NCBI RefSeq assembly: GCF_005484805.1 | Contig: NZ_CP039432.1 | Coordinates: forward strand, 2,728,001 to 2,792,000 | DNA: 64,000 nt | Origin: Rhodococcus sp. SGAir0479 | GTDB lineage: Bacteria > Actinomycetota > Actinomycetes > Mycobacteriales > Mycobacteriaceae | Direction: 5' to 3' | Shown here: piece after piece, positions 1 through 64,000 of the stretch | Layout of the letters: the number at the start of each line of letters is the position of its first letter | Numbering within the stretch: the first letter of the stretch is position 1 | Position numbers and translations under genes: made by a program | Notes under the pieces: generated by a model | Database searches by the model: none | What the model was told of the DNA's origin: nothing | What the model saw: only the letters and a program-made list of their open reading frames with translations

Positions 1-311
1 CCGGCGACCGGCACCGTGGACGCGAACTCGGCGTAGCAGAGCGCCGCCAGCGCGCATGCGACCGCCGCGAACACGAAGGCCAGCGACACCGACGGACCGG
101 CGACGTTGCCGGCGGTGCGCGCGGTGAGCGTGAAGATGCCCGCGCCGATCACGACCGCGACACCGAAGACGGTCAGGTCCCACGACGTCAGATCCTTGCG
201 GAGCTTGGTTTCGGGTTCGTCGGTCTCGCGGATCGACTGCTCGATCGACTTGGTGCGAAACAGCCCTGATCGGGTCCAGGCACCCGCGGCTTTCCGGTCG
301 GATGTCGCCAT
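1..311 (-). CDS. Amino-acid permease, APC superfamily (5' part only)
   Basis: This is the N-terminal ~103 residues of a membrane transporter whose gene runs off the left window edge. The ATG at 311 is preceded by a good Shine-Dalgarno sequence (GAGGAGC). The protein starts with a hydrophilic stretch of about 40 residues rich in charged residues. A first membrane helix follows with the APC-type glycine motif (VVIGAGIFTLTA), and then a second hydrophobic segment ending in YAEFASTVPVAG, which is typical of cationic amino-acid transporters. M. tuberculosis has a cationic amino-acid permease (Rv3253c) at the same place beside manA, which supports the call. The substrate cannot be decided from this fragment. 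Confidence 0.85.
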   Translation of the reverse strand, partial: MATSDRKAAGAWTRSGLFRTKSIEQSIRETDEPETKLRKDLTSWDLTVFGVAVVIGAGIFTLTARTAGNVAGPSVSLAFVFAAVACALAALCYAEFASTVPVA

Positions 312-358
312 GAATTGCTCCTCGGAGAGGTGGAAATGTGAAGAGCCTATTCCGGGAG

Positions 359-378
359 CGAACCGTGAGCACGGTTCG
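359..378 (-). terminator. Stem-loop after manA
   Basis: A perfect 8-bp inverted repeat (CGAACCGT, loop GAGC, ACGGTTCG) lies about 80 bases past the manA stop codon and before the permease start. It fits a terminator for the leftward manB-manA transcript. There is no U-tract, as is usual in actinobacteria. It could instead sit in the permease leader. Confidence 0.4.
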
Positions 379-458
379 GGGACACGCCGAACCTCCGTCC
401 CCCCGCCGGCCGAGCCGGTGAGGTCCGCGGCCGCGGTTTCACGCGGCCGATGGCGCCG

Positions 459-1706
459 TCAGTCGTGGACGACCCCCACCCCGGCCCGGAAGATCCGGGT
501 GTCCTCGGCGTACGCCTGGATGTGCACCTCACTGTCGGAAGCCGAGATCCAGGCGGAGCCGCCGCACTCGAGCATCAGCGACTGCGAACCGCACCCGACC
601 TTCGCAGCGCCCGAGGTGCACAGCAGGATCTGCGGTCCGTCCGGCTCGAAGGTCGTCGCGGCGCCGGCCCCCGCGCCGGAGGCGTCGAGATCGATGCGGG
701 AGAGGCGGAACTCGGGCGCCGGCGTCCGGTACGCGGCCTCACCGACGCAGGCGGTGGGGGCCGCGGTCAGCACCGGCACGTCGACCGATTCGAAGTCCAG
801 CACCCGCAACAGCTCCGGCACGTCGACGTGTTTGGGGGTGAGTCCGCCGCGCAGCACGTTGTCGGAGTTGGCCATGATCTCCACGGCGGTGCCGTGCAGG
901 TAGGCGTGCAGGTTGCCGGCCGCCAGGAACAGGCCCTCGCCGGGCTCCAACGTGATTCGGTTGAGCAGCAACGAGGCCAGCACCCCGGCGTCGCCCGGGT
1001 ACCCCTCACTGAGCTCGAGCGCCGTCCGGACCTCGGGCACGAACTCGCGCTCGCCCGCGTCCGGGTTCGCGAGATAGGCCACGCAGCCGTCGAGGACCGC
1101 GGGGAGCAGGGTCGCCAACGCCGGTGACGGCAGCGTGATCCAGGTGGTGAACACTGCCCGCAGGCCCCCGGAATCGGGCTGTCCGGCAAGCAGTCCGACG
1201 TACGGCGCGAGCTCCGGGACGTTCAGCGCCGCGAGCAGACGGACCGTTCGGTGCGGATCGCGGAAGCCGGCCAGTGCCTCGAACCGGGTGAGCGCGACGA
1301 CCAGCTCGGGTTTGTGGCTGGCGTCGCGGTAGTTCCGCTCCGGCGAGTCGACGGGCAACCCCGACGCCTCCTCCCGGGCGAAGCCCTCGAGCGCCTGCTC
1401 CGCACTGGGGTGGGCCTGCAGCGACAACGGCTCCTCGGCCGCCAGCACCTTGAGCAGGAACGGCAGCCGATCCCCGAACGCGGCCACGCACCGGTCGCCG
1501 AGTTCGGCGACGGGCGCCTCGGCGACGACGTCACGCAGCGAACGGCTGCTGCCGCCCTCGATCACACGCGCGGGATCCCCGGGATGGGCCCCCAACCACA
1601 GCTCCGCTTCCGGATGCGCACTGGGGCTCGGGCGTCCGCACAGCTCCGCGAGGGCGGTCCGTGATCCCCATGCGTAGGACCGGAGCGCACCTTCGAGTTG
1701 GCGCAC
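459..1706 (-). CDS. manA: Mannose-6-phosphate isomerase, class I
   Basis: The enzyme interconverts fructose-6-phosphate and mannose-6-phosphate in the cytoplasm and so supplies mannose for GDP-mannose, lipoarabinomannan and mannosylated lipids. The 415-residue length and sequence fit class I (zinc) isomerases: an N-terminal YAWGS segment, the LSLQAHPS metal-site region around residues 95-102, the HKPE segment near 131-134, and a C-terminal cupin with a GEGLFLAAGNLHAYLHG region. It starts at a GTG that shares its first base with the stop codon of the preceding SIS-type gene (TAGTG), so translation is probably coupled. It closes a manB-SIS-manA operon and matches Rv3255c in position. Confidence 0.93.
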   Translation of the reverse strand: MRQLEGALRSYAWGSRTALAELCGRPSPSAHPEAELWLGAHPGDPARVIEGGSSRSLRDVVAEAPVAELGDRCVAAFGDRLPFLLKVLAAEEPLSLQAHPSAEQALEGFAREEASGLPVDSPERNYRDASHKPELVVALTRFEALAGFRDPHRTVRLLAALNVPELAPYVGLLAGQPDSGGLRAVFTTWITLPSPALATLLPAVLDGCVAYLANPDAGEREFVPEVRTALELSEGYPGDAGVLASLLLNRITLEPGEGLFLAAGNLHAYLHGTAVEIMANSDNVLRGGLTPKHVDVPELLRVLDFESVDVPVLTAAPTACVGEAAYRTPAPEFRLSRIDLDASGAGAGAATTFEPDGPQILLCTSGAAKVGCGSQSLMLECGGSAWISASDSEVHIQAYAEDTRIFRAGVGVVHD

Positions 1707-2836
1707 TAGTTACCACCGATCAAACGTAGGTACGCCGCACTCATTTCGAGGCGGCAGACGAGAACTGCTGTCTGTTCGATCTCTCCGACGGCGCCGACGG
1801 GGGTCGGCTGCGCCGGATCGACCGGGCCGGCGGGACCTGGCGGACCCGCCTGGACGGACGCCGCGACGACGACGTCGGCGTCGGCCAGCACGGCCGCCCG
1901 GCGCTCGGCGAGCGGCCGGTCCGCGTCGGACGCGAGCACGAACACCCGCAGCGGCATGCCGGGGGCGGGCCCGTCGAGCTGCTCGTCGTGGAAGAAGGGG
2001 TCGTAGTCGGCACTCAGCGGTGTCGCGGCCGCGAACCGGGGCACTCCGGCGATCACCTCCGCGAGGTCCGCCGCGGCCGCGACGGCGGCGCCCGTGCGCA
2101 GCAGCACGTCGCCGGCGTGGCGGGCGAGGTGCGTCGTCGCCCGGGTGGCGCCGGCGAGCACCACGCGGCGGCCCTGCATGCGGGCGGCCAGCGATTTGGC
2201 GGGGTTGTGGAACACCTCGTTGCGAGGGTGGTCGCGCAGCGCCTCGTCGTCGAGGGCGTCCGCGAGCCTGCCGAGATCGGGATATGCGGCGGCGCCGGCA
2301 CGGCCGGACTCGATCGCCACGAGGACCGCCAGGAAGGCGGCGAGGTAACGCAGCAACGCGTTGTGGTCGGGGACGGTCACACGAGGCGGGAGGGCGTGCG
2401 CCCGCCCGGCGCCCGCGGCCCGCAGCGGCCCCTCGTCGGGGGCGGCCACCACGACCTCGGCTCCGCGCCGCAGCGCCCGGTCGACGGACTCGACCAGCCG
2501 CGGGTCCCCGGCATCGTCACCGGCGACCACGACGACGTCCAGGGGGCCGACCCACAGCGGCGTCACGGTGGTCTCGACGAGCGGGATGCCGATGCGCCCG
2601 CCGACCGTCGCGATCAGCAGGTCCGCGGCGCGCGCGGCCGCACCGACGCCGGTGACCAGTACGACGCTGCGGGGCTGGAGCCCGTGCAGTCGCGCGAGCT
2701 CACCCTCGTCGACGGCGGCCTGGGTCGCGCGGATCTGCGCGCCCCCGAGCGCGGCGAACCGGAGCGAACCCTCGACGTCGGCGGCGAGCAGCGCGTCCAC
2801 GTCATCGAGATCGAGCAGAGACGACGGAGCTGTCAT
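1706..2836 (-). CDS. TobH-like SIS-domain protein between manB and manA
   Basis: A 376-residue protein of the actinobacterial TobH/SIS (sugar isomerase fold) type, always found in this family next to phosphomannomutase and mannose-6-phosphate isomerase. The ATG at 2836 is preceded by GGGAGGTGGG at good spacing, so I chose it over an open frame reaching 3028. The sequence shows two alternating beta-strand/Ala-Gly regions as in SIS domains (VVLVTGVGAAARAADLL; VVLAGATRATTHLARHAGDVLL) but no recognisable catalytic motif. Rv3256c occupies the same place in M. tuberculosis. A role in mannose-phosphate handling or in regulating its neighbours is inferred only from context. Confidence 0.8.
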   Translation of the reverse strand: MTAPSSLLDLDDVDALLAADVEGSLRFAALGGAQIRATQAAVDEGELARLHGLQPRSVVLVTGVGAAARAADLLIATVGGRIGIPLVETTVTPLWVGPLDVVVVAGDDAGDPRLVESVDRALRRGAEVVVAAPDEGPLRAAGAGRAHALPPRVTVPDHNALLRYLAAFLAVLVAIESGRAGAAAYPDLGRLADALDDEALRDHPRNEVFHNPAKSLAARMQGRRVVLAGATRATTHLARHAGDVLLRTGAAVAAAADLAEVIAGVPRFAAATPLSADYDPFFHDEQLDGPAPGMPLRVFVLASDADRPLAERRAAVLADADVVVAASVQAGPPGPAGPVDPAQPTPVGAVGEIEQTAVLVCRLEMSAAYLRLIGGN

Positions 2837-2910
2837 GGCGGCCCACCTCCCTTTCTCCCACTCCTGGCCCGGACCGGTCCGGTGACTCGAGTATCCCAGT
2901 AATTCGCGGC

Positions 2911-4293
2911 CTAGGCGCGGACAGCTCCGAGGATCTCGGTGACCAGGGCGTCGACCTCGGCGGGCGTGCGGGCCTCGACGTTCAGGCGCAGCAGCGGTTC
3001 GGTGTTGGAGGCGCGCAGGTTGAACCACGCACCGTCCGCGAGATCGACCGTGACACCGTCGAGACGGTCCACGCCGACCGCTCGGTCGGCGAACAGTTCC
3101 ACCACGGCGGCCGTGCGCTCGGCGGCGTCGGCGACGGTGGAGTTGATCTCTCCGGAGGCGGCGTAGCCGTCGTACGACCGCATCAGTTCCGAGAGCGGTC
3201 GGTCCTGCTCGCCGAGCGCGGCGAGGACGTGCAGCGCGGCGAGCATGCCGGAGTCGGCGCCCCAGAAGTCGCGGAAGTAGTAGTGCGCGGAGTGCTCGCC
3301 GCCGAAGACCGCGCCGGTCTCGGCCATCTGCTGCTTGATGAACGAGTGACCGACGCGCGTGCGGACCGCGGTGCCGCCCAGCTTCTCGACCAGTTCGGGC
3401 ACGAACCGCGAGGTGATCAGGTTGTGGATGATGGTGCCGCCCGGCTCCTTCGCGAGTTCGCGATCGGCGACGAGCGCGGTCACGGCCGAGGGCGAGACCG
3501 GGTCGCCCTTCTCGTCCACGACGAAGCAGCGGTCGGCGTCGCCGTCGAACGCCAGGCCGATGTCGGCGCCGGACTCGCGGACGAAGTTCTGCAGATCGAC
3601 GAGGTTGGCCGGGTCCAGCGGGTTCGCCTCGTGGTTGGGGAACGAGCCGTCCAGCTCGAAGTACAACGGCAGGATCGTGACCGGCATCGGGGCGAACACC
3701 GCGGGCACCGTGTGGCCACCCATGCCGTTGCCGGCGTCGACCGCGATCGTCAGCGGCCGCAGGTCCGACAGGTTCACCAGGCCGCGCACGAAGCTCGCGT
3801 ACTGCTCGAGCACGTCGTTCTCGGAGATGGAGCCGGCCGCACCGTCGTACGCGGGCACGCCCTCGGCGACCTCACGCGCGATGGTGGCCAAACCGGTGTC
3901 CTGACCGACGGGCTTGGCCCCCGCACGGCACAGCTTGATGCCGTTGTAGCGGGCCGGGTTGTGGCTGGCCGTGAACATCGCGCCGGGGCAGTCCAGGATG
4001 CCGGACGCGAAGTACAGCTGATCGGTCGAGGCGAGTCCGATGTGGACGACGTCGAGGCCCTGCGCGATCACACCCTCGGCGAACGCGCGCGACAGCTCGG
4101 GCGACGACTCCCGCATGTCGTGACCGATCGCGACGCGGGTGACGGCGTCACCGGCGGAACCCTCGTCGCGCACCAGGCGGGCGAACGCGGCGCCCACGTC
4201 CCGGACGAAGTCGGCATCGATCTGTTCGCCCACGACACCACGCACGTCGTAAGCCTTGATCACGGCATTCACGGATTCGACGGATCGAGCCAC
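2911..4293 (-). CDS. manB: Phosphomannomutase / phosphoglucomutase
   Basis: The enzyme interconverts mannose-6-phosphate and mannose-1-phosphate, feeding ManC for GDP-mannose. The 460-residue protein has all four signatures of the alpha-D-phosphohexomutase family: the phosphoserine loop TASHNP with Ser110, the Mg-binding DGDADR at 250-255, the sugar-recognition GGEHSAH at 331-337 and the C-terminal phosphate-binding RASNTEP. The GTG at 4293 has AGGAG seven bases upstream. An upstream in-frame ATG at 4353 adds 20 unlike residues and is rejected. It heads the manB-SIS-manA operon (gap of 74 bp to the next gene) and corresponds to Rv3257c. Confidence 0.95.
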   Translation of the reverse strand: MARSVESVNAVIKAYDVRGVVGEQIDADFVRDVGAAFARLVRDEGSAGDAVTRVAIGHDMRESSPELSRAFAEGVIAQGLDVVHIGLASTDQLYFASGILDCPGAMFTASHNPARYNGIKLCRAGAKPVGQDTGLATIAREVAEGVPAYDGAAGSISENDVLEQYASFVRGLVNLSDLRPLTIAVDAGNGMGGHTVPAVFAPMPVTILPLYFELDGSFPNHEANPLDPANLVDLQNFVRESGADIGLAFDGDADRCFVVDEKGDPVSPSAVTALVADRELAKEPGGTIIHNLITSRFVPELVEKLGGTAVRTRVGHSFIKQQMAETGAVFGGEHSAHYYFRDFWGADSGMLAALHVLAALGEQDRPLSELMRSYDGYAASGEINSTVADAAERTAAVVELFADRAVGVDRLDGVTVDLADGAWFNLRASNTEPLLRLNVEARTPAEVDALVTEILGAVRA

Positions 4294-4358
4294 CCTGGAT
4301 TCTCCTGCTGTTCGTTTGATGCGACACACGTTGTTCGTCCCACTGTTCGACACCGTCG

Positions 4359-4375
4359 AGCGCCCGGCGGGCGCT
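4359..4375. other. Short hairpin in the manB leader region
   Basis: A perfect 7-bp inverted repeat (AGCGCCC, loop GGC, GGGCGCT) lies 65 bp upstream of manB, in the 236-bp gap between manB and the DUF3499 gene. The 12-mer CACCGTCGAGCG occurs nearby twice, at 4351-4362 and 4400-4411. It may be a leader structure, or a terminator for the DUF3499 gene read leftwards. Nothing else was identified in this gap. Confidence 0.25.
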
Positions 4376-4529
4376 ACCCGACGAGCGATCGACTCGGTTC
4401 ACCGTCGAGCGTTCGGCCGAGTCGTTCCCAGAGCCTAGTGGTGGGTGCCCCGAATGCGCCTGTCGAGCGAACGGTCGGTTTCCGTGGTAGCGGTACGAGT
4501 GGCCGCGCCGCGGACGTCGACGACGACCG

Positions 4530-4925
4530 TCAGTTGGCGGGGTCCGGTAAGACCCGCAGGTGGCCGCGGCGGCCGGTGCGGGTGATGGGAGGAGCCGACT
4601 GCGTCGTGGCCGGCCGGGACTCGCCGGTCGCGGAATCGGTCCGCGGGCGCTCCCCCAGGCCCGCCTCGCGGACGGCCTCGGCGAGCGCGGTCAGATCGTC
4701 CTCGTCCGGCGTGCTCGACGAGAAACCGCCCTCGTACCGGACCAGCTCCCAGCCCTTCGGGGCGGTGATGCGCGACGCGTGGGTCTCGCACAGGTCCCAG
4801 GAATGAGGTTCCGCAACGGTGGCCAGCGGGCCGACGACGGCGGTGGAATCGGAGTAGACGTACGTCAGGGTGGCGACAGCAGGGTTCTTGCACCCAGGCC
4901 GGCAGCAACGACGCAGTGATCTCAC
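4530..4925 (-). CDS. DUF3499 family protein, possible zinc-binding
   Basis: A small actinobacterial protein of unknown function corresponding to Rv3258c. The conserved core begins RRCCRPGC, continues through a strongly conserved YSDSTAVVGPLA stretch and has a second Cys/His cluster (DLCETHA). The two clusters could bind a metal. The C-terminal third is Pro/Ser/Thr-rich and probably disordered. I set the start at the GTG at 4925, just before the conserved core. The open frame extends to 5078, but that extension is low-complexity and would overlap the divergent neighbour's promoter. No clear Shine-Dalgarno is visible, so the start is uncertain by a few codons. The gene is divergent from the metallopeptidase-like gene. 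Confidence 0.75.
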   Translation of the reverse strand: MRSLRRCCRPGCKNPAVATLTYVYSDSTAVVGPLATVAEPHSWDLCETHASRITAPKGWELVRYEGGFSSSTPDEDDLTALAEAVREAGLGERPRTDSATGESRPATTQSAPPITRTGRRGHLRVLPDPAN

Positions 4926-5076
4926 AAGCAAGGAGACTAACCCCAAGTTCACGGTTGGCCTACTCGGACACACCGTAAGGGTGATGCCGGAACGGTCACG
5001 GCCACGGGCGGCGGCTGGGTGGCCGAGGCGTGGCGCGCGGGGCGGGTGAGGCGCGGGGCCGCTGTAAGGTCTCGGC

Positions 5077-5568
5077 ATGGCCAGAGCTCGTCGTCACCGT
5101 CCGCCCACGTCTCGTTCGGTGGCACGGCGCGGTCGCGGGATCCGGGGTCCGCTGTTCCCGCCGGACCTGCCGGCGGCGCGGACTCGCGCGGAGAAGTTCG
5201 ATCATCTGGTGCTGGCGGCGTTCGAGCCGATCGATGCGCAGTGGCACGAACGGCTGACCAAGCTCGACATCGCGGTCGACGACGTCCCGCGCATTCGGGC
5301 GATCGATCCCGACTCGGTGAACTGGCCGCCCGAGGTGGTGGCCGACGGGCCGGTGCCGCTCTCGCGGCTGATCCCGGCGGGCATCGACCGGCACGGCACG
5401 GCTACCCGGGCCCGGATCGTGTTGTTCCGGCGACCGCTCGAGCTGCGTGCGAAGGACCCGCAGGACCTCGAGGACCTGGTGCACGACGTACTCGTCGAGC
5501 AGGTGGCGACGTACCTCGGGGTCGCGCCCGAGGTGATCGATCCCGATCTGCCGGGCGAGGACGACTGA
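5077..5568 (+). CDS. Zincin-like metallopeptidase family protein with degenerate active site
   Basis: A 163-residue protein resembling the small 'metallopeptidase family' (PF06262-type, Rv3259-like). It has an Arg-rich N-terminus, a segment FDHLVLAAFEPIDAQW, an LFRRPLELRA strand and a helix DLEDLVHDVLVEQVATYLG. In catalytic members this helix carries HExxHxxG. Here the glutamate is Asp and the second His is missing (HDVLV), so proteolytic activity is unlikely. The gene is divergent from the DUF3499 gene and convergent with whiB2. Function is unknown. The family assignment rests on fold-level resemblance and synteny. Confidence 0.75.
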   Translation: MARARRHRPPTSRSVARRGRGIRGPLFPPDLPAARTRAEKFDHLVLAAFEPIDAQWHERLTKLDIAVDDVPRIRAIDPDSVNWPPEVVADGPVPLSRLIPAGIDRHGTATRARIVLFRRPLELRAKDPQDLEDLVHDVLVEQVATYLGVAPEVIDPDLPGEDD

Positions 5569-5611
5569 TCGTCGTCGCCGTCGCGGGTGACACCGTCGTC
5601 GGACGGGGTCC

Positions 5612-5666
5612 GTCAGATGGTCCGTCGGCAGATGGTCCGCTGTCAGACGGTCGCTGTCAGATGATG
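5612..5666. repeat. Short tandem repeat, four ~15-bp units, at the whiB2 3' end
   Basis: Four imperfect copies of GTCAGATGGTCC begin at 5612, 5627, 5642 and 5656, so the spacing is 15, 15 and 14 bp. The last copy includes the whiB2 stop codon at 5657-5659. The repeat fills most of the gap between the convergent metallopeptidase-like and whiB2 genes. It looks like replication-slippage sequence and I can assign no function. Confidence 0.6.
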
Positions 5667-6049
5667 CCGCGCTTGAGGCGTCGGCGTTCCCGCTCGGACA
5701 GGCCACCCCAGATGCCGAACCGCTCGTCGTTCGCGAGCGCGTAGTCGAGGCACTCGCCGCGGACCTCGCAGCCCATGCAGATGCGCTTGGCCTCGCGGGT
5801 GGACCCGCCCTTCTCCGGGAAGAAGGCCTCGGGGTCGGTCTGCGCGCACAGCGCGCGGTCCTGCCACTGATCCTCGTCGCCGTCGAACATCTCGTCGAAG
5901 CCCGGAATCACACTCAGCTGGGGAACTACCGCTCCGAGCTCGAAGTCGTCGAAGCCGATGCCCACCGCCACGCCGGCATCGGAATCGGTTCGCGGTTCGT
6001 CACCGACCACGCTCAGAGAAGTGTCGAACTCGTACTGCCGGAATTGCAT
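5657..6049 (-). CDS. whiB2: WhiB-family iron-sulfur regulator WhiB2 (WhmD)
   Basis: A 130-residue [4Fe-4S] transcription regulator linked in mycobacteria to septation and cell division. The four cluster-binding cysteines are Cys68, Cys91, Cys94 and Cys100 (CxxC plus CxxxxxC pattern). The family turn GIWGG is at 112-116, and the C-terminus is basic (RERRRLKR), as in DNA-binding WhiB proteins. The acidic 60-residue N-terminal extension resembles M. smegmatis WhmD (129 residues) rather than the shorter annotated M. tuberculosis form. Its place between the metallopeptidase-like gene and divergent fbiA matches Rv3260c. WhiB2 is usually essential. Confidence 0.94.
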   Translation of the reverse strand: MQFRQYEFDTSLSVVGDEPRTDSDAGVAVGIGFDDFELGAVVPQLSVIPGFDEMFDGDEDQWQDRALCAQTDPEAFFPEKGGSTREAKRICMGCEVRGECLDYALANDERFGIWGGLSERERRRLKRGII

Positions 6050-6357
6050 CGCTCCGCCTCCTCACCTGTCTCTAGCGCAGAAAACATGGATCGTTCTCGA
6101 ATCCTGTACTGCTGACCCCACCCCGACGATCATCCCGACAAGTGCCCGAACGACGGTTCGAGTCGAGGGCCATTCCGAGTGAACTGGCCCCTCGAACTCG
6201 GAATGACATGCATGTGATTAGACATGCCCTGGCGTGTCGGGTCAAGCTGAAACCGAAAAGTCGTTTACTATCGCGCGCCGTCCGCGCAGCCGTGGTACAA
6301 CTCGGCCGGTGAGACGGCGTCGAGTCGTGCTCGACCCCACGACATAGGCTTCGAGTC
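6050..6357. promoter_or_regulatory. Divergent whiB2-fbiA regulatory region with inverted repeats
   Basis: This 308-bp non-coding gap, the longest in the window, separates whiB2 and fbiA. It contains a perfect 10-bp inverted repeat (CATTCCGAGT at 6171-6180 and ACTCGGAATG at 6196-6205). Overlapping this is a longer imperfect repeat, GTTCGAGTCGAGGGCC against GGCCCCTCGAACTCGG. Next to it are the palindrome CATGCATG and two GACATGC copies. The sequence is less GC-rich than its surroundings, as expected for promoters. No open frame with coding character is present. Because whiB2 is tightly regulated in its family, an operator or RNA structure here is plausible. Confidence 0.5.
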
Positions 6358-7371
6358 GTGAACGTGACTGTATTGGTTGGCGGCGTCGGAGGGGCCCGTT
6401 TCCTCCAAGGAGTTCGAAGTCTGCTCGGCAGCGCCGGGGAGGACGGCGGACCCGGTGCGCCCGGGGCAGCCGGGACCGAACATCGGATCACCGCCGTCGT
6501 GAACGTCGGTGACGACGTGTGGATGCACGGACTGCGCATCTGCCCGGACCTCGACACCTGCATGTACACCCTCGGCGACGGCATCGACCCCGAGCGCGGA
6601 TGGGGGCACGTGGGCGAAACCTGGAATGCCAAAGAGGAACTCGCGGCGTACGGTGCCCAGCCGGACTGGTTCGGACTGGGCGACCGCGACATCGCCACCC
6701 ACCTGATCCGCAGCCAGATGCTGCGGGCGGGGTACCCGCTGTCGGCCGTCACCGAAGCCCTGTGCAAGCGGTGGCAGCCGGGGGTCTCGCTCCTGCCCGT
6801 CAGCGACGATCGCAGCGAGACGCACGTGGTCGTGACCGACCCGGAGGATCCGGCCGGGGAGCGGCAGAAGGCGATTCACTTCCAGGAGTGGTGGGTTCGC
6901 TACCGCGCCCAGATCCTTACGCACAGCTTCGCGTACGTGGGCGCCGAGCAGGCGAAGCCGGCTCCCGGTGTGCTCGAGGCGATCGAGTCCGCGGACGTCG
7001 TGCTGCTGGCGCCGTCGAACCCGGTGGTCAGCATCGGCGCCATCCTGGCCGTTCCGGGTATTCGCGGTGCGCTGCGCACCACCACGGCGAAGATCGTCGG
7101 CCTGTCCCCCATCGTCGGCGGAAAGCCGTTGCGCGGCATGGCCGACGAGTGCCTCGAGGTGATCGGAGTCGAGACGTCGGCGGAGGCGATCGGCCGGCAC
7201 TACGGGGCCCGATCGGCCACCGGCATCCTCGACGGCTGGCTGATCCACTCCACCGACACCGCCGACGTCCCCGGCGTGGAGGTCCGCAGCGTCCCCCTGC
7301 TGATGACCGATCCCGAGGCCACCGCCGAGATGGTCCGCGCGGCCTTCGACGTGGCCGGAGTCGCGCTGTGA
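6358..7371 (+). CDS. fbiA: 2-phospho-L-lactate transferase family enzyme FbiA (coenzyme F420)
   Basis: FbiA joins the phosphoenolpyruvyl or lactyl moiety of its guanylylated donor to the deazaflavin Fo, giving (dehydro)coenzyme F420-0 in the cytoplasm. The 337-residue protein opens with the nucleotide-binding [11 protein letters not shown]. It carries the CofD-family stretches [20 protein letters not shown] and the C-terminal [12 protein letters not shown]. The GTG start at 6358 begins the first codon of the conserved N-terminus. The stop overlaps the fbiB start by four bases (GTGA), so the two genes are translationally coupled, as for Rv3261-Rv3262. Confidence 0.95.
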
Positions 7372-8714
7372 CCGTGCGCGACCACGGGGCCGGACGGGCG
7401 ATCGAGATCCTGCCCGTCCCCGGCCTTCCCGAGTTCCGGCCGGGTGACGATCTGGCGGCCGCCGTCGCCGACGCGGCGCCGTGGCTCGACAACGGCGACG
7501 TGCTGGTCGTGACCAGCAAGGTGTTCTCCAAGGTCGAGGGCCGGATAGTCACCTCCCCCACCGACCCCGACGAGCGCGACGCGGCGCGGCGGCGACTGGT
7601 CGACCAGGAGGCCGTGCGCGTGGTGGCGCGCAAGGGACGCACGCTCATCACCGAGAACAAGCTCGGCATCGTGCAGGCGGCGTCGGGCATCGACGGCTCG
7701 AACGTCGACGGCGCGGAATTGGCTCTGCTGCCGGAGGATCCGGACGGCAGTGCTCGAAAGCTGCGCGCCGACATCGCGTCCCGGCTGGGTGTCGACGTCG
7801 CGGTGGTGGTGACCGACACGATGGGCCGCGCGTGGCGGATCGGCCAGATCGACGCCGCGATCGGGGCCTCGGGCATCCCCGTCCTGCATGCCTACGCCGG
7901 TGCGGTCGACAGCCAGGGCAACGAGCTGTTCGTCACCGAGGTCGCGGTCGCCGACGAGATCGCCGCGGCCGGTGATCTCGTCAAGGGCAAGCTCGGCGGC
8001 GTCCCCGTCGCGGTCGTCCGCGGACTGGGTCTGGGTGACGACGGGTCCGCCGCCGACCAGTTGATCCGCCGAGGACCCGAGGACCTCTTCTGGCTCGGCA
8101 CCGCAGAGTCGATCGAGATGGGTCGGCGCGAGGCACTGCTGTTGCGCCGGTCGGTGCGGGACTTCACCGACGAGCCCGTCGACGCCGACGCCGTGCGCGG
8201 CGCCGTCGCCGAGGCGCTCACCGCGCCCGCGCCGCACCACACCCGGCCGGTGCGGTTCGTGTGGCTGCGCAGTCCCGAGGTCCGCTCGCGGCTGCTGGCC
8301 GCGATGCAGGACCGGTGGCGTGCCGATCTCGCGGCCGACGGCATGGACGCCGAGCGCATCGAGCGTCGGGTCGCGCGCGGGGACATCCTCTTCCGCGCCC
8401 CCGAGGTGGTGATCCCGTTCTGTGTGCCCGACGGCGCGCACGACTACCCGGACGAGCGCCGCACGCGCGCCGAGTCGACGATGTTCACGGTCGCGGCCGG
8501 CGCCGCGGTGCAGGGCCTGCTGGTGGCGCTGGCGACCCGCGGTCTGGGCAGCTGCTGGATCGGGTCGACGATCTTCGCCGCCGACACCGTGCGCGCCGAA
8601 CTGGACCTGCCCGGCGACTGGCGGCCACTCGGTGCGATCGCCGTCGGGCACCCCGCCGAACCCCTGGCGCCGCGCGAGCCGCGAATGCCGGGCGACGCAC
8701 TGCTGGAGATGTAG
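7368..8714 (+). CDS. fbiB: F420:gamma-glutamyl ligase / dehydro-F420-0 reductase FbiB
   Basis: A bifunctional enzyme that adds the poly-gamma-glutamate tail to F420-0 and, with its C-terminal FMN domain, reduces dehydro-F420-0. The 448-residue length equals that of M. tuberculosis FbiB. Residues 1-~245 are the CofE-like ligase ([13 protein letters not shown], then [17 protein letters not shown]). From about residue 250 a nitroreductase fold begins ([16 protein letters not shown]) and ends with the family's [12 protein letters not shown] segment. It starts at the GTG overlapping the fbiA stop. An open frame extends far upstream antisense-like through fbiA and is ignored. Confidence 0.95.
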
Positions 8715-9278
8715 ATGTCGGCACGGTCACTGCGCGAGTCCGCGCGTGAGGTTCTCCTGAACTGGGACACCGACTCCGATCATGCGGAGTCGTTGCGGCA
8801 CACGATGCTCGCGTTTCTCGACTCCGCTCCCGACGGCTGCCTGCGCTCGCACGCACCCGGGCACATCACCGCGTCGTCGCTCGTCCTGGACGAGGACGGA
8901 CGGCACGTTCTGTTGACACTCCACCCGCGGGTGGGCCGGTGGATCCAGCTCGGCGGGCACTGCGAGGAGGGGGACGACACCGTCGTCGACGCGGCCCTGC
9001 GCGAGGCGCGCGAGGAGTCCGGCATCGAGGGGCTGCGTATCGAGCCGCGAATGCTGTCCGCGCACACGCACCCGATCACGTGCTCACTGGGCGTGCCCAC
9101 CCGCCACCTCGATCTGCGTTTCCTCGTCACCGCGCCCGGGCCGGCGTCGGAGGTACCGATCACCATCAGCGACGAGTCTCAGGATCTGCGCTGGTTCCCG
9201 CTCGACGACCTGCCGGAGGGTGCCGAGAAGGAGACGATCGATCATCTGGCGCTCCGCGCCCGTGCGCACTTTCGGTAG
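8715..9278 (+). CDS. Nudix hydrolase
   Basis: A 187-residue Nudix enzyme that begins one base after the fbiB stop and so belongs to the fbiAB operon. The Nudix-box helix is clear at about 80-104: a GGHCEEGD turn followed by REAREESGI, whose paired glutamates bind the metal. The spacing between turn and REUxEE is one residue longer than the textbook box, a variant common in this actinobacterial group. The substrate is unknown. Cotranscription with F420 genes could mean clean-up of a nucleotide by-product, but this is inference. The final codons overlap a terminator hairpin. Confidence 0.88.
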   Translation: MSARSLRESAREVLLNWDTDSDHAESLRHTMLAFLDSAPDGCLRSHAPGHITASSLVLDEDGRHVLLTLHPRVGRWIQLGGHCEEGDDTVVDAALREAREESGIEGLRIEPRMLSAHTHPITCSLGVPTRHLDLRFLVTAPGPASEVPITISDESQDLRWFPLDDLPEGAEKETIDHLALRARAHFR

Positions 9279-9302
9279 CTGCAACTACCGAAAAGGCGCA
9301 CG
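9261..9302. terminator. Bidirectional stem-loop between the Nudix gene and pcaJ
   Basis: A nested inverted repeat: outer arms CGTGCGC and GCGCACG, inner arms TTTCGGTAG and CTACCGAAA around a 6-base loop. It separates the converging F420/Nudix and pcaIJ transcripts and overlaps the last Nudix codons. It forms the left boundary of the aromatic-catabolism block. Confidence 0.75.
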
Positions 9303-9316
9303 GGCGGCGAAGCCGC

Positions 9317-9964
9317 CTACACCAGCAGCTTCGCCGCGGTCGCGGCGACGACCTCGTCGACACTGACCCCGGGGGCGGTCTCGACCAGCCGCAGACCCTC
9401 GTCGGTGACGTCCAGGACCGCCATGTCGGTGATGATCCGCTGCACACAGCCCTTGCCGGTGAGCGGCAGGGTGCACTCGTCGAGGATCTTGGACTCGCCC
9501 TTCTTCGAGACGTGCTCCATCATCACGATGACGCGCTTGGCGCCGTGGACGAGGTCCATCGCGCCGCCCATGCCCTTGACCATGTGGCCGGGGATCATCC
9601 AGTTGGCGAGATCACCGCCGGCACTGACCTGCATCGCGCCGAGCACGGCGACGTCGACCTGGCCGCCCCGGATCATGCCGAACGACTGCGACGAGTCGAA
9701 GAACGACGCGCCGGGCAGCGTGGTGATGGTCTCCTTGCCGGCATTGATCAGCTCGGGATCGAGCTCGTCCTCGGTGGGGTACGGCCCGACGCCCAGCACC
9801 CCGTTCTCCGAGTGCAACACGACGGTGACACCCTCGGGAATGTAGTTGGGCACCAGGGTCGGCATGCCGATACCGAGGTTGACGTACTGCCCGTCGGACA
9901 GCTCCTGCGCGACGCGCGCGGCCATCTGCTCGCGGGTCAGCTTCTGGGTGACTACCTCGGTCAT
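9317..9964 (-). CDS. pcaJ: 3-oxoadipate CoA-transferase, beta subunit
   Basis: Together with PcaI it moves CoA from succinyl-CoA to beta-ketoadipate, the penultimate step of the protocatechuate pathway. The 215-residue protein has the family I CoA-transferase subunit B pattern: [13 protein letters not shown], then the catalytic glutamate motif SENGVLG with Glu53, and a [10 protein letters not shown] stretch. The ATG at 9964 overlaps the pcaI stop by four bases (ATGA), which fixes the start despite a longer open frame upstream. It shares a transcript with pcaI and is divergent from pcaHGBLRF. Confidence 0.95.
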
Positions 9965-10710
9965 GCTCGCACCGTTCGCTTCTCGATTCCGACAGTGACC
10001 TTGCCCACCGGCACGACGCGCTGCACGTGGATGCCCGGCGTGTGGATCTGGTCCGGGTCCAGCTCGCCCGGCTCGACGAGGTGCTCGACCTGCGCGATGG
10101 TGATGCGGCCCGACGCGGCGGCGGGCGGGTTGAAGTTGCGGGCGCTGCGGCGGAAGACGAGGTTGCCGTGGCGATCGCCCTTCCACGCGTGCACCAGCGC
10201 GAAGTCGGCGACGATGCCGCGTTCCATGACGTACGTCGTGCCGTCGAACACGCGGGTCTCCTTGACCGGGCTGGCGACGGCGACGCCGCCCGAGCCGTCG
10301 TAGCGGCGCGGCAGCCCGCCCTCGGCGACCTGCGTGCCGACGCCCGCCGGGGTGAAGAACGCGGGAATGCCCGCACCGCCGGCGCGCAGCCGCTCGGCGA
10401 GCGTGCCCTGCGGCGTCAGCTCCACCTCGAGCTCGCCGGACAGGTACTGGCGCGCGAACTCCTTGTTGTCCCCGACGTACGAGCTGATCGTGCGGCGGAT
10501 GCGGTGCTGCTCGAGCAGCACGCCCAACCCGAAGCCGTCCGTGCCGCAGTTGTTGCTCACGGTTTCGAGGTCCGTCGCACCCTGTTCCAGGAGCGCATCG
10601 ATGAGGATCTCGGGCACCCCGACCAGGCCGAATCCGCCAACCGCGATGGTCGCGCCGTCCGGGATGTCGGCGACGGCCTCGGCCGCTGTGGCGATGACTT
10701 TGTCCATCAT
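9961..10710 (-). CDS. pcaI: 3-oxoadipate CoA-transferase, alpha subunit
   Basis: This is the alpha subunit of the beta-ketoadipate:succinyl-CoA transferase. The 249-residue protein begins [17 protein letters not shown] and carries the glycine-rich CoA-binding [10 protein letters not shown] near residue 20 and the [10 protein letters not shown] and [13 protein letters not shown] segments of family I subunit A. Tandem ATG codons at 10710 and 10707 and another at 10722 are possible starts, and none has a strong Shine-Dalgarno. I chose 10710. A tandem pair of candidate IclR sites lies 23-56 bp upstream. Confidence 0.94.
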
Positions 10711-10732
10711 GGCGGCCAGCATACGTCGATCC

Positions 10733-10766
10733 GTACGTAATGTGAACTCTCGTCCGCCCTGCGAAC
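10733..10766. promoter_or_regulatory. Candidate PcaR operator pair on the pcaI side
   Basis: Two 15-bp sites, GTACGTAATGTGAAC at 10733-10747 and GTCCGCCCTGCGAAC at 10752-10766, match GTTCGTATTGCGAAC at 12 and 11 of 15 positions. Their centres are 19 bp apart, as in the two other pairs in this block. They lie just upstream of pcaI. Confidence 0.6.
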
Positions 10767-10783
10767 ACACCCCGTGGGTGCCG

Positions 10784-10812
10784 TTGATCGCGCCCCGGAC
10801 ACGCACTACCTT
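10784..10812 (+). promoter_or_regulatory. Candidate pcaH promoter
   Basis: TTGATC at 10784-10789 and TACCTT at 10807-10812 are separated by 17 bp, a reasonable -35/-10 pair for the housekeeping sigma factor. The adjacent operator pair begins at 10813, directly after the -10, so a bound regulator would cover the transcription start. This is inferred from sequence only. Confidence 0.4.
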
Positions 10813-10846
10813 GTTCGTATAGCGTCAGATCGTCCGCATAACGAAC
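10813..10846. promoter_or_regulatory. Candidate PcaR operator pair on the pcaH side
   Basis: GTTCGTATAGCGTCA (10813-10827) and GTCCGCATAACGAAC (10832-10846) each match GTTCGTATTGCGAAC at 11 of 15 positions, with centres 19 bp apart. The outer halves also form one large inverted repeat (TGTTCGTATA...ATAACGAACA). The pair ends three bases before the first possible pcaH start codon. Confidence 0.65.
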
Positions 10847-10849
10847 ATT

Positions 10850-11629
10850 GTGTCGGGAATGCTCTCGGATCCCCGCTCGACCCTGCCCCCGATCCCGCCC
10901 GAGGTCCCCATGCTTCATCTACCCCCGCAGTACCGGCCGATCGGCACCGGCGTGAACGCGCCGCCGGACTTCGCCGACTACAAGACCACCCGCCTGCGCA
11001 GCCCGCGGCAGCCGTTGAAGCTGCTGCCGCAGCGACTCGGTGAGCTCACCGGGCCCGTCTTCGGCGAGGACCGCATCCGTCCGGGCGACGCCGACCTGAC
11101 GATGGCGAACGGCGGCGAGGCCCAGGGCCAGCGCATCGTCGTGCACGGCCGCGTGCTCGACTCCAACGGCAAGCCCGTCCCGAACACGCTGCTCGAGGTG
11201 TGGCAGGCGAACGCCGGCGGCCGCTACCGCCACACCGGCGACAACTGGCCGGCCCCGCTGGACCCGCACTTCGACGGCGTGGGCCGCTGCGTCACCGACG
11301 CCGACGGCCACTACACGTTCACGACCATCAAGCCGGGGGCGTACCCGTGGCGCAACCACGACAACGCGTGGCGGCCGTCGCACATCCACTTCTCGCTGTT
11401 CGGCACCGCGTTCACGCAGCGCCTGGTGACGCAGATGTACTTCCCCGACGATCCGCTGTTCTTCCAGGACCCGATCTACAACGCGGTGCCCGCCGACGCC
11501 CGGCACCGGATGATCAGCGTCTTCGACTACGACGCGACCGTGGCCGACTGGGCCCTGGGCTTCCGTTTCGACATCGTCCTGCGTGGACGCGACGCCACTC
11601 CGTTCGAGGACGAGGACCACGATGACTGA
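10850..11629 (+). CDS. pcaH: Protocatechuate 3,4-dioxygenase, beta subunit
   Basis: The iron-bearing subunit of the intradiol dioxygenase that opens protocatechuate to 3-carboxy-cis,cis-muconate. Counting from the GTG at 10850 (259 residues), the four Fe(III) ligands are visible as Tyr126 (GGRYRH), Tyr165 (GAYPWRN), His178 and His180 (RPSHIHF). Possible starts are GTG 10850, ATG 10859 and ATG 10910. The last has GAGG upstream and gives a 239-residue protein, close to Pseudomonas PcaH, so the first 20 residues may not be translated. The last eight bases overlap pcaG. It is the first gene of the pcaHGBLRF operon. Confidence 0.93.
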
Positions 11630-12266
11630 CACCACCCCGGCCGACACCGCTCCCACCTACCCCGTCACGCCCGGCGACTTCACCACCGCCGCGTTCGGCG
11701 TCACCCCGTCGCAGACGGTGGGCCCGTACTGGCACATCGGGCTGCCGTGGGAGGACGGCCCCGACGCCGCACCCGCAGGCGCTCCGGACCGGATCACGCT
11801 GCGCATCACCGTGATCGACGGGGATCGGGCGCCCGTCGCCGACGCGATGGTCGAGACGTGGCAGGCCGACGCCGCAGGCCGCTTCGCGCACCCCGACGAT
11901 CCGCGCGGCGTCAGCGAGCCGGTCCCGGCGGGCTTCCGCGGCTTCGGTCGCGCCGGCGCCGACGCGACCGGCACCGCAGCGATCCACACGGTCAAGCCGG
12001 GAGCGCTGCCCGCCGAGAACGACACCACCGAGGCCCCGCACGTGAACGTCGGGATCTTCGCGCGCGGCATGCTCGAGCGCCTGTACACGCGGCTGTACTT
12101 CCCGGAGGACACCGCCGCGCACGCCACCGATCCGGTGCTGACGTCGCTGCCCGAGTCCCAGCGCGCCAAGCTGATCGCCACGAGGACCGACGACGGATAC
12201 AGCCTCACCGTCTATGTTCAGGACAGCGATCCCGCCGGCGTCGAGACGCCGTTCTTCGAGTTGTGA
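11622..12266 (+). CDS. pcaG: Protocatechuate 3,4-dioxygenase, alpha subunit
   Basis: The non-metal-binding partner of PcaH, needed to form the alpha-beta protomer of protocatechuate 3,4-dioxygenase. The 214-residue protein has the alpha-subunit hallmarks TPSQTVGPYWHIGLPW, VETWQADAAGRFAHP and the C-terminal HVNVGIFARGMLERLYTRLYF. A spaced stretch around residues 90-115 lacks the beta subunit's tyrosine and histidine ligands, as expected. The ATG at 11622 lies inside the end of pcaH (8-base overlap), which implies coupled and stoichiometric synthesis. Confidence 0.95.
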   Translation: MTDTTPADTAPTYPVTPGDFTTAAFGVTPSQTVGPYWHIGLPWEDGPDAAPAGAPDRITLRITVIDGDRAPVADAMVETWQADAAGRFAHPDDPRGVSEPVPAGFRGFGRAGADATGTAAIHTVKPGALPAENDTTEAPHVNVGIFARGMLERLYTRLYFPEDTAAHATDPVLTSLPESQRAKLIATRTDDGYSLTVYVQDSDPAGVETPFFEL

Positions 12267-12279
12267 TCAGGAGTCTCTC

Positions 12280-13629
12280 GTGACGCACACCCGCGGTGCC
12301 CTGTTCGATCCGGTGTTCGGCGCGTCCGAGGTCGCGGAGGAGCTCTCGGATCGGGCGTGGGTGCTCGCACTGCTCGAGGTGGAGGCCGCGCTCACCCGCG
12401 CGGCCGCCACCGTCGGTCTCGCCGACGCCGCGCACGCAGCGACGGTGACCGCGGTCGCCGAGCAGCTGGCCGCGCCCGGCGCCGTCGACATCGCCGACCT
12501 CGGCCGCCGGTCCGCCGCCGGCGGCAATCCGGTGATCCCGCTGGTGAAGACCCTGCGCGCCGCGGTGGCCGAGCACGGGGTGCCGGCGGCGGCGGTGCAC
12601 GTCGGCGCCACCAGCCAGGACATCCTGGATTCGGCGCTGATGTTGCTCTCGCGCAGGGCCGGTCACCGGGTGCTCGCGGATTTGCGGGCCGCCGCGAACG
12701 CGGCGGCCGAACTCGCGCGGCTGCACCGCACCACCCCGGTGGTGGCGCGCACCCTGGGTCAGCAGGCGCTGCCGACCACGTTCGGCGCGCTCGCGGCGTC
12801 GTGGTGCACCGGGCTCGACGACGCCGCCGACCAGCTGGCCCGGGCGCTGTCCGCGCTGCCGGTCCAGTACGGCGGAGCGGCAGGCACTCTCGCGGCGGTC
12901 CACCCGCACGGGCCCGCCCTGGCCGACGCGCTGGCGGACCAGCTGGGACTGGCCCGGCAGGTGGTGCCGTGGCACACCGTCCGCACCCCGGTCGCGTCGC
13001 TGGCCGCCGCGCTCGGCGTGGCCGCGGGCGCCGTGTCGAAGCCCGCCACGGACGTGACACTGATGGCGTCGACGGAATTCGGCGAGGTCGCCGAGGATGC
13101 CCCGGGCGGCTCGTCGGCCATGCCGCACAAGCAGAATCCGGTGGCCGCGATCACCGCGCGGGCGGCGGCACGGCGGGTGCCGGGCCTGGTCTCGACGGTG
13201 CTGTCGGCGATGGATCACGAGTTCGCCCGCGCCGCCGGCGGCTGGCACGCCGAGTGGGAGACGGTCACCGACCTGTTGCGCCTCGGCGGCGGCGCCGCGC
13301 GACGCCTCGCCGCGAGCCTCGGTGGGCTGCGCGTGCACCCCGACGCGATGGCCCGCAACCTGGACATCACCGGCGGACTGATCCTGGCCGAGCGCGTCAC
13401 CGGCGCGCTCGCCGCGCACACCGACGCGGCACGCGACATCGTCACCGCCGCAGCGGCTGCCGGGATTCCCCTCGATCAGGCTCCGGAGATCACCGCCCAC
13501 CTGACGGCGGCCGAGCTGCGCGACCTTCTCGATCCCTCGCACTACCTCGGCCACGCCGCCGACCTCGTCGATCGTGCCCTTGCTTCCCGGGCGGCACGGC
13601 CCGCCCGAACCATCGGAGGACATCCATGA
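12280..13629 (+). CDS. pcaB: 3-carboxy-cis,cis-muconate cycloisomerase
   Basis: This enzyme lactonises 3-carboxy-cis,cis-muconate to gamma-carboxymuconolactone, the second step after ring cleavage. The 449-residue protein belongs to the fumarase/aspartase superfamily. It has the signature GGSSAMPHKQNP at 276-287 with the mobile catalytic-loop serine, and the upstream HVGATSQDI at about 107-115. The GTG at 12280 is preceded by AGGAG at 12269-12273, and an open frame beginning at 12214 inside pcaG is rejected. The stop overlaps the pcaL start (ATGA). Confidence 0.95.
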   Translation: MTHTRGALFDPVFGASEVAEELSDRAWVLALLEVEAALTRAAATVGLADAAHAATVTAVAEQLAAPGAVDIADLGRRSAAGGNPVIPLVKTLRAAVAEHGVPAAAVHVGATSQDILDSALMLLSRRAGHRVLADLRAAANAAAELARLHRTTPVVARTLGQQALPTTFGALAASWCTGLDDAADQLARALSALPVQYGGAAGTLAAVHPHGPALADALADQLGLARQVVPWHTVRTPVASLAAALGVAAGAVSKPATDVTLMASTEFGEVAEDAPGGSSAMPHKQNPVAAITARAAARRVPGLVSTVLSAMDHEFARAAGGWHAEWETVTDLLRLGGGAARRLAASLGGLRVHPDAMARNLDITGGLILAERVTGALAAHTDAARDIVTAAAAAGIPLDQAPEITAHLTAAELRDLLDPSHYLGHAADLVDRALASRAARPARTIGGHP

Positions 13630-14801
13630 CAGTGGACCTGCACTACGCGACATCCGGCGATCCCGCCGCGCCGCCGGTCCTGCTGCTCGGCTCGCTGGGC
13701 TCGGACCTGCACATGTGGGATCCGCAGATCAGCGCGCTCGGCGCGCGGGCCCACGTGATCGCGGTCGATCACCGCGGGCACGGCGGCTCCCCCGCCCCCG
13801 CGGGCCCGTACACCGTCGCCGACCTGGGCGGCGACGTGATCGCGCTGCTCGACCGGCTGGAACTGGACTCGGTGCACCTCGTCGGGCTCTCCCTCGGCGG
13901 CGCCGTCGGGCAGTGGCTGGCCGCGCACCACCCGCTGCGGGTGCGGACCCTGACCGTGATGTGCACGTCGGCGCAGTTCGCGCCCGCGCAACCGTGGCTC
14001 GATCGCGCCGCGGCCGTGCGCGGCGAGGGCATCGCGTCGATCGCCGACTCCGTCGTCGGACGTTGGTTCACTCCCGAACTGGCGCAACGCGATCCGAAGC
14101 TCGTGGCCCGGCACGTCGCGATGGTGCGCGGCACCTCCGACGAGGGCTACGCGGCATGCTGCGAGGCCCTGGCCGCGTGGGACGGGCGCGCCGATCTGGC
14201 CCGGATCGTCGCCCCCACGCTGGTGATCGCCGCCGAGCAGGACGGGCCGACGCCACCGTCGGCACTGCAGGCGATCGCCGACGGCATCGCCGGTGCCGAG
14301 ATGCACGTCCTCTCCCCCGGCGCGCATCTGGCCAACGTCGAGCAGGCCGGGGCGATCACCCGGCTGATCGAACGCCACATCGCCGCGGCCACGCCGGTGG
14401 GCGTCTCCCGCCGCGCCGTCCACGACGTGGGAATGACCGTGCGCCGCTCGGTGCTCGGCGACGCGCACGTCGACCGGGCCGTGGCGGGGGCCACCGCGTT
14501 CACCGAACCGTTCCAGGACTTCATCACCCGCACCGCGTGGGGCGACATCTGGGCCCGCGACGGCCTGGACCATCCCACCCGGCGGCTGCTGACGCTGGCG
14601 ATCCTCACCGCTGTCGGCAACGAGCACGAGCTCGACATGCACATCCGGGCGGCGCTGCGCGCGGGCATGGACCCGCAACTGCTCGTGGAAGTATTCCTCC
14701 ATACCGCGGTCTACGCGGGTGTGCCGAACAGCAACCGGGCCTTCGCGCTCGGGAAGCAGGCCCTCGCCGACCTGGCGGGCGCCACCGAGGGGAGTACCTG
14801 A
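13626..14801 (+). CDS. pcaL: Fused 3-oxoadipate enol-lactonase / 4-carboxymuconolactone decarboxylase
   Basis: A bifunctional PcaD-PcaC fusion that decarboxylates gamma-carboxymuconolactone and then hydrolyses the enol-lactone to beta-ketoadipate. Residues 1-~255 are an alpha/beta-hydrolase with nucleophile elbow GLSLGG (Ser89) and the VDHRGHGGS strand. Residues ~262-391 are a carboxymuconolactone decarboxylase domain (GNEHELDMHIRAAL, then HTAVYAGVPNSNRAF). Such fusions named PcaL are known in Rhodococcus opacus and Streptomyces. The start overlaps pcaB by four bases, and pcaR follows two bases after the stop. Confidence 0.95.
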   Translation: MTVDLHYATSGDPAAPPVLLLGSLGSDLHMWDPQISALGARAHVIAVDHRGHGGSPAPAGPYTVADLGGDVIALLDRLELDSVHLVGLSLGGAVGQWLAAHHPLRVRTLTVMCTSAQFAPAQPWLDRAAAVRGEGIASIADSVVGRWFTPELAQRDPKLVARHVAMVRGTSDEGYAACCEALAAWDGRADLARIVAPTLVIAAEQDGPTPPSALQAIADGIAGAEMHVLSPGAHLANVEQAGAITRLIERHIAAATPVGVSRRAVHDVGMTVRRSVLGDAHVDRAVAGATAFTEPFQDFITRTAWGDIWARDGLDHPTRRLLTLAILTAVGNEHELDMHIRAALRAGMDPQLLVEVFLHTAVYAGVPNSNRAFALGKQALADLAGATEGST

Positions 14802-14803
14802 CA

Positions 14804-15649
14804 GTGACGAAATCGAGCGGGAGCAACCCGAACGGAACCGAACCGACCGGGGCGTCGACCGACTACGTGCAGTCGCTGGCGCGCGGGCTGTCCGTCATCC
14901 GGGCGTTCGACGCGGAGAACCCGCGCCGCACGCTCAGCGACGTCGCCCGTGCGACCGACCTCACCCGCGCGACGGCCCGCCGGTTCCTGCTCACGCTCGC
15001 CGAACTCGGCTACGTCCGCACCGACGGCTCGGCGTTCTGGCTCACCCCGCGCGTGCTCGAGCTCGGGTACAGCTACCTGTCGAGCCTGTCGCTGCCCGAT
15101 ATCGCCGAACCGCACCTCGAGGCCCTGTCCGACCGGGTCCACGAGTCGACGTCGGTCTCGATCCTCGACGGCGGCGACGTCGTGTACGTCGCCCGAGTGC
15201 CGGTGCGCCGGATCATGACCGTCTCCATCACGATCGGCACCCGCTTCCCCGCGTTCGCCACGTCCATGGGGCGCGTGCTGCTGGCGGGTCTGCCGCCCGA
15301 GCAGCTCGACGCGTACCTGGCCACGGTGGAGCTGACACCGTTGACCGGACGCACCCTCGCGACGCCGGACGCGCTCCGCGCCGAGCTCGACAAGATCCGC
15401 GCTCAGGGTTTCTGCGTCGTCGATCAGGAACTCGAAGAAGGCCTGCGTTCGCTGGCCGCACCCATCGCGGACCGGTCGGGTGCCGTCGTCGCCGCCGTCA
15501 ACATCTCGACGCAGGCGGCGCGGTACACCACCGAGGCGGTGTACGAGACCCTCGTGCCCGCCGCCGTCGCGACCGCGGCGGCGATCTCGGCCGACCTCGC
15601 CCGCACCCAGTCCCAATCGTCTTCGCACCAAGGAAGAAGTCATGCCTGA
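14804..15649 (+). CDS. pcaR: IclR-family regulator of the beta-ketoadipate genes
   Basis: A 281-residue IclR-type regulator. It has an N-terminal winged helix-turn-helix (residues ~18-80; TLSDVARATDLTRATARRFLLTL) and a C-terminal ligand-binding domain of the PcaR/PobR/PcaU kind (YVARVPVRRIMTVSITIGTRFPA; FCVVDQELEEGLRSLAAPI). It lies inside the pca operon between pcaL and pcaF, the arrangement described for rhodococcal pcaHGBLRF. Its own expression therefore depends on the promoter it probably controls. GTG at 14804 with GGGGAG upstream; the end overlaps pcaF by eight bases. The six tandem 15-mers near pcaI, pcaH and the transporter gene are its likely targets. Confidence 0.9.
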   Translation: MTKSSGSNPNGTEPTGASTDYVQSLARGLSVIRAFDAENPRRTLSDVARATDLTRATARRFLLTLAELGYVRTDGSAFWLTPRVLELGYSYLSSLSLPDIAEPHLEALSDRVHESTSVSILDGGDVVYVARVPVRRIMTVSITIGTRFPAFATSMGRVLLAGLPPEQLDAYLATVELTPLTGRTLATPDALRAELDKIRAQGFCVVDQELEEGLRSLAAPIADRSGAVVAAVNISTQAARYTTEAVYETLVPAAVATAAAISADLARTQSQSSSHQGRSHA

Positions 15650-16853
15650 CGCAGTCATCTGCGAACCCCTCCGTACCCCGGTCGGCCGCTTCGGCGGCGT
15701 CTTCCGGGACCTCGCGCCCGAGGAGCTGGCGGCCACCGTCATCACCGAACTGGTCTCCCGCACCGGGATTTCCGGCGCCGACGTCGACGACGTGATCCTC
15801 GGCCAGGGATCTCCCAACGGCGAGGCCCCCGCCATCGGACGCGTCGCCGCGCTCGACGCCGGTCTGGGCGTGGACGTGCCAGGCATGCAGATCGACCGGC
15901 GCTGCGGTTCCGGTCTGCAGGCGGTCATCCAGGCCGTGATGCAGGTTCAGTCCGGCGGCAGCGACCTCGTCCTCGCGGGCGGCGTCGAGTCGATGAGCCA
16001 GGCCGAGTTCTACGCCACCGGAATGCGTTACGGCGTGCGTGGTGAGTCCGTCGCCCTCAGCGACCGGCTCGCGCGGGCCCGCGTCACCGCCGGCGGCCGC
16101 AACTACCCCGTTCCCGGCGGCATGATCGAGACGGCCGAGAACCTACGCGCCGAGTTCTCCATCAGTCGCGCCGATCAGGACGCCCTCGCGGTGCAGTCCC
16201 ACCAGCGTGCCGTCGCGGCCCAGCACAGCGGCGTCTTCGCGCAGGAGATCGTGCCGGTGACGGTGCCGCAGCGCAAGGGCGATCCGCTGGTGGTCGACAC
16301 CGACGAGCACCCCCGCGCCGACACCAGCGTCGAAACCCTCGCCAAGCTCCGCCCGATCCGCGGCAAGATCGATCCCGACGCCACCGTCACCGCCGGCAAC
16401 GCCAGCGGCCAGAACGACGGCGCCGCCCTGGCGATCGTCACCACGCCGGAGAAGGCGAAGGCCCTCGGGCTGCGGCCGCTCGCCCGGCTCGCCAGTTGGG
16501 CACTCGCCGGTGTCCCCCCGCGCACGATGGGCATCGGCCCGGTGCCGTCCACCGAGAAGGCTTTGGCCCGACTGGGTCTCACGCTCGCCGACATGGATGT
16601 CATCGAACTCAACGAGGCGTTCGCCGCGCAGACCCTCGCCGTGACCCGCTCGTGGGGCCTCGAACCCGACGACGCGCGCCTCAACCCGAACGGCTCGGGC
16701 ATCTCGCTCGGCCACCCGGTGGGCGCGACCGGTGCCCGGATCCTCGCGACGCTGCTGCGCGAGATGGACCGCCGCGAGGCCCGCTGGGGCCTCGAGACGA
16801 TGTGCATCGGCGGCGGCCAGGGCCTGGCCGCGGTGTTCGAGCGCATCGCCTGA
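15642..16853 (+). CDS. pcaF: Beta-ketoadipyl-CoA thiolase
   Basis: This thiolase cleaves beta-ketoadipyl-CoA with CoA to succinyl-CoA and acetyl-CoA, the last pathway step. The 403-residue protein has the acyl-accepting Cys88 in RRCGSGLQA, the NEAFAAQ stretch, the catalytic His358 in GHPVGATGAR and the second cysteine Cys388 in TMCIGGGQG. It is the last gene of pcaHGBLRF. The ATG at 15642 lies within the end of pcaR, and the gene is followed at once by a perfect 18-bp palindromic terminator. Another catabolic acetyl-CoA acetyltransferase role is possible in principle, but the operon context decides. Confidence 0.94.
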   Translation: MPDAVICEPLRTPVGRFGGVFRDLAPEELAATVITELVSRTGISGADVDDVILGQGSPNGEAPAIGRVAALDAGLGVDVPGMQIDRRCGSGLQAVIQAVMQVQSGGSDLVLAGGVESMSQAEFYATGMRYGVRGESVALSDRLARARVTAGGRNYPVPGGMIETAENLRAEFSISRADQDALAVQSHQRAVAAQHSGVFAQEIVPVTVPQRKGDPLVVDTDEHPRADTSVETLAKLRPIRGKIDPDATVTAGNASGQNDGAALAIVTTPEKAKALGLRPLARLASWALAGVPPRTMGIGPVPSTEKALARLGLTLADMDVIELNEAFAAQTLAVTRSWGLEPDDARLNPNGSGISLGHPVGATGARILATLLREMDRREARWGLETMCIGGGQGLAAVFERIA

Positions 16854-16862
16854 TCCCCGACA

Positions 16863-16898
16863 CCACAGGGCCGGTCCTCGCGAGGACCGGCCCTGTGG
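16863..16898. terminator. Perfect 36-bp palindromic terminator after pcaF
   Basis: Two 18-bp arms (CCACAGGGCCGGTCCTCG and its exact complement) meet at the centre, nine bases past the pcaF stop and ten before the end of the converging reductase-like gene. The symmetry makes it bidirectional. Confidence 0.85.
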
Positions 16899-16907
16899 GT
16901 TCCGCGG

Positions 16908-17825
16908 TCAGCGAGCGGTGGCCGCCTTGACGATCTCGTACATCTCGGCGATCGCCCGTGCGCAGTCGTTCTGGGTGTAGCCCAGCAGCGCGGTCTCCTC
17001 GGGATCGGTCTCGTACGAGATGACGTTGCCGCGGCCCTGGACGATGAAGCTGTCCGGCAGCAGCGGATGCTCCTCGTCGCGCTCCTCGATGGTGCGGTTG
17101 CCGCCGGCCGCGTCGACCAGCAGCTGGAAGTACTCGGTGAACGTGAGGTTCTGGTCGCCGATGAGGTACGCCTTGCCGGGCGCCGCGTGCTGCAGGGCAC
17201 CCCAGATCGCCTCGGCGAGGGACTGCGCGGACATGTAGTTCGTGCCGCCGGCGGGGGCGAAGTCGGGGATCTGCGGTTCGTTGCCGGCGGCCCACGAGAA
17301 CAGCCGGCGGTACCGCTTGGCGGACACCCCGCTGATGGCACCGAGGATCGACGGCGGGTTCAGCGTGGACACCGCGAAGGTGTCGTCCGCCAGCGCACGC
17401 GCGCCCTCGTCTGCCGCCTTGCGCGCCGCGACGTACGGCATCGTCTCCGCGTACTCCGGGCGGAGGTGGTGGTAGTAGCTGCCCACCTGGACGAAGCGGC
17501 CCACGCCGGCCTCCTTGGCGAGTGCGGCGAACCGCGGCACCCCGCCGGACTGCGTCTTCTCCCAGAACTCGGCCTCGTCGACACCCCGGCCCATGTGCCG
17601 GATGTCCTGGCCCGCGGCGAACACGATGCCTTCGTACGGCGCCAGATCGTCGGCGGTGAACGTCTGCTCCGTGTAGTCGCCCAGCAGCACCGGGAAGTCC
17701 TTCACCGGCGAGTCGTCGGCCAGCGGGTTGCGGGCGGCGACAGTGACGTCGTTACCCTGTCCGCGCAGGTGGAGGGCCGTGTGGGCGCCGATCATGCCGG
17801 TGCCGCCGACGATCAGGATCTTCAT
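16908..17825 (-). CDS. NAD(P)-binding epimerase/reductase-like protein (atypical extended SDR)
   Basis: A 305-residue Rossmann-fold protein in the middle of the aromatic block. The N-terminal GGTGMIG (residues 7-13) is an extended-SDR nucleotide site. The expected YxxxK catalytic pair is not present. The nearest is Tyr131 with Lys136 (YVAARK), one residue too far, so it may be an atypical SDR or have lost SDR chemistry. A stretch FSWAAGNEPQIPDFAPAGGTNYMS resembles substrate-binding regions of epimerases. AGAGG precedes the ATG at 17825. It converges with pcaF and is transcribed in the same direction as pobA. No step of the known pathway needs it, and its substrate is unknown. Confidence 0.75.
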   Translation of the reverse strand: MKILIVGGTGMIGAHTALHLRGQGNDVTVAARNPLADDSPVKDFPVLLGDYTEQTFTADDLAPYEGIVFAAGQDIRHMGRGVDEAEFWEKTQSGGVPRFAALAKEAGVGRFVQVGSYYHHLRPEYAETMPYVAARKAADEGARALADDTFAVSTLNPPSILGAISGVSAKRYRRLFSWAAGNEPQIPDFAPAGGTNYMSAQSLAEAIWGALQHAAPGKAYLIGDQNLTFTEYFQLLVDAAGGNRTIEERDEEHPLLPDSFIVQGRGNVISYETDPEETALLGYTQNDCARAIAEMYEIVKAATAR

Positions 17826-17973
17826 GGAATGCCTCTTCTGTAGGTGGAGCACTTACTGCGCTTTCCGAACCTACGGACGCCGCGCCCGCCGGCACGCGGG
17901 GATTCTCGGCGACCGGGAGAACCGCGGCGGAGAGTCTCCGTCACGCGACGACACCGCTCCCCTGCCGACATAC

Positions 17974-18013
17974 GAGTTCGACCGGCCCACCCCGACGTGG
18001 ACCGGTCGAACTC
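17974..18013 (-). terminator. Stem-loop terminator after pobA
   Basis: A perfect 12-bp inverted repeat (GAGTTCGACCGG and CCGGTCGAACTC) with a 16-base loop lies 16 bases beyond the pobA stop. The 203-bp gap it occupies otherwise holds only the upstream region of the reductase-like gene. Confidence 0.75.
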
Positions 18014-18028
18014 ACCACCGACGTCGGG

Positions 18029-19301
<1,273 letters not shown>

Positions 19302-19332
19302 AAAGGTTTGCGTCCACCGTGGGAGACGTCGG

Positions 19333-20088
19333 TCACGCCAGGCCGCGCGAGATGCCGCGGACGGCGGCGCGCAACGCCGGAATCAGCGGCGCCGGATCGG
19401 CCTCCGCGCCGACGACCACCGAGATCGAGGCGACCACCTCGCCCGTCCTGCGCAGCAACGGCGCGGCCACCGCAAGGGTGCCGATGTTGAGGTGCTCGCG
19501 GCACACGACGAAGCCGCTGCGCCGGATGTCGTCGAGCACCTGGCGGAGCCGGTGCTCGGAGGTGATGGTGTGGGGCGTGAACCGCTCCAGCCCGGCGGCG
19601 AGGACCTCGTCGAGCAGCCTCTCCCCGCCGTGGGCCAACAACACCAGCCCACCGCTCGACGCGTGCAGCGGAAGCCGGCCGCCCGCGCGGCCGACCACGG
19701 CGACGGCGCCGCGCGCGGACAGTCGTTCCAGGTAGAGCGCCTCGAGCCCCTCCCTCACGATCAACTGGACGTTCTCGTGGGTGGCCTCGTAGAGGTCCTC
19801 GAGGTACGGCATCGCGACCTGCCGCAGGCCGTGTGCGCGCGGCGCCAGCGCCCCCAGCTCCCACAGCCGGACGCCGATCTCGTAGCGACCGTCGTCGGCG
19901 CGTTCGAGCGCACCGTTGGCCACCAGCTGCGCACACAGGCGGTGGACCGTGGGCAACGGCAGACCGGTCCGCCGACTGAGGTCGGACTGCGTCATCCGGG
20001 GCCGCGCCGCCGAGAAACACCCGAGCACGGTGAAGGCCCGGCCGAGCATGCTGCGGGCCGCGTCGGCTGCCTCGTTCCCGTCGTCCAC
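19333..20088 (-). CDS. IclR-family regulator, probable activator of pobA
   Basis: A 251-residue IclR protein: N-terminal winged helix (residues ~16-75, MTQSDLSRRTGLPLPTVHRLCAQL) and a C-terminal effector domain (ALYLERLSARGAVAVVGRAGGRLPLHASSGG; CREHLNIGTLAVAAPL). It stands between pobA (downstream, same strand) and the divergent AAHS transporter gene, the usual place for a PobR-like regulator that senses 4-hydroxybenzoate. The GTG at 20088 is taken as start because upstream codons in the open frame lack family character. The Shine-Dalgarno is weak, so the start is uncertain. It is clearly distinct from PcaR. Confidence 0.85.
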   Translation of the reverse strand: MDDGNEAADAARSMLGRAFTVLGCFSAARPRMTQSDLSRRTGLPLPTVHRLCAQLVANGALERADDGRYEIGVRLWELGALAPRAHGLRQVAMPYLEDLYEATHENVQLIVREGLEALYLERLSARGAVAVVGRAGGRLPLHASSGGLVLLAHGGERLLDEVLAAGLERFTPHTITSEHRLRQVLDDIRRSGFVVCREHLNIGTLAVAAPLLRRTGEVVASISVVVGAEADPAPLIPALRAAVRGISRGLA

Positions 20089-20132
20089 CCCTCGATTGTC
20101 CCCGGCGCGCGAGGCCCAACCGACCACGACAA

Positions 20133-20142
20133 ACCAGCTGGT
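20133..20142. promoter_or_regulatory. Small palindrome between the IclR gene and the transporter gene
   Basis: ACCAGCTGGT is a perfect 10-bp palindrome 45 bp upstream of the IclR-type gene and next to the transporter -35 box. It could be an autoregulatory site. Evidence is weak. Confidence 0.25.
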
Positions 20143-20149
20143 CTGCAGT

Positions 20150-20179
20150 TTGACATTCGCTTGTGACCCAGCCAACAAT
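20150..20179 (+). promoter_or_regulatory. Candidate promoter of the AAHS transporter gene
   Basis: A consensus -35 box TTGACA (20150-20155) is followed after 18 bp by AACAAT (20174-20179). The tandem operator pair starts seven bases later. The order -35, -10, operator is the same as at pcaH. Confidence 0.45.
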
Positions 20180-20185
20180 GACCGG

Positions 20186-20219
20186 GTTCTCATTTTGAAC
20201 GGTGGTTCGTATTGCGAAC
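20186..20219. promoter_or_regulatory. Candidate PcaR operator pair before the transporter gene
   Basis: GTTCTCATTTTGAAC (20186-20200, 11 of 15) and the perfect inverted repeat GTTCG-TATTG-CGAAC (20205-20219) have centres 19 bp apart, as in the pcaI and pcaH pairs. The second is the best copy in the block and serves here as the reference sequence. Confidence 0.7.
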
Positions 20220-20240
20220 ACCCGAGTTTGCGGAGATGTG

Positions 20241-21527
20241 ATGAGCACCATCGAACGACCCGTGAGCCGCGGCACGTCCGCGCGCTGGGTGGCACCCCTC
20301 TGTTGGATCGCGGTCCTACTCGACGGTTTCGACATGGTCGTGCTCGGCACGGTCATTCCGTCCCTGCGCGAGTACGGCGACTGGAACCTGAGCACCAGCA
20401 CCATCACGACGATCACGACGTTCGGTCTGGTCGGCATGACGATCGGCGCGCTCACCATCGGCACCCTCACCGACGTGGTCGGGCGGCGGCGGGCACTGAT
20501 CTTCGCGGTCACCGCCTTCTCGATCCTCACGCTGCTCTGCGCGGTGGCGCCCAACCCGTTCCTGTTCGGCCTCTTCCGGTTCCTGTCCGGGATCGGACTC
20601 GGTGGCGCCCTGCCCACCGCCTTGGCGCTGGTCAACGAGTTCTCCAAGAAGCAGGGCGGCGGCTCCGCCTCCACGATGCTGATGACCGGCTACCACGTCG
20701 GAGCCGTCGCGACCGCGGCCCTGGCACTGGTGCTCATCGATCCGTTCGGCTGGCACTCGATGTTCGTCGTCGGCGCGCTGCCGGCCCTGGTGCTCGTCCC
20801 GCTGATGATCCGCTACCTGCCGGAATCGCCGTCCTATCTGCTCTCGCGCGGCCGTCGCGACGAGGCCGAGCGGATCGCCGCGCAGTACGGTCTGATCCTC
20901 GAGCCGGAGGTGGCCACCACGGACGGCGTCGCCCCTGCACCCGCCCAGCCCGCGCGCCAGCTGTTCGCGCCGAAGTTCCTGCGCAACAGCATCGCCATCT
21001 GGGTCGCCTCGTTCATGGGCCTGCTGCTGGTGTACGGCCTCAACACGTGGCTGCCGACGATCATGCGGGAGGCCGGCTACGAGCTGGGCGCCGCGCTGAC
21101 GCTGCTGCTGGTGCTCAACGCGGGAGCCGTCGTGGGTCTGCTGATCGCCGGCGGTGTCGCCGACCGGATCGGGCCGCGGACCGCGTGCATCGTGTGGTTC
21201 GCCGGTGCGGCCCTGTTCCTGGCCCTGCTCAGCGTCAAGATCGCGGGCGGCATCTACGTCATGGTCTTCCTGGCCGGCTGCTTCGTGTTCAGCGCGCAGG
21301 TGCTCGTGTACGCCTTCACGAGCGCCAGCCACCCGGCCAACATCCGCGCCACCGCCCTGGGCTGGTCCGCCGGCGTCGGCCGCGTGGGCGCCATCTGCGG
21401 CCCGCTGCTCGGCGGCCTGCTGCTCGACGCCGGCTACGCGGTGCCGTGGGGCTTCTACGCCTTCGCCCTGGTCGGACTCATCGGCCTGGTCGCCATCTCG
21501 GCGAGCCGGGCGGTCAAGGCCGCCTGA
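20241..21527 (+). CDS. pcaK: Aromatic acid:H+ symporter, AAHS family (PcaK-like)
   Basis: A 428-residue major-facilitator protein that probably imports 4-hydroxybenzoate or protocatechuate. Helix 1 carries the AAHS motif DGFDMVVLGTVIPSL, with the acidic residues needed for aromatic transport. The loop after helix 2 is GTLTDVVGRRRA (the MFS D-R signature), and 12 hydrophobic segments can be traced, with a central hydrophilic loop near 215-250 and a second GGVADRIGPR loop. The ATG at 20241 has GGAG upstream. The PcaR-like operator pair in its promoter ties it to the pca regulon. The exact substrate is inferred; benzoate or vanillate carriers look similar. Confidence 0.88.
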   Translation: MSTIERPVSRGTSARWVAPLCWIAVLLDGFDMVVLGTVIPSLREYGDWNLSTSTITTITTFGLVGMTIGALTIGTLTDVVGRRRALIFAVTAFSILTLLCAVAPNPFLFGLFRFLSGIGLGGALPTALALVNEFSKKQGGGSASTMLMTGYHVGAVATAALALVLIDPFGWHSMFVVGALPALVLVPLMIRYLPESPSYLLSRGRRDEAERIAAQYGLILEPEVATTDGVAPAPAQPARQLFAPKFLRNSIAIWVASFMGLLLVYGLNTWLPTIMREAGYELGAALTLLLVLNAGAVVGLLIAGGVADRIGPRTACIVWFAGAALFLALLSVKIAGGIYVMVFLAGCFVFSAQVLVYAFTSASHPANIRATALGWSAGVGRVGAICGPLLGGLLLDAGYAVPWGFYAFALVGLIGLVAISASRAVKAA

Positions 21528-21562
21528 CCTTCTCGAGTCCCCTGTCGCAGTTCCCCCTCAGG

Positions 21563-21603
21563 ACGACGAACGCCGATCGGCAAATCCGATCGGCGTTCGT
21601 CGT
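21563..21603. terminator. Perfect 18-bp stem terminator after pcaK
   Basis: Arms of 18 bp (ACGACGAACGCCGATCGG and exact complement) around the loop CAAAT lie between the converging pcaK and SGNH-hydrolase genes. It marks the right boundary of the aromatic block. Confidence 0.88.
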
Positions 21604-21614
21604 CGTGGTAGGGG

Positions 21615-22391
21615 TCAGCGGATGGGTGCGAGGGTGGGGCGCTTGGCCGCGATTCCATCCCCGGAGGACGTCCCGCGCACCCGGCGGCCGATCCACGGAA
21701 CCAGGAAGTCCCTGGTCCACAGCAGGTCGGCACGGCGCTGCGCGGCCCGCTCGGTCGGCAGGTCCGGGCCGAGCGGGTCGACCACGATGTGATGCTCGAC
21801 GCCGAGCGTCTCGAGCACCCGGATGGCCATGTTCTGGTGCCCCGGCGTGGACATGTGCAGCCGGTCCCAGTCCCACATCCGCAGGTCCTCGTACTCGTCG
21901 AATCGCCAGAAGTCGACGAGCTTCGCGCCGTGCCGGTCGGCGACCTCGCGCACCAGTTCGTTGTAGATCGCCGACCGACCGCGGATCTTCGAGAACACCG
22001 CGGACCAGCCCGCGTCGAATGCCGTCCACATCAGCACGGTCGCACCGGTCGCGGCGAGCTTGCCGATCGCCTCGTCGTACCGGGCCACCAGCGCATCGAG
22101 GTCGACCGACGGGCGCATCAGGTCGTTGCCGCCCGCGTAGATCGTGACAAGGTCCGGCTCCAGCGCGATCGCGGCGTCCACCTGCTCGTCGATGATGGGG
22201 CCGAGCAGCCGGCCGCGGATCGCGAGGTTCGCGTACCCGAAATCGGCACTGCGCGTGGCCAACTCCTCGGCGACTCGGTCGGCCCAGCCGCGCAGGCCGT
22301 TCGGCCGGGTCGCGTCGGGATCGCCGACCCCCTCGGTGAACGAGTCACCGAGGGCGACATACCTGTGGAAGACCGGTTCGTGCGACATCAT
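21615..22391 (-). CDS. SGNH/GDSL-family hydrolase
   Basis: A 258-residue cytoplasmic esterase or lipase-like protein with the four SGNH blocks: GDSFTEG with nucleophile Ser17, the Gly in the NLAIRG segment, GGND, and the DRLHMSTPGH block holding the catalytic Asp-x-x-His. No signal peptide is visible. Two ATGs (22391, 22388) are equally possible. It follows manC on the same strand after about 50 bases, with a short hairpin between, so it may be cotranscribed with the cell-wall sugar genes. The natural ester substrate is unknown. Confidence 0.88.
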   Translation of the reverse strand: MMSHEPVFHRYVALGDSFTEGVGDPDATRPNGLRGWADRVAEELATRSADFGYANLAIRGRLLGPIIDEQVDAAIALEPDLVTIYAGGNDLMRPSVDLDALVARYDEAIGKLAATGATVLMWTAFDAGWSAVFSKIRGRSAIYNELVREVADRHGAKLVDFWRFDEYEDLRMWDWDRLHMSTPGHQNMAIRVLETLGVEHHIVVDPLGPDLPTERAAQRRADLLWTRDFLVPWIGRRVRGTSSGDGIAAKRPTLAPIR

Positions 22392-22431
22392 GCTCCCAGT
22401 ATTTCAGTAGCAAGGCTAAAGAAGCCGGTGG

Positions 22432-22447
22432 CGTGTGGAATCACACG
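22432..22447 (-). terminator. Small hairpin at the manC stop
   Basis: CGTGTG-GAAT-CACACG overlaps the manC stop codon. The six-base-pair stem is short, so termination is likely to be partial. Confidence 0.3.
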
Positions 22448-23520
22448 TCGGTACTGAACCGCACTCCGCCGTCGGGAAGCTTGACGCCGGGCCACACCCG
22501 GGCGCCGCTGATGAGCTCGCACCGGGCGCCGACGTCGGCGCCGTCCCCGATCACGGCGTCGCGCACGAGCGCACGCGGACCGATCCGGGCACCGAAGCCG
22601 ATGATCGACCGTTCGACGACCGCGCCGGCCTCCACCTGCGCGCCGTCGAACAGGACGGCACCGTCCAGTCGCGCCCCGGCGCCGACCTCCGCGCCGCGGC
22701 CGACGACGGTGCCGCCGATCAGCAGCGCACCGGGAGCGACACCGGCACCGGGGTGGACCAGGGACTCGCCGCGCGGCCCCTCGAGTGCGGGCGACGGCGC
22801 GATGCCGCGCACCAGATCCGCCGAGCCGCGCACGAAGTCGTCGGGGGTGCCCATGTCGCGCCAGTACGAACTGTCGACGTGACCGAACACGCGGGCGCCG
22901 TCGGCCAGCAGCGCCGGGAACACCTCGCGCTCCACGGAGACCGGGCGGTCCGACGGAATCTTCTCGATGATCTCGCGGCGGAAGACGTAGCAGCCGGCGT
23001 TGATCTGGTCGGTCGGCGGATCCTGGGTCTTCTCCAGGAACTCCGTCACACGGCCGTCCTCGTCGGTGGGCACGCAACCGAACGCGCGGGGGTCACCCAC
23101 GCGCACCAGGTGCAGCGTGACGTCGGCGTTGGTCCGGAAGTGGGTGTCGAGTACCGCGCCGAGATCGGTGCCGCCGAGCACGTCGCCGTTGAAGACCATG
23201 ACGTTGTCGGCCCGCAGGCTGGGCAGCACGTTGCGGATACCGCCGCCGGTGCCCATCGGCTCGACCTCGGTGACGTACTCGAGCTCGAGTCCCAGGTCGC
23301 TGCCGTCGCCGAAGTGCTCCTCGAAGACCTCGGCCTTGAACGACGTGCCGAGCACGACGTGGGTGATCCCCGCGGCCTTGATGCGGGCCAGCAGGTGCGT
23401 GAGGAACGGCAACCCGGCGGTCGGCAGCATCGGCTTGGGCGCTGACAGCGTCAACGGCCGCAGCCGCGTGCCCTGACCACCCACCAGAACGACGGCATCG
23501 GTCGCCGCAGCATTCGTCAT
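22441..23520 (-). CDS. manC: Mannose-1-phosphate guanylyltransferase
   Basis: This enzyme makes GDP-mannose from mannose-1-phosphate and GTP, downstream of the manB/manA products encoded at the left of the window. The 359-residue protein has the nucleotidyltransferase signature GGQGTRLRPLT, the PKPMLP lysine segment, the metal-binding FNGDVL and a C-terminal left-handed beta-helix of hexapeptide-like repeats (VHPGAGVAPGALLIGG onward, residues ~260-345). The start overlaps the wbbL stop by four bases. It corresponds to Rv3264c, often called manB or manC. An NDP-glucose pyrophosphorylase is the main alternative. Confidence 0.9.
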   Translation of the reverse strand: MTNAAATDAVVLVGGQGTRLRPLTLSAPKPMLPTAGLPFLTHLLARIKAAGITHVVLGTSFKAEVFEEHFGDGSDLGLELEYVTEVEPMGTGGGIRNVLPSLRADNVMVFNGDVLGGTDLGAVLDTHFRTNADVTLHLVRVGDPRAFGCVPTDEDGRVTEFLEKTQDPPTDQINAGCYVFRREIIEKIPSDRPVSVEREVFPALLADGARVFGHVDSSYWRDMGTPDDFVRGSADLVRGIAPSPALEGPRGESLVHPGAGVAPGALLIGGTVVGRGAEVGAGARLDGAVLFDGAQVEAGAVVERSIIGFGARIGPRALVRDAVIGDGADVGARCELISGARVWPGVKLPDGGVRFSTDV

Positions 23521-24419
23521 GCTTTCCCCTCAATCTCGATTTCCCGACGCTCGTCGGCGCCGCGCTGCCGGACAGCAGCGGCGACGGCGAGCTTTGATCG
23601 CAGGGCGAGACCGCCCCGCAGCGCCCACCGCAGCGGCGCCTGCCACCACGCGGGGTGACGGTCGGCCTGGAAGCGGTAGGCACTTCGATGATGGGCGGGC
23701 AGCATCAACTCCGGATGCCGGCCCGCGGCGTGCCCCTTGGCGTGGGTCACCTCGGCGGACGGGACGAAGACGTTGAGCCAGCCGGCCTTGCCGAGCCGGT
23801 CCCCGAGGTCGACGTCCTCCATGTACATGAAGTAGCGCGAATCGAAGCCGTCGATCGAGTCGAACGCGGCCCGGCGCAGCAGCAGGCACGAGCCCGACAA
23901 CCATCCCGCGGGGCGCTCGGCGACGGTCTCGTTCTCCTGGCGGTACCGCTGCGTCCACGGATTCGACGGCCACACCGTGCCGAGAACCGCGTGCCCGGCC
24001 CCGGAGACCAGGTCGGGCACCGCCCGCGCCGACGGGTACACGCTGCCGTCCGGCTCCCGGACCAGCGGACCCAGGGAACCGGCCCGCGGCCACCGCTCGG
24101 CGGCGGCGAGCAGCTCGTCGATCGCGCCGGGCGACCACCGCACGTCGGGGTTGACGACGACGACGAACTCGATGTCGGGGTCGATCTCGGCGACGGCGCG
24201 GTTGATCGCGCCGCCGTAGCCGATGTTGCCGCCGGTGCGCAGCAGCCGGACATGATCGTGAGCTGCGGCCGCGGCCTCGGGTGCACCGTCGGTGGACCCG
24301 TTGTCGGCCAGGATGACCTGCGGTTTCAGGACCGTCGCGTCGGCCAGCGTGCTCAGGAAATGCTCCAGATGCTCGCCCGGCGAGTAGGTCACCGTCACCA
24401 CGGCCAGCTTCGAACTCAC
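23517..24419 (-). CDS. wbbL: Rhamnosyltransferase WbbL (arabinogalactan linker)
   Basis: This GT2-family enzyme adds L-rhamnose from dTDP-rhamnose to decaprenyl-diphosphoryl-GlcNAc, forming the linker between arabinogalactan and peptidoglycan at the inner membrane face. The 300-residue protein has the GT-A motifs VTVTYSPGEHL, ADNGSTD, VVNPDVRW (metal site) and SGSCLLLRRAAFDSIDGFDSRYFMYMEDVDL, with the acceptor-site acidic ED. Its position with rmlD and manC matches Rv3265c. It overlaps manC by four bases. The enzyme is essential in mycobacteria. Confidence 0.92.
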   Translation of the reverse strand: MSSKLAVVTVTYSPGEHLEHFLSTLADATVLKPQVILADNGSTDGAPEAAAAAHDHVRLLRTGGNIGYGGAINRAVAEIDPDIEFVVVVNPDVRWSPGAIDELLAAAERWPRAGSLGPLVREPDGSVYPSARAVPDLVSGAGHAVLGTVWPSNPWTQRYRQENETVAERPAGWLSGSCLLLRRAAFDSIDGFDSRYFMYMEDVDLGDRLGKAGWLNVFVPSAEVTHAKGHAAGRHPELMLPAHHRSAYRFQADRHPAWWQAPLRWALRGGLALRSKLAVAAAVRQRGADERREIEIEGKA

Positions 24420-24453
24420 GCGGGCAAGCCTAGCCGGAATGCCCCGCTCGTCC

Positions 24454-25335
24454 TCATCCGAGCCGCGCCAGCGCGTCGGCGAGCGCGTCCCGCCACGGCC
24501 GCAGCGGGGTCAGTCCGGCGGCCTCCCACGACCGCGGGGAGAGCACCGAGTACGCAGGCCGCGGTGCGGGCCGGACGAACTCGGCGCTCGAGCACGCGCG
24601 CACCCGCTCGGGGTCGGCGCCGACCTCGGCGAAGACCGCCCGCGCCAGGTCGAACCAGGTCGCCGAACCGGCGTTGGTCGCGTGCAGCGTGGGGACGCCA
24701 CGGCCACCGGTGCGGGCGAGCTCGAGCAGGCCCGCCGCGAGATCCACCGCGTAGGTGGGCGATCCGAGCTGGTCGTCGACCACCTGCACGGTCTCGCGCT
24801 CGCGTTCGAGCCGCAGCATGGTCGCGACGAAGTCGCTGTCGGCGCCGGTGTACACCCACGCCGTCCGCACGACCTGCGCGTCGGGCAGCGCCCGCCGCAC
24901 GGCCTGCTCCCCCGCCAGCTTGGTCCGCCCGTACGCGCTCCGCGGACCGGTGGCGTCGTCGGCCTCGTAGGGCGCGTGCGCGTCCCCGGGGAACACGTAG
25001 TCCGTGGAGACGTGGATCAGCCCGGCGCCCGCCCGCGCACACGCCTCGGCGACGTTGCGCGCGCCGCGCTCGTTGACCGCGGCGGCGGCCGCCTCGTCCG
25101 ACTCGGCCGCGTCGACGGCCGTGTAGGCGGCGCAGTTCACCACGACGGATCCGGGCTCGACCCACGAGTCGACCGCCTCGCGGTCGGTGATGTCGAGCTC
25201 GGCCGACCCGACACCGACCGCCGACACGCCCGCGGCCTCGGCACATTGCAACAGCCGGGCGCCGAGTTGTCCCCGCGCACCCGTGACCAGAATCCTTCGC
25301 ACAGCGACCGAGTCTGGCACGCCGAGTGCCGCCAT
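24454..25335 (-). CDS. rmlD: dTDP-4-dehydrorhamnose reductase
   Basis: This enzyme reduces dTDP-4-dehydro-L-rhamnose to dTDP-L-rhamnose, the donor for WbbL. The 293-residue protein has the Rossmann motif TGARGQLG (18-25), the family stretch NCAAYTAVDAAE, STDYVFPG and the catalytic pair Tyr135-Lys139 (YGRTK). The ATG at 25335 is used. GTG codons at the following VPDSV and VRRIL positions are possible, and no Shine-Dalgarno decides. It is the first gene of rmlD-wbbL-manC and is divergent from the LCP gene, as in Rv3266c/Rv3267. Confidence 0.93.
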   Translation of the reverse strand: MAALGVPDSVAVRRILVTGARGQLGARLLQCAEAAGVSAVGVGSAELDITDREAVDSWVEPGSVVVNCAAYTAVDAAESDEAAAAAVNERGARNVAEACARAGAGLIHVSTDYVFPGDAHAPYEADDATGPRSAYGRTKLAGEQAVRRALPDAQVVRTAWVYTGADSDFVATMLRLERERETVQVVDDQLGSPTYAVDLAAGLLELARTGGRGVPTLHATNAGSATWFDLARAVFAEVGADPERVRACSSAEFVRPAPRPAYSVLSPRSWEAAGLTPLRPWRDALADALARLG

Positions 25336-25405
25336 GCCTTGTCGAAGCGCAATCCCCAGTAGCCTTGTCGCCAGTATGAGAATCGACCGCCAGGGAGGCG
25401 CACGC

Positions 25406-26926
25406 GTGCCACAGGAGCCCACCGCACGGCAGGTGCCGCGTCCACCGGCCCCCGCTTCCCGCATCCAGATCGCCGTCGCGGTCGCGGCGGTGCTCGTGTT
25501 GGTGGTCACCGGGTTCGCTTGGCGCAGTGTCGATTCCCTCCGATCGAGCCTGGCCACCATCGGGGACCTCGGGCTCGGCGGCGGCAAGGACGGCGCGGTG
25601 GACATCCTGCTGGTGGGCACCGACAGCCGCACCGACGCGCACGGAAACCCGCTGAGCGAGTCGGAACTCGCGTCGCTGCGTGCCGGCGAGGAGGTGGCGT
25701 CGAACACCGACACCATCATCCTGGTCCGGGTCCCCAACGACGGCAGCTCGGCCACCGCGATCTCCATCCCGCGCGATGCGTACGTCGACGTGCCCGGCAT
25801 CGGCAAGTCGAAGATCAACGCCGCGTACGGCGCCACCAAGGAGAGTGAGCGCCAGGAGCTCGTCGAGGACGGCAAGTCGGAGTCCGAGGCCGAGAAGCAG
25901 TCCACGAAGGCCGGCCGCGAGGCGCTCATCAAGTCGGTCGCGAATCTCACCGGCATCACGGTCGACCACTACGCGGAGATCGGCCTGCTCGGATTCGTCC
26001 TGCTCACCGACGCGGTCGGCGGCGTCGACGTGTGCCTCAACGCGGCTGTCGACGAACCACTCTCGGGTGCCCGGTTCACCGCCGGCGAGCAGACCCTCAA
26101 CGGTTCCAATGCGCTCAGCTTCGTCCGTCAGCGGCACGACCTGCCCCGCGGCGACCTCGACCGCATCGTCCGGCAGCAGGTGTTCATGGCCTCGCTCGTC
26201 CGGCAGGTCCTCAGCGCCAAGACGCTGACCAACCCGGGCAAGCTGAACCAGCTCTCCACCGCCGTGCAGCGTTCGGTGGTCCTCGATTCGGACTGGGACA
26301 TCATCGACTTCGCGACCCAGCTGCAGGACCTGGCAGGCGGCAACGTCAAGTTCGAGACCATTCCGGTCGTCGACATCAACGGCATGACCGACTACGGCGA
26401 GTCGATCGTCCAGGTCGACCCGAAGGCCGTGCGCAAGTACGTCGCCGGGCTCGTCGGAGCGGAGGCGCCCGACGACTCCGCCGACGACGCCTCGACGACG
26501 TCGTCCACGGTGCCCACCACGATGCCCGACATCGACGTCTCGTCGGTCACCGTCGACGTCGCCAACGACAGCAGCATCAGCGGTCTGGCCGCGAGTGTCG
26601 GCGACATCCTCGCGGCCGAGGGATTCGCGCTCGGCGACGTCGGCAACAACACCGGCACCTCGGTGACCCGCACGGCCGTGTACGCGAAGAAGGCGGACAG
26701 CGAAGCCGCGCAGGCGGTCTCGGTGACGCTCGGCGGCCTGCCCGTCGAGGAGGACTCGTCGCTGGCGTCCGGTGAGGTCCGCGTCGTGCTCGCCGGCGAC
26801 TACAAGAGCCCCACCGGATCGTCGTCCACGTCGGACGGTGTCTCGAGTGCCGGCACCTCCCCCACCCCCGTCGAACCGGGCCCCGCGATCGACGCCGGGA
26901 ACAAGGGCCCACACTGTGTGAACTGA
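25406..26926 (+). CDS. lcp1: LytR-CpsA-Psr (LCP) cell-wall ligase
   Basis: An LCP phosphotransferase; the Rv3267 orthologue (Lcp1) attaches arabinogalactan to peptidoglycan. The 506-residue protein has a cytoplasmic Pro-rich N-terminus and one membrane helix (~20-38). The extracytoplasmic LCP domain shows VDILLVGTDSRTD, SNTDTIILVRV, AISIPRDAYVDVPG and FVRQRHDLPRGDLDRIVRQQ, which hold the pyrophosphate-binding Asp/Arg residues. A C-terminal LytR_C domain follows (about 370-450) and then a Ser/Thr/Pro-rich tail. The GTG at 25406 has GGGAGG seven bases upstream and is preferred over an ATG at 25376. It is followed by a GC-rich hairpin. Confidence 0.9.
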   Translation: MPQEPTARQVPRPPAPASRIQIAVAVAAVLVLVVTGFAWRSVDSLRSSLATIGDLGLGGGKDGAVDILLVGTDSRTDAHGNPLSESELASLRAGEEVASNTDTIILVRVPNDGSSATAISIPRDAYVDVPGIGKSKINAAYGATKESERQELVEDGKSESEAEKQSTKAGREALIKSVANLTGITVDHYAEIGLLGFVLLTDAVGGVDVCLNAAVDEPLSGARFTAGEQTLNGSNALSFVRQRHDLPRGDLDRIVRQQVFMASLVRQVLSAKTLTNPGKLNQLSTAVQRSVVLDSDWDIIDFATQLQDLAGGNVKFETIPVVDINGMTDYGESIVQVDPKAVRKYVAGLVGAEAPDDSADDASTTSSTVPTTMPDIDVSSVTVDVANDSSISGLAASVGDILAAEGFALGDVGNNTGTSVTRTAVYAKKADSEAAQAVSVTLGGLPVEEDSSLASGEVRVVLAGDYKSPTGSSSTSDGVSSAGTSPTPVEPGPAIDAGNKGPHCVN

Positions 26927-26932
26927 GCCGAC

Positions 26933-26958
26933 CCGGAGCGGGCGCCCGCCCGCTCCGG
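26933..26958 (+). terminator. GC-rich hairpin after the LCP gene
   Basis: CCGGAGCGGGCG and CGCCCGCTCCGG form a perfect 12-bp inverted repeat with a two-base centre, ten bases after the LCP stop codon and 22 before the next gene. Confidence 0.7.
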
Positions 26959-26979
26959 CCCGACGAACGGACGACACCC

Positions 26980-27690
26980 GTGCCCAATCTGACCACCGCG
27001 CTGCTCGACCCGATCCTCGCCGCCGATCCGGCCGGGCCGCGGATCACCTACTACGACGACGCCACCGGTGAGCGCATCGAACTGTCGGCGGTCACGCTCG
27101 CCAACTGGGCGGCCAAGACCGCGAACTTGCTGGCCGACGAGTTCGGGCTGCTGCCCGGGGCCCGGGTCGCGGTGCTGCTGCCGGCGCACTGGCAGACCGC
27201 CGCGGTGCTGCTGGGCGCGTGGTGGGCCGGGCTCGAGGTCACGCTCGACGCCGACCCGGACGCCGAGGCCGCGCTCGTCACGGCCGACCGCCTGGGCGAC
27301 GTCGCCGACGTCGCCGAGGTCGCGGTGCTGTCGCTGGACGCCTTCGGCCGTCCGGCCCCGGATCTGCCGGTGGGGGTCACCGACTACGCGACCGCGGTGC
27401 GCGTGCACGGCGACCAGTTCCGGGCCGTGGCCGGAACCGGTGCCGCGCTCGACGGTCGCAGTGTCGACGACGTCGTGGCCGCGGCCCGCGCCGCCGCCGG
27501 CGAGCAGCACGTCGGGGCCGGCGACCGGGTGCTCTCGACGCGCCGTTGGCCCACCGCGGACGACGTCGTGACCGGACTGCTGTCGATACTCGCGGTGGGC
27601 GCCTCGCTGGTGCAGGTCTCGAATCCCGATGCGGGGGCGATGGAGCGCCGCGTCGTGTCCGAGAAGGTCACCACCCAACTGGCCGGGTGA
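26980..27690 (+). CDS. TIGR03089 family protein (truncated AMP-binding-like fold)
   Basis: A 236-residue actinobacterial protein resembling the N-terminal part of acyl-CoA synthetases (ITYYDDATGERIELSAVTLANWAAKTANLLADE; GARVAVLLPAHWQTAAVLLGAWWAG). It lacks the P-loop and the C-terminal adenylation motifs, so it cannot be a working ligase. This is the normal size for the family, not a local truncation. The GTG at 26980 starts the conserved sequence. It corresponds to Rv3268 beside the LCP gene and converges with the ABC permease gene. Function is unknown. Confidence 0.82.
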   Translation: MPNLTTALLDPILAADPAGPRITYYDDATGERIELSAVTLANWAAKTANLLADEFGLLPGARVAVLLPAHWQTAAVLLGAWWAGLEVTLDADPDAEAALVTADRLGDVADVAEVAVLSLDAFGRPAPDLPVGVTDYATAVRVHGDQFRAVAGTGAALDGRSVDDVVAAARAAAGEQHVGAGDRVLSTRRWPTADDVVTGLLSILAVGASLVQVSNPDAGAMERRVVSEKVTTQLAG

Positions 27691-27705
27691 CGCGACGGCG
27701 CGGTC

Positions 27706-30147
27706 TCACGCCAGCGCCGCCACCGGCGCCGTCCCGGCCGCCCGCCGGGCCGGGAGCAGGGCGGCGATCACGCCGGCGAGTCCGCCGCCCGCGACGATCG
27801 CGGCGAGCGTCAACCACGGCAGCGTGCCCAGTTGGAGGTCGTCGAACCCGAACAGTGCCGCCGACCCGGTGATCCCGAACGCCAATCCCAGCACCACGCC
27901 CAACGCGGCCGCGACGCCCGCGATCAGCAGCGCCTCCCACAGCAGCAGCGACCGCAGACCCGAGCGCGTCAGCCCGAGCGCCCGCAGCAGACCCGATTCG
28001 CGGCGCCGTTCGAGCACCGACAGCGCCATCGTGTTGCCGACGCCGATCAGTGCGATCACCACGGCCACCGACAGCAGACCCGCGACGATCAGCAGCAGGG
28101 TGTCGAGCACGGTGTCCAGCGTCGCGCGCATCGCGAGCGAGCCGCCCACCTCGCTGCCCGGCGCCATCCGGTCCGCCAGCGAGGTGATCTCGTCCTGGAC
28201 CGCCCGGCCGTCGGCGCCGAGCCCGTCGGACAACCGGATCCACAGCTGGTCGTCGACCACCTGCGACGACAACGCCGCCAGCGTGCGGCGATCCAGCAGG
28301 ACCGGGGCACCGTCCACACCGGTGCCCACCGTCACCTCGCTGCGTCCGGCGTTGCCGCTCAGCACCACCCGGTCGCCGGCGGCGAGGCCGGAGCGGCGGC
28401 GCTCGTCCGGCCCCAGCAGCAACTGACCCGCCGCGGGCAGGTCGATGTCGGTGCGCAGCGTCGCCCGCACCGCCGCGACGTCCACTCCCACCGCCGAGAG
28501 CGCGGTGCCGTCCGGCAGCGTGACCTCCGCGGTCCCCAGCGGCGCCGCGGCCGCGACGCCGTCGAGGCGCCGTACCGTGTCGATGAACTCGGCCGGCAGT
28601 CCGGGCGCGGTGTGCGAGGCGACGGTCACGTCCACCGGGAACTGGTCGTCGACCGCGCCGGGCGCGCTGGCCTTGGTGACCGCGATACCCACGACGAGGG
28701 TGCTGGTGAGCGTGACGCCGATGAGCAGCGCGGTCGCGGTTGCCGCCGTGCGCCGCGGGTTGCGGCCGGCGTTACCGGCGGCGAGCAGGCCCACCGGGCC
28801 GCCGAACCGTCCCACCACTGCGCCCACCCCGGCGACCACCGCCGGCACGATCCGTTGACTCAGCACCACGATCGCGACGAACGTCAGGAGCCCGCCAGCA
28901 CACGCGATCAGGACCTGCGCGCCCGCCACCCCGGCGGCGAGGATGCCCACGCCGGCGAGGAGCGCGGCCGTGCCCCCGATCCGCCGGCTGCGCGAGACCG
29001 CGACGGCCTCGGGTGCCGACTCGAGGGGCTGCAGTGCCGCCAGCGGCGACACCCGGGTCGCGGCCCGTCCGGGCGCCGACGCGGCCACCATCGTCATCGC
29101 CACCCCGACGGCGATGCCGACGAGCACCGTCACCGGGGTGACGCTCACACCGTGCAGCGGAATCGGCACGTCGGCGGCCGTCGCGAGTCGGGCCACCGCC
29201 CACGCGGCCAGGACGCCCAGCCCCACGCCCAGCACCGAGGCGACGACGCCCACCCCGGCCGCCTCGACGCGGACGCTGCCGCGGACCTGCGTCGCCGTCG
29301 CACCCACACAGCGCAGCAGCGCCAGTTCCCGGGTCCGCGCGGCCAGCAGCACCGCGAACGTGTTGGCGATGACCAGACCCGCGACCACCACCGCGATCGC
29401 CCCGAACGCGAGCAGCACGCTCGCCAGCAGGTCCGCATCGCCCAGGAACCGCTGCGAGGCCAACTCTGCTTGTCGGGCACCAGTTTCCACGGTGGCGTCC
29501 GCGGGAAGGAACGAGCGCAGCCGCTCCGCCAGTTGCGTCTGCGACAGGCTGCCGTCGCCGGCGACGCGGATCTCGTGGCTGCCGACGCCGCCGGTCCACG
29601 CGTTCAGCTGTGCGGTGGTGGCGTACACCGTGGTGCCGTCCAGCTGCTGCGCGGTCCCGGCGAGGTCGATCCGGCCCACCACCGTCGCGACGGCGGCCGT
29701 CGTCCGCTCGCCGCCGAGCGCGGTCACCGTGACCTCGCCGCCGAGCGGGATGCCCGCGGACGTGGGGACCGCGACCTCGCCGAGTGCGGCGGGAAACCGC
29801 CCGTCCGACAGCCGCTGCCAGCGCAGCCCCGGATCCTCGGACAGCGAGACCGCCGAACCCCACGACGCGCTCTCCCCGGGGCGTCCGACCTTGGCGCTCG
29901 CCGCGATGTCGTCGGCCACCGCCCGCACCCCCGGAACCGCCGCGACCGCGGCCGCGTCGACGGGCCCGGTGACGACGGCGTCCGTGGTGGCGTACTGCCC
30001 GGCCAGCGAATCGGTCACCCCGTCCTCGACGGTGGAGTTGAGCGCCAGGGTGGCGACGATGAACGCCACCGCGATGACGACCGCGAGCACCGAGGCGACG
30101 TACCGTCCGGCGTGTGCGCGCATCTGCGCCCAGGCCAGCCCGCGCAT
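27706..30147 (-). CDS. ABC transporter permease, FtsX/MacB-type, eight or more TM helices
   Basis: An 813-residue permease with two FtsX-like units. An N-terminal helix (AVVIAVAFIVATLAL) is followed by a ~200-residue extracellular domain, three helices with the FtsX stretch LALLRCVGATATQVRGSV, a helix pair near 395-430, a second extracellular domain, and a final FtsX unit (SGLLRALGLTRSGLRSLLLWEALLIAG). This architecture is that of actinobacterial antimicrobial-peptide or lipid exporters. The start shares one base with the ATPase stop (TGATG). The two form an exporter with the two-component system upstream. Substrate is unknown. Confidence 0.9.
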   Translation of the reverse strand: MRGLAWAQMRAHAGRYVASVLAVVIAVAFIVATLALNSTVEDGVTDSLAGQYATTDAVVTGPVDAAAVAAVPGVRAVADDIAASAKVGRPGESASWGSAVSLSEDPGLRWQRLSDGRFPAALGEVAVPTSAGIPLGGEVTVTALGGERTTAAVATVVGRIDLAGTAQQLDGTTVYATTAQLNAWTGGVGSHEIRVAGDGSLSQTQLAERLRSFLPADATVETGARQAELASQRFLGDADLLASVLLAFGAIAVVVAGLVIANTFAVLLAARTRELALLRCVGATATQVRGSVRVEAAGVGVVASVLGVGLGVLAAWAVARLATAADVPIPLHGVSVTPVTVLVGIAVGVAMTMVAASAPGRAATRVSPLAALQPLESAPEAVAVSRSRRIGGTAALLAGVGILAAGVAGAQVLIACAGGLLTFVAIVVLSQRIVPAVVAGVGAVVGRFGGPVGLLAAGNAGRNPRRTAATATALLIGVTLTSTLVVGIAVTKASAPGAVDDQFPVDVTVASHTAPGLPAEFIDTVRRLDGVAAAAPLGTAEVTLPDGTALSAVGVDVAAVRATLRTDIDLPAAGQLLLGPDERRRSGLAAGDRVVLSGNAGRSEVTVGTGVDGAPVLLDRRTLAALSSQVVDDQLWIRLSDGLGADGRAVQDEITSLADRMAPGSEVGGSLAMRATLDTVLDTLLLIVAGLLSVAVVIALIGVGNTMALSVLERRRESGLLRALGLTRSGLRSLLLWEALLIAGVAAALGVVLGLAFGITGSAALFGFDDLQLGTLPWLTLAAIVAGGGLAGVIAALLPARRAAGTAPVAALA

Positions 30148-30902
30148 CAGCGTGCCCCGCTGAGGTCGTCGGCGCCCAGCGACCGCATCGTCTCGATGAC
30201 TGAATCCGTTGTCGGGCGGTCGATCTCGCCGGCGATGCTGCCGTCGGCGAGGAGCACGACCCGGTCGGCGTAGGACGCGGCGACCGGATCGTGCGTCACC
30301 ATGACCACGGTCTGACCGGTCTCACGCACGCTCGACCGCAACAGATCCAGCACCTCGGCGCCCGTGCGGGAGTCGAGGTTGCCGGTGGGCTCGTCGGCGA
30401 AGATCACGTCTGGTTGCGGCAGCAGCGCACGTGCCACCGCGACCCGCTGCTGCTGCCCGCCGGACAGCTCGTGCGGACGGTGCCCGAGCCGGTCGGCGAG
30501 CCCCAGCCGGCGCACCACCTCGTCGCGCCAGCCCTGTTCGGGCACCCGTCCGGCCAGGCGCAACGGCAGCAGCATGTTCTCCTCGGCCGAGAGCACCGGC
30601 AGCAGGTTGAACGCCTGGAACACGAATCCGATGCGCTCACGGCGCAGTTCGGTCAGCTCCCGGTCCCCCAGCGCCGTGATCTCGGTGCCACCCACGTGCA
30701 CGGTCCCGGCCGTCGCGACGTCGAGGCCGGCCAGACAGTGCATCAGCGTCGACTTGCCCGACCCGGACGGGCCCATGATCGCCGTGAAGACCCCGGACCC
30801 GAAGTCGACGTCGACACCGCGCAGCGCCTGGACCGCGGTGTCGCCGGTGCCGTACGTCCTGGTCAGGCCCCGGGCCCACACCTTCTCGTCACCAATTCTC
30901 AT
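30147..30902 (-). CDS. ABC transporter ATP-binding protein (MacB/LolD-like)
   Basis: A 251-residue ATPase partner of the FtsX-type permease. It has Walker A GPSGSGKS near 46-53, the signature LSGGQQQRVAVARALL, Walker B VIFADEPTGNLDS typical of the LolD/MacB group, and the H-loop VMVTHDP. The gap of 128 bp to the response regulator contains an inverted repeat (CGGCGTC at 30968-30974 and GACGCCG at 30987-30993), which could be an operator or partial terminator. The exporter may therefore have its own promoter controlled by the neighbouring response regulator. Confidence 0.93.
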   Translation of the reverse strand: MRIGDEKVWARGLTRTYGTGDTAVQALRGVDVDFGSGVFTAIMGPSGSGKSTLMHCLAGLDVATAGTVHVGGTEITALGDRELTELRRERIGFVFQAFNLLPVLSAEENMLLPLRLAGRVPEQGWRDEVVRRLGLADRLGHRPHELSGGQQQRVAVARALLPQPDVIFADEPTGNLDSRTGAEVLDLLRSSVRETGQTVVMVTHDPVAASYADRVVLLADGSIAGEIDRPTTDSVIETMRSLGADDLSGAR

Positions 30903-30967
30903 GCCCTCGACGCTATGGCCGGGCCCGGGTGTTCCACATCGGCGCGCGGAGCGATCTGCAACCGCGC

Positions 30968-30993
30968 CGGCGTCATCCCCGGGTAGGACGCCG
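30968..30993 (-). promoter_or_regulatory. Inverted repeat between the response-regulator and ABC genes
   Basis: CGGCGTC and GACGCCG arms flank a 12-base centre containing CCCGGG. It stands 66 bp before the ATPase start. It is a candidate operator for the NarL-type regulator, or a weak terminator; the sequence does not distinguish them. Confidence 0.3.
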
Positions 30994-31030
30994 CATCAGA
31001 CCCCACGGCGATCGACGGGGCGGGCGGTGC

Positions 31031-31699
31031 TCAGTCGGCGCCGAGCAGATCCTGCGGCCGGACCAGACCCACCTGGAAGGCGTACACCACGGCCTGCACG
31101 CGGTCTCGGGACCCCGTCTTCGAGAGCACCCGTCCCACATGGGTTTTGACGGTGGCCTCGGAGACGCAGAACTTCGCGGCGATCTCGGTGTTCGACAGTC
31201 CGTGGGCCATCGCCGCGAGCACCTCGATCTCGCGGGGTGTCAGGTCGTCCGGAAGCGACGGCTGCACCGAGTGGCCCAGCAGCGGCCCCACGTGCTGCAG
31301 CAGCTTGCGGGTGGACCGGGCCTCGATGACGGCGTCGCCGCGGTGGACGGTGCGGATGGCCTCCAGCAGCTCCTCGGGCGGGACGTCCTTGAGCAGGAAG
31401 CCGCTGGCGCCCGCACTGATCGCGGACATCACGTACTCGTCGTTCTCGAACGTGGTGAGCACCACCACCTTCGGTGACTGCTCGGGTTCGGTGAGCCGCC
31501 GGGTGGCCTCGATGCCGTCCATGTTCGGCATCTGGACGTCCATCAGCACGACGTCGACGGCGGTGCGCGACAGCACGTCGAGGGCGGCGGTGCCGTCGGA
31601 CGCCTCGAGCACCACCTCGAGGTCCGGCTGCGAGTCGATCACCATGCGGAACCCGGCGCGCACGAGTTGCTGGTCGTCGACGAGGGCCACGCGGATCAT
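31031..31699 (-). CDS. Response regulator, NarL/LuxR type
   Basis: A 222-residue regulator with a receiver domain (acidic pair Asp8-Asp9, phosphoacceptor Asp54 in LMDVQMPNMDG, Lys in LLKDVPPEE). It ends in a GerE/LuxR helix-turn-helix (LTPREIEVLAAMAHGLSNTEIAAKFCVSEATVKTHV region, residues ~150-205). It lies ten bases after the histidine kinase gene and before the ABC genes, so the four genes form one probable envelope-response module. Target promoters are not proven; the ABC promoter is the obvious candidate. Confidence 0.93.
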   Translation of the reverse strand: MIRVALVDDQQLVRAGFRMVIDSQPDLEVVLEASDGTAALDVLSRTAVDVVLMDVQMPNMDGIEATRRLTEPEQSPKVVVLTTFENDEYVMSAISAGASGFLLKDVPPEELLEAIRTVHRGDAVIEARSTRKLLQHVGPLLGHSVQPSLPDDLTPREIEVLAAMAHGLSNTEIAAKFCVSEATVKTHVGRVLSKTGSRDRVQAVVYAFQVGLVRPQDLLGAD

Positions 31700-31709
31700 G
31701 TCGTCCAGC

Positions 31710-32903
31710 CTAGGGCGCGGAGTACGGCAGCCGGCCCCGCACCCGGTATCCGCCGCCCGCGACGGGTGCGGCCACCAGGGAGCCGCCGTGCAGCTTGGCC
31801 CGCTCGGTCATCCCGATCACGCCCTGGCCACCCGGGGACGCCTCGATGAGGGCCGCCGCGCCGCCCCGGCCGTCGTCGGTGACGACGAGTTCGAGTTCGC
31901 TTGTGCCCCAGTCCACGTCGACGCAGGCGTGGGCACCGGGGCCGGCGTGCTTGAGCACGTTCGTCAGCGACTCCTGCACGATCCGGTACGCGGTGAGCCC
32001 GGCACCGGCGGACAACTCCCGGGGCGGGCCGGTCACCCGCAGCACGACGTCCAGGCCGCCGCGCTGCAGCTCGGCCACCAGCGCGGGGATGTCGGTGGCG
32101 CCGGGCACCGCGGCGAACTCGCGGGGACGATCCTCGCGCAGCACCGACAGCAGCGCGCGCATGTCGGTGAGCGCCTGTCGCCCGGTCGCGGCGATCGTCT
32201 CGAGCGCGGTCACGGCCGCCTGCGGATCCTTCGCGGCGCTGTAGCGACCGCCGTCCGCCTGCGCGATGACGACCGTGAGCGAGTGCGCGACGATGTCGTG
32301 CATCTCCCGCGCGATGCGGGTGCGTTCGCCCAGCGCCGCCAGTTCGGCCTCCTGCGCGCGTTCGAGTTCGAGCAGGCGTGCGCGTTCGGTGAGCCCCTCG
32401 ATCTCCTTCATACGCACCCGGCGCAGATCACCGAACGCCCACACCGCCAGCACGAACACGACCAGGAACGTCGAGGTGATGACCGCCTGCTGCCAGCCGC
32501 GGCCCTCGTACGCGAAGTACTCGAGACCGCCGACGGCCGCGCCGCCGATCGCGATGAGCAGCGCGGTGTAGCTGGCCCACCGCGGCGTGTACGCGGCGAA
32601 CGCGTACAACGCGATGGGCACGGCGATCACGCTGGGCAGCAGCATGTCGGGGATCAGCACCAGGTGCGCGATCGCGAACGCGGCCACGACGAAACCCGAG
32701 ACGACGGTGCGCGACCGCCGCCACGCCAGCGGCACCGTCATGCCGAGCGAGACCACCGCGGCGGCCGCGCCGCCCCCGACGGCCGACACGAGGCACGCGA
32801 ACGTCAGGAAGGCCGCCACCACGCGATCGATCCCGACCGCGTGGGCGGCGCTCCAGCGGTACCAGCGCTCGCTCAGCCGGTAACGGGCAGGGAATCCGGG
32901 CAT
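31710..32903 (-). CDS. Sensor histidine kinase, HisKA_3 type
   Basis: A 397-residue membrane kinase. Four to six hydrophobic segments fill residues ~25-158 with only short loops, so the signal is probably sensed within the membrane. A coiled linker (EIEGLTERARLLELERAQEAELAA) leads to the HisKA_3 phosphoacceptor REMHDIVAH (His202) and an HATPase domain (NVLKHAGPG N-box, VTDDGRGG, GQGVIGMTERA). The N-terminal sensing layout resembles DesK/LiaS-type intramembrane sensors. It pairs with the NarL-type regulator ten bases downstream. Confidence 0.92.
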   Translation of the reverse strand: MPGFPARYRLSERWYRWSAAHAVGIDRVVAAFLTFACLVSAVGGGAAAAVVSLGMTVPLAWRRSRTVVSGFVVAAFAIAHLVLIPDMLLPSVIAVPIALYAFAAYTPRWASYTALLIAIGGAAVGGLEYFAYEGRGWQQAVITSTFLVVFVLAVWAFGDLRRVRMKEIEGLTERARLLELERAQEAELAALGERTRIAREMHDIVAHSLTVVIAQADGGRYSAAKDPQAAVTALETIAATGRQALTDMRALLSVLREDRPREFAAVPGATDIPALVAELQRGGLDVVLRVTGPPRELSAGAGLTAYRIVQESLTNVLKHAGPGAHACVDVDWGTSELELVVTDDGRGGAAALIEASPGGQGVIGMTERAKLHGGSLVAAPVAGGGYRVRGRLPYSAP

Positions 32904-32933
32904 GCGGTCAGCCTAGAACCCGCCCGGCCCCGC

Positions 32934-33443
32934 TCAGCCGAGCAGCTTGGCGCGCAGCGCCTCGTCCTTCTCCAGGACCATCTTCTCCAGGCCGGCCTGG
33001 AAGTCCGCCATCCGCTGCTGCAGGGCCGGATCGGACGCGCCCAGGATGCGCGCCGCCAGCAGACCGGCGTTGCGGGCGCCCCCGATCGACACGGTCGCGA
33101 CCGGGACACCGGCCGGCATCTGCACGATCGACAGCAGCGAGTCCATGCCGTCGAGGTACTTCAGCGGAACCGGGACGCCGATCACCGGCAGCGGCGTCGC
33201 CGACGCCACCATGCCGGGAAGGTGCGCGGCGCCACCGGCGCCCGCGATGATCACCTTGAGTCCGCGCCCGGCCGCGTCCCGCGCGTAGTCGAGCATGCGC
33301 TGCGGGGTGCGGTGCGCCGACACGACGCCCACCTCGAAGCGGACACCGAACTCCGCGAGCGCCTCGGCGGCCGCCTCCATCGTCGGCCAATCCGAGTCGC
33401 TGCCCATGATCAGCCCGACGAGGGGCCCGTTCGATTCAGTCAC
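32934..33443 (-). CDS. purE: N5-carboxyaminoimidazole ribonucleotide mutase
   Basis: PurE converts N5-CAIR to CAIR in purine synthesis. The 169-residue protein has the class I signatures [19 protein letters not shown] with the catalytic histidine, [12 protein letters not shown]-like [13 protein letters not shown] and [20 protein letters not shown]. It follows purK on the same strand with a 48-bp gap, as in Rv3276c-Rv3275c. The ATG at 33443 opens the conserved sequence. Confidence 0.97.
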
Positions 33444-33491
33444 TTGCCGTCCGCTCCTGTGTGATCGTTTCGGAATTGCCGTCGAGCCCGG

Positions 33492-34757
33492 TCAGGACCG
33501 ACCGTGCTCGTCCCACCCGTCGGTCCATTCGGCGTGCGACAGCCAGTGCGCCGCCCGCTCGGCCCGCTCGCGCACCGCGGCCACGTACGCCGGGTCGTCG
33601 ATCGAACCGGAGGCCGCGCCGAGCACGTTCACGTGCCCGATCTTGCGGTCCTTCCGCTCGCCCTTGCCGTACAGGTGCACCTTCGCGTCGGGCATCCGTG
33701 CGAACAGGTGGTGCAGACGCTCGTCCATGCTCATGGCAGGTGCCTCGGGCGCGCCCAGCACGTTCGCCATCACGGTGACGGGCGCGATCGGCGACGGATC
33801 GCCGAGCGGGTAGTCGAGGACCGCGCGCAGATGCTGCTCGAACTGCGACGTTCGCGCCCCGTCCTGCGTCCAGTGACCGGAGTTGTGCGGGCGCATCGCG
33901 AGTTCGTTCACGACCAGCGCGCCGTCGGTGGTCTCGAACAGCTCGACGGCCATCGAGCCGACGACACCCAACTCCGACGCCACGCGCAGCGCCAACTGCT
34001 CGGCCTCGGCGGACAGTTCCTTCGACAGCTGCGGCGCCGGCGCCAGCACCACCGCGCACTGGCCGCTCCGCTGCACGGTCTCGACGACCGGCCACGAGGC
34101 GCCCTGCCCGAACGGCGAGCGCGCGACCATCGCCGACAGCTCCCGGGTGAAGTCGACGGCCTGCTCGACCATGAGCTGCACGCCCCGGTCGAGCTGCTCG
34201 CTCACGATCGCCTCGGCCTCGTCGGAGTCGTCGGTGATCCACACGCCGCGCCCGTCGTAACCGCCGCGCACCGCCTTGATCACCACCGGCCAGCCGTGCT
34301 CGGCGCCGAATCGGACGACGTCCTCGGCCCACGTGACCTCCGCGAACGGCGGGACGGGCGCACCCATCTCGCTGAGCTTGCGGCGCATCGCCAGCTTGTC
34401 CTGCGCGTACACGAGCGCCTGCGGCGGCGGCTGCACGTTCACGCCCTCGGAGACCAGCACGTCGAGGTGCTCGGTGGGGACGTGTTCGTGATCGAACGTG
34501 AGGGCGTTGGAGCCGAGCGCAGCCTTGCGCAGCGCGGCGAGATCGGTGTGGCTGCCGAGCACGACGTCCGGGCTGACCTGCGCCGCGGGTTCGTCGAGGC
34601 TGCCCGCGAGCACCCGCAGGGTCTGTCCCAACTCGACGGCCGCCTGATGCGTCATGCGGGCGAGCTGGCCGCCGCCGACCATCGTCACCACGGGCATCCC
34701 GCTGGGCAGATCACGCGGCGGTGTGGGGCGAGCTTCGGTTTCAGATTTGCCGGTCAC
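33492..34757 (-). CDS. purK: N5-carboxyaminoimidazole ribonucleotide synthase
   Basis: PurK carboxylates AIR to N5-CAIR with ATP and bicarbonate. The ATP-grasp protein has MVGGGQLARMTHQAA at the N-terminus, the SDDP-like SLDEPAAQV stretch, TFDHEHV, the ATP-lid VIKAVRGGYDGRGV and the metal-binding VNELAMRPHNSGHWT. I took the GTG at 34757 as start (421 residues). A GTG at 34775 would add six residues, and neither has a clear Shine-Dalgarno. It is divergent from the GtrA-like gene across a gap of ~130 bp in which I see no firm promoter motif. Confidence 0.95.
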   Translation of the reverse strand: MTGKSETEARPTPPRDLPSGMPVVTMVGGGQLARMTHQAAVELGQTLRVLAGSLDEPAAQVSPDVVLGSHTDLAALRKAALGSNALTFDHEHVPTEHLDVLVSEGVNVQPPPQALVYAQDKLAMRRKLSEMGAPVPPFAEVTWAEDVVRFGAEHGWPVVIKAVRGGYDGRGVWITDDSDEAEAIVSEQLDRGVQLMVEQAVDFTRELSAMVARSPFGQGASWPVVETVQRSGQCAVVLAPAPQLSKELSAEAEQLALRVASELGVVGSMAVELFETTDGALVVNELAMRPHNSGHWTQDGARTSQFEQHLRAVLDYPLGDPSPIAPVTVMANVLGAPEAPAMSMDERLHHLFARMPDAKVHLYGKGERKDRKIGHVNVLGAASGSIDDPAYVAAVRERAERAAHWLSHAEWTDGWDEHGRS

Positions 34758-34888
34758 GACACACCATGGTGTCACGTCGGTGCGGGCCCGGTTCTGCCGA
34801 GGTCATCCGTCGTCGCAACCTGTGAAGAACCTGATAGATCGCGGTCCGCTGCAAACGCGACCGCCGCAGCTTCGTACAATACTTCGTT

Positions 34889-35437
34889 GTGTCTTTCGTC
34901 GACGCGGCGATGAGCCGAGTTCCCCAGCCCTTCCGGGCCGTCGTCCTCCGCCACCACGAGCTGATCAAGTTCGCAATCGTCGGCGGGACGACGATGGTGG
35001 TCGACCTCGCCTTCTTCTACACCCTCAGCCTCACGGTTCTCGAGCAGAAACCGGTGGTCGCGAAGATCTTCTCCGGTGTGGTCGCGACGATCCTGAGCTA
35101 CATCCTCAACCGTGAGTGGTCGTTCAAGCACCGCGGTGGCCGCGAGCGCCACCACGAGGCGCTGCTGTTCTTCACGATCAGCGGCATCGGCGTCGTCATC
35201 GCCGCCGCCCCGCTGTGGATCGCCAACAACGTGTTCGACATCCGGTCGTCGGTGAGCTTCACGACGCTGATGATCGTCGACTTCGTCCTCAACTACATCA
35301 TCGGCAACCTGCTGCAGATGGTGTTCCGGTTCTGGTCCTTCCGTCGCTGGGTGTTCCCCGAGGAGACGCCCCGCCACGAGGTCATCGACCGGCCCGCGCC
35401 CGTCGAGATCACCGGGGACGAGTCCGGCCTCCTCTAG
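34889..35437 (+). CDS. GtrA-family membrane protein
   Basis: A 182-residue protein with four hydrophobic segments (about 26-48, 58-75, 88-108 and 120-142) in the GtrA pattern: HELIKFAIVGGTTMVVDLAFFYTL at the start, then the conserved LSYILNREWSFKHR after helix 2, and FVLNYIIGNLLQMVFRFWSFRRWVF at the end. GtrA proteins help move polyprenyl-linked sugars across the membrane in cell-envelope glycosylation. Rv3277 has the same position. It starts at GTG 34889 and converges with the OmpR-type kinase gene, nine bases apart. Confidence 0.9.
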   Translation: MSFVDAAMSRVPQPFRAVVLRHHELIKFAIVGGTTMVVDLAFFYTLSLTVLEQKPVVAKIFSGVVATILSYILNREWSFKHRGGRERHHEALLFFTISGIGVVIAAAPLWIANNVFDIRSSVSFTTLMIVDFVLNYIIGNLLQMVFRFWSFRRWVFPEETPRHEVIDRPAPVEITGDESGLL

Positions 35438-35446
35438 CGCCCGGTC

Positions 35447-36781
35447 TCACCGCGGCTCGTGGATGCCCGCCACGCGGGTGGGTGCGTCGTCGCGCACCGG
35501 AGCGAGGAACACCGCGAACAGCGCCGGGCGTCGGCGCTGCAGCTCGAGCCGCCCGCCGTCGGCCTCCACCAGCGCCCGGGCCAGGGCCAGTCCCACGCCC
35601 GTCGACCCGGCCCCGGAGAAGCCGCGGTCGAAGATGTGCGGCGCCAGTTCGTCGCTTACACCCTCCCCCTCGTCGGACACCTCCACGCAGACGCGGGAGT
35701 CGCGCGCCTCGGCGGACCCGCTGCGCCCGGCGGGGCCGGGGACCAGCCGCACCGACACCGTGCACGTGCCCGCGCCGTGCTGCAGGGAGTTGTCGATCAG
35801 CACCGACACCGCCTCCCGCAGCCGGGACCCGGTCGCCGACGACGTCAGCCGCGGCTCGCCGCGCAGGCGCAGGATCCGGCCCGCGTCCTTGTAGGGGCCC
35901 TGCCAGTCGGCGACGACACTCGCGAGCTCCCCCACCACCGACACCGGTTCGCGGGTGGCCGCGTCGCTGTCGCGGGACGACCGGACGAGGTCGTCGACCG
36001 CGAGCGTGAGCCGGTCCACCTGCGCCATCGCTTCCTCGGCCTCGTGCACGACGTCCGGATCGGGATGTCCGGACAGCTCGTCGAGCCGCAGCCGCACCGC
36101 GGTGAGGCGGCTGCGCAGCTGGTGCGAGACGTCGCCGACGAGAGCGTGCTCGCGTTGCAGCCGCCCGGATATCTCGACGGTCGCCGAGTCGAGAACGTCG
36201 GACACCCGGTCCAGTTCGGGGATGCCGTGCCGCCGGGAGTCGGGCCGGAAGTCGCCCTCGGCGAGCCGCGCGGCCCGCTCGGCGACGTCGCGCAGCGGGT
36301 CCGCGAGCCGACGCGCGGTGACCACCGCGACGCCGGCGCCGGCGCCCATCGACGCGACGACCAGGAGCGTGACGGCCCCGACGGCCTGCCGTTGCAGCGT
36401 CCGCATCCGGTCGGAGGGCACCTCGAGCCGCAGCGACCCGGAGGTCCCCATCGACAGCGACTCCACGATCGGCGACGGCACCGAGGTCGCCCCGATGTCG
36501 AGCCGCGCCGCCCCCTCCTCGGGCGTCGGATAGACGACCACGAGTTTGCCGCCCTCGGGGACCACCAGCCGCAGCGACGTCGTGTCGAGGCCGTCCTCGA
36601 CCACTCCGGAGCTGCCCTCCTGCACGATGATCTCGGCGGCCATCCGGTCGAGCCGGCCCTGGAGGTCGCTGCGGGTGAAGTCCTCCACCCACAGCCACGC
36701 GGTGTAGATCAGCGGCACGCCCAGCAGCAGGCCGGTGAAGATGACGACGGCAAGGATCGACTGCAGAATTCTGCGGCGCAC
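35447..36781 (-). CDS. Sensor histidine kinase, HisKA type with HAMP
   Basis: A 444-residue kinase with two membrane helices (~9-29 and ~134-154) framing a ~100-residue extracytoplasmic sensor. A HAMP domain follows (RRLADPLRDVAERAARLAEGDF), then the phosphoacceptor GDVSHQLRSRLTA (His220) and an HATPase domain with N-box LIDNSLQHG, a G1 box (VSDEGEGVSD) and G2 (GSTGVGLALARAL). The N-box lacks the usual second Asn. It lies 12 bases after its response regulator. There is no counterpart at this place in M. tuberculosis as I recall it. Signal is unknown. Confidence 0.92.
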   Translation of the reverse strand: MRRRILQSILAVVIFTGLLLGVPLIYTAWLWVEDFTRSDLQGRLDRMAAEIIVQEGSSGVVEDGLDTTSLRLVVPEGGKLVVVYPTPEEGAARLDIGATSVPSPIVESLSMGTSGSLRLEVPSDRMRTLQRQAVGAVTLLVVASMGAGAGVAVVTARRLADPLRDVAERAARLAEGDFRPDSRRHGIPELDRVSDVLDSATVEISGRLQREHALVGDVSHQLRSRLTAVRLRLDELSGHPDPDVVHEAEEAMAQVDRLTLAVDDLVRSSRDSDAATREPVSVVGELASVVADWQGPYKDAGRILRLRGEPRLTSSATGSRLREAVSVLIDNSLQHGAGTCTVSVRLVPGPAGRSGSAEARDSRVCVEVSDEGEGVSDELAPHIFDRGFSGAGSTGVGLALARALVEADGGRLELQRRRPALFAVFLAPVRDDAPTRVAGIHEPR

Positions 36782-36793
36782 GGCGGGGCGGAC

Positions 36794-37474
36794 CTAGTCG
36801 GTGTTGATCCGGAAGCCGACGCCGCGGACGGTCGCGATCCGCCGGTCCGCCCCGGCGCCCTCGTCGCCGATCTTGCGGCGCAACCAGGACATGTGCATGT
36901 CGAGGGTCTTGGAACCGCGCAGTTCCACGTCGCCCCACACCTCACGCAGGATGGTGTCGCGCGAGACGACCTGGCCGGCGTGCTCGAGCAGGACGCGCAG
37001 CAGCTCGTACTCCTTGTTCGCGAGGGCCACCTCGGCGCCGTTGACCAGGACGCGGCGGGCGGCGGGCTCGAGCCGGATGCCGGCGACCTCCACCACGACG
37101 TCCTCGGCGCCGCCGCTGCGGCGCAGCAGCGCACGGACGCGGGCCATCAGTTCGGCCAGCCGGAACGGCTTGCCGACGTAGTCGTCGGCGCCGGCGTCGA
37201 GTCCGACGACGAAGTCGACCTCGTCGGTGCGGGCGGTCAGCATGAGGACCGCGATGTCCAGACCGTGGTTGCGCAGTTGACGGCAGACCTCGAGCCCGTC
37301 CATGCCCGGCAGTCCGAGGTCGAGGATGAGGAGCTCGAACTCCCCGGTGAGGGCCCGCTCGAGGGCGGACGGCCCGGTCTGTTCGATGGTGACGGTGTAG
37401 CCCTCACGGCCGAGTGCACGCGACAGCGGAGCAGCGATGGCTTCGTCATCTTCGGCTAGCAGTACGGCGGTCAC
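36794..37474 (-). CDS. Response regulator, OmpR/PhoB type
   Basis: A 226-residue regulator: receiver domain with acidic Glu8-Asp9-Asp10, phosphoacceptor Asp52 (LLILDLGLPGMDG) and the KPF lysine. The OmpR winged helix follows (NKEYELLRVLLEHAGQVVSRDTILREVW; SKTLDMHMSWLRRKIGDEG; IATVRGVGFRINTD). It is the first gene of the pair with the kinase. Its likely targets include its own promoter in the ~40-bp gap to the PH-domain gene, where no repeated site is visible. Confidence 0.94.
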   Translation of the reverse strand: MTAVLLAEDDEAIAAPLSRALGREGYTVTIEQTGPSALERALTGEFELLILDLGLPGMDGLEVCRQLRNHGLDIAVLMLTARTDEVDFVVGLDAGADDYVGKPFRLAELMARVRALLRRSGGAEDVVVEVAGIRLEPAARRVLVNGAEVALANKEYELLRVLLEHAGQVVSRDTILREVWGDVELRGSKTLDMHMSWLRRKIGDEGAGADRRIATVRGVGFRINTD

Positions 37475-37512
37475 GACGACAGCCTACGGTCGCGTGTGCC
37501 GACGCGGTTCGT

Positions 37513-38094
37513 TTACCAGCCTTTCCCGTAATTCCGGCGATCGTCGCCCGGATCGGCGGGGCCGCGGTACCGGTGGTCGGGGCCGCTGTCGTACGGACCG
37601 CCGGTGGCGTCGAGCACCTGGTGATAGAGCAGGGTGTGGACCTTCTGCACCTCGGGCACGTCGTCGAACTCGAGTGGATCGTCGGACGACGCCACGATCA
37701 CGAGCGTGCCCGTGCGCAACATCCGGTCGACGAGCCCGTGCCGGAACTGCACGTTGCTGATCCGGTTCATCGGGATGTCGATGCCGGTGTGGGTCATGAT
37801 GCCGTGTCGGATCATCACCCGGCGGTCGGTGACGATGAAGTGCGTCGACTTCCACCGCAGCACCGGGACGACGGCCTTCCACACCACGAGCGCGATCCAG
37901 GCCGCGGCGACGAGGATCGACACGATCGACACGGCACCGCCCGTGAGCTGCGACTGCGCGAGTCCGATCGCGAACCCCGCGAGCGCGGTGGCGAGAATGA
38001 AGATGGCGGACGGGACGACGAGCAGCTTCCAGTGCGGATGCCGGTGCACCACCAGTTCCTCGTCGGCCGCCAGCGCGTCCTGCGGGTATCCCAT
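37513..38094 (-). CDS. PH-domain membrane protein (DUF304/bPH2)
   Basis: A 193-residue protein with two adjacent hydrophobic helices (~27-49 and ~56-78) followed by a bacterial PH-like domain (WKSTHFIVTDRRVMIRHGIMTHTGIDIPMNRISNVQFRHGLVDRMLRTGTL region). The C-terminal ~40 residues are Gly/Asp/Tyr-rich and probably disordered. Rv3278c is the positional counterpart. Function of the family is not established; a membrane-associated scaffolding role is often assumed. Confidence 0.87.
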   Translation of the reverse strand: MGYPQDALAADEELVVHRHPHWKLLVVPSAIFILATALAGFAIGLAQSQLTGGAVSIVSILVAAAWIALVVWKAVVPVLRWKSTHFIVTDRRVMIRHGIMTHTGIDIPMNRISNVQFRHGLVDRMLRTGTLVIVASSDDPLEFDDVPEVQKVHTLLYHQVLDATGGPYDSGPDHRYRGPADPGDDRRNYGKGW

Positions 38095-38133
38095 GCACAG
38101 AGTGTGACAGTGCCGGGTCCGGACGGGCGCAGT

Positions 38134-38152
38134 GCCGGGGCGGCTCCCCGGC
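38134..38152 (-). terminator. Hairpin after the DUF308 gene
   Basis: GCCGGGG-CGGCT-CCCCGGC, a seven-base-pair GC stem, is found 22 bases past the stop of the DUF308 gene. A second, CCCCCGGGG run follows it. Confidence 0.55.
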
Positions 38153-38173
38153 CCCCGGGGGGCGCCGGCCGAA

Positions 38174-38770
38174 TCAGGCCAGCCGGCGGGCCAGGAACGG
38201 TGCGGCGATGACGACCAGCCCGTACAGGACCATCCACACCCCGACCACGATCACGAACACGCGCAACGACAGGTCGGGCTGCAGCAGCACGATCGCGCCC
38301 GCGACGACGCTGATGATGCCGAGGACGATGCTCACGCCGCGATGGCCCGGGACCTCGGTGGCGCCGGCGACGATGTCGAGCACGCCGCGGAAGACCCACC
38401 ACGCGCCGATCACCAGCGCGATGATCACCACGGTCTGCAGCGGGCTGCGCAACACCAGGAAGCCGAGCAGGACCGCCAGCGCACCGGACAGTCCCGTGAG
38501 GGTCCGCGCCGCGGTCGGCGCGTCGATCTCCGCGAACGACCGGACGATCTGGATGATGCCGAAGGCGAACACCTGGATCGCGATGAGCACCGCGGCCACC
38601 ACCAGCGTGGCGGACGGCCACACGAGCATCGCGATCCCCAGCCCGAGCGTGAGGACACCGAAGACGACGGTCAGTCCGGTCAGGAAGCGGCCGGCCGTCT
38701 CGAGGTCGGTGGCGTCCGGGCTCACCCACATCTCGCCGGAACCGCTCGACATTCCCTGTTGCGCGTTCAT
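38174..38770 (-). CDS. HdeD-like DUF308 membrane protein
   Basis: A 198-residue protein consisting mainly of six hydrophobic segments of 18-22 residues in pairs, as in the HdeD/DUF308 family linked to acid or envelope stress in other bacteria. Each pair ends with a short basic or Gly-rich loop (LSGALAVLLGFLVLRSPLQ is typical). The N-terminal 25 residues are polar. Nothing ties it to a particular pathway here. It is divergent from the DUF7144 gene, with an intergenic gap of ~220 bp in which I see no confident promoter. Confidence 0.82.
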   Translation of the reverse strand: MNAQQGMSSGSGEMWVSPDATDLETAGRFLTGLTVVFGVLTLGLGIAMLVWPSATLVVAAVLIAIQVFAFGIIQIVRSFAEIDAPTAARTLTGLSGALAVLLGFLVLRSPLQTVVIIALVIGAWWVFRGVLDIVAGATEVPGHRGVSIVLGIISVVAGAIVLLQPDLSLRVFVIVVGVWMVLYGLVVIAAPFLARRLA

Positions 38771-38989
38771 CCCTGCCCCCTGCCACCCTGCTCGCTGCCC
38801 GACGACATGTTGCGGATCAGCGTCAAAGTAGCAGGCGGCCGGGGCGGCGGTGTGATTGCCGACACATGGCCTCCGGATTGTCGCGTCCGGGCCGCGTTTT
38901 CACCCGCCGAGGGTGAGGTTCCCGGCCTGGAACCGCCGGACACTTCCCCTGATGTAGTGGCTTCGTGACCGATCGAAAGGGGAGTGGCG

Positions 38990-39421
38990 ATGACGGTCAA
39001 CCCACCGACGACGCACAGTTCGGGCAACAGCACCAGGCAGGGTTTCGCGGCAGGCACTTCGATCGCAGCCGCGATCGTTCTCATGACAGTCGGAATCCTG
39101 CAGATCTTCCAGGGCATCTCCGCACTCGCGAACGACGACGTGTTCGTCGTGGGTCCGGAGTACGTCTACCAGTTCGACCTCACCGCGTGGGGTTGGATCC
39201 ATCTGATCGTCGGCATCGTGGTCGTGCTGGTCGGTCTCGCGCTTCTCACGGGCGCCACGTGGGCTCGCGTGGCCGCGATCGTGATCGCGGCGCTGTCGAT
39301 CATCGCGAACTTCCTGTGGATTCCGTGGTACCCACTGTGGTCCATCCTCATCATCGCGCTCGACATCGTGGTGATCTGGGCGGTCTCGACGTGGAGCCCG
39401 GATCGGGTCCGCGACGTCTGA
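38990..39421 (+). CDS. DUF7144-type four-helix membrane protein
   Basis: A 143-residue protein with four hydrophobic segments (about 24-46, 68-86, 91-110 and 113-132). Between the first two lies a polar loop, FVVGPEYVYQFDLTAWGWIHLIVG, a pattern seen in many small actinobacterial membrane proteins. The ATG at 38990 has AGGGGAG six bases upstream and is preferred over the GTG at 38984. It converges with birA (six bases between). Function is unknown. Confidence 0.8.
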   Translation: MTVNPPTTHSSGNSTRQGFAAGTSIAAAIVLMTVGILQIFQGISALANDDVFVVGPEYVYQFDLTAWGWIHLIVGIVVVLVGLALLTGATWARVAAIVIAALSIIANFLWIPWYPLWSILIIALDIVVIWAVSTWSPDRVRDV

Positions 39422-39427
39422 TCCGCG

Positions 39428-40261
39428 TCACACAGCACGCAGGTGGGTGATGTCACCGGCCGACACCGCGACCGGTGACCCACCCTCCGGCGTGATCACC
39501 ACTCGACCCTCGGCGTCCACGTCGGTCGCGACACCCACGAGCTCCCGGTCCCCCGGGAGCTCGGCGCGTACCCGGCGGCCGAGGGTTCCGCACCGTTCGC
39601 GGTACGCCGCCGCGAGATCGTCGATCCCCCAGTCCGCCGCCTCCCAGTCCCGCCGCAGCCGGGCGAGTGCCCGCAGCATCGCCCGCACCAGCACGGTGCG
39701 GTCGGTGGTGTCGGCGTTCTCGAGGGCGAGCGAGGTCGCCGTCGGCACCGGCAGCTCGTCCTCGGTCAGACTCACGTTGAGGCCGATTCCGACCACGACC
39801 GTCGGCACCGGCGCGGTCGCCGCCACCTCGGCGAGGATGCCGGCCACCTTCCGCCCACCGACGAGGACGTCGTTGGGCCATTTCAGTTCCGCGTCCACCC
39901 TGGCGACGTCGCGCAGGGTGTCGACGACGGCGATGCCGGCCAGCAACGGCAACCAGCCGATGTCGGAGAGGTCCATCCCGGGCAGGTCGAGCACGGCCGA
40001 CACGGTCACGAGTGCCCGCGGGGCGCTCACCCACCGCCGGGCGTGGCGTCCCCGCCCCCCGGTCTGATGCTCGGCGATGAGGACGGACCGCGCGTAGTCC
40101 GCGTCGTGCGGGCGCGCCAGCAGGTCCGCGTTGGTGGATCCGGTCTCGGTGACGACGTCCACGCGCGACCAGAACGCGTCCGGATCACCGCCCGCATCAC
40201 GAACGAGAGCTCGCCGGAGCGTCGCCGAATCGAGCGGGGGGCGGTTCAGATCGGTCCACAT
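39428..40261 (-). CDS. birA: Biotin-[acetyl-CoA-carboxylase] ligase
   Basis: BirA attaches biotin to the AccA3 biotin-carrier domain encoded ~7 kb to the right. The 277-residue protein is the short type without an N-terminal DNA-binding domain. The biotinyl-AMP loop is GRGRHARRW at 69-77 (consensus GRGRxGRxW, here with Ala for Gly). KWPNDVLVGGRKVAGIL and a C-terminal SH3-like domain (VGVATDVDAEGRVVITPEGG) follow. It is divergent from accD5 across 116 bp that contain a perfect palindrome. Positional match to Rv3279c. Confidence 0.93.
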   Translation of the reverse strand: MWTDLNRPPLDSATLRRALVRDAGGDPDAFWSRVDVVTETGSTNADLLARPHDADYARSVLIAEHQTGGRGRHARRWVSAPRALVTVSAVLDLPGMDLSDIGWLPLLAGIAVVDTLRDVARVDAELKWPNDVLVGGRKVAGILAEVAATAPVPTVVVGIGLNVSLTEDELPVPTATSLALENADTTDRTVLVRAMLRALARLRRDWEAADWGIDDLAAAYRERCGTLGRRVRAELPGDRELVGVATDVDAEGRVVITPEGGSPVAVSAGDITHLRAV

Positions 40262-40308
40262 TCGTCCAGCCTAGGGCGCGGCTGGAATGTGACTCGTCGG
40301 TAGCTTAG

Positions 40309-40323
40309 GTTGAATGATTCAAC
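40309..40323. promoter_or_regulatory. Palindrome in the birA-accD5 promoter region
   Basis: GTTGAAT-G-ATTCAAC is a perfect 7-bp inverted repeat 48 bp upstream of birA and 55 bp upstream of accD5. It is a candidate operator for a regulator of carboxylase or biotin genes. Which protein would bind is unknown. Confidence 0.5.
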
Positions 40324-40377
40324 GCAACCCGACCTCCCTCGACGCGGGCGGCCGAGACCTGGTTAAGCTCACTTGCC

Positions 40378-42018
40378 ATGACCAGTGTGCAGGAGCCAGC
40401 CGCGGCGGAGGCGGCGAATACCCCGGATATCCACACGACGGCGGGAAAGCTCGCTGACCTGCGCAGCCGCCAGGCGCAGGCAATCTCGCCCATGGGCGAG
40501 GCCGCGATCGAAAAGGTCCACGCGAAGGGCAAGTTGACGGCCCGCGAGCGGATCCACGCCCTCCTCGACGAGGGTTCGTTCGTCGAGCTCGATGCGCTCG
40601 CCCGGCACCGCAGCACCAACTTCGGCCTCGCCGACAACCGTCCCGTCGGCGACGGCGTCGTCACGGGCTACGGCACCGTCGACGGCCGCGACGTCTGCGT
40701 CTTCAGCCAGGACGCCACCGTGTTCGGCGGCAGCCTCGGCGAGATCTACGGCGAGAAGATCGTCAAGGTGATGGATCTGGCGCTCAAGACCGGGCGCCCG
40801 CTGATCGGCATCAACGAGGGTGCCGGCGCGCGCATCCAGGAAGGCGTCGTCTCGCTCGGCCTGTACGGCGAGATCTTCCACCGCAACGTCCAGGCCTCGG
40901 GTGTCATCCCGCAGATCTCCCTGATCATGGGCCCGGCCGCCGGTGGTCACGTGTACTCCCCCGCGCTCACCGACTTCGTCGTCATGGTCGACGAGGCGAG
41001 CCAGATGTTCGTCACCGGTCCCGACGTCATCAAGACCGTCACCGGCGAGGACGTCACCATGGAGGACCTGGGCGGCGCCCGGACCCACATGGCCAAGTCC
41101 GGTGTGGCGCACTACGTCGCCTCCGGTGAGCAGGACGCCCTCGACTACGTCAAGGATCTGCTGTCCTACCTGCCCAGCAACAACCAGGCCGCGGCCCCGC
41201 GCCTGGCACCGTCCGATCCCATCGTCGGCGCCATCGAGGACTCGCTCACCGACGAGGACCGGGAGCTCGACACGCTGATCCCGGATTCGGCGAACCAGCC
41301 GTACGACATGCACGAGGTCATCCGCCGCATCCTCGACGACGACGAGTTCCTCGAGGTCCAGGCCGGCCGCGCCATGAACGTCATCGTCGGCTTCGGTCGC
41401 GTCGACGGCCGCAGCGTCGGCATCGTCGCGAACCAGCCCACCCAGTTCGCCGGCTGTCTCGACATCGACGCGTCCGAGAAGGCCGCCCGCTTCGTGCGCA
41501 CGTGCGACGCGTTCAACGTCCCGATCATCACGCTCGTCGACGTCCCGGGCTTCCTCCCCGGCACCGAGCAGGAGTACAACGGCATCATCCGCCGCGGCGC
41601 CAAGCTGCTGTACGCGTACGGCGAGGCCACGGTCGGCAAGATCACCGTCATCACCCGCAAGGCGTACGGCGGCGCATACGACGTCATGGGCTCCAAGCAC
41701 ATGGGTGCCGACGTCAACCTGGCGTGGCCGACCGCGCAGATCGCCGTCATGGGCGCGTCCGGCGCCGTCGGCTTCGTCTACCGCAAGCAGCTTCTCGAGG
41801 CCGCAAAGAACGGTGAGGACGTCGACGCGCTGCGCCTGAAGCTGCAGCAGGAGTACGAGGACACCCTCGTCAACCCGTACATCGCGGCCGAGCGTGGTTA
41901 CATCGACGCCGTGATCCCGCCCTCGCACACCCGCGGACAGATCGTCTCCGCTCTGCGTCTGCTCGAGCGCAAGATGGTTTCGCTTCCGCCCAAGAAGCAT
42001 GGGAACATCCCCCTATGA
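40378..42018 (+). CDS. accD5: Acyl-CoA carboxylase beta subunit (carboxyltransferase) AccD5
   Basis: The carboxyltransferase of the propionyl/acetyl-CoA carboxylase that, with AccA3 and AccE5, supplies methylmalonyl-CoA and malonyl-CoA for branched and mycolic lipids. The 546-residue protein has the two crotonase-like domains: an N-terminal [20 protein letters not shown] and [15 protein letters not shown] oxyanion region, and a C-terminal [50 protein letters not shown]-like region (the second Gly-Ala oxyanion hole). Its short acidic insert and order with accE5, maf, sseA and accA3 match Rv3280. Overlaps accE5 by four bases. Confidence 0.95.
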
Positions 42019-42377
42019 CAGCCACCACCCGGGAAGATGTGCTCACCGACGCCGACGTGCAGGAAGCCTCCGCAGCGGTCGACGGCGCCACGCTCGAAGG
42101 AGCCGCCTTGGCCGAAGCTGTCGCAGGGCTCGAGCCCGACGCCGCGGCCGCGGGGTCCCAGGCGCCCGTGATCACGATCGTCAAGGGCAACCCGACCGAC
42201 GAGGACATCGCCGCGCTGGTCGCGGTGCTGTCCGCGGCGGCGGCCGCGGCGTCGTCGGAGCCGGAGGGCGACGGCCGTCCGCCCGAGACGTGGGGTGCAC
42301 CCACCCGCATGCACCGCGGGCACGCCCCCTTCTCGCCGTACTCGTTCGGCACCCCGGTCGCCGCGCGCCCGTTCTGA
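42015..42377 (+). CDS. accE5: Acyl-CoA carboxylase epsilon subunit
   Basis: A small 120-residue subunit that stabilises AccA3-AccD5 in actinobacteria. The conserved part is the helical [31 protein letters not shown] segment (about 49-80) and the Trp/Arg-rich tail ([19 protein letters not shown]). Residues 1-45 are Ala/Glu-rich and variable, as is usual. It starts within the accD5 stop (ATGA) and is 16 bases before maf. Family recognition rests on the VKG-PxxEExAAL pattern and context. Confidence 0.9.
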
Positions 42378-42393
42378 TCGAGCGACCCGCGTA

Positions 42394-43038
42394 GTGACCA
42401 CACTGGTTCTCGCCTCGGCGTCCCCGGCACGGCTGGCCGTGCTGCGGGGCGCCGGGGTCGAACCCACCGTCCGTGTCTCCGGCGTCGACGAAGACGCCGT
42501 CATCGACCGTCTGGGCCCGTCCGCGGCCCCCGCAACGGTCGTCACCACGCTCGCGGAGGCCAAGGCCCGCGACGTGATTCCCGCCCTCGTCGCCGACGGG
42601 CTCGCCGACGCCGTCGTCGTCGGCTGCGACTCGATGCTGCTGATCGACGGCGCCCTGCAGGGCAAGCCACACACCGTCGACGTCGCCCGCCGCCGCTGGC
42701 GCGCCATGGCCGGCCGCAGCGCCACGCTGCTCACCGGGCACAGCGTGCTGCGGATCCGGGACGGCGCGATCGTCGCCGCCGCGTCCGACCACAGCGGCAC
42801 CGTCGTCCACTTCGCCGACCCGTCGGACGAGGATCTCGAGGCCTACCTCGCGACGGGTGAACCACTCGAGGTGGCGGGTGCCTTCACGCTCGACAGTCTC
42901 GGCGGCTGGTTCGTCGAACGACTCGAGGGCGACCCCTCCAGCGTCATCGGCATCGGCCTGCCGCTGGTGCGGCGCCTGCTCGGCGAGGTGGGCACGTCGG
43001 TGGCGCAGCTGTGGGCCGCCAACGCGCTCGTGCGCTAG
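42394..43038 (+). CDS. maf: Maf-like nucleotide pyrophosphatase
   Basis: A septum-formation/Maf-family enzyme that hydrolyses modified or non-canonical nucleoside triphosphates. The 214-residue protein opens with TTLVLASASPARLAVLRGAGVEP, has the DEDAVIDR segment and VVGCDSMLLIDGALQGKP (the catalytic Asp near residue 78), and ends SSVIGIGLPLVRRLL. The GTG at 42394 begins the conserved sequence; an open frame reaching back to 42295 is rejected. It converges with the globin gene, whose stop codon overlaps its own. Rv3282 counterpart. Confidence 0.92.
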   Translation: MTTLVLASASPARLAVLRGAGVEPTVRVSGVDEDAVIDRLGPSAAPATVVTTLAEAKARDVIPALVADGLADAVVVGCDSMLLIDGALQGKPHTVDVARRRWRAMAGRSATLLTGHSVLRIRDGAIVAAASDHSGTVVHFADPSDEDLEAYLATGEPLEVAGAFTLDSLGGWFVERLEGDPSSVIGIGLPLVRRLLGEVGTSVAQLWAANALVR

Positions 43039-43430
43039 GTCCCCCGCCGCCAGCCGCGTTCGAGCGCGGCCGCCATCGCGACGGCCTTCGATTTCGCGCG
43101 GTCCGCGTCGGGTCCGGCGAACAGCTCGTCGACCGTCGCACGCCACACCTGCAACCACCGCGCGAGCGTGGCCCCGGCCAGCCCGTGCTGCCGGTTCAGC
43201 GCCTCGTGCACGCCCGCGAACGCGCCCTGGTAGCGGGCGGTGCGGAACAGGATCTGCTCCCAGAAGTCGGCGACCACCGGTAGGTGCGCGTCCAAACCGA
43301 TCACCGCGAGCGTCTCGAACGCCGGGGCCAGCACCGGGTCGACGAGGGCCCGTTCGTAGAACGCGCGCACCAGGTGGTCGATGTCGGCGCGGCCGGCGAT
43401 GTCGCGGCGATGATCTGCGGGGCCCGTCAC
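43035..43430 (-). CDS. Group III truncated hemoglobin
   Basis: A ~131-residue truncated globin of the third group. The chain starts [34 protein letters not shown], has the [23 protein letters not shown] region with the E-helix and distal residues, and ends [25 protein letters not shown]. The conserved His in the HEAL/HGL segment ([13 protein letters not shown]) is the likely proximal ligand. Group III globins bind oxygen or nitric oxide, but their role is uncertain. The GTG at 43430 was chosen because sequence upstream of it (open to 43646) lacks globin similarity. It is divergent from sseA and overlaps maf tail to tail by four bases. Confidence 0.87.
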
Positions 43431-43441
43431 GGGGCACGACA

Positions 43442-43467
43442 GTACCGGCGCGACTACCCGCCGGTAC
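43442..43467. promoter_or_regulatory. Palindrome in the globin-sseA intergenic region
   Basis: A perfect 9-bp inverted repeat (GTACCGGCG and CGCCGGTAC) with an 8-base spacer, 12-37 bp upstream of the globin start. A second, shorter palindrome (GAGAT-ATCG-ATCTC, 43474-43487) follows at once. Both are candidate operators in the divergent promoter. Confidence 0.4.
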
Positions 43468-43560
43468 GCGGCGGAGATATCGATCTCTCCTCCGTATCGC
43501 GCACCACATAGAATCGGGGGCGGACAACCCTCCACCCACGCCTGCCTCAGGAGCCCACCC

Positions 43561-44484
43561 GTGCCCGTCGCGCCCGATCCCAACCCCGCGTTCGCTGCGT
43601 ACACCCATCCGGAGCGACTCGTCTCGACCGAGTGGTTGTCGATCAACCTGGGCGCCCCCGGCGTGAAGGTCGTCGAGTCCGACGAGGACGTGCTGCTCTA
43701 CGACATCGGCCACATCCCCGGCGCGGTGAAGATCGACTGGCACGTCGACCTCAACGACCCGGTCACCCGGGACTACATCGACGGTGCGGCGTTCGCGGAC
43801 CTCATGCGCCGCAAGGGCATCGAACGCGACGACACCGTCGTCATCTACGGCGACAAGAGCAACTGGTGGGCGGCGTACGCGCTGTGGGTGTTCACGCTGT
43901 TCGGGCACGAGGACGTGCGGCTGCTCGACGGCGGCCGGGACGCGTGGCTGTCGGAGAACCGCGACACCACCCTCGACGTCCCCTCGCCGGCTCCCTCGCA
44001 GTACCCGGTGGTCGAGCGGGACGACAGCGCCATCCGCGCGTTCAAGGACGACGTGCTCGCGCACCTGGGCCACGGCCCGCTCGTGGACGTGCGCTCACCG
44101 CAGGAGTACACCGGCGAGCGGACCCACATGCCGGACTACCCGGAGGAGGGCGCGCTGCGCGGCGGCCACATCCCCACCGCGGTGTCGATCCCGTGGGCTC
44201 GCGCGGCCGCCCCCGACGGCCGGTTCCGCAGCCGCGCCGAGCTCGAGGAGATCTACGCGGACTTCTCGCGCGACGACGACGTGGTCGCCTACTGCCGCAT
44301 CGGGGAACGGTCGAGCCACACGTGGTTCGTGCTGACGCACCTGCTCGGGTTCCCCCACGTCCGCAACTACGACGGTTCGTGGACCGAGTGGGGCAACGTC
44401 GTGCGCGTGCCCATCGTCAAGGGTGATCAACCGGGTGCGGTGCCGGGTGCCGCGTCCGACGCCGCTCAGGGAGCCGCCTCGTGA
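43561..44484 (+). CDS. sseA: Thiosulfate/3-mercaptopyruvate-type sulfurtransferase SseA
   Basis: A 307-residue protein with two rhodanese domains. The N-terminal one lacks the cysteine, while the C-terminal has the catalytic loop [12 protein letters not shown] with Cys245. Actinobacterial SseA delivers sulfur in the cytoplasm, and its partner SufE is encoded next. Conserved blocks are [24 protein letters not shown] and [31 protein letters not shown]. The GTG start at 43561 is followed by a Pro-rich leader. The stop overlaps the sufE start (GTGA). Positional match to Rv3283. Confidence 0.93.
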
Positions 44485-44894
44485 GCCTGCCCGAGAGTCT
44501 GTCCGAGATCGTCGACGACTTCGCCGCGGTCGACGGCCAGGACAAGCTGCAGTTGCTGCTCGAGTTCAGCCGCGAGCTGGCCCCGCTGCCGGCCGAGCTC
44601 GAGCAGGACGCGATGGAGCCGGTGCCGGAGTGCCAGTCGCCGCTGTTCCTGCACGTGGACAGCAGCGACCCGGACGAGGTGCGTCTGCACTTCAGCGCCC
44701 CGCCCGAGGCACCGACGACGCGCGGGTTCGCGTCGATCCTGCACCAGGGGCTCGACGGGCACAGTGCGGCCACCATCCTGGCCGTACCCGACGACTTCTA
44801 CTCCGCTCTCGGCCTGGCCGACGCCGTCAGCCCGCTGCGGCTGCGCGGCATGAGCGCGATGCTGGCGCGCATCAAGCGGCACCTCCGCAACTGA
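44481..44894 (+). CDS. sufE: SufE-like cysteine-desulfurase accessory protein
   Basis: A 137-residue SufE homologue that accepts persulfide sulfur for Fe-S cluster assembly. The acceptor cysteine is Cys51 in [10 protein letters not shown], and the following helices ([31 protein letters not shown]) are the family core. It is translationally coupled to sseA. M. tuberculosis keeps the same pair (Rv3283-Rv3284). Confidence 0.92.
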
Positions 44895-45006
44895 CGCGCG
44901 CACCACTGCACCGAGACTGATCCGGGAAGCGACCCTCCCCGGCAACTTCACTGTGACGATGTTCACCGCCGCTACCGCGGCGGGACAAGAGACTGGATTC
45001 TTCACG

Positions 45007-46434
45007 ATGGAATTCACCGAGCTCGCGGACTATGCGATCTCCCCCGGCATGCTCACCGAATGGCTGCCGGAAGCCACCGGGACGTGGGCGCAGGACGAGC
45101 GGCCCGCGTCCTACATCCACGAGGCGCACCTGCGCCCCACCGCCGACGGGACCCACGACGACGGCCGCGAGTCGTGGCTCGGTGCGGCGTTCCGGATCGC
45201 CGGGCCCCTCGACCACGACGCGTTCCGCCGGGCGGCACGCACCTGGATCGACCGGCACGAGCCGCTGCGCAGTCATGCGGAGCTGGGCGCCGACGGCCGG
45301 ATCAGCCGGCACACACTCGGGCCCGGCGGCGTCGACTTCGACGAGGTCCGCCACGAGTACGAGTTCGACACCGCCACGGTCCTCGAACGCGTCCACCACC
45401 TCTTCGACGAGCTGACCTCGCCGCACCGGTGGCCGGCGTACCTGTTCGTGACGCTCGAGCACTCCGACCCGGAGGCGGGCTGCACGGTCTTCTTCGCCGC
45501 CGACCACTCCCTGATCGACGGCCTGTCGGTGGTGCTGGTGGCGCACGAGCTCACGAGTCTCTACACCGAGGCGATGGCCGGGCCGCCCGCGCTGCTGGTG
45601 CCCGCCGGCAGCTACATCGACTTCGGTGCGGACGAACGCGCCGCCGCCGCGACGGTGGATCGCCGGCACCCGGCGGTCGAGGTCTGGCGGCAGGCGTTCC
45701 TGCGCAGCAAGGGACGGCTGTCGGAGTTCCCGCTCGACCTCGGCCCGCGCACCGTCGAGCGCGTCCCGCAGCGCGCCGTGTCCGAGTGGGTGCTGGACGC
45801 CGCGCAGGCCGTGCGGTTCAACACCGTCTGCCACCGGGCCGGCCAGAACTTCCTCGCCGGTGTGCTGGCGTGCCTCGCGGAGGCCAACACCGAGCTCACC
45901 GGGAACACGGTGTTCCGCACGGTCACCCCGGTCCACACCCGCAACGACCCGCACTGGGCCACGTCCCTCGGCTGGTTCGTCGGGTTGGCACCCATCGAGT
46001 TCGACATCGCCGGCGCCGTCGACTTCGCGGACGTCGCGACCCGGGCCGCCGAGGCGGTGGCCGCCACCAAGTCGGCCGCGAAGGTGCCGTTCGCGCGGGT
46101 CGAGGAGATCCTCGGAACGCCGATCCGGCCGCGGTTCGTCGTGTCCTTCATGGACGTGCGCTTCGTCCCCATGGCCCAGCAGTGGCCCGAGATCGAGGCG
46201 CGCGCCCTGCGCAGTCGGCACTACACGCACGACGTCTACATCTGGGTGAACCGCACCCCGCACGGCGTGAACATCTCCGCACGCTTCCCGGAGACCCCGC
46301 TGGCCACCGAGAACGTGCTGCGCTTCCTGGCCCGCACCCGGCGAGCGCTGGCCGACGTCGTCCCGTCCACCCCGGACGAGGACCCGCAGGCGTCGGCCGT
46401 CGGCGCGGACGCCTACGCCACTACTGGTCAGTAG
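45007..46434 (+). CDS. PapA-like acyltransferase (condensation-domain superfamily)
   Basis: A ~475-residue stand-alone condensation-type acyltransferase resembling mycobacterial PapA proteins. It begins ELADYAISPGMLTEWLP, which fits the PapA start pattern followed by the PASYIHEAHLR segment. The catalytic motif HxxxDG is present as DHSLIDG near residue 165. A later SLGWFVGLAPIEF corresponds to the structural channel motif. It might transfer acyl groups onto an envelope lipid or polyketide alcohol. The start is uncertain: ATG 45007, ATG 44959 and GTG 44953 are all in frame, and 45007 fits family alignment best. It sits alone between sufE and accA3. Confidence 0.75.
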   Translation: MEFTELADYAISPGMLTEWLPEATGTWAQDERPASYIHEAHLRPTADGTHDDGRESWLGAAFRIAGPLDHDAFRRAARTWIDRHEPLRSHAELGADGRISRHTLGPGGVDFDEVRHEYEFDTATVLERVHHLFDELTSPHRWPAYLFVTLEHSDPEAGCTVFFAADHSLIDGLSVVLVAHELTSLYTEAMAGPPALLVPAGSYIDFGADERAAAATVDRRHPAVEVWRQAFLRSKGRLSEFPLDLGPRTVERVPQRAVSEWVLDAAQAVRFNTVCHRAGQNFLAGVLACLAEANTELTGNTVFRTVTPVHTRNDPHWATSLGWFVGLAPIEFDIAGAVDFADVATRAAEAVAATKSAAKVPFARVEEILGTPIRPRFVVSFMDVRFVPMAQQWPEIEARALRSRHYTHDVYIWVNRTPHGVNISARFPETPLATENVLRFLARTRRALADVVPSTPDEDPQASAVGADAYATTGQ

Positions 46435-46452
46435 GGTTGCGGCGCCGCATCG

Positions 46453-46471
46453 AGCACTTAATGTGTAAGCG
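46453..46471. promoter_or_regulatory. Imperfect palindrome upstream of accA3
   Basis: GC-CTTA-N5-TAAG-GC symmetry within 46453-46471, in the ~160-bp gap before accA3, where the base composition drops sharply. A promoter is expected here, but no convincing -35/-10 pair was found. Confidence 0.3.
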
Positions 46472-46593
46472 CTATCCGGTTACATCGTCTATCGGATTGA
46501 TGCATACACTCCGATGAGATGCCAACGACTAACCTGCCCGTGACGCCCACAGGCAAACGGCGGGGACCGACCATGCGAAACACAGGAGGCTCA

Positions 46594-48384
46594 GTGCCCA
46601 CTCCAGCCAGCGCGCAGATCACGAAGGTGCTCGTCGCCAACCGCGGCGAAATCGCTGTCCGGGTCATCCGAGCTGCGAAGGACGCCGGCTACGGCAGCGT
46701 CGCCGTCTACGCGGAGCCCGATGCGGACGCACAGTTCGTGAAGCTCGCTGACGAGGCGTTCGCGCTCGGTGGCCAGACGTCGGCCGAGTCCTACCTCGTG
46801 TTCGACAAGATCCTCGACGCCGCGAAGAAGTCCGGCGCCGACGCGATCCACCCGGGCTACGGCTTCCTGTCCGAGAACGCCGACTTCGCTCAGGCCGTCA
46901 TCGACGCGGGCCTGATCTGGATCGGCCCGTCGCCGCAGTCGATCCGCGACCTGGGTGACAAGGTCACCGCCCGCCACATCGCCGAGCGCGCCAAGGCGCC
47001 GATGGCCGCGGGCACCAAGGATCCGGTCAAGAACGCCGACGAGGTCGTCGAGTTCGCCAAGCAGTACGGCGTCCCGGTCGCGATCAAGGCGGCCTTCGGT
47101 GGTGGCGGCCGCGGCATGAAGGTCGCGCAGACCATCGAGGAGATCCCCGAGCTGTTCGAGTCGGCCACCCGTGAGGCCATCGCGGCGTTCGGTCGCGGCG
47201 AGTGCTTCGTCGAGCAGTACCTGGACAAGGCCCGCCACGTGGAGGCCCAGGTCATCGCCGACAAGCACGGCAACGTCGTCGTCGCCGGCACCCGCGACTG
47301 CTCGCTGCAGCGCCGCTTCCAGAAGCTGGTCGAGGAGGCCCCCGCGCCGTTCCTGACCGACGACCAGCGCGCTCGCATCCACGCGTCCGCCAAGGCCATC
47401 TGCAAGGAGGCCGGCTACTACGGCGCCGGCACGGTCGAGTACCTGGTCCAGGGCGACACGGTCTCGTTCCTCGAGGTCAACACCCGCCTGCAGGTCGAGC
47501 ACCCGGTCACCGAGGAGACCGCCGGCATCGACCTGGTGCGTCAGCAGTTCCTCATCGCCAACGGTGAGGAGCTCTCCATCAAGGAGGACCCCACCCCGCG
47601 CGGCCACTCGTTCGAGTTCCGCATCAACGGCGAGGACGCCGGCCGCGGCTTCATGCCGGCCCCCGGCCCCATCACCGTCTACAAGGAGCCCACGGGCCCC
47701 GGTGTGCGCGTCGACTCGGGCGTCGTCGCCGGCGATGTCATCGGCGGCCAGTTCGACTCGATGCTCGCCAAGCTGATCGTCACGGGTGAGAACCGCGAGC
47801 AGGCGCTGCAGCGTGCCGCTCGTGCGCTCGCCGAGTTCGAGGTCGACGGCCTCGCCACGGTCATCCCGTTCCACCGCCACATCGTCGAGAACCCGGCGTT
47901 CATCGGCGACGGCGAGGGCTTCGAGGTCTACACCAAGTGGATCGAGACCGAGTGGGACAACCCGATCGAGCCCTTCGCCGGTTCGGGCGTGGCCGCGGAC
48001 GACGAGGAGACCCTGCCCCGGCAGTCGGTCGTCGTCGAGGTCGGTGGCCGTCGCGTCGAGGTCTCGCTGCCCGGCTCGTTCTCGGTCGGCACGGGCGGAG
48101 CGCCCGCCGGTGTCATCCGCAAGAAGCCCAAGGCCCGCAAGCGCGGTGGCGCCGGTGCCGGTGCCGCGTCGGGTGACGCCGTGACCGCCCCGATGCAGGG
48201 CACCGTCGTCAAGGTCGCCGTCGCGGAGGGCCAGGAGGTCGCCGAGGGCGATCTGATCGTCGTCCTCGAGGCCATGAAGATGGAGAACCCGGTCACCGCC
48301 CACAAGGCCGGTGTCGTCACCGGTCTGTCGGTCGAGGCCGGCGCGGCCATCACGCAGGGCACGGTCCTGGCCGAGCTGAAGTGA
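46594..48384 (+). CDS. accA3: Acyl-CoA carboxylase alpha subunit (biotin carboxylase and carrier) AccA3
   Basis: A 596-residue biotin carboxylase/BCCP fusion shared by several carboxyltransferases. The ATP-grasp domain starts [22 protein letters not shown] and has the glycine lid [14 protein letters not shown] and the [14 protein letters not shown] core. The C-terminal carrier domain ends in EAMKMENP, with biotinylated Lys562. The GTG at 46594 follows a perfect AGGAGG, so an open frame from 46519 is rejected. M. tuberculosis AccA3 (Rv3285) has 600 residues. It partners AccD5/AccE5, and biotin is attached by BirA from the same window. A strong hairpin ends the gene. Confidence 0.96.
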
Positions 48385-48410
48385 CGCTCCGCAGCTGACA
48401 GCGCTTCACC

Positions 48411-48444
48411 TGTGCGCGCCTCGCAGATTCGCGAGGCGCGCACA
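48411..48444 (+). terminator. Perfect 14-bp stem terminator after accA3
   Basis: TGTGCGCGCCTCGC and its exact complement flank the loop AGATTC, 27 bases after the accA3 stop. Confidence 0.85.
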
Positions 48445-48472
48445 GTGCTGTTCGGGCAGTAGTCTCTACGCC

Positions 48473-48874
48473 ATGTCCGACCTTCCGGAGATCCGCATCG
48501 GCACCGCCGAACGCGAACACGCGCTCGAGGCGCTGACGCAACACTTCTCCGACGGCCGGCTGACCGTCACCGAGTTCGACGAGCGCAGCGGCCGGATCGC
48601 GGCGGCCACCACCCGCGGACAGCTGGACACGGTGTTCGCCGATCTGCCGTCGCTCACACCGTCCACGCCGTCGAAGGTCGCTTCGGAGCCCGAGGGCGCC
48701 GACCGTGAGAAGACGTGGCGCAACACCGTCATGGCGGTGATCCCGTTCGTGGCGCTGGCACTGTTCTTCGTGGTGCCGATCGACAACAGTTGGCTGTTCT
48801 TCCTCCTGATCCCCGCGGCCGCGGCGATCCTCTTCGGCGGCAAGGACGGCAGGAGAGGACGCGGCGGCTGCTGA
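48473..48874 (+). CDS. DUF1707 (SHOCT-like) membrane protein
   Basis: A 133-residue protein with an N-terminal DUF1707 domain (IRIGTAEREHALEALTQHFSDGRLTVTEFDERSGRIAAATTRGQLDTVFADLP), a polar linker and two closely spaced hydrophobic helices (~86-102 and ~107-123). This is common in actinobacteria and its function is unknown. The next gene starts on the last base of its stop codon, so the two are coupled. Confidence 0.87.
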   Translation: MSDLPEIRIGTAEREHALEALTQHFSDGRLTVTEFDERSGRIAAATTRGQLDTVFADLPSLTPSTPSKVASEPEGADREKTWRNTVMAVIPFVALALFFVVPIDNSWLFFLLIPAAAAILFGGKDGRRGRGGC

Positions 48875-49215
48875 TGGAACCGATCGAGATCAATGCCGGC
48901 TCCTGGTATCTGCGCGCACTCCGCGCCGACGAGCGCGTCGACGACCGCCCCGCGCTGCGCGACGGCGGTGTCGCCGATCCCGGCTACATCGCCGAACGCA
49001 CCCGGCAGTGGGAGATCGAGGAGCACTTTTCCTGGGCGGTGTGCGAGCCCACGACGGGTGAACTGCTCGCCGAAGTGGGTCTGACCCCCGACGGCGGCGA
49101 CGGCGTCCTGAGCGGCTGGGCACGCGCCGGCCACGCCGACGCCCTCGCGACGGCCACCGACGCCGTCCGGCGTTTCGCCGAGGGCGCGCTCGGCCTCGCG
49201 GTCACGGGACACTGA
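48874..49215 (+). CDS. GNAT-like short protein
   Basis: A 113-residue protein resembling the N-terminal half of GNAT acetyltransferases: WYLRALRADERVDDRPALRDGG, then FSWAVCEPTTGELLAEVGLTP, which is the typical beta2-beta4 core. The acetyl-CoA loop (Q/RxxGxG/A) is not found, and the chain ends early. So it is either a shortened relative without transferase activity or a remnant. It overlaps the DUF1707 stop by one base (TGATG) and is five bases before the VanZ-like gene. Confidence is modest because of the short length. Confidence 0.6.
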   Translation: MEPIEINAGSWYLRALRADERVDDRPALRDGGVADPGYIAERTRQWEIEEHFSWAVCEPTTGELLAEVGLTPDGGDGVLSGWARAGHADALATATDAVRRFAEGALGLAVTGH

Positions 49216-49220
49216 CGCCG

Positions 49221-49574
49221 ATGCTCGACCGATTCGACACGCGCTACGTGCCGCTCGCCATCGCCACCGTCATCGTGCTGGTGATGATGTTCTCCCCCGG
49301 CTCCACCGTGCCGAGCGGACCGGAGAACAGCGACAAGGTGACGCACGCGCTGATGTTCGCCGCGCTCGCCGTCACGTCCCGCTACGCCCGCATCGGTGCC
49401 GCGTGGACGGCCGCGTGGCTGCTGGTGTTCGCGGGGCTCTCCGAGGTCCTGCAGGGCGCGTTGCCCATCCAGCGCAGCTGTTCGGTGTGGGACGCCGCCG
49501 CTGACGCCGTCGGCATCGCGATCGGCCTGGTGGTGGCGCGGGTGCTCGCCCGGCCGCTGCGGATCTCGGCCTGA
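49221..49574 (+). CDS. VanZ-like membrane protein
   Basis: A 117-residue VanZ-family protein with four hydrophobic segments. The family pattern is recognisable: DKVTHALMFAALAVTSRY after helix 1, SEVLQGALPIQRSCSVWDAAADAVGIAIG near the end. VanZ homologues affect glycopeptide sensitivity in some bacteria, but the function of short actinobacterial versions is unknown. It is the last gene of the DUF1707-GNAT-VanZ run and converges with the phosphatase gene ten bases away. Confidence 0.85.
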   Translation: MLDRFDTRYVPLAIATVIVLVMMFSPGSTVPSGPENSDKVTHALMFAALAVTSRYARIGAAWTAAWLLVFAGLSEVLQGALPIQRSCSVWDAAADAVGIAIGLVVARVLARPLRISA

Positions 49575-49584
49575 CCGCGGCCGA

Positions 49585-50400
49585 TCAGCCCTCGAGCAGG
49601 TGTGCGCGCAGCGCGTCCTGCCCGGCGGCGTCGATGCCGAGGCCGTCGGCGAAGTAGCCCTCGATCGAACCGAAGCTCTCCCGCATCCGGCCCAGCGCCG
49701 CCTGCAGGTACTCCGGCCGCACACCGAGCACCTGCTTCAGCAGTTCCGGGTCGCCGCCGGCGGCGGTGAACTTGTCGAACACCGACGCGAACGACGGCAG
49801 CAGCTGACTGTTGGTGAGCAGGTAGTCGTGGAAGACGTCGTCCTCGTCCACACCCAGGAGCAGCAGCAGCGATGCCGTCGCCCAGCCGGTGCGGTCCTTG
49901 CCGGTGGTGCAGTGCACGAGAGCGGGGAGGGTCTCGCGGGCGGCCAGATCCGTGAACAGCGTGCGGTACGACGCGACGGCGCTCGGCAGCGTGACGAAGT
50001 CCCGGTAGCTGCCCAGGAAGTACTCGACCGCCCGGTTCTCGCCGAGCATCGAGACCGCGATCGACGGGTCGGACATGACCGCCTGCATCTGCGCGGGGAC
50101 CGACCGCAGGGCCTTGTCGGCCAGCACGTCCAGGGGCACCTCCCGCGCCGCCGGCGGCACCCGGTCGGGCGCGGCCTCCCGCTCGGAGTGGGTGCGCAGG
50201 TCGAAGACCGTGACCAGGCCGAGGTTCGCGAGCCGCGGGGCGTCGTCGACGGTGATCTTGCTGAGGTCCGTCGAACGGTAGTAGCGCCCGAACCGGACCG
50301 TGGCCCCGTCGCGGGTGCGGTAGCCGCCGATGTCGCGCAGGTTGGGGACGGATTCGATCGGGATGCTCGCGCCGGGCTTCGCTCCGGGGAAGGACGTCAT
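49585..50400 (-). CDS. PtpB-like tyrosine/lipid phosphatase
   Basis: A 271-residue protein of the PtpB family (dual-specificity or phosphoinositide phosphatases). It has NLRDIGGYRT near the N-terminus, DLRTHSERE, and the catalytic loop HCTTGKDRTG with Cys164 and Arg170. M. tuberculosis PtpB has HCFAGKDRTG, so the P-loop is almost the same. No signal peptide is visible; PtpB is secreted by an unknown route. The ATG at 50400 opens the conserved part. Confidence 0.87.
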   Translation of the reverse strand: MTSFPGAKPGASIPIESVPNLRDIGGYRTRDGATVRFGRYYRSTDLSKITVDDAPRLANLGLVTVFDLRTHSEREAAPDRVPPAAREVPLDVLADKALRSVPAQMQAVMSDPSIAVSMLGENRAVEYFLGSYRDFVTLPSAVASYRTLFTDLAARETLPALVHCTTGKDRTGWATASLLLLLGVDEDDVFHDYLLTNSQLLPSFASVFDKFTAAGGDPELLKQVLGVRPEYLQAALGRMRESFGSIEGYFADGLGIDAAGQDALRAHLLEG

Positions 50401-50414
50401 GCGCTCAAACTAGA

Positions 50415-50458
50415 CGAGCCCGGCCGCCGAGGCTCGTAGAGTCTCGGCGCCGGGCTCG
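50415..50458 (-). terminator. Long GC-rich stem-loop after the Rieske/MBL gene
   Basis: Outer arms CGAGCCCGG/CCGGGCTCG and inner arms CGCCGAG/CTCGGCG, with a one-base bulge, form a 16-bp stem with an 11-base loop, 22 bases beyond the stop codon of the Rieske/MBL gene. Confidence 0.8.
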
Positions 50459-50479
50459 CGTGGCGGGCGGTTCGCCGGG

Positions 50480-52030
50480 TCAGCTCAACTTCTTCGAGCG
50501 CAGCTCGTGGCCCTTGGACGTCTTGCAGCGACCGGATTCGAGGTCCCACTGCCAGCCGTGCAGGTTGCACGTCAGCGTCGAGCCGTCGACCACACCGAAC
50601 TTGCTCAGATCCGCCTTCAGGTGCGGGCAGCGGCGCTGGATCTCGAAGCCGCCCACCTCGATCGACGCGCTGTCGTCGTGCGCCTCGGCGAACCAACCGT
50701 CGGCGTACGCGATGCGCTCGTCGGTGAGGCACTTGAAGAACGTGTACAGGAACTCGTTGTAGCCGCCGACGCGCCAGGCCTCGAAGCGGGTGGACAGGAA
50801 GATGGTGTTGACCCAGTCCGGCTCGTCGTCGCGCAGCACGGTGCGCACCAGCTCGGGCGCGATGCGGAAACCGTAGCGGTACTTGCCGTCACCGTCCTTC
50901 GGTTCGCGCACGGTGCGGTTCGGGAAGTCGAGGACGACGGTCTCGTCGCCCATCACCAGGCCCACGGGGTAGCCGATGCCGTCGCAGATCAGGTCCGACT
51001 GCGCCATGATCGGCTCGAACTTGGCCTTGAGCGGACCGAGCAGGGGCTCGCCCTCGGCGGGCGCCCAGGTGGCCTTCTCCGCGGCGATGACCGGCGCCAT
51101 CCGTTGCGCCATGTCCTCGATGTAGGCGGCCTTGTCGGAGAAGATCTTCTCGACGTCGGCATCGGGGATCGGGTGCGCCAGCGCGGCCTTCTCGCCGTGG
51201 ATGTCGACGGTCGAACCCGGGATCATCAGCAGCCCGCCGTCGTTGCCGTGCAGGCGCATCTGCTCGAGGAACACGATCTGGTCGGGGAAGATGTTGCCCT
51301 CGTCGCCGTGGTCGTCGTTGAGGTCCCGCAGCGCGGCGTCGAGAAACACCGGCGGACCGGCCGACGGCACGACCCACGTGGCCCCGACCTGCTCGATGTA
51401 GCTGCGGCAGCGATCCATGCCGCGCTGGCGCTTCTGCTTGCCGAAGTTGCGCTTGGTGCCGGCCGGGATGTCGTAGACCATCGGGTACCAGATCGCGCCC
51501 GAGTACTGCAGCAGATGGATGTCGACCTTGCCGAACGCCTCGAGCATCGGGTCCATGTCGACCGGGCGGGCGTCGTTCATGTTGAAGCACACCGTCTCGC
51601 CGTCGGAGACGACGAGGCCCGAGTCGCCGATGGGGCCGTCGGCCGGGGCCCGCAGCGCCATGATCATGATGTCCAGGTCGCCCTTGGGACCGGAGACCGT
51701 GTGCCTGACCGAGTCCTCGGTCTCGAAGAACTTGGTGAAGCCCAGCTTGCGCAGTTCGCGTTCGAGGTCCGGCACCGGGTAGTCCGGTAGCAGCACGGTC
51801 GCGTCCTTGTTGACGTGCGCCGTCAGCGTCTCGGGGTCGAAGTGATCCTTGTGCAGGTGCGAGACGTACAGGTAGTCGACGTCGCCGAGCGCGTCCCAGT
51901 CGAGCCCGGTGTTGTCGGGGAACGGGAACCACGACGCGAAGTACGCGGGGTTCACCCACGGATCGCAGAGGATCGACCCCGCTTCGGTCTGGATGTGGAA
52001 TCCGGCGTGTCCGACGCTGGTGATCTGCAC
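50480..52030 (-). CDS. Metallo-beta-lactamase fold / Rieske [2Fe-2S] fusion protein
   Basis: A 516-residue protein with an N-terminal UlaG-like metallo-beta-lactamase domain (SHLHKDH at 57-63; further metal ligands in the Asp/His-rich middle) and a C-terminal Rieske domain (CPH at 468-470 and CNLH at 488-491, the CxH...CxxH pattern). The same two domains occur in CMP-sialic-acid hydroxylases, although in another order. From memory, Rv3818 of M. tuberculosis has this size and a Rieske motif, but lies elsewhere. It suggests an electron-transfer hydroxylase or hydrolase on an unknown substrate. The GTG at 52030 has GAGGAGG upstream. A TACGAT -10-like box lies at 52064-52059. Confidence 0.87.
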   Translation of the reverse strand: MQITSVGHAGFHIQTEAGSILCDPWVNPAYFASWFPFPDNTGLDWDALGDVDYLYVSHLHKDHFDPETLTAHVNKDATVLLPDYPVPDLERELRKLGFTKFFETEDSVRHTVSGPKGDLDIMIMALRAPADGPIGDSGLVVSDGETVCFNMNDARPVDMDPMLEAFGKVDIHLLQYSGAIWYPMVYDIPAGTKRNFGKQKRQRGMDRCRSYIEQVGATWVVPSAGPPVFLDAALRDLNDDHGDEGNIFPDQIVFLEQMRLHGNDGGLLMIPGSTVDIHGEKAALAHPIPDADVEKIFSDKAAYIEDMAQRMAPVIAAEKATWAPAEGEPLLGPLKAKFEPIMAQSDLICDGIGYPVGLVMGDETVVLDFPNRTVREPKDGDGKYRYGFRIAPELVRTVLRDDEPDWVNTIFLSTRFEAWRVGGYNEFLYTFFKCLTDERIAYADGWFAEAHDDSASIEVGGFEIQRRCPHLKADLSKFGVVDGSTLTCNLHGWQWDLESGRCKTSKGHELRSKKLS

Positions 52031-52139
52031 TCGTCTGCCTCCTCGATAGACCTCGACAATCGTAACGAGACGAAACCGCCGCCCTCGCCGGCGCACCGCC
52101 GATGTGGGCCGAAACACCTGGTATCGGGGACTTCGGTCC

Positions 52140-53480
52140 CTAACCGGCCACGCGGGTGAGCACGCGGTTCAGCGCATCGACCGCGGCCTCGAGTTCGGCG
52201 ACGGTCACCGTGAGCGGCGGCCGGAACCGGATGCCGCGCTCCCCCGTCGCGAGGAACAGCACGTGCTCGCGCTCTCGGAGCTGGACCACCACCCGGTCCC
52301 GCAGCTCCGGCGTGGCCAGCGTGATCGCGCACATCAGCCCGCGCCCGCGCGGTTCCGTGACGGCCGGGTGTGTGGCCGCCAGTTCCTCGAGCCGGGCGAG
52401 GAGATGCCGCCCGCACAGCCGCGCGCGGTCGACCAGTCGGTCCTCCTCGATCACCTCGAGCAGGCGGCGAGTCCGGACCATGTCGGTGAGGTTGCCGCCC
52501 CACGTCGAGTTGATCCGTGAACTCACCGCGAACACGTTGTCGGGGATCTCGTCGACGCGTCCGCCCGCCATGATCCCGCACACCTGGGTCTTCTTCCCGA
52601 ACGCGACGACGTCGGGACTGATCCCCAGTTGCTGGTAGGCCCACGCGGTTCCAGTGAGCCCGCAGCCGGTCTGCACCTCGTCGAGGACCAGCAACGCGTC
52701 GTGCTCGCGGCACAACTCGTGCATGCGCCGGAAGAACTCGGGCCGGAAGTGGTGGTCACCGCCCTCGCCCTGGATCGGTTCGGCGACGAAGCACGCGATG
52801 TCGTGCGGGTGCTCGGCGAACGCGCGCCGGGCCTGCGCCACGGCCTGGTCCTCGGCACCTTCGACGTCGCGTCCGTCGGCCAGGTACGGCGCGTCGATCC
52901 GCGGCCACGCGAATCGGGGGAACCGCGCGATCTTGGCGGGATCGGTGTTGGTGAGCGAGAGGGTGTAGCCGCTGCGGCCGTGGAACGCCTCGGTCAGGTG
53001 CAGCACCCGGGTCCCGAGCGCCGGGTCGCGGCCGTACGCCTCGTTCAGCCGGCTCTTCCAGTCGAATGCAACCTTGAGTGCGTTCTCCACCGCGAGGGTG
53101 CCGCCGTCGACGAAGAACAGGTGCGGCAGCGCCGGGTCGCCGAGGACCCGGGCGAAGGTGTCGACGAACCGCGCCATCGGCACGGTGTAGACGTCGGAGT
53201 TGCTGGGCTTGTTGACCGCCGTGGTGGCCAGTTCCCGGCGGAACGCCGCGTCGTCGGCGAGCGCCGGATGGTTCATCCCCAGCGCGGACGACGCGAAGAA
53301 CCCGAACATGTCGAGGTAGCTGGTGCCGTCGCGCAGGTCGACCAGCCGCACCCCGCGGGAGTTCTCGAGGTCGAGGACGAGGTCGAATCCGTCCGTGAGC
53401 ATGTGCGCTCGCAGGACGTCGTGCACGCGCCCGGCCGGGAGGTCCGAGTCACCGGCCGCCGGGCGGACCGCGGTGCTCAT
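52140..53480 (-). CDS. lat: L-lysine 6-aminotransferase
   Basis: A PLP-dependent class III aminotransferase that moves the epsilon-amino group of lysine to 2-oxoglutarate, giving alpha-aminoadipate semialdehyde. The 446-residue protein has the PLP-binding DEVQTGCG (Asp268) and FGKKTQ (catalytic Lys296 or Lys297), with TEAFHGRSGYT for the cofactor ring. It is close in length to M. tuberculosis Lat (Rv3290c). It is divergent from hglS and pcd, its presumed downstream enzymes, with only 65 bp between, and the lrpA regulator found there in M. tuberculosis is missing. Confidence 0.93.
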   Translation of the reverse strand: MSTAVRPAAGDSDLPAGRVHDVLRAHMLTDGFDLVLDLENSRGVRLVDLRDGTSYLDMFGFFASSALGMNHPALADDAAFRRELATTAVNKPSNSDVYTVPMARFVDTFARVLGDPALPHLFFVDGGTLAVENALKVAFDWKSRLNEAYGRDPALGTRVLHLTEAFHGRSGYTLSLTNTDPAKIARFPRFAWPRIDAPYLADGRDVEGAEDQAVAQARRAFAEHPHDIACFVAEPIQGEGGDHHFRPEFFRRMHELCREHDALLVLDEVQTGCGLTGTAWAYQQLGISPDVVAFGKKTQVCGIMAGGRVDEIPDNVFAVSSRINSTWGGNLTDMVRTRRLLEVIEEDRLVDRARLCGRHLLARLEELAATHPAVTEPRGRGLMCAITLATPELRDRVVVQLREREHVLFLATGERGIRFRPPLTVTVAELEAAVDALNRVLTRVAG

Positions 53481-53545
53481 GTCCCCAGGCTACGTCACCG
53501 CTGCCGCCCCCGTCCCCGTCACCGGACTCGTACGATCGAGGGGCG

Positions 53546-54796
53546 ATGGCCGAAATCCACGAGCTACGGTCGAGATTCGCTGCGGCGCTGTCTCGCATGT
53601 ACGGCCGTGAGGTGCCCGCCTACACGACGCTCGTCGACGTCACCGAACAGGTCAATGCGGACTTCCTGGCGGCGCACCCCGCCTCGGCGGAGCGGTTCGG
53701 CAGCATCGCGCGCGTCACCGCCGAGCGACACGGTGCGATCCGCGTGGGCACCGCGTCCGAATTGCGCGATGTCGCCGACCTGTTCGCCGGTTTCGGCATG
53801 TATCCGGTGGGGTTCTACGACCTGTGCGACGCCACGCCGCCGGTGCCGGTGGTTTCCACCGCGTTCCGGCCGATCGACCCCGCCGAGCTGGCCCGGAACC
53901 CGTTCCGGGTGTTCACGTCGATGCTGACGACAGCCGACCGGCGGTTCTTCGACGCCGATCTGCAGCAGCGGCTCGAGGCGTTCCTGGCTCGGCGGCACCT
54001 GTTCCCGGACGTCCTGCTCGCGCTGGCTCGGCGCGCCGCCGACGACGGCGGCCTCGACGAGCCGCAGGCCCAACGGTTCACCGCGCTCGCGACGGCGGTG
54101 TTCGAGCTGTCGCGCGAACCGGTGGACCGGGCCTGGTACCGCGAGCTCGAGCAGGTGTCGGCGGTGGCCGCGGACATCGGCGGCGTGAGCGGCACGCACG
54201 TCAACCACCTGACACCGCGCGTCCTCGACATCGACGACCTGTACGCGCGGATGACGGCGCGCGGGATCGCGATGATCGACCGGATCCAGGGCCCACCGCG
54301 GTGGGCCGGGCCGGCCGTCCTGCTGCGGCAGACGTCGTTCCGCGCGCTGGCCGAGGCCCGCCGCTTCGCGTTGCCGGACGGCTCGGTCGTCGACGGCGAA
54401 CTTCGCGTGCGCTTCGGTGAGGTGGAGGCGCGCGGAATCGCGCTCACCCCGTCCGGTTGCGCGCTGTACGACGAGCTGCTGGACGCGGATCCGGCGAATG
54501 CGCACGGGTTGTGGGACAGCCGGTTCCCGGCATCCGAGGACGAGTTGGAGAAGCTCGGGATGGGGTACTTCACCTACCACGACGGGGTCCGTGCGCCCAT
54601 CGTCTACGAGGATTTCCTGCCCCGGTCCGCGGCCGGGATCTTCCGGTCGAACCTCGACCGCGACACCGCGGCCGCCCCGGGCGAGGCCGGCACGGTGTAC
54701 GACCTGGGTGCCCTCGCCGCCATCGTGGGCCGCGAGGTCCACGATCCCTACGAGTTGTACCGCCGTCAACAGCAACGCTCAGGAGGTCCGCCATGA
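53546..54796 (+). CDS. hglS: 2-oxoadipate dioxygenase/decarboxylase, HglS family (DUF1338)
   Basis: A 416-residue DUF1338 protein. In Pseudomonas putida, HglS is a non-heme iron enzyme converting 2-oxoadipate to D-2-hydroxyglutarate in lysine breakdown. The iron ligands fit by position: His62 (ERHGAIR), a second His in THVNHLTPR (His218 or His221) and a glutamate in GEVEARG (Glu292 or Glu294); Arg66 could bind the substrate carboxylate. It overlaps pcd by four bases and is divergent from lat. The M. tuberculosis counterpart Rv3292 is annotated as hypothetical, so this assignment is an inference from family and context. Confidence 0.87.
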   Translation: MAEIHELRSRFAAALSRMYGREVPAYTTLVDVTEQVNADFLAAHPASAERFGSIARVTAERHGAIRVGTASELRDVADLFAGFGMYPVGFYDLCDATPPVPVVSTAFRPIDPAELARNPFRVFTSMLTTADRRFFDADLQQRLEAFLARRHLFPDVLLALARRAADDGGLDEPQAQRFTALATAVFELSREPVDRAWYRELEQVSAVAADIGGVSGTHVNHLTPRVLDIDDLYARMTARGIAMIDRIQGPPRWAGPAVLLRQTSFRALAEARRFALPDGSVVDGELRVRFGEVEARGIALTPSGCALYDELLDADPANAHGLWDSRFPASEDELEKLGMGYFTYHDGVRAPIVYEDFLPRSAAGIFRSNLDRDTAAAPGEAGTVYDLGALAAIVGREVHDPYELYRRQQQRSGGPP

Positions 54797-56322
54797 CCCG
54801 TCCCGGAAGCGGCACGTACGCCGCGCACGCGATCGCCGCGCTCAGCCGGTGCGGCGCAAAGCTTCCCGAGATCGCCGGCGACGCCGGTCCGGCCCCGCTC
54901 ACCGCGCGCACTCCCGTCGACGGTTCGGTTCTGGCGTTCCTGCACCCGAGTACGTCCGCCGACGTCGACGCGGCCGTCGCTCGGGCGCACGAGACGTTCG
55001 CGGCCTGGCGGCTGGTGCCGGCGCCGCGGCGCGGGGCGGTGGTGCGCCGTCTGGGCGAACTGCTCACCCGGCACAAGGCCGACGTGGCGGACCTCGTCAC
55101 GCTCGAGGTGGGCAAGATCCCGTCGGAGGCGCTGGGCGAGGTGCAGGAGATGATCGACGTGTGCGAGTTCGCGGTCGGTCTGTCACGGCAGTTGTACGGG
55201 CGCACGATGGTGTCGGAGCGCCCGGGTCACCGGTTGTCGGAGACGTGGCACCCGCTCGGGGTGGTGGGTGTGATCTCGGCGTTCAACTTCCCGGTGGCGG
55301 TGTGGGCGTGGAACACCGCGCTCGCGCTGGTGTGCGGCGACCCGGTGGTGTGGAAGCCGTCGGAGGTCACGCCGCTCACCGCGATGGCGTGTGACGCGTT
55401 GCTGCGCCGCGCGGCCGCCGAGTCCGGCGCCCCGGAAGGTCTGCACCACGTGGTGCTCGGCACCGCGGTGGTCGGTGAGCAGCTGGTCGACGACCCCCGC
55501 GTCGCGCTGGTGAGCGCCACCGGTTCGGTCCGGATGGGCCGGGCGGTGGCGCCGCGGGTCGCCGCCCGGTTCGGTCGCTGCCTGCTCGAGCTCGGCGGCA
55601 ACAACGCCGCGGTCGTGACTCCGTCGGCGGATCTGGATCTCACGGTGCGGGCGGTGGTCTTCGCCGCCGCCGGCACCGCGGGCCAGCGGTGCACGACGCT
55701 GCGCCGGTTGATCGTGCACCGATCGGTGGCGGACGAGGTGACGAACCGCATCGCCGACGCGTATGGGCAACTGGCGGTGGGCAATCCGTTCGACGACGGG
55801 GTCCTGGTGGGGCCCCTGGTCTCCGGGGCGTCGTACCACGCGATGCACGCCGCGCTCGACACCGCACGCGCCGACGGCGGTGTGGTGGTGGCGGGCGGGA
55901 AGCGGGTGGGCTCCGGCGAGTCGTTCTACGTGACTCCCGCGGTGGTGCGGATGCCGGGCCAGACCGCGATCGTCCGGGCCGAGACGTTCGCGCCGATCCT
56001 GTATGTGCTCACGTACGACACCTTCGAGGAGGCCATAGCCCTCCACAACGGTGTGCCACAGGGTCTTTCGTCCGCCGTCTTCACCACCGACCAGCGCGAG
56101 GCGGAACGGTTCCTCGCCGTCGACGGCTCCGACTGCGGCATCGCGAACGTCAACATCGGCACGTCCGGTGCGGAGATCGGGGGCGCGTTCGGCGGCGAGA
56201 AGGACACCGGTGGGGGCCGCGAGTCCGGTTCGGACGCGTGGAAGTCGTACATGCGCCGCGCCACCAACACCGTCAACTACTCGGACGAGCTGCCGCTCGC
56301 GCAGGGCGTGGAGTTCGGGTGA
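54793..56322 (+). CDS. pcd: Aminoadipate semialdehyde dehydrogenase (Pcd/AmaB type)
   Basis: An aldehyde dehydrogenase that oxidises alpha-aminoadipate semialdehyde (or its cyclic form) to 2-aminoadipate with NAD. The 509-residue protein has the family blocks FNFPVAVWAWN (Asn165), the catalytic glutamate in LELGGNNA (Glu266) and Cys300 in GQRCTTLRR. Rv3293 (pcd) has 494 residues and the same neighbours. An AGGAGG seven bases upstream of the ATG at 54793 makes the start certain, and the overlap with hglS is four bases. Confidence 0.93.
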   Translation: MTRPGSGTYAAHAIAALSRCGAKLPEIAGDAGPAPLTARTPVDGSVLAFLHPSTSADVDAAVARAHETFAAWRLVPAPRRGAVVRRLGELLTRHKADVADLVTLEVGKIPSEALGEVQEMIDVCEFAVGLSRQLYGRTMVSERPGHRLSETWHPLGVVGVISAFNFPVAVWAWNTALALVCGDPVVWKPSEVTPLTAMACDALLRRAAAESGAPEGLHHVVLGTAVVGEQLVDDPRVALVSATGSVRMGRAVAPRVAARFGRCLLELGGNNAAVVTPSADLDLTVRAVVFAAAGTAGQRCTTLRRLIVHRSVADEVTNRIADAYGQLAVGNPFDDGVLVGPLVSGASYHAMHAALDTARADGGVVVAGGKRVGSGESFYVTPAVVRMPGQTAIVRAETFAPILYVLTYDTFEEAIALHNGVPQGLSSAVFTTDQREAERFLAVDGSDCGIANVNIGTSGAEIGGAFGGEKDTGGGRESGSDAWKSYMRRATNTVNYSDELPLAQGVEFG

Positions 56323-56341
56323 ACGACGCGCCGCCCGCCCC

Positions 56342-57169
56342 TCACTCGCCTTCGACCCGCCGCAACCGGGCGTCGTAGTCGGCGCGGGCCGTGGGGTCGA
56401 CACGGGTGAGCGCCCGCTCACCGCCGACGGCGCGGCGGATCACGCGCATCAACCGTTCCGGCGTCACGGCCAACCCGAGGTCGAGCGCAGCGAGGTAGCC
56501 GGGCACGGGGGTCTCGGCGCGCCGGGTCCGGACGGTGCGGACGACCGCGGCGGCGACGTCCTCCGGGTCGACCGTCGGCAACCCCTTGCCGAGCGGGATG
56601 CCCGACGTGAGCGTGGTGCGCACGGCGCTCGGCAGTACCGTCGACACACTGACGCCGTGGTCGGCGAACTCGAGCCGCGCCGCGGCGGAGAGCCCCACGG
56701 CCGCATACTTGCTCGCGTTGTAGACGGCCAGGCCGGGGATCGCGATCTTGCCGGCCAGCGACGCGATGTTCACGACGTGTCCTCGTCCGCGTTCGATCAT
56801 GCCGGGCACCACCGCCCGCATCCCGTGGATCGGACCCCAGACGTTGACGTCGATCGTCATCTCCCCGGTCGCGTCCGGCTCGTCGAGAAATCCGCCGACG
56901 GGCATGACGCCGGCGTTGTCGACGAGGATGTCGATCGGCCCGACCTCCGCGACGCACGCGTCCCACGACGCTCGCGACCGCACGTCGAGCACGTGCGCGG
57001 TGCCCAGCCCCGCGGCGACGTCCGTCACCGCGCCGCGGTCGATGTCGGCGAGCGCGACGGTGGCCCCGCGGGCCGCGAACGCCGCGGCGGTGGCACGCCC
57101 GATGCCGCGGCCGGCCCCGGTGACCAGCACGCGTGCGCCCGCGATCTCGATCGCGGGGTACCCGGTCAC
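56342..57169 (-). CDS. Short-chain dehydrogenase/reductase
   Basis: A 275-residue classical SDR with the cofactor motif TGAGRGIG (17-24), DNAG (84-87) and catalytic Ser137, Tyr150 and Lys154 (YNASK). The Asp after the second strand (ADIDRG) points to NAD rather than NADP. It starts at a GTG overlapping the monooxygenase stop by four bases. In this operon it could oxidise an alcohol to the ketone that the monooxygenase uses. It converges with pcd, 19 bases apart. Confidence 0.88.
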   Translation of the reverse strand: MTGYPAIEIAGARVLVTGAGRGIGRATAAAFAARGATVALADIDRGAVTDVAAGLGTAHVLDVRSRASWDACVAEVGPIDILVDNAGVMPVGGFLDEPDATGEMTIDVNVWGPIHGMRAVVPGMIERGRGHVVNIASLAGKIAIPGLAVYNASKYAAVGLSAAARLEFADHGVSVSTVLPSAVRTTLTSGIPLGKGLPTVDPEDVAAAVVRTVRTRRAETPVPGYLAALDLGLAVTPERLMRVIRRAVGGERALTRVDPTARADYDARLRRVEGE

Positions 57170-58632
57170 GACGACATCCCGGCCGACGTCAGGTACGCGG
57201 CATCGTCGAAGTTCCGCAGCCGCTCGCGCATCCGGCCGGTGGACCACGGCCAGTTGAAACTGTTGCGGCCGTTGACGTCCAGGAAGTAGCTCCGGCAACC
57301 GCCCGCGTTGTAGACCGTGGTGGCCAGCGCCTGCTGGACCTCGGCGTTGAACGCGGCCTGCACCTCGGGCCGCGTCTCCACCCGGGTCCAGCCGGCGGCC
57401 CGCGCCGCGGAGATCGCCGCGGCCAGGTAGTCGAGTTGCGCCTCGAGGATCATGAACGCCGACGTGTGCCCGGTACCCAGCGCCGGTCCGAGCAGCACGA
57501 AGGCGTTGGGGAACCCGGCGATCGTCGTCCCCAGGTAGGCCTGCGGGCTGCCCTTCCAGTGGTCGCCCAGGCTGCGGCCGTGCCCGTCGAACACCCGGCT
57601 CGCGATGGGCATGTCGAGGATGTGGAAGCCGGTGCCGAAGATGATCGCGTCCACCTCCCGCTCCTGCCCGTCCGCACCGATCACCACGTTCCCGCGCACC
57701 GCCCGCACGGCATGGGCGTGCACCTCGACCTCGGGGCGGGTCAGCGCCGGGTAGTACGTGTTGGACATCAGCAGGCGCTTGCAGCCGAGCGTGTAGTCCG
57801 GGGTCAGGGCCTCCCGCAGCTGCGGGTCGCGGACCTGCGCGCGCAGTTGGATCCGCCCGATCTGCTGGACGACCCGCAGGATCCACGGGTTGCGGAACCC
57901 GACGCCGAGCGCCTCCATGATTCCGTACTCGATGCGTCGCAACGCCTTCAGTGCGCCGGGCACCGAGCCCAGCACGGAACGGACCGGGGCGGGCAGCGTT
58001 GTGTCGGGTTTGGGCAACACCCACTGCGCGGTGCGCTGGTACAGGTGCAGCTGCCGCACGTGCGGCGCGATCTCGGGCACGAACTGCACCGCCGACGCGC
58101 CCGTTCCGACGACCGCGACGCGTTTGCCGGTGAGGTCGTAGTCGTGGTTCCAGCGCGACGAGTGGAACACCTCCCCGGTGAACCCGTCGAGCCCGGGGAT
58201 GTCCGGGATCAGCGGCTGATTCCACGGTCCGGCGGCCGTGATCAGGCAGTCCGCGGTGAGGGCGCCCGCGCTCGTCTCCAGCGCCCACCGGTGCTCGGCC
58301 TCGTCCCACCGCGCCCGCAGCAGTTCGGTGCCGAACAGCACCCGGTCGTGGACGGCGTGCGCGGCCGCGGTCCGTTCGATGTAGTCGCGGATCTCCCGCT
58401 GCCCCGCGAACAACCGGCTCCAGTGGCCGTTGGGCGCGAACGAGTACGAGTACAGCGCCGACGGGACGTCGCACGCGCACCCCGGATACGTGTTGTCGCG
58501 CCATGTCCCGCCCAGCGCGTCCCCCTTCTCGAGGACCAGCACGTCGGTGATCCCGAGCCGCTGCAGCCGGATCACCGCGCCGATGCCGGAGATCCCGGCG
58601 CCGACGACGATCACCTCGTGATGATGCTTCAT
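57166..58632 (-). CDS. Flavin-containing Baeyer-Villiger-type monooxygenase
   Basis: A 488-residue FAD/NADPH monooxygenase. It has the FAD Rossmann motif GAGISG (11-16), the BVMO fingerprint FxGxxxHxxxW as FTGEVFHSSRW (151-161) and the NADPH motif GTGASA (176-181). The final residue after the fingerprint tryptophan is Asn where many BVMOs have Pro or Asp. It would insert oxygen into a ketone to make an ester or lactone. Flanking genes encode an SDR and a patatin-like hydrolase with which it shares four-base overlaps. The natural substrate is unknown. Confidence 0.9.
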   Translation of the reverse strand: MKHHHEVIVVGAGISGIGAVIRLQRLGITDVLVLEKGDALGGTWRDNTYPGCACDVPSALYSYSFAPNGHWSRLFAGQREIRDYIERTAAAHAVHDRVLFGTELLRARWDEAEHRWALETSAGALTADCLITAAGPWNQPLIPDIPGLDGFTGEVFHSSRWNHDYDLTGKRVAVVGTGASAVQFVPEIAPHVRQLHLYQRTAQWVLPKPDTTLPAPVRSVLGSVPGALKALRRIEYGIMEALGVGFRNPWILRVVQQIGRIQLRAQVRDPQLREALTPDYTLGCKRLLMSNTYYPALTRPEVEVHAHAVRAVRGNVVIGADGQEREVDAIIFGTGFHILDMPIASRVFDGHGRSLGDHWKGSPQAYLGTTIAGFPNAFVLLGPALGTGHTSAFMILEAQLDYLAAAISAARAAGWTRVETRPEVQAAFNAEVQQALATTVYNAGGCRSYFLDVNGRNSFNWPWSTGRMRERLRNFDDAAYLTSAGMSS

Positions 58633-59579
58633 GCCTGTTCTCCCGTCGTGGTCACGGCCCGCGCGACGGCCGCCCGGGTGCTGCGCAGTGCGTGCTCGAG
58701 CGTTGCGAGCCGCCGGCGCTCGTCCATGAAGTTCGGCCCCATCACGGCCAGGTCGTCGGCGGTCGCGTCGAGCCTGATCACCCGGGTACCCGACGCTTCG
58801 ACAGCCGCGACCTCGGTGTCCAGGCCGGCGCTCATCCAGTTCCGGAGCACCAGCCGCTCGAGGACCGCGGGCCCGCGCCCCGGCATCCGGCCGCGGGACG
58901 CCATCGGCGCGAGCACGACCACCTCGTCGAGGCCGCGGCCGGCCAGCAGATCGGCGGAGGCGGTGGACGCGGCCCCGCCGTCGACGAAGCGTCGGCCCGC
59001 AATCTCCACCGGCGGCATCCAGCCGGGGATCGCCCACGAGGCCCGCAACGCCTGCGACAGCGAGGCCGCGGGGGCGCCGGAACTACCGAAGGCGACCCGC
59101 TCACCGGATGCGTAATCCATTGCCACGAGCCAGGTCTGCGGATGCGGCACCCACCCGCGGCCGCCGGCGACGCCGACCGCGAGCCGGTCGAGCCACCCCG
59201 CGTCGCCGCCGCCCTCCGGCAGCAGACCGCTGAGACCGGTGACCGTAGGCAGGCCGCGACGCACCAGTCCGGGCGACCCCAGCCGCGGCCGCGGCAGGGG
59301 CGGGAAGCGTCCCGGGGCTCCGGCGAGATGGCCGGACAGGGTCGGGTGGGTGGACTCGCCCAGTTGCATCGCGAGGATCTCGTCGACCCCGATGCCGGCG
59401 CCGAGCATGGTCACCAATTCGGCACCGGCGGAGGTCCCCACCAGCACGTCCGCATCGCGCGGGTCCCAGCCCAGCGCGTCCCGCACCGCGACCAGCGCGG
59501 CGACCGTCCAGGCCGCTCCGAGCGTTCCCCCGCATCCGATGACCAGACCCCGACGGAGATGTGTGTCACTCGACGTCAT
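58629..59579 (-). CDS. Patatin-like phospholipase/esterase
   Basis: A 316-residue patatin-family hydrolase with the oxyanion loop GCGGTLGAAW near 15-24, nucleophile Ser50 in GTSAG and the dyad Asp200 in VDGG. No signal peptide. It is the first gene of the patatin-monooxygenase-SDR operon and is divergent from a TetR gene. In such an operon it could hydrolyse the ester made by the monooxygenase. Lipid deacylation is the alternative. Confidence 0.88.
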   Translation of the reverse strand: MTSSDTHLRRGLVIGCGGTLGAAWTVAALVAVRDALGWDPRDADVLVGTSAGAELVTMLGAGIGVDEILAMQLGESTHPTLSGHLAGAPGRFPPLPRPRLGSPGLVRRGLPTVTGLSGLLPEGGGDAGWLDRLAVGVAGGRGWVPHPQTWLVAMDYASGERVAFGSSGAPAASLSQALRASWAIPGWMPPVEIAGRRFVDGGAASTASADLLAGRGLDEVVVLAPMASRGRMPGRGPAVLERLVLRNWMSAGLDTEVAAVEASGTRVIRLDATADDLAVMGPNFMDERRRLATLEHALRSTRAAVARAVTTTGEQA

Positions 59580-59603
59580 ACGCAGAAGCTAACAGAATTC
59601 AGA

Positions 59604-59614
59604 TACCGTCGGTA
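59604..59614. promoter_or_regulatory. Candidate TetR operator in the divergent promoter
   Basis: TACC-GTC-GGTA is a perfect inverted repeat within the slightly longer near-palindrome GATACCGTCGGTACC. It lies in the 61-bp gap between the patatin and TetR genes, the usual place for an autoregulatory TetR site. Confidence 0.45.
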
Positions 59615-59640
59615 CCCCAAACTTCGGAGAGAATGAACGA

Positions 59641-60276
59641 ATGCCACGTTTGACCCGATCGGAGAGTCAGGCCCGAACCCGCGCCGAGCTGCTCACCACC
59701 GCACGGGATCTGTTCCTCACCGACGGCTACGCCGCCACCTCGCTCGAGAAGGTCGCCGAGACCGCCGGCTACTCCAAGGGCGCCGTGTACTCGAACTTCC
59801 GCGGCAAGAAGGAGCTGTGCCTCGAGGTTCTGGACCTGATCCACTCGACGAAGTTCGAGGAGGTCGCCACGCTGCTGTCCGAGGAGCGTGCCGACCTGGA
59901 GGCGCTCCTGGTGCGACTGCAGGACTGGGCGGAGAAGACACTGGGCGACGTGGGCTGGACGATGCTCGAGTTCGAGTTCATCGCGGCCACGCGGCACGAC
60001 CCGGACGTGCGGGCCGCGCTGACGTCCACGCTGGGTCTGGCGCACGGCACGGTCGTCACGTTGCTGAACTCGCTCACCGCCACGGCGGGAGTGCGGTTAC
60101 CGCTGTCCGCCGAGGACGCCGCGCGCAGTGTGCTCGGTCTCGGTGTGGGGCTGGGCATCCAACGTGCCCTCGACCCCACCGTGTCCGCCCGCATCGTCAT
60201 CGACAACCTGCGTGTCCTGCTCCGCTCCGGCTCGCCCCTCCCCGACTCCGGGGCGAGCGTCCGGGCGGGTCAGTAG
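59641..60276 (+). CDS. TetR-family regulator
   Basis: A 211-residue repressor with an N-terminal TetR helix-turn-helix (ARDLFLTDGYAATSLEKVAETAGYSKGAVYSNFRGKKELCLEV, about 22-66) and an all-helical effector domain. It is divergent from the patatin-monooxygenase-SDR operon and close to a palindrome, so it is the likely regulator of that operon and itself. Rv3295 before lhr in M. tuberculosis is also a TetR protein, so it may be part of the conserved backbone instead. It overlaps the convergent secreted-protein gene by seven bases. Confidence 0.9.
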   Translation: MPRLTRSESQARTRAELLTTARDLFLTDGYAATSLEKVAETAGYSKGAVYSNFRGKKELCLEVLDLIHSTKFEEVATLLSEERADLEALLVRLQDWAEKTLGDVGWTMLEFEFIAATRHDPDVRAALTSTLGLAHGTVVTLLNSLTATAGVRLPLSAEDAARSVLGLGVGLGIQRALDPTVSARIVIDNLRVLLRSGSPLPDSGASVRAGQ

Positions 60277-60635
60277 AGGGTCTCGACGAAATCGAAGATG
60301 GCGGGCTGCACCGCCGGATTGGCGTTGCCGATACCCGTCGCCGCACCGATCGCGCCGCCGATCGCCGCCCCGGGGAGGCAGCCGACGAACAGGAACAGCA
60401 CGCAGCCGACGGCGGCGCCGACGCCGGCACCGATCTGGGCGTTCATGGCGCCACCGTTGAACCAGCCCTGTTCGATCTGCCGGACCATGTTGTCGTAGGC
60501 GTCCTGACGGGCGTCCACATACTGCACCGCCGGCGGCTGGTCCGGCGGTGCCGGATCGGCGTGAGCGGTACCGGTGGCGACTCCCAGCGCCGCGATGGCG
60601 AGCACGGACACGGCCGCAGTCTTGTGGAGTTTCAC
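60270..60635 (-). CDS. Small secreted Gly/Ala-rich protein
   Basis: A 121-residue exported protein. The GTG at 60635 has GGAGGGGAG upstream. A clear signal peptide follows (basic KLHK, hydrophobic AVSVLAIAALGVATG, AHA cleavage before DPAPP). The mature part has a Tyr/Gln-rich stretch and then a Gly/Ala-rich hydrophobic region (GAGVGAAVGCVLFLFVGCLPG; GAAIGGAIGAATG) that resembles glycine-zipper segments. Two cysteines may form a disulfide. Small proteins with glycine zippers occur in rhodococci and nocardiae, but I know no function. Confidence 0.85.
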   Translation of the reverse strand: MKLHKTAAVSVLAIAALGVATGTAHADPAPPDQPPAVQYVDARQDAYDNMVRQIEQGWFNGGAMNAQIGAGVGAAVGCVLFLFVGCLPGAAIGGAIGAATGIGNANPAVQPAIFDFVETLY

Positions 60636-60819
60636 GGGGAGCTCCCCTCCTTGCAGGAAGACGGCCCCGACCTGGTCAAAGACCGTCCGGAACACCTTCA
60701 GAGTAATGAGTGCGGAACGGTCTGTACGCCTTACGGAGATCCCGGACCGATCTGTCTCGTCCGTACGTTTGATCGGCACGGTAGCCACTGCGCAGCGGCT
60801 GTCGGACGGTCGATGCAAG

Positions 60820-64000
<3,181 letters not shown>

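Follow-up and report, generated by a model that had tools for sequence, protein, structure and literature searches.

Which regulator controls the genes for protocatechuate uptake and breakdown in Rhodococcus sp. SGAir0479, and through which DNA sites? The window studied here is a 64-kb stretch of the genome (64,000 nucleotides), in which three pairs of short palindromes lie before these genes: one pair each at pcaI, pcaH and pcaK. As explained below, these pairs are very probably landing sites of the neighbouring IclR-family protein, PcaR.

The genes of the locus can be divided into two groups. On the reverse strand are pcaJ (9317–9964) and pcaI (9961–10710), encoding subunits B and A of 3-oxoadipate CoA-transferase (TIGR02428 and TIGR02429). 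On the forward strand are pcaH and pcaG (10910–11629 and 11622–12266; beta and alpha chains of protocatechuate 3,4-dioxygenase; TIGR02422 and TIGR02423), followed by pcaB (12280–13629; carboxymuconate cycloisomerase; TIGR02426) and pcaL, a fused PcaDC (13626–14801; NF051488), the last two with predicted starts. All six proteins score above the curated cut-offs, and the gene labels given in the earlier note hold. For pcaH, position 10910, the start conserved in genus loci with this gene, is a more likely start than 10859 or 10850. Next comes pcaR itself (14804–15649, forward; protein P0004), the proposed binder of all six sites, which belongs to the PcaR/PcaU/PobR subfamily with 346.8 bits against TIGR02431 (cut-off 284.75). 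It is followed by a thiolase gene in the pcaF position (15642–16853, forward), which scores above the thiolase subfamily models and below the pcaF equivalog cut-off. Many IclR-family genes are present in the genome: a search with PcaR at E up to 0.001 gives 25 matches, PcaR itself among them. Solved structures of PcaR relatives are 2ia2 and 8eju, the latter matching PcaR at E 1.3e-64.

Further along are pobA (18029–19216, reverse; 4-hydroxybenzoate 3-monooxygenase; above the subfamily model NF006091 and below the equivalog TIGR02360), a second IclR-family gene, P0003 (19333–20088, reverse), and an AAHS-type MFS transporter in the pcaK position (20241–21527, forward; TIGR00895, 308 bits, below the cut-off of 418.55). 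P0003 is HbaR1/PobR-like and 34% identical to PcaR; its score against TIGR02431 is 135.7 bits, below the 284.75 required for the PcaR/PcaU/PobR subfamily.

The six sites are each 15 bp long, and re-reading the sequence reproduced the positions and identities reported for them earlier. Identity to GTTCGTATTGCGAAC is given out of 15, followed by matches to the ten arm bases of GTTCG-N5-CGAAC. The pcaI pair consists of a proximal site, GTACGTAATGTGAAC (10733–10747; 12 and 8), which is kept before pcaI in other genomes, and a distal site, GTCCGCCCTGCGAAC (10752–10766; 11 and 9). The pcaH pair has its distal site at 10813–10827 (GTTCGTATAGCGTCA; 11 and 7) and its proximal site at 10832–10846 (GTCCGCATAACGAAC; 11 and 9). 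At pcaK the distal site is GTTCTCATTTTGAAC (20186–20200; 11 and 8) and the proximal site is GTTCGTATTGCGAAC (20205–20219; 15 and 10), the only one of the six to have the exact palindrome. The site at 10813 has a degenerate right arm, CGTCA. All 12 genus loci have CGT at this position and 7 of them the full CGTCA, so the departure is itself conserved. Consistent with the earlier claim of constant spacing, start-to-start distances are 19 bp in all three pairs, within the 18–22 bp between centres that defines tandem IclR palindromes.

The position of the pairs relative to the promoters was predicted by pattern matching, which is the basis of every box named here. At pcaI, the predicted −10 box TATGCT (10718–10723, reverse) is 7 bases before the start codon, has identical letters in all 12 genus loci with the pair, and is separated by a 17-bp spacer from a predicted −35 box, TTCACA (10741–10746, reverse), which lies inside the proximal site and reads TGCACA in two genus loci. 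We infer that the pcaI mRNA is leaderless. At pcaH, the predicted −35 box TTGATC (10784–10789, forward) and −10 box TACCTT (10807–10812, forward) belong to a pattern, TTGAT[TC]-N17-TANNNT, that is present in 12 of 12 genus loci, and the −10 box directly abuts the pair. At pcaK, both predicted boxes fall in conserved blocks: TTGACA (20150–20155, forward) and, after an 18-bp spacer, AACAAT (20174–20179, forward), a weak match to a −10 box that lies six bases before the pair. The transcription starts are predicted at the first base of pcaI, inside the first pcaH site and where the first pcaK site begins.

These boxes raise the question of whether the conserved letters are mainly promoter elements, as −35 and −10 boxes are also about 23 bp apart. 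Indeed, TTCTCA-N17-TATTGC can be read across both pcaK sites and the predicted pcaI −35 box falls in the proximal site. However, the other conserved boxes (TTGACA, TTGAT[TC]-N17-TANNNT and TATGCT) are outside the pairs, the arms are palindromic, and the offset between pair and predicted boxes differs between pcaI and pcaH. This makes a mainly promoter origin of the letters very improbable, and the reading of the pairs as regulator sites is retained.

Short, degenerate palindromes can also be found by chance when a reader looks for them. When the ten arm bases were scored in the 64-kb window, only these three pairs reached a summed score of at least 16 at spacing 19. With spacings from 15 to 44 allowed at the same score, two further pairs appeared, at 34 and 36, each sharing a site with the three pairs. 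At a looser cut (each site at least 7/10), the window has six spacing-19 pairs, whereas 200 first-order random windows have a mean of 2.96 and a maximum of 9. A random 64-kb window is thus expected to have about three such pairs, and on its own the window does not decide the matter. In the whole genome (4.97 Mb), a post-hoc pattern has six matches and its reversed control none: the six are these three pairs and three G+C-rich ones in which the first site is not palindromic, so that this exact pattern finds no convincing fourth pair. Separately, a possible further site at 10786–10800 (GATCGCGCCCCGGAC, 34 bp from 10752) was dropped, as it is unconserved in the genus alignment except for the overlapping TTGAT[TC] box.

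Conservation across genomes settles that the pairs are real. A strict pair pattern, which misses the pcaI pair of SGAir0479 itself, was searched in 81 related genomes and the places were compared with gene coordinates found for the same genomes: all 37 places, in 17 genomes, are at pca genes, and the reversed control has none. In a wider, order-level sample of 397 genomes, partly overlapping the 81, there are 38 places in 37 genomes. Thirty of these have a locus, and 29 of the 30 adjoin a pca/pob gene or a CoA-transferase gene; the other eight places have no locus, one of them being pcaK of SGAir0479. Three of the matches without a locus (G216, G147 and G099) share near-identical G+C-rich letters, which we would guess are perhaps conserved coding sequence, and one wider-sample match (L162) is near none of the genes tested. 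With sequence, spacing and position kept over many genera, the chance reading was rejected, its probability being negligible. Neither many equally good pairs in unrelated DNA nor a lack of conservation, the two outcomes that would have spoken against the earlier proposal, was found in the scans of related genomes. The term regulon is fair for the three promoters.

The pairs also accompany PcaR. They are present in 12 of 14 genus genomes. The two that lack them, G009 and G012, also lack a close PcaR (best E 5.3e-24 and 6.9e-26), and neither has a pcaI more than 71% identical. Among 80 named loci with a gene for a PcaR relative (950 kb), 75 pairs have spacing 19, and none of the 32 other spacings between 12 and 44 has more than 4; at spacing 19, the reversed control gives 1 and a Markov model about 1.6. 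Sixty-one of the 75 are within 350 bp before the start of a query gene, including 37 nearest to pcaI, 34 of which are at 27–44 bp. The remaining 14 do not precede a query gene; some of them are therefore chance pairs or act on other genes. At the cut used, 20 of the 80 loci are without a pair. Nine of these retain a weaker one before pcaI, with offset and spacing unchanged, and in the other eleven no pcaI start was found in the locus.

The position of the pcaI pair is near-constant over genera, and it begins 21–23 bp from the gene start in every one of the 12 genus loci that have a close pcaI. In two genomes (G036 and G040), pairs are directly beside pcaR itself. In six genomes whose PcaR is 58–91% identical (G007, G018, G034, G036, G039 and G073), the 300 bp before the best transporter contain no pair; these transporters are only 35–47% like pcaK and may not be pcaK. 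With the exception of the pairless loci and these transporters, orthologous pca genes in other rhodococci and beyond keep the sites in front of them, and the sites occur together with PcaR.

The earlier candidacy of PcaR is thus supported by this co-occurrence across actinobacteria and by a match to published half-sites; the earlier note had overlooked P0003, which is divergent from pcaK and competes for the pcaK pair. Here, the alternative is that P0003 binds the pair at 20186–20219, leaving only the pcaI and pcaH pairs to PcaR. P0003 is the nearest regulator gene. It and pcaK are read divergently in 11 of the 14 genus genomes, and in G035 it lies just ~2.4 kb away. In addition, the arms of the distal site are GTTCT/TGAAC in all 11 aligned genus loci, unlike the GTNCG at the other promoters. 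However, G036 has the same arms in its pair next to pcaR, and the pcaK pair is kept in G035, G052 and G079 with no P0003-like gene in the fetched locus, as well as in L183–L188, which have no P0003-like gene in the ~1.5 kb covered on each side (PcaR status aside). Conversely, the pair is absent in G007 and L110, which have P0003 and pobA without pcaK, and in G071 and L065, where a 46% P0003-like gene is beside pcaK and there is no close PcaR.

P0003 also has a candidate palindrome of its own. Surveys of related loci point to a separate sequence at pobA, CTTTCACTCAGTGAAAG (19285–19301), of the pattern CTTTCACTNAGTGAAAG, which we infer to be the P0003 site. Sixteen of the 21 places of this palindrome in two surveys adjoin a P0003-like gene. 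Across the genome the exact pattern is matched once, at pobA, and not at pcaK. Because the pobA palindrome is different and pcaK pairs are kept without the second IclR gene, PcaR is judged the better candidate for the pcaK pair and P0003 the less likely one; sole binding by P0003 is unlikely. A second alternative has both regulators controlling pcaK, with PcaR using the pair and P0003 a further, unrecognised sequence in the conserved 150-bp intergenic region. Other conserved blocks are present there besides the pair (around TTGAC, TGTGA and ACAAT), but these can be explained as the pcaK promoter and the P0003-type palindrome is absent from the region. Joint control is a doubtful proposal, if a somewhat stronger one than P0003 alone. 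P0003 itself is probably 4-hydroxybenzoate-responsive.

How do these sites compare to known systems? The published Corynebacterium glutamicum PcaR operator, GTTCGC-N3-GCGAAC (PMC8222616 Table 1, citing Brinkrolf 2006), is alike in palindrome, pathway and IclR repressor. The table entry gives a single-site motif, whereas here there are three tandem pairs at 19 bp; C. glutamicum pcaHG is described as under PcaO (PMC9582017), whereas here pcaH also has a pair. The Pseudomonas putida PcaR site, GTTCGATAATCGCAC (PMC12455658), shares the 15-bp length, has similar arms and is bound by a homologous regulator (PDB 8eju). That protein is described as both repressing and activating, with beta-ketoadipate and succinate as effectors, and the portion of the account consulted has no tandem pair and no use of the word “tandem”, in contrast to the pairs here (PMC12455658).

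The closest parallels are in two other sources. According to the sections used of PMC8222616, tandem IclR-family sites with 18–22 nt between centres occur in 94 orthologous groups; the architecture is the same as here, with nothing different in kind, and the sites here resemble the group 1 consensus. In Rhodococcus opacus PD630, too, the pca operon contains one pcaR, whose product represses pcaH and pcaI, and deletion of pcaR is reported to raise PpcaH and PpcaI activity on glucose; HbaR1, an IclR activator next to pobA, is the likeness to P0003 (PMC9582017, in the parts drawn on). A term search of PMC9582017 returned no “operator”, “palindrom”, “inverted repeat” or “pcaK”, and the operators, the pcaK target and the separate pobA palindrome proposed here go beyond that account. 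Our literature search, which largely covered papers outside subscription, found no description of PcaR operators in Rhodococcus by title or abstract opening.

The analysis shows the sites and their spacing, which genes they face, how far they are conserved and that they occur together with PcaR. From this a mechanism can be proposed in which direct binding, a tetramer, the promoter boxes, an inducer and control of pcaK are predictions. Co-occurrence is not the same as binding and PcaR binding is putative. Each imperfect palindrome would take one PcaR dimer, and two dimers would lie next to each other at a distance of 19 bp, facing almost the same side of the helix; the spacing suggests a dimer of dimers that may bind cooperatively. 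Without inducer, PcaR would repress. At pcaI, the pair would cover the predicted −35 box as well as DNA upstream of this box; at pcaH and pcaK it would overlap the transcription start, immediately downstream of the predicted −10 box. As pcaR sits in the operon pcaHGBLRF read from pcaH, the supply of PcaR would be under negative feedback. Once a pathway intermediate released PcaR, uptake (pcaK), ring cleavage (pcaHGBL) and CoA transfer (pcaIJ) would be switched on at the same time. The R. opacus work (PMC9582017, as far as drawn on) is the source for repression of pcaH and pcaI and for the feedback loop. As a whole, the explanation of the six sites as three tandem PcaR operators, each holding two side-by-side dimers that repress until inducer is present, is highly probable.

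A bolder reading has about an even chance. Here, one rigid tandem operator, with 19 bp and hardly any other spacing, would serve from rhodococci through Nocardia, Dietzia, Pseudonocardia and Microbacterium at two promoter positions (over −35 at pcaI; just after −10 at pcaH and pcaK) that grade repression, and the paralogue at pobA would use a single orthogonal palindrome without cross-talk.

As a type of bacterial switch the pairs are not new but a clear and well-conserved instance of a known one: tandem IclR sites 18–22 bp apart and this half-site are already published (PMC8222616, in the parts consulted). What is added here is the exact spacing across many actinobacteria, the predicted promoter geometry and separate candidate operators for two neighbouring IclR proteins. 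The uptake gene pcaK joins the proposed PcaR targets, and separate DNA words are proposed for two neighbouring regulators of the same pathway. Actinobacteria are of interest for lignin upcycling, and for their protocatechuate catabolism the result is a testable operator rule: it states where PcaR should bind and which gene sets should move together, and it would allow the regulon to be found in a new genome with few false matches.

Each candidate PcaR operator consists of two 15-bp sites with arms resembling GTTCG and CGAAC. These are GTACGTAATGTGAAC at 10733 and GTCCGCCCTGCGAAC at 10752 before pcaI, GTTCGTATAGCGTCA at 10813 and GTCCGCATAACGAAC at 10832 before pcaH, and GTTCTCATTTTGAAC at 20186 and GTTCGTATTGCGAAC at 20205 before pcaK; in this order they match the reference repeat at 12, 11, 11, 11, 11 and 15 of 15 positions. 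Re-reading of the sequence confirmed the sites, coordinates, identities and constant 19-bp start-to-start spacing described in the earlier note. The products of pcaI, pcaJ, pcaH, pcaG, pcaB and the fused pcaDC pass the cut-offs of curated models, as does PcaR (14804-15649; 346.8 bits with TIGR02431, cut-off 284.75). The second IclR-family gene, P0003 (19333-20088), reaches 135.7 bits and falls under that cut-off; the two proteins are 34% identical across 215 residues. PobA lies above the subfamily model NF006091 and below the equivalog TIGR02360. The thiolase at the pcaF position (15642-16853) and the transporter at the pcaK position (20241-21527) score below the cut-offs of the models so named, so these substrate labels are context-based. 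The nearest named PcaR loci found belong to Prescottella (89-90% identical), so the window probably comes from that rhodococcal genus.

The window by itself is not decisive: with a loose cut, six pairs have spacing 19, and 200 first-order random windows contain 2.96 such pairs on average (at most 9). When the summed arm score (matches among ten arm bases per site) is at least 16, spacing 19 holds the three pca pairs only, and spacings 15-44 yield just two further pairs, each sharing a site with the pca pairs. Taken singly, such sites are frequent: the genome matches GTNCG-N5-CGAAC 84 times in forward and 78 times in reverse orientation (9 and 6 in the reversed control), and the rarity belongs to the pair. 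The pattern GTNC-N7-G-N7-GTNCG-N5-CGAAC occurs at six places genome-wide (reversed control, 0), comprising the three pca pairs and three G+C-rich matches whose first half has no palindrome. As the patterns were built from the sites themselves, the search of their own genome is post hoc; independent evidence comes from other genera, where loci of kindred species are not mutually independent.

Spacing was examined in 80 named loci (950,268 bp) encoding a PcaR relative at 55-90% identity, with an arm sum of at least 16 and each site at least 7. Here, spacing 19 accounted for 75 pairs, and none of the other spacings between 12 and 44 for more than 4; the spacing-19 controls gave 1 (reversed sequences) and a mean of 1.6 (first-order random, ten trials). 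With the six closest loci removed, spacing 19 had 61 pairs and no other spacing more than 4. Of the spacing-19 pairs, 61/75 lay no more than 350 bp ahead of a query-gene start (nine query genes), versus 23/53 for the other spacings pooled. When one site was allowed to drop to 6, at least one pair was present in 60 of the 80 loci. Among the remaining 20, nine (all labelled Rhodococcus or Rhodococcoides) have a weaker pair ahead of pcaI at the same offset and spacing, and in 11 the pcaI start was not found in the locus.

A strict pattern derived from sites of the genus, GTNC-N7-G-N7-GTNCRYWTNRCGAAC, which misses this genome's own pcaI pair, has 37 matches among 81 genomes, spread over 17 of them (reversed control, 0). 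The earlier note held that many equally good pairs in unrelated coding DNA would count against its PcaR regulon; instead, all 37 lie before pcaI, the first gene of the divergent operon or pcaK, or between pcaR and pcaF, as assigned from coordinates against the PcaI and transporter search results (for genome G040, from its fetched locus). In G040, from another genus, a pair of two 10/10 sites lies between pcaR and pcaF (L073, 1501-1534). The two pair-less genomes of the genus, G009 and G012, are also without a close PcaR and pcaI. An order-level sample of 397 genomes, which includes some of the 81, gave 38 places in 37 genomes (reversed control, 1). Loci were obtained for 30 of these places, and 29 are beside a pca or pob gene or a CoA-transferase subunit gene, the sole exception being L162; CoA-transferase calls rest on a Pfam domain for L168 and on similarity to L168 for 14 others. 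In one other family (L165-L179), the same pair precedes a different CoA-transferase gene that the PcaI query did not match, and in some of these loci pobA is on the pair's other side.

Of the 30 loci fetched after a PcaI search of the 81 genomes (L011-L040), twelve represent the 12 of 14 genus genomes with pcaI at 90% identity or more (L011-L021, L023). The comparison with other rhodococci proposed earlier favours the pairs: all twelve keep the pcaI pair with its 19-bp spacing and with 21-23 bp between its beginning and the pcaI start (23 bp in 10/12), and all have a second pair approximately 80 bp beyond it. In L021 and L023 pcaH was not found in the locus; the gene that the second pair faces is pcaB in L193 and L194, two named loci whose pair letters are the same. 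L039 (G012, a genus member with pcaI at 71%) lacks the pair. Outside the genus, a spacing-19 pair precedes pcaI in L022 and L025-L030 and is absent at the same cut from L024, L031-L035, L037, L038 and L040; the only pair in L036 is a weak one with spacing 22.

The right arm of site 10813-10827 departs from the palindrome, reading CGTCA in 7/12 genus loci and beginning CGT in 12/12. Because the departing letters are kept, this half-site seems weak by design and not decayed, or else the departure may reflect an overlap with the transcription start. The predicted pcaI promoter, TTCACA-N17-TATGCT-7 bases-ATG, has conserved boxes and its -35 inside the proximal site; TATGCT is identical in 12/12 genus loci and TTCACA becomes TGCACA in two. 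As TATGCT is 7 bases ahead of the start codon of pcaI (9961-10710), and 6-7 among the 12 loci, the mRNA is predicted to be leaderless. The predicted pcaH promoter, TTGAT[TC]-N17-TANNNT (12/12 genus loci), has a -10 box that abuts the first site, and the predicted pcaK promoter, TTGACA-N18-AACAAT, also with conserved boxes, is followed by six bases and then the pair. Judged from these boxes, the pcaI pair would overlap or sit upstream of the polymerase contact and the other two would sit over the transcription start, and all three positions are plausibly compatible with repression. In R. opacus, deletion of pcaR is reported to raise PpcaH and PpcaI reporter activity on glucose (PMC9582017).

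At pcaK, a spacing-19 pair is present in 14 of the 30 loci fetched for the best transporter matches, L041-L070 (L041-L051, L054, L066, L067), with a 10/10 proximal site in all 14; the distal site is GTTCT...TGAAC in the 11 genus loci. Three genomes of the genus, G007, G009 and G012, lack a close pcaK. Upstream of pcaK in L048 and L050, a CATTC plus TGTGAC stretch is tandemly doubled, as if the promoter region were duplicated.

Since the P0003 gene is divergent from pcaK and the pcaK pair stands between them, binding of this pair by P0003 rather than PcaR is a fair rival explanation. Four lines of evidence favour PcaR, the regulator proposed earlier. The pair is found in G035, G052 and G079, whose PcaR is 64-70% identical, and their fetched loci contain no P0003-like gene (in G035, P0003 lies ~2.4 kb away). 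Loci L183-L188, as fetched, also carry the pair and no such gene. Conversely, G007, with P0003 and pobA and without pcaK, has no pair there; the pair is also absent in G071, where a 46% P0003-like gene adjoins pcaK and no close PcaR exists, and at pcaK of G063 and G075, also without a close PcaR. In G036, a pair next to pcaR has arms like those of the distal pcaK site. Counting against PcaR, six genomes (G007, G018, G034, G036, G039, G073) encode it and have no pair before their best transporter match, which is only 35-47% like pcaK. As the fourth line in favour of PcaR, a different sequence ahead of pobA, CTTTCACTNAGTGAAAG, is the candidate site of P0003. Here, the perfect palindrome CTTTCACTCAGTGAAAG (19285-19301) lies between the two genes and is conserved in 11/11 genus loci aligned, two with one change. 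Its exact pattern matched 21 places in two surveys: 16 beside a P0003-like gene (in five of them 40-46% identical and divergent from pcaH), 1 beside pobA alone and 4 beside neither. A separate site fits the role of HbaR1, an R. opacus IclR protein adjoining pobA and reported to activate 4-hydroxybenzoate genes (PMC9582017); gene order suggests that P0003 is its counterpart.

The six sites resemble the group 1 IclR consensus reported in PMC8222616. For 94 orthologous groups that paper describes tandem IclR sites separated by 18-22 nt, and its entry for C. glutamicum PcaR is GTTCGC-N3-GCGAAC. An operator for P. putida PcaR is given in PMC12455658, and the PcaR regulon and its sites are described as conserved between two corynebacteria (PMC2653031). 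Given these published sites, the kind of operator is already known and the present case is an unusually clean one. At the six candidate sites, PcaR binding, oligomer state, inducer and expression control are inferred. The present analysis adds the exact 19-bp spacing over many genera, pcaK as a proposed target, a predicted placement of the promoters and, for the paralogue P0003 next door, a candidate operator of its own.
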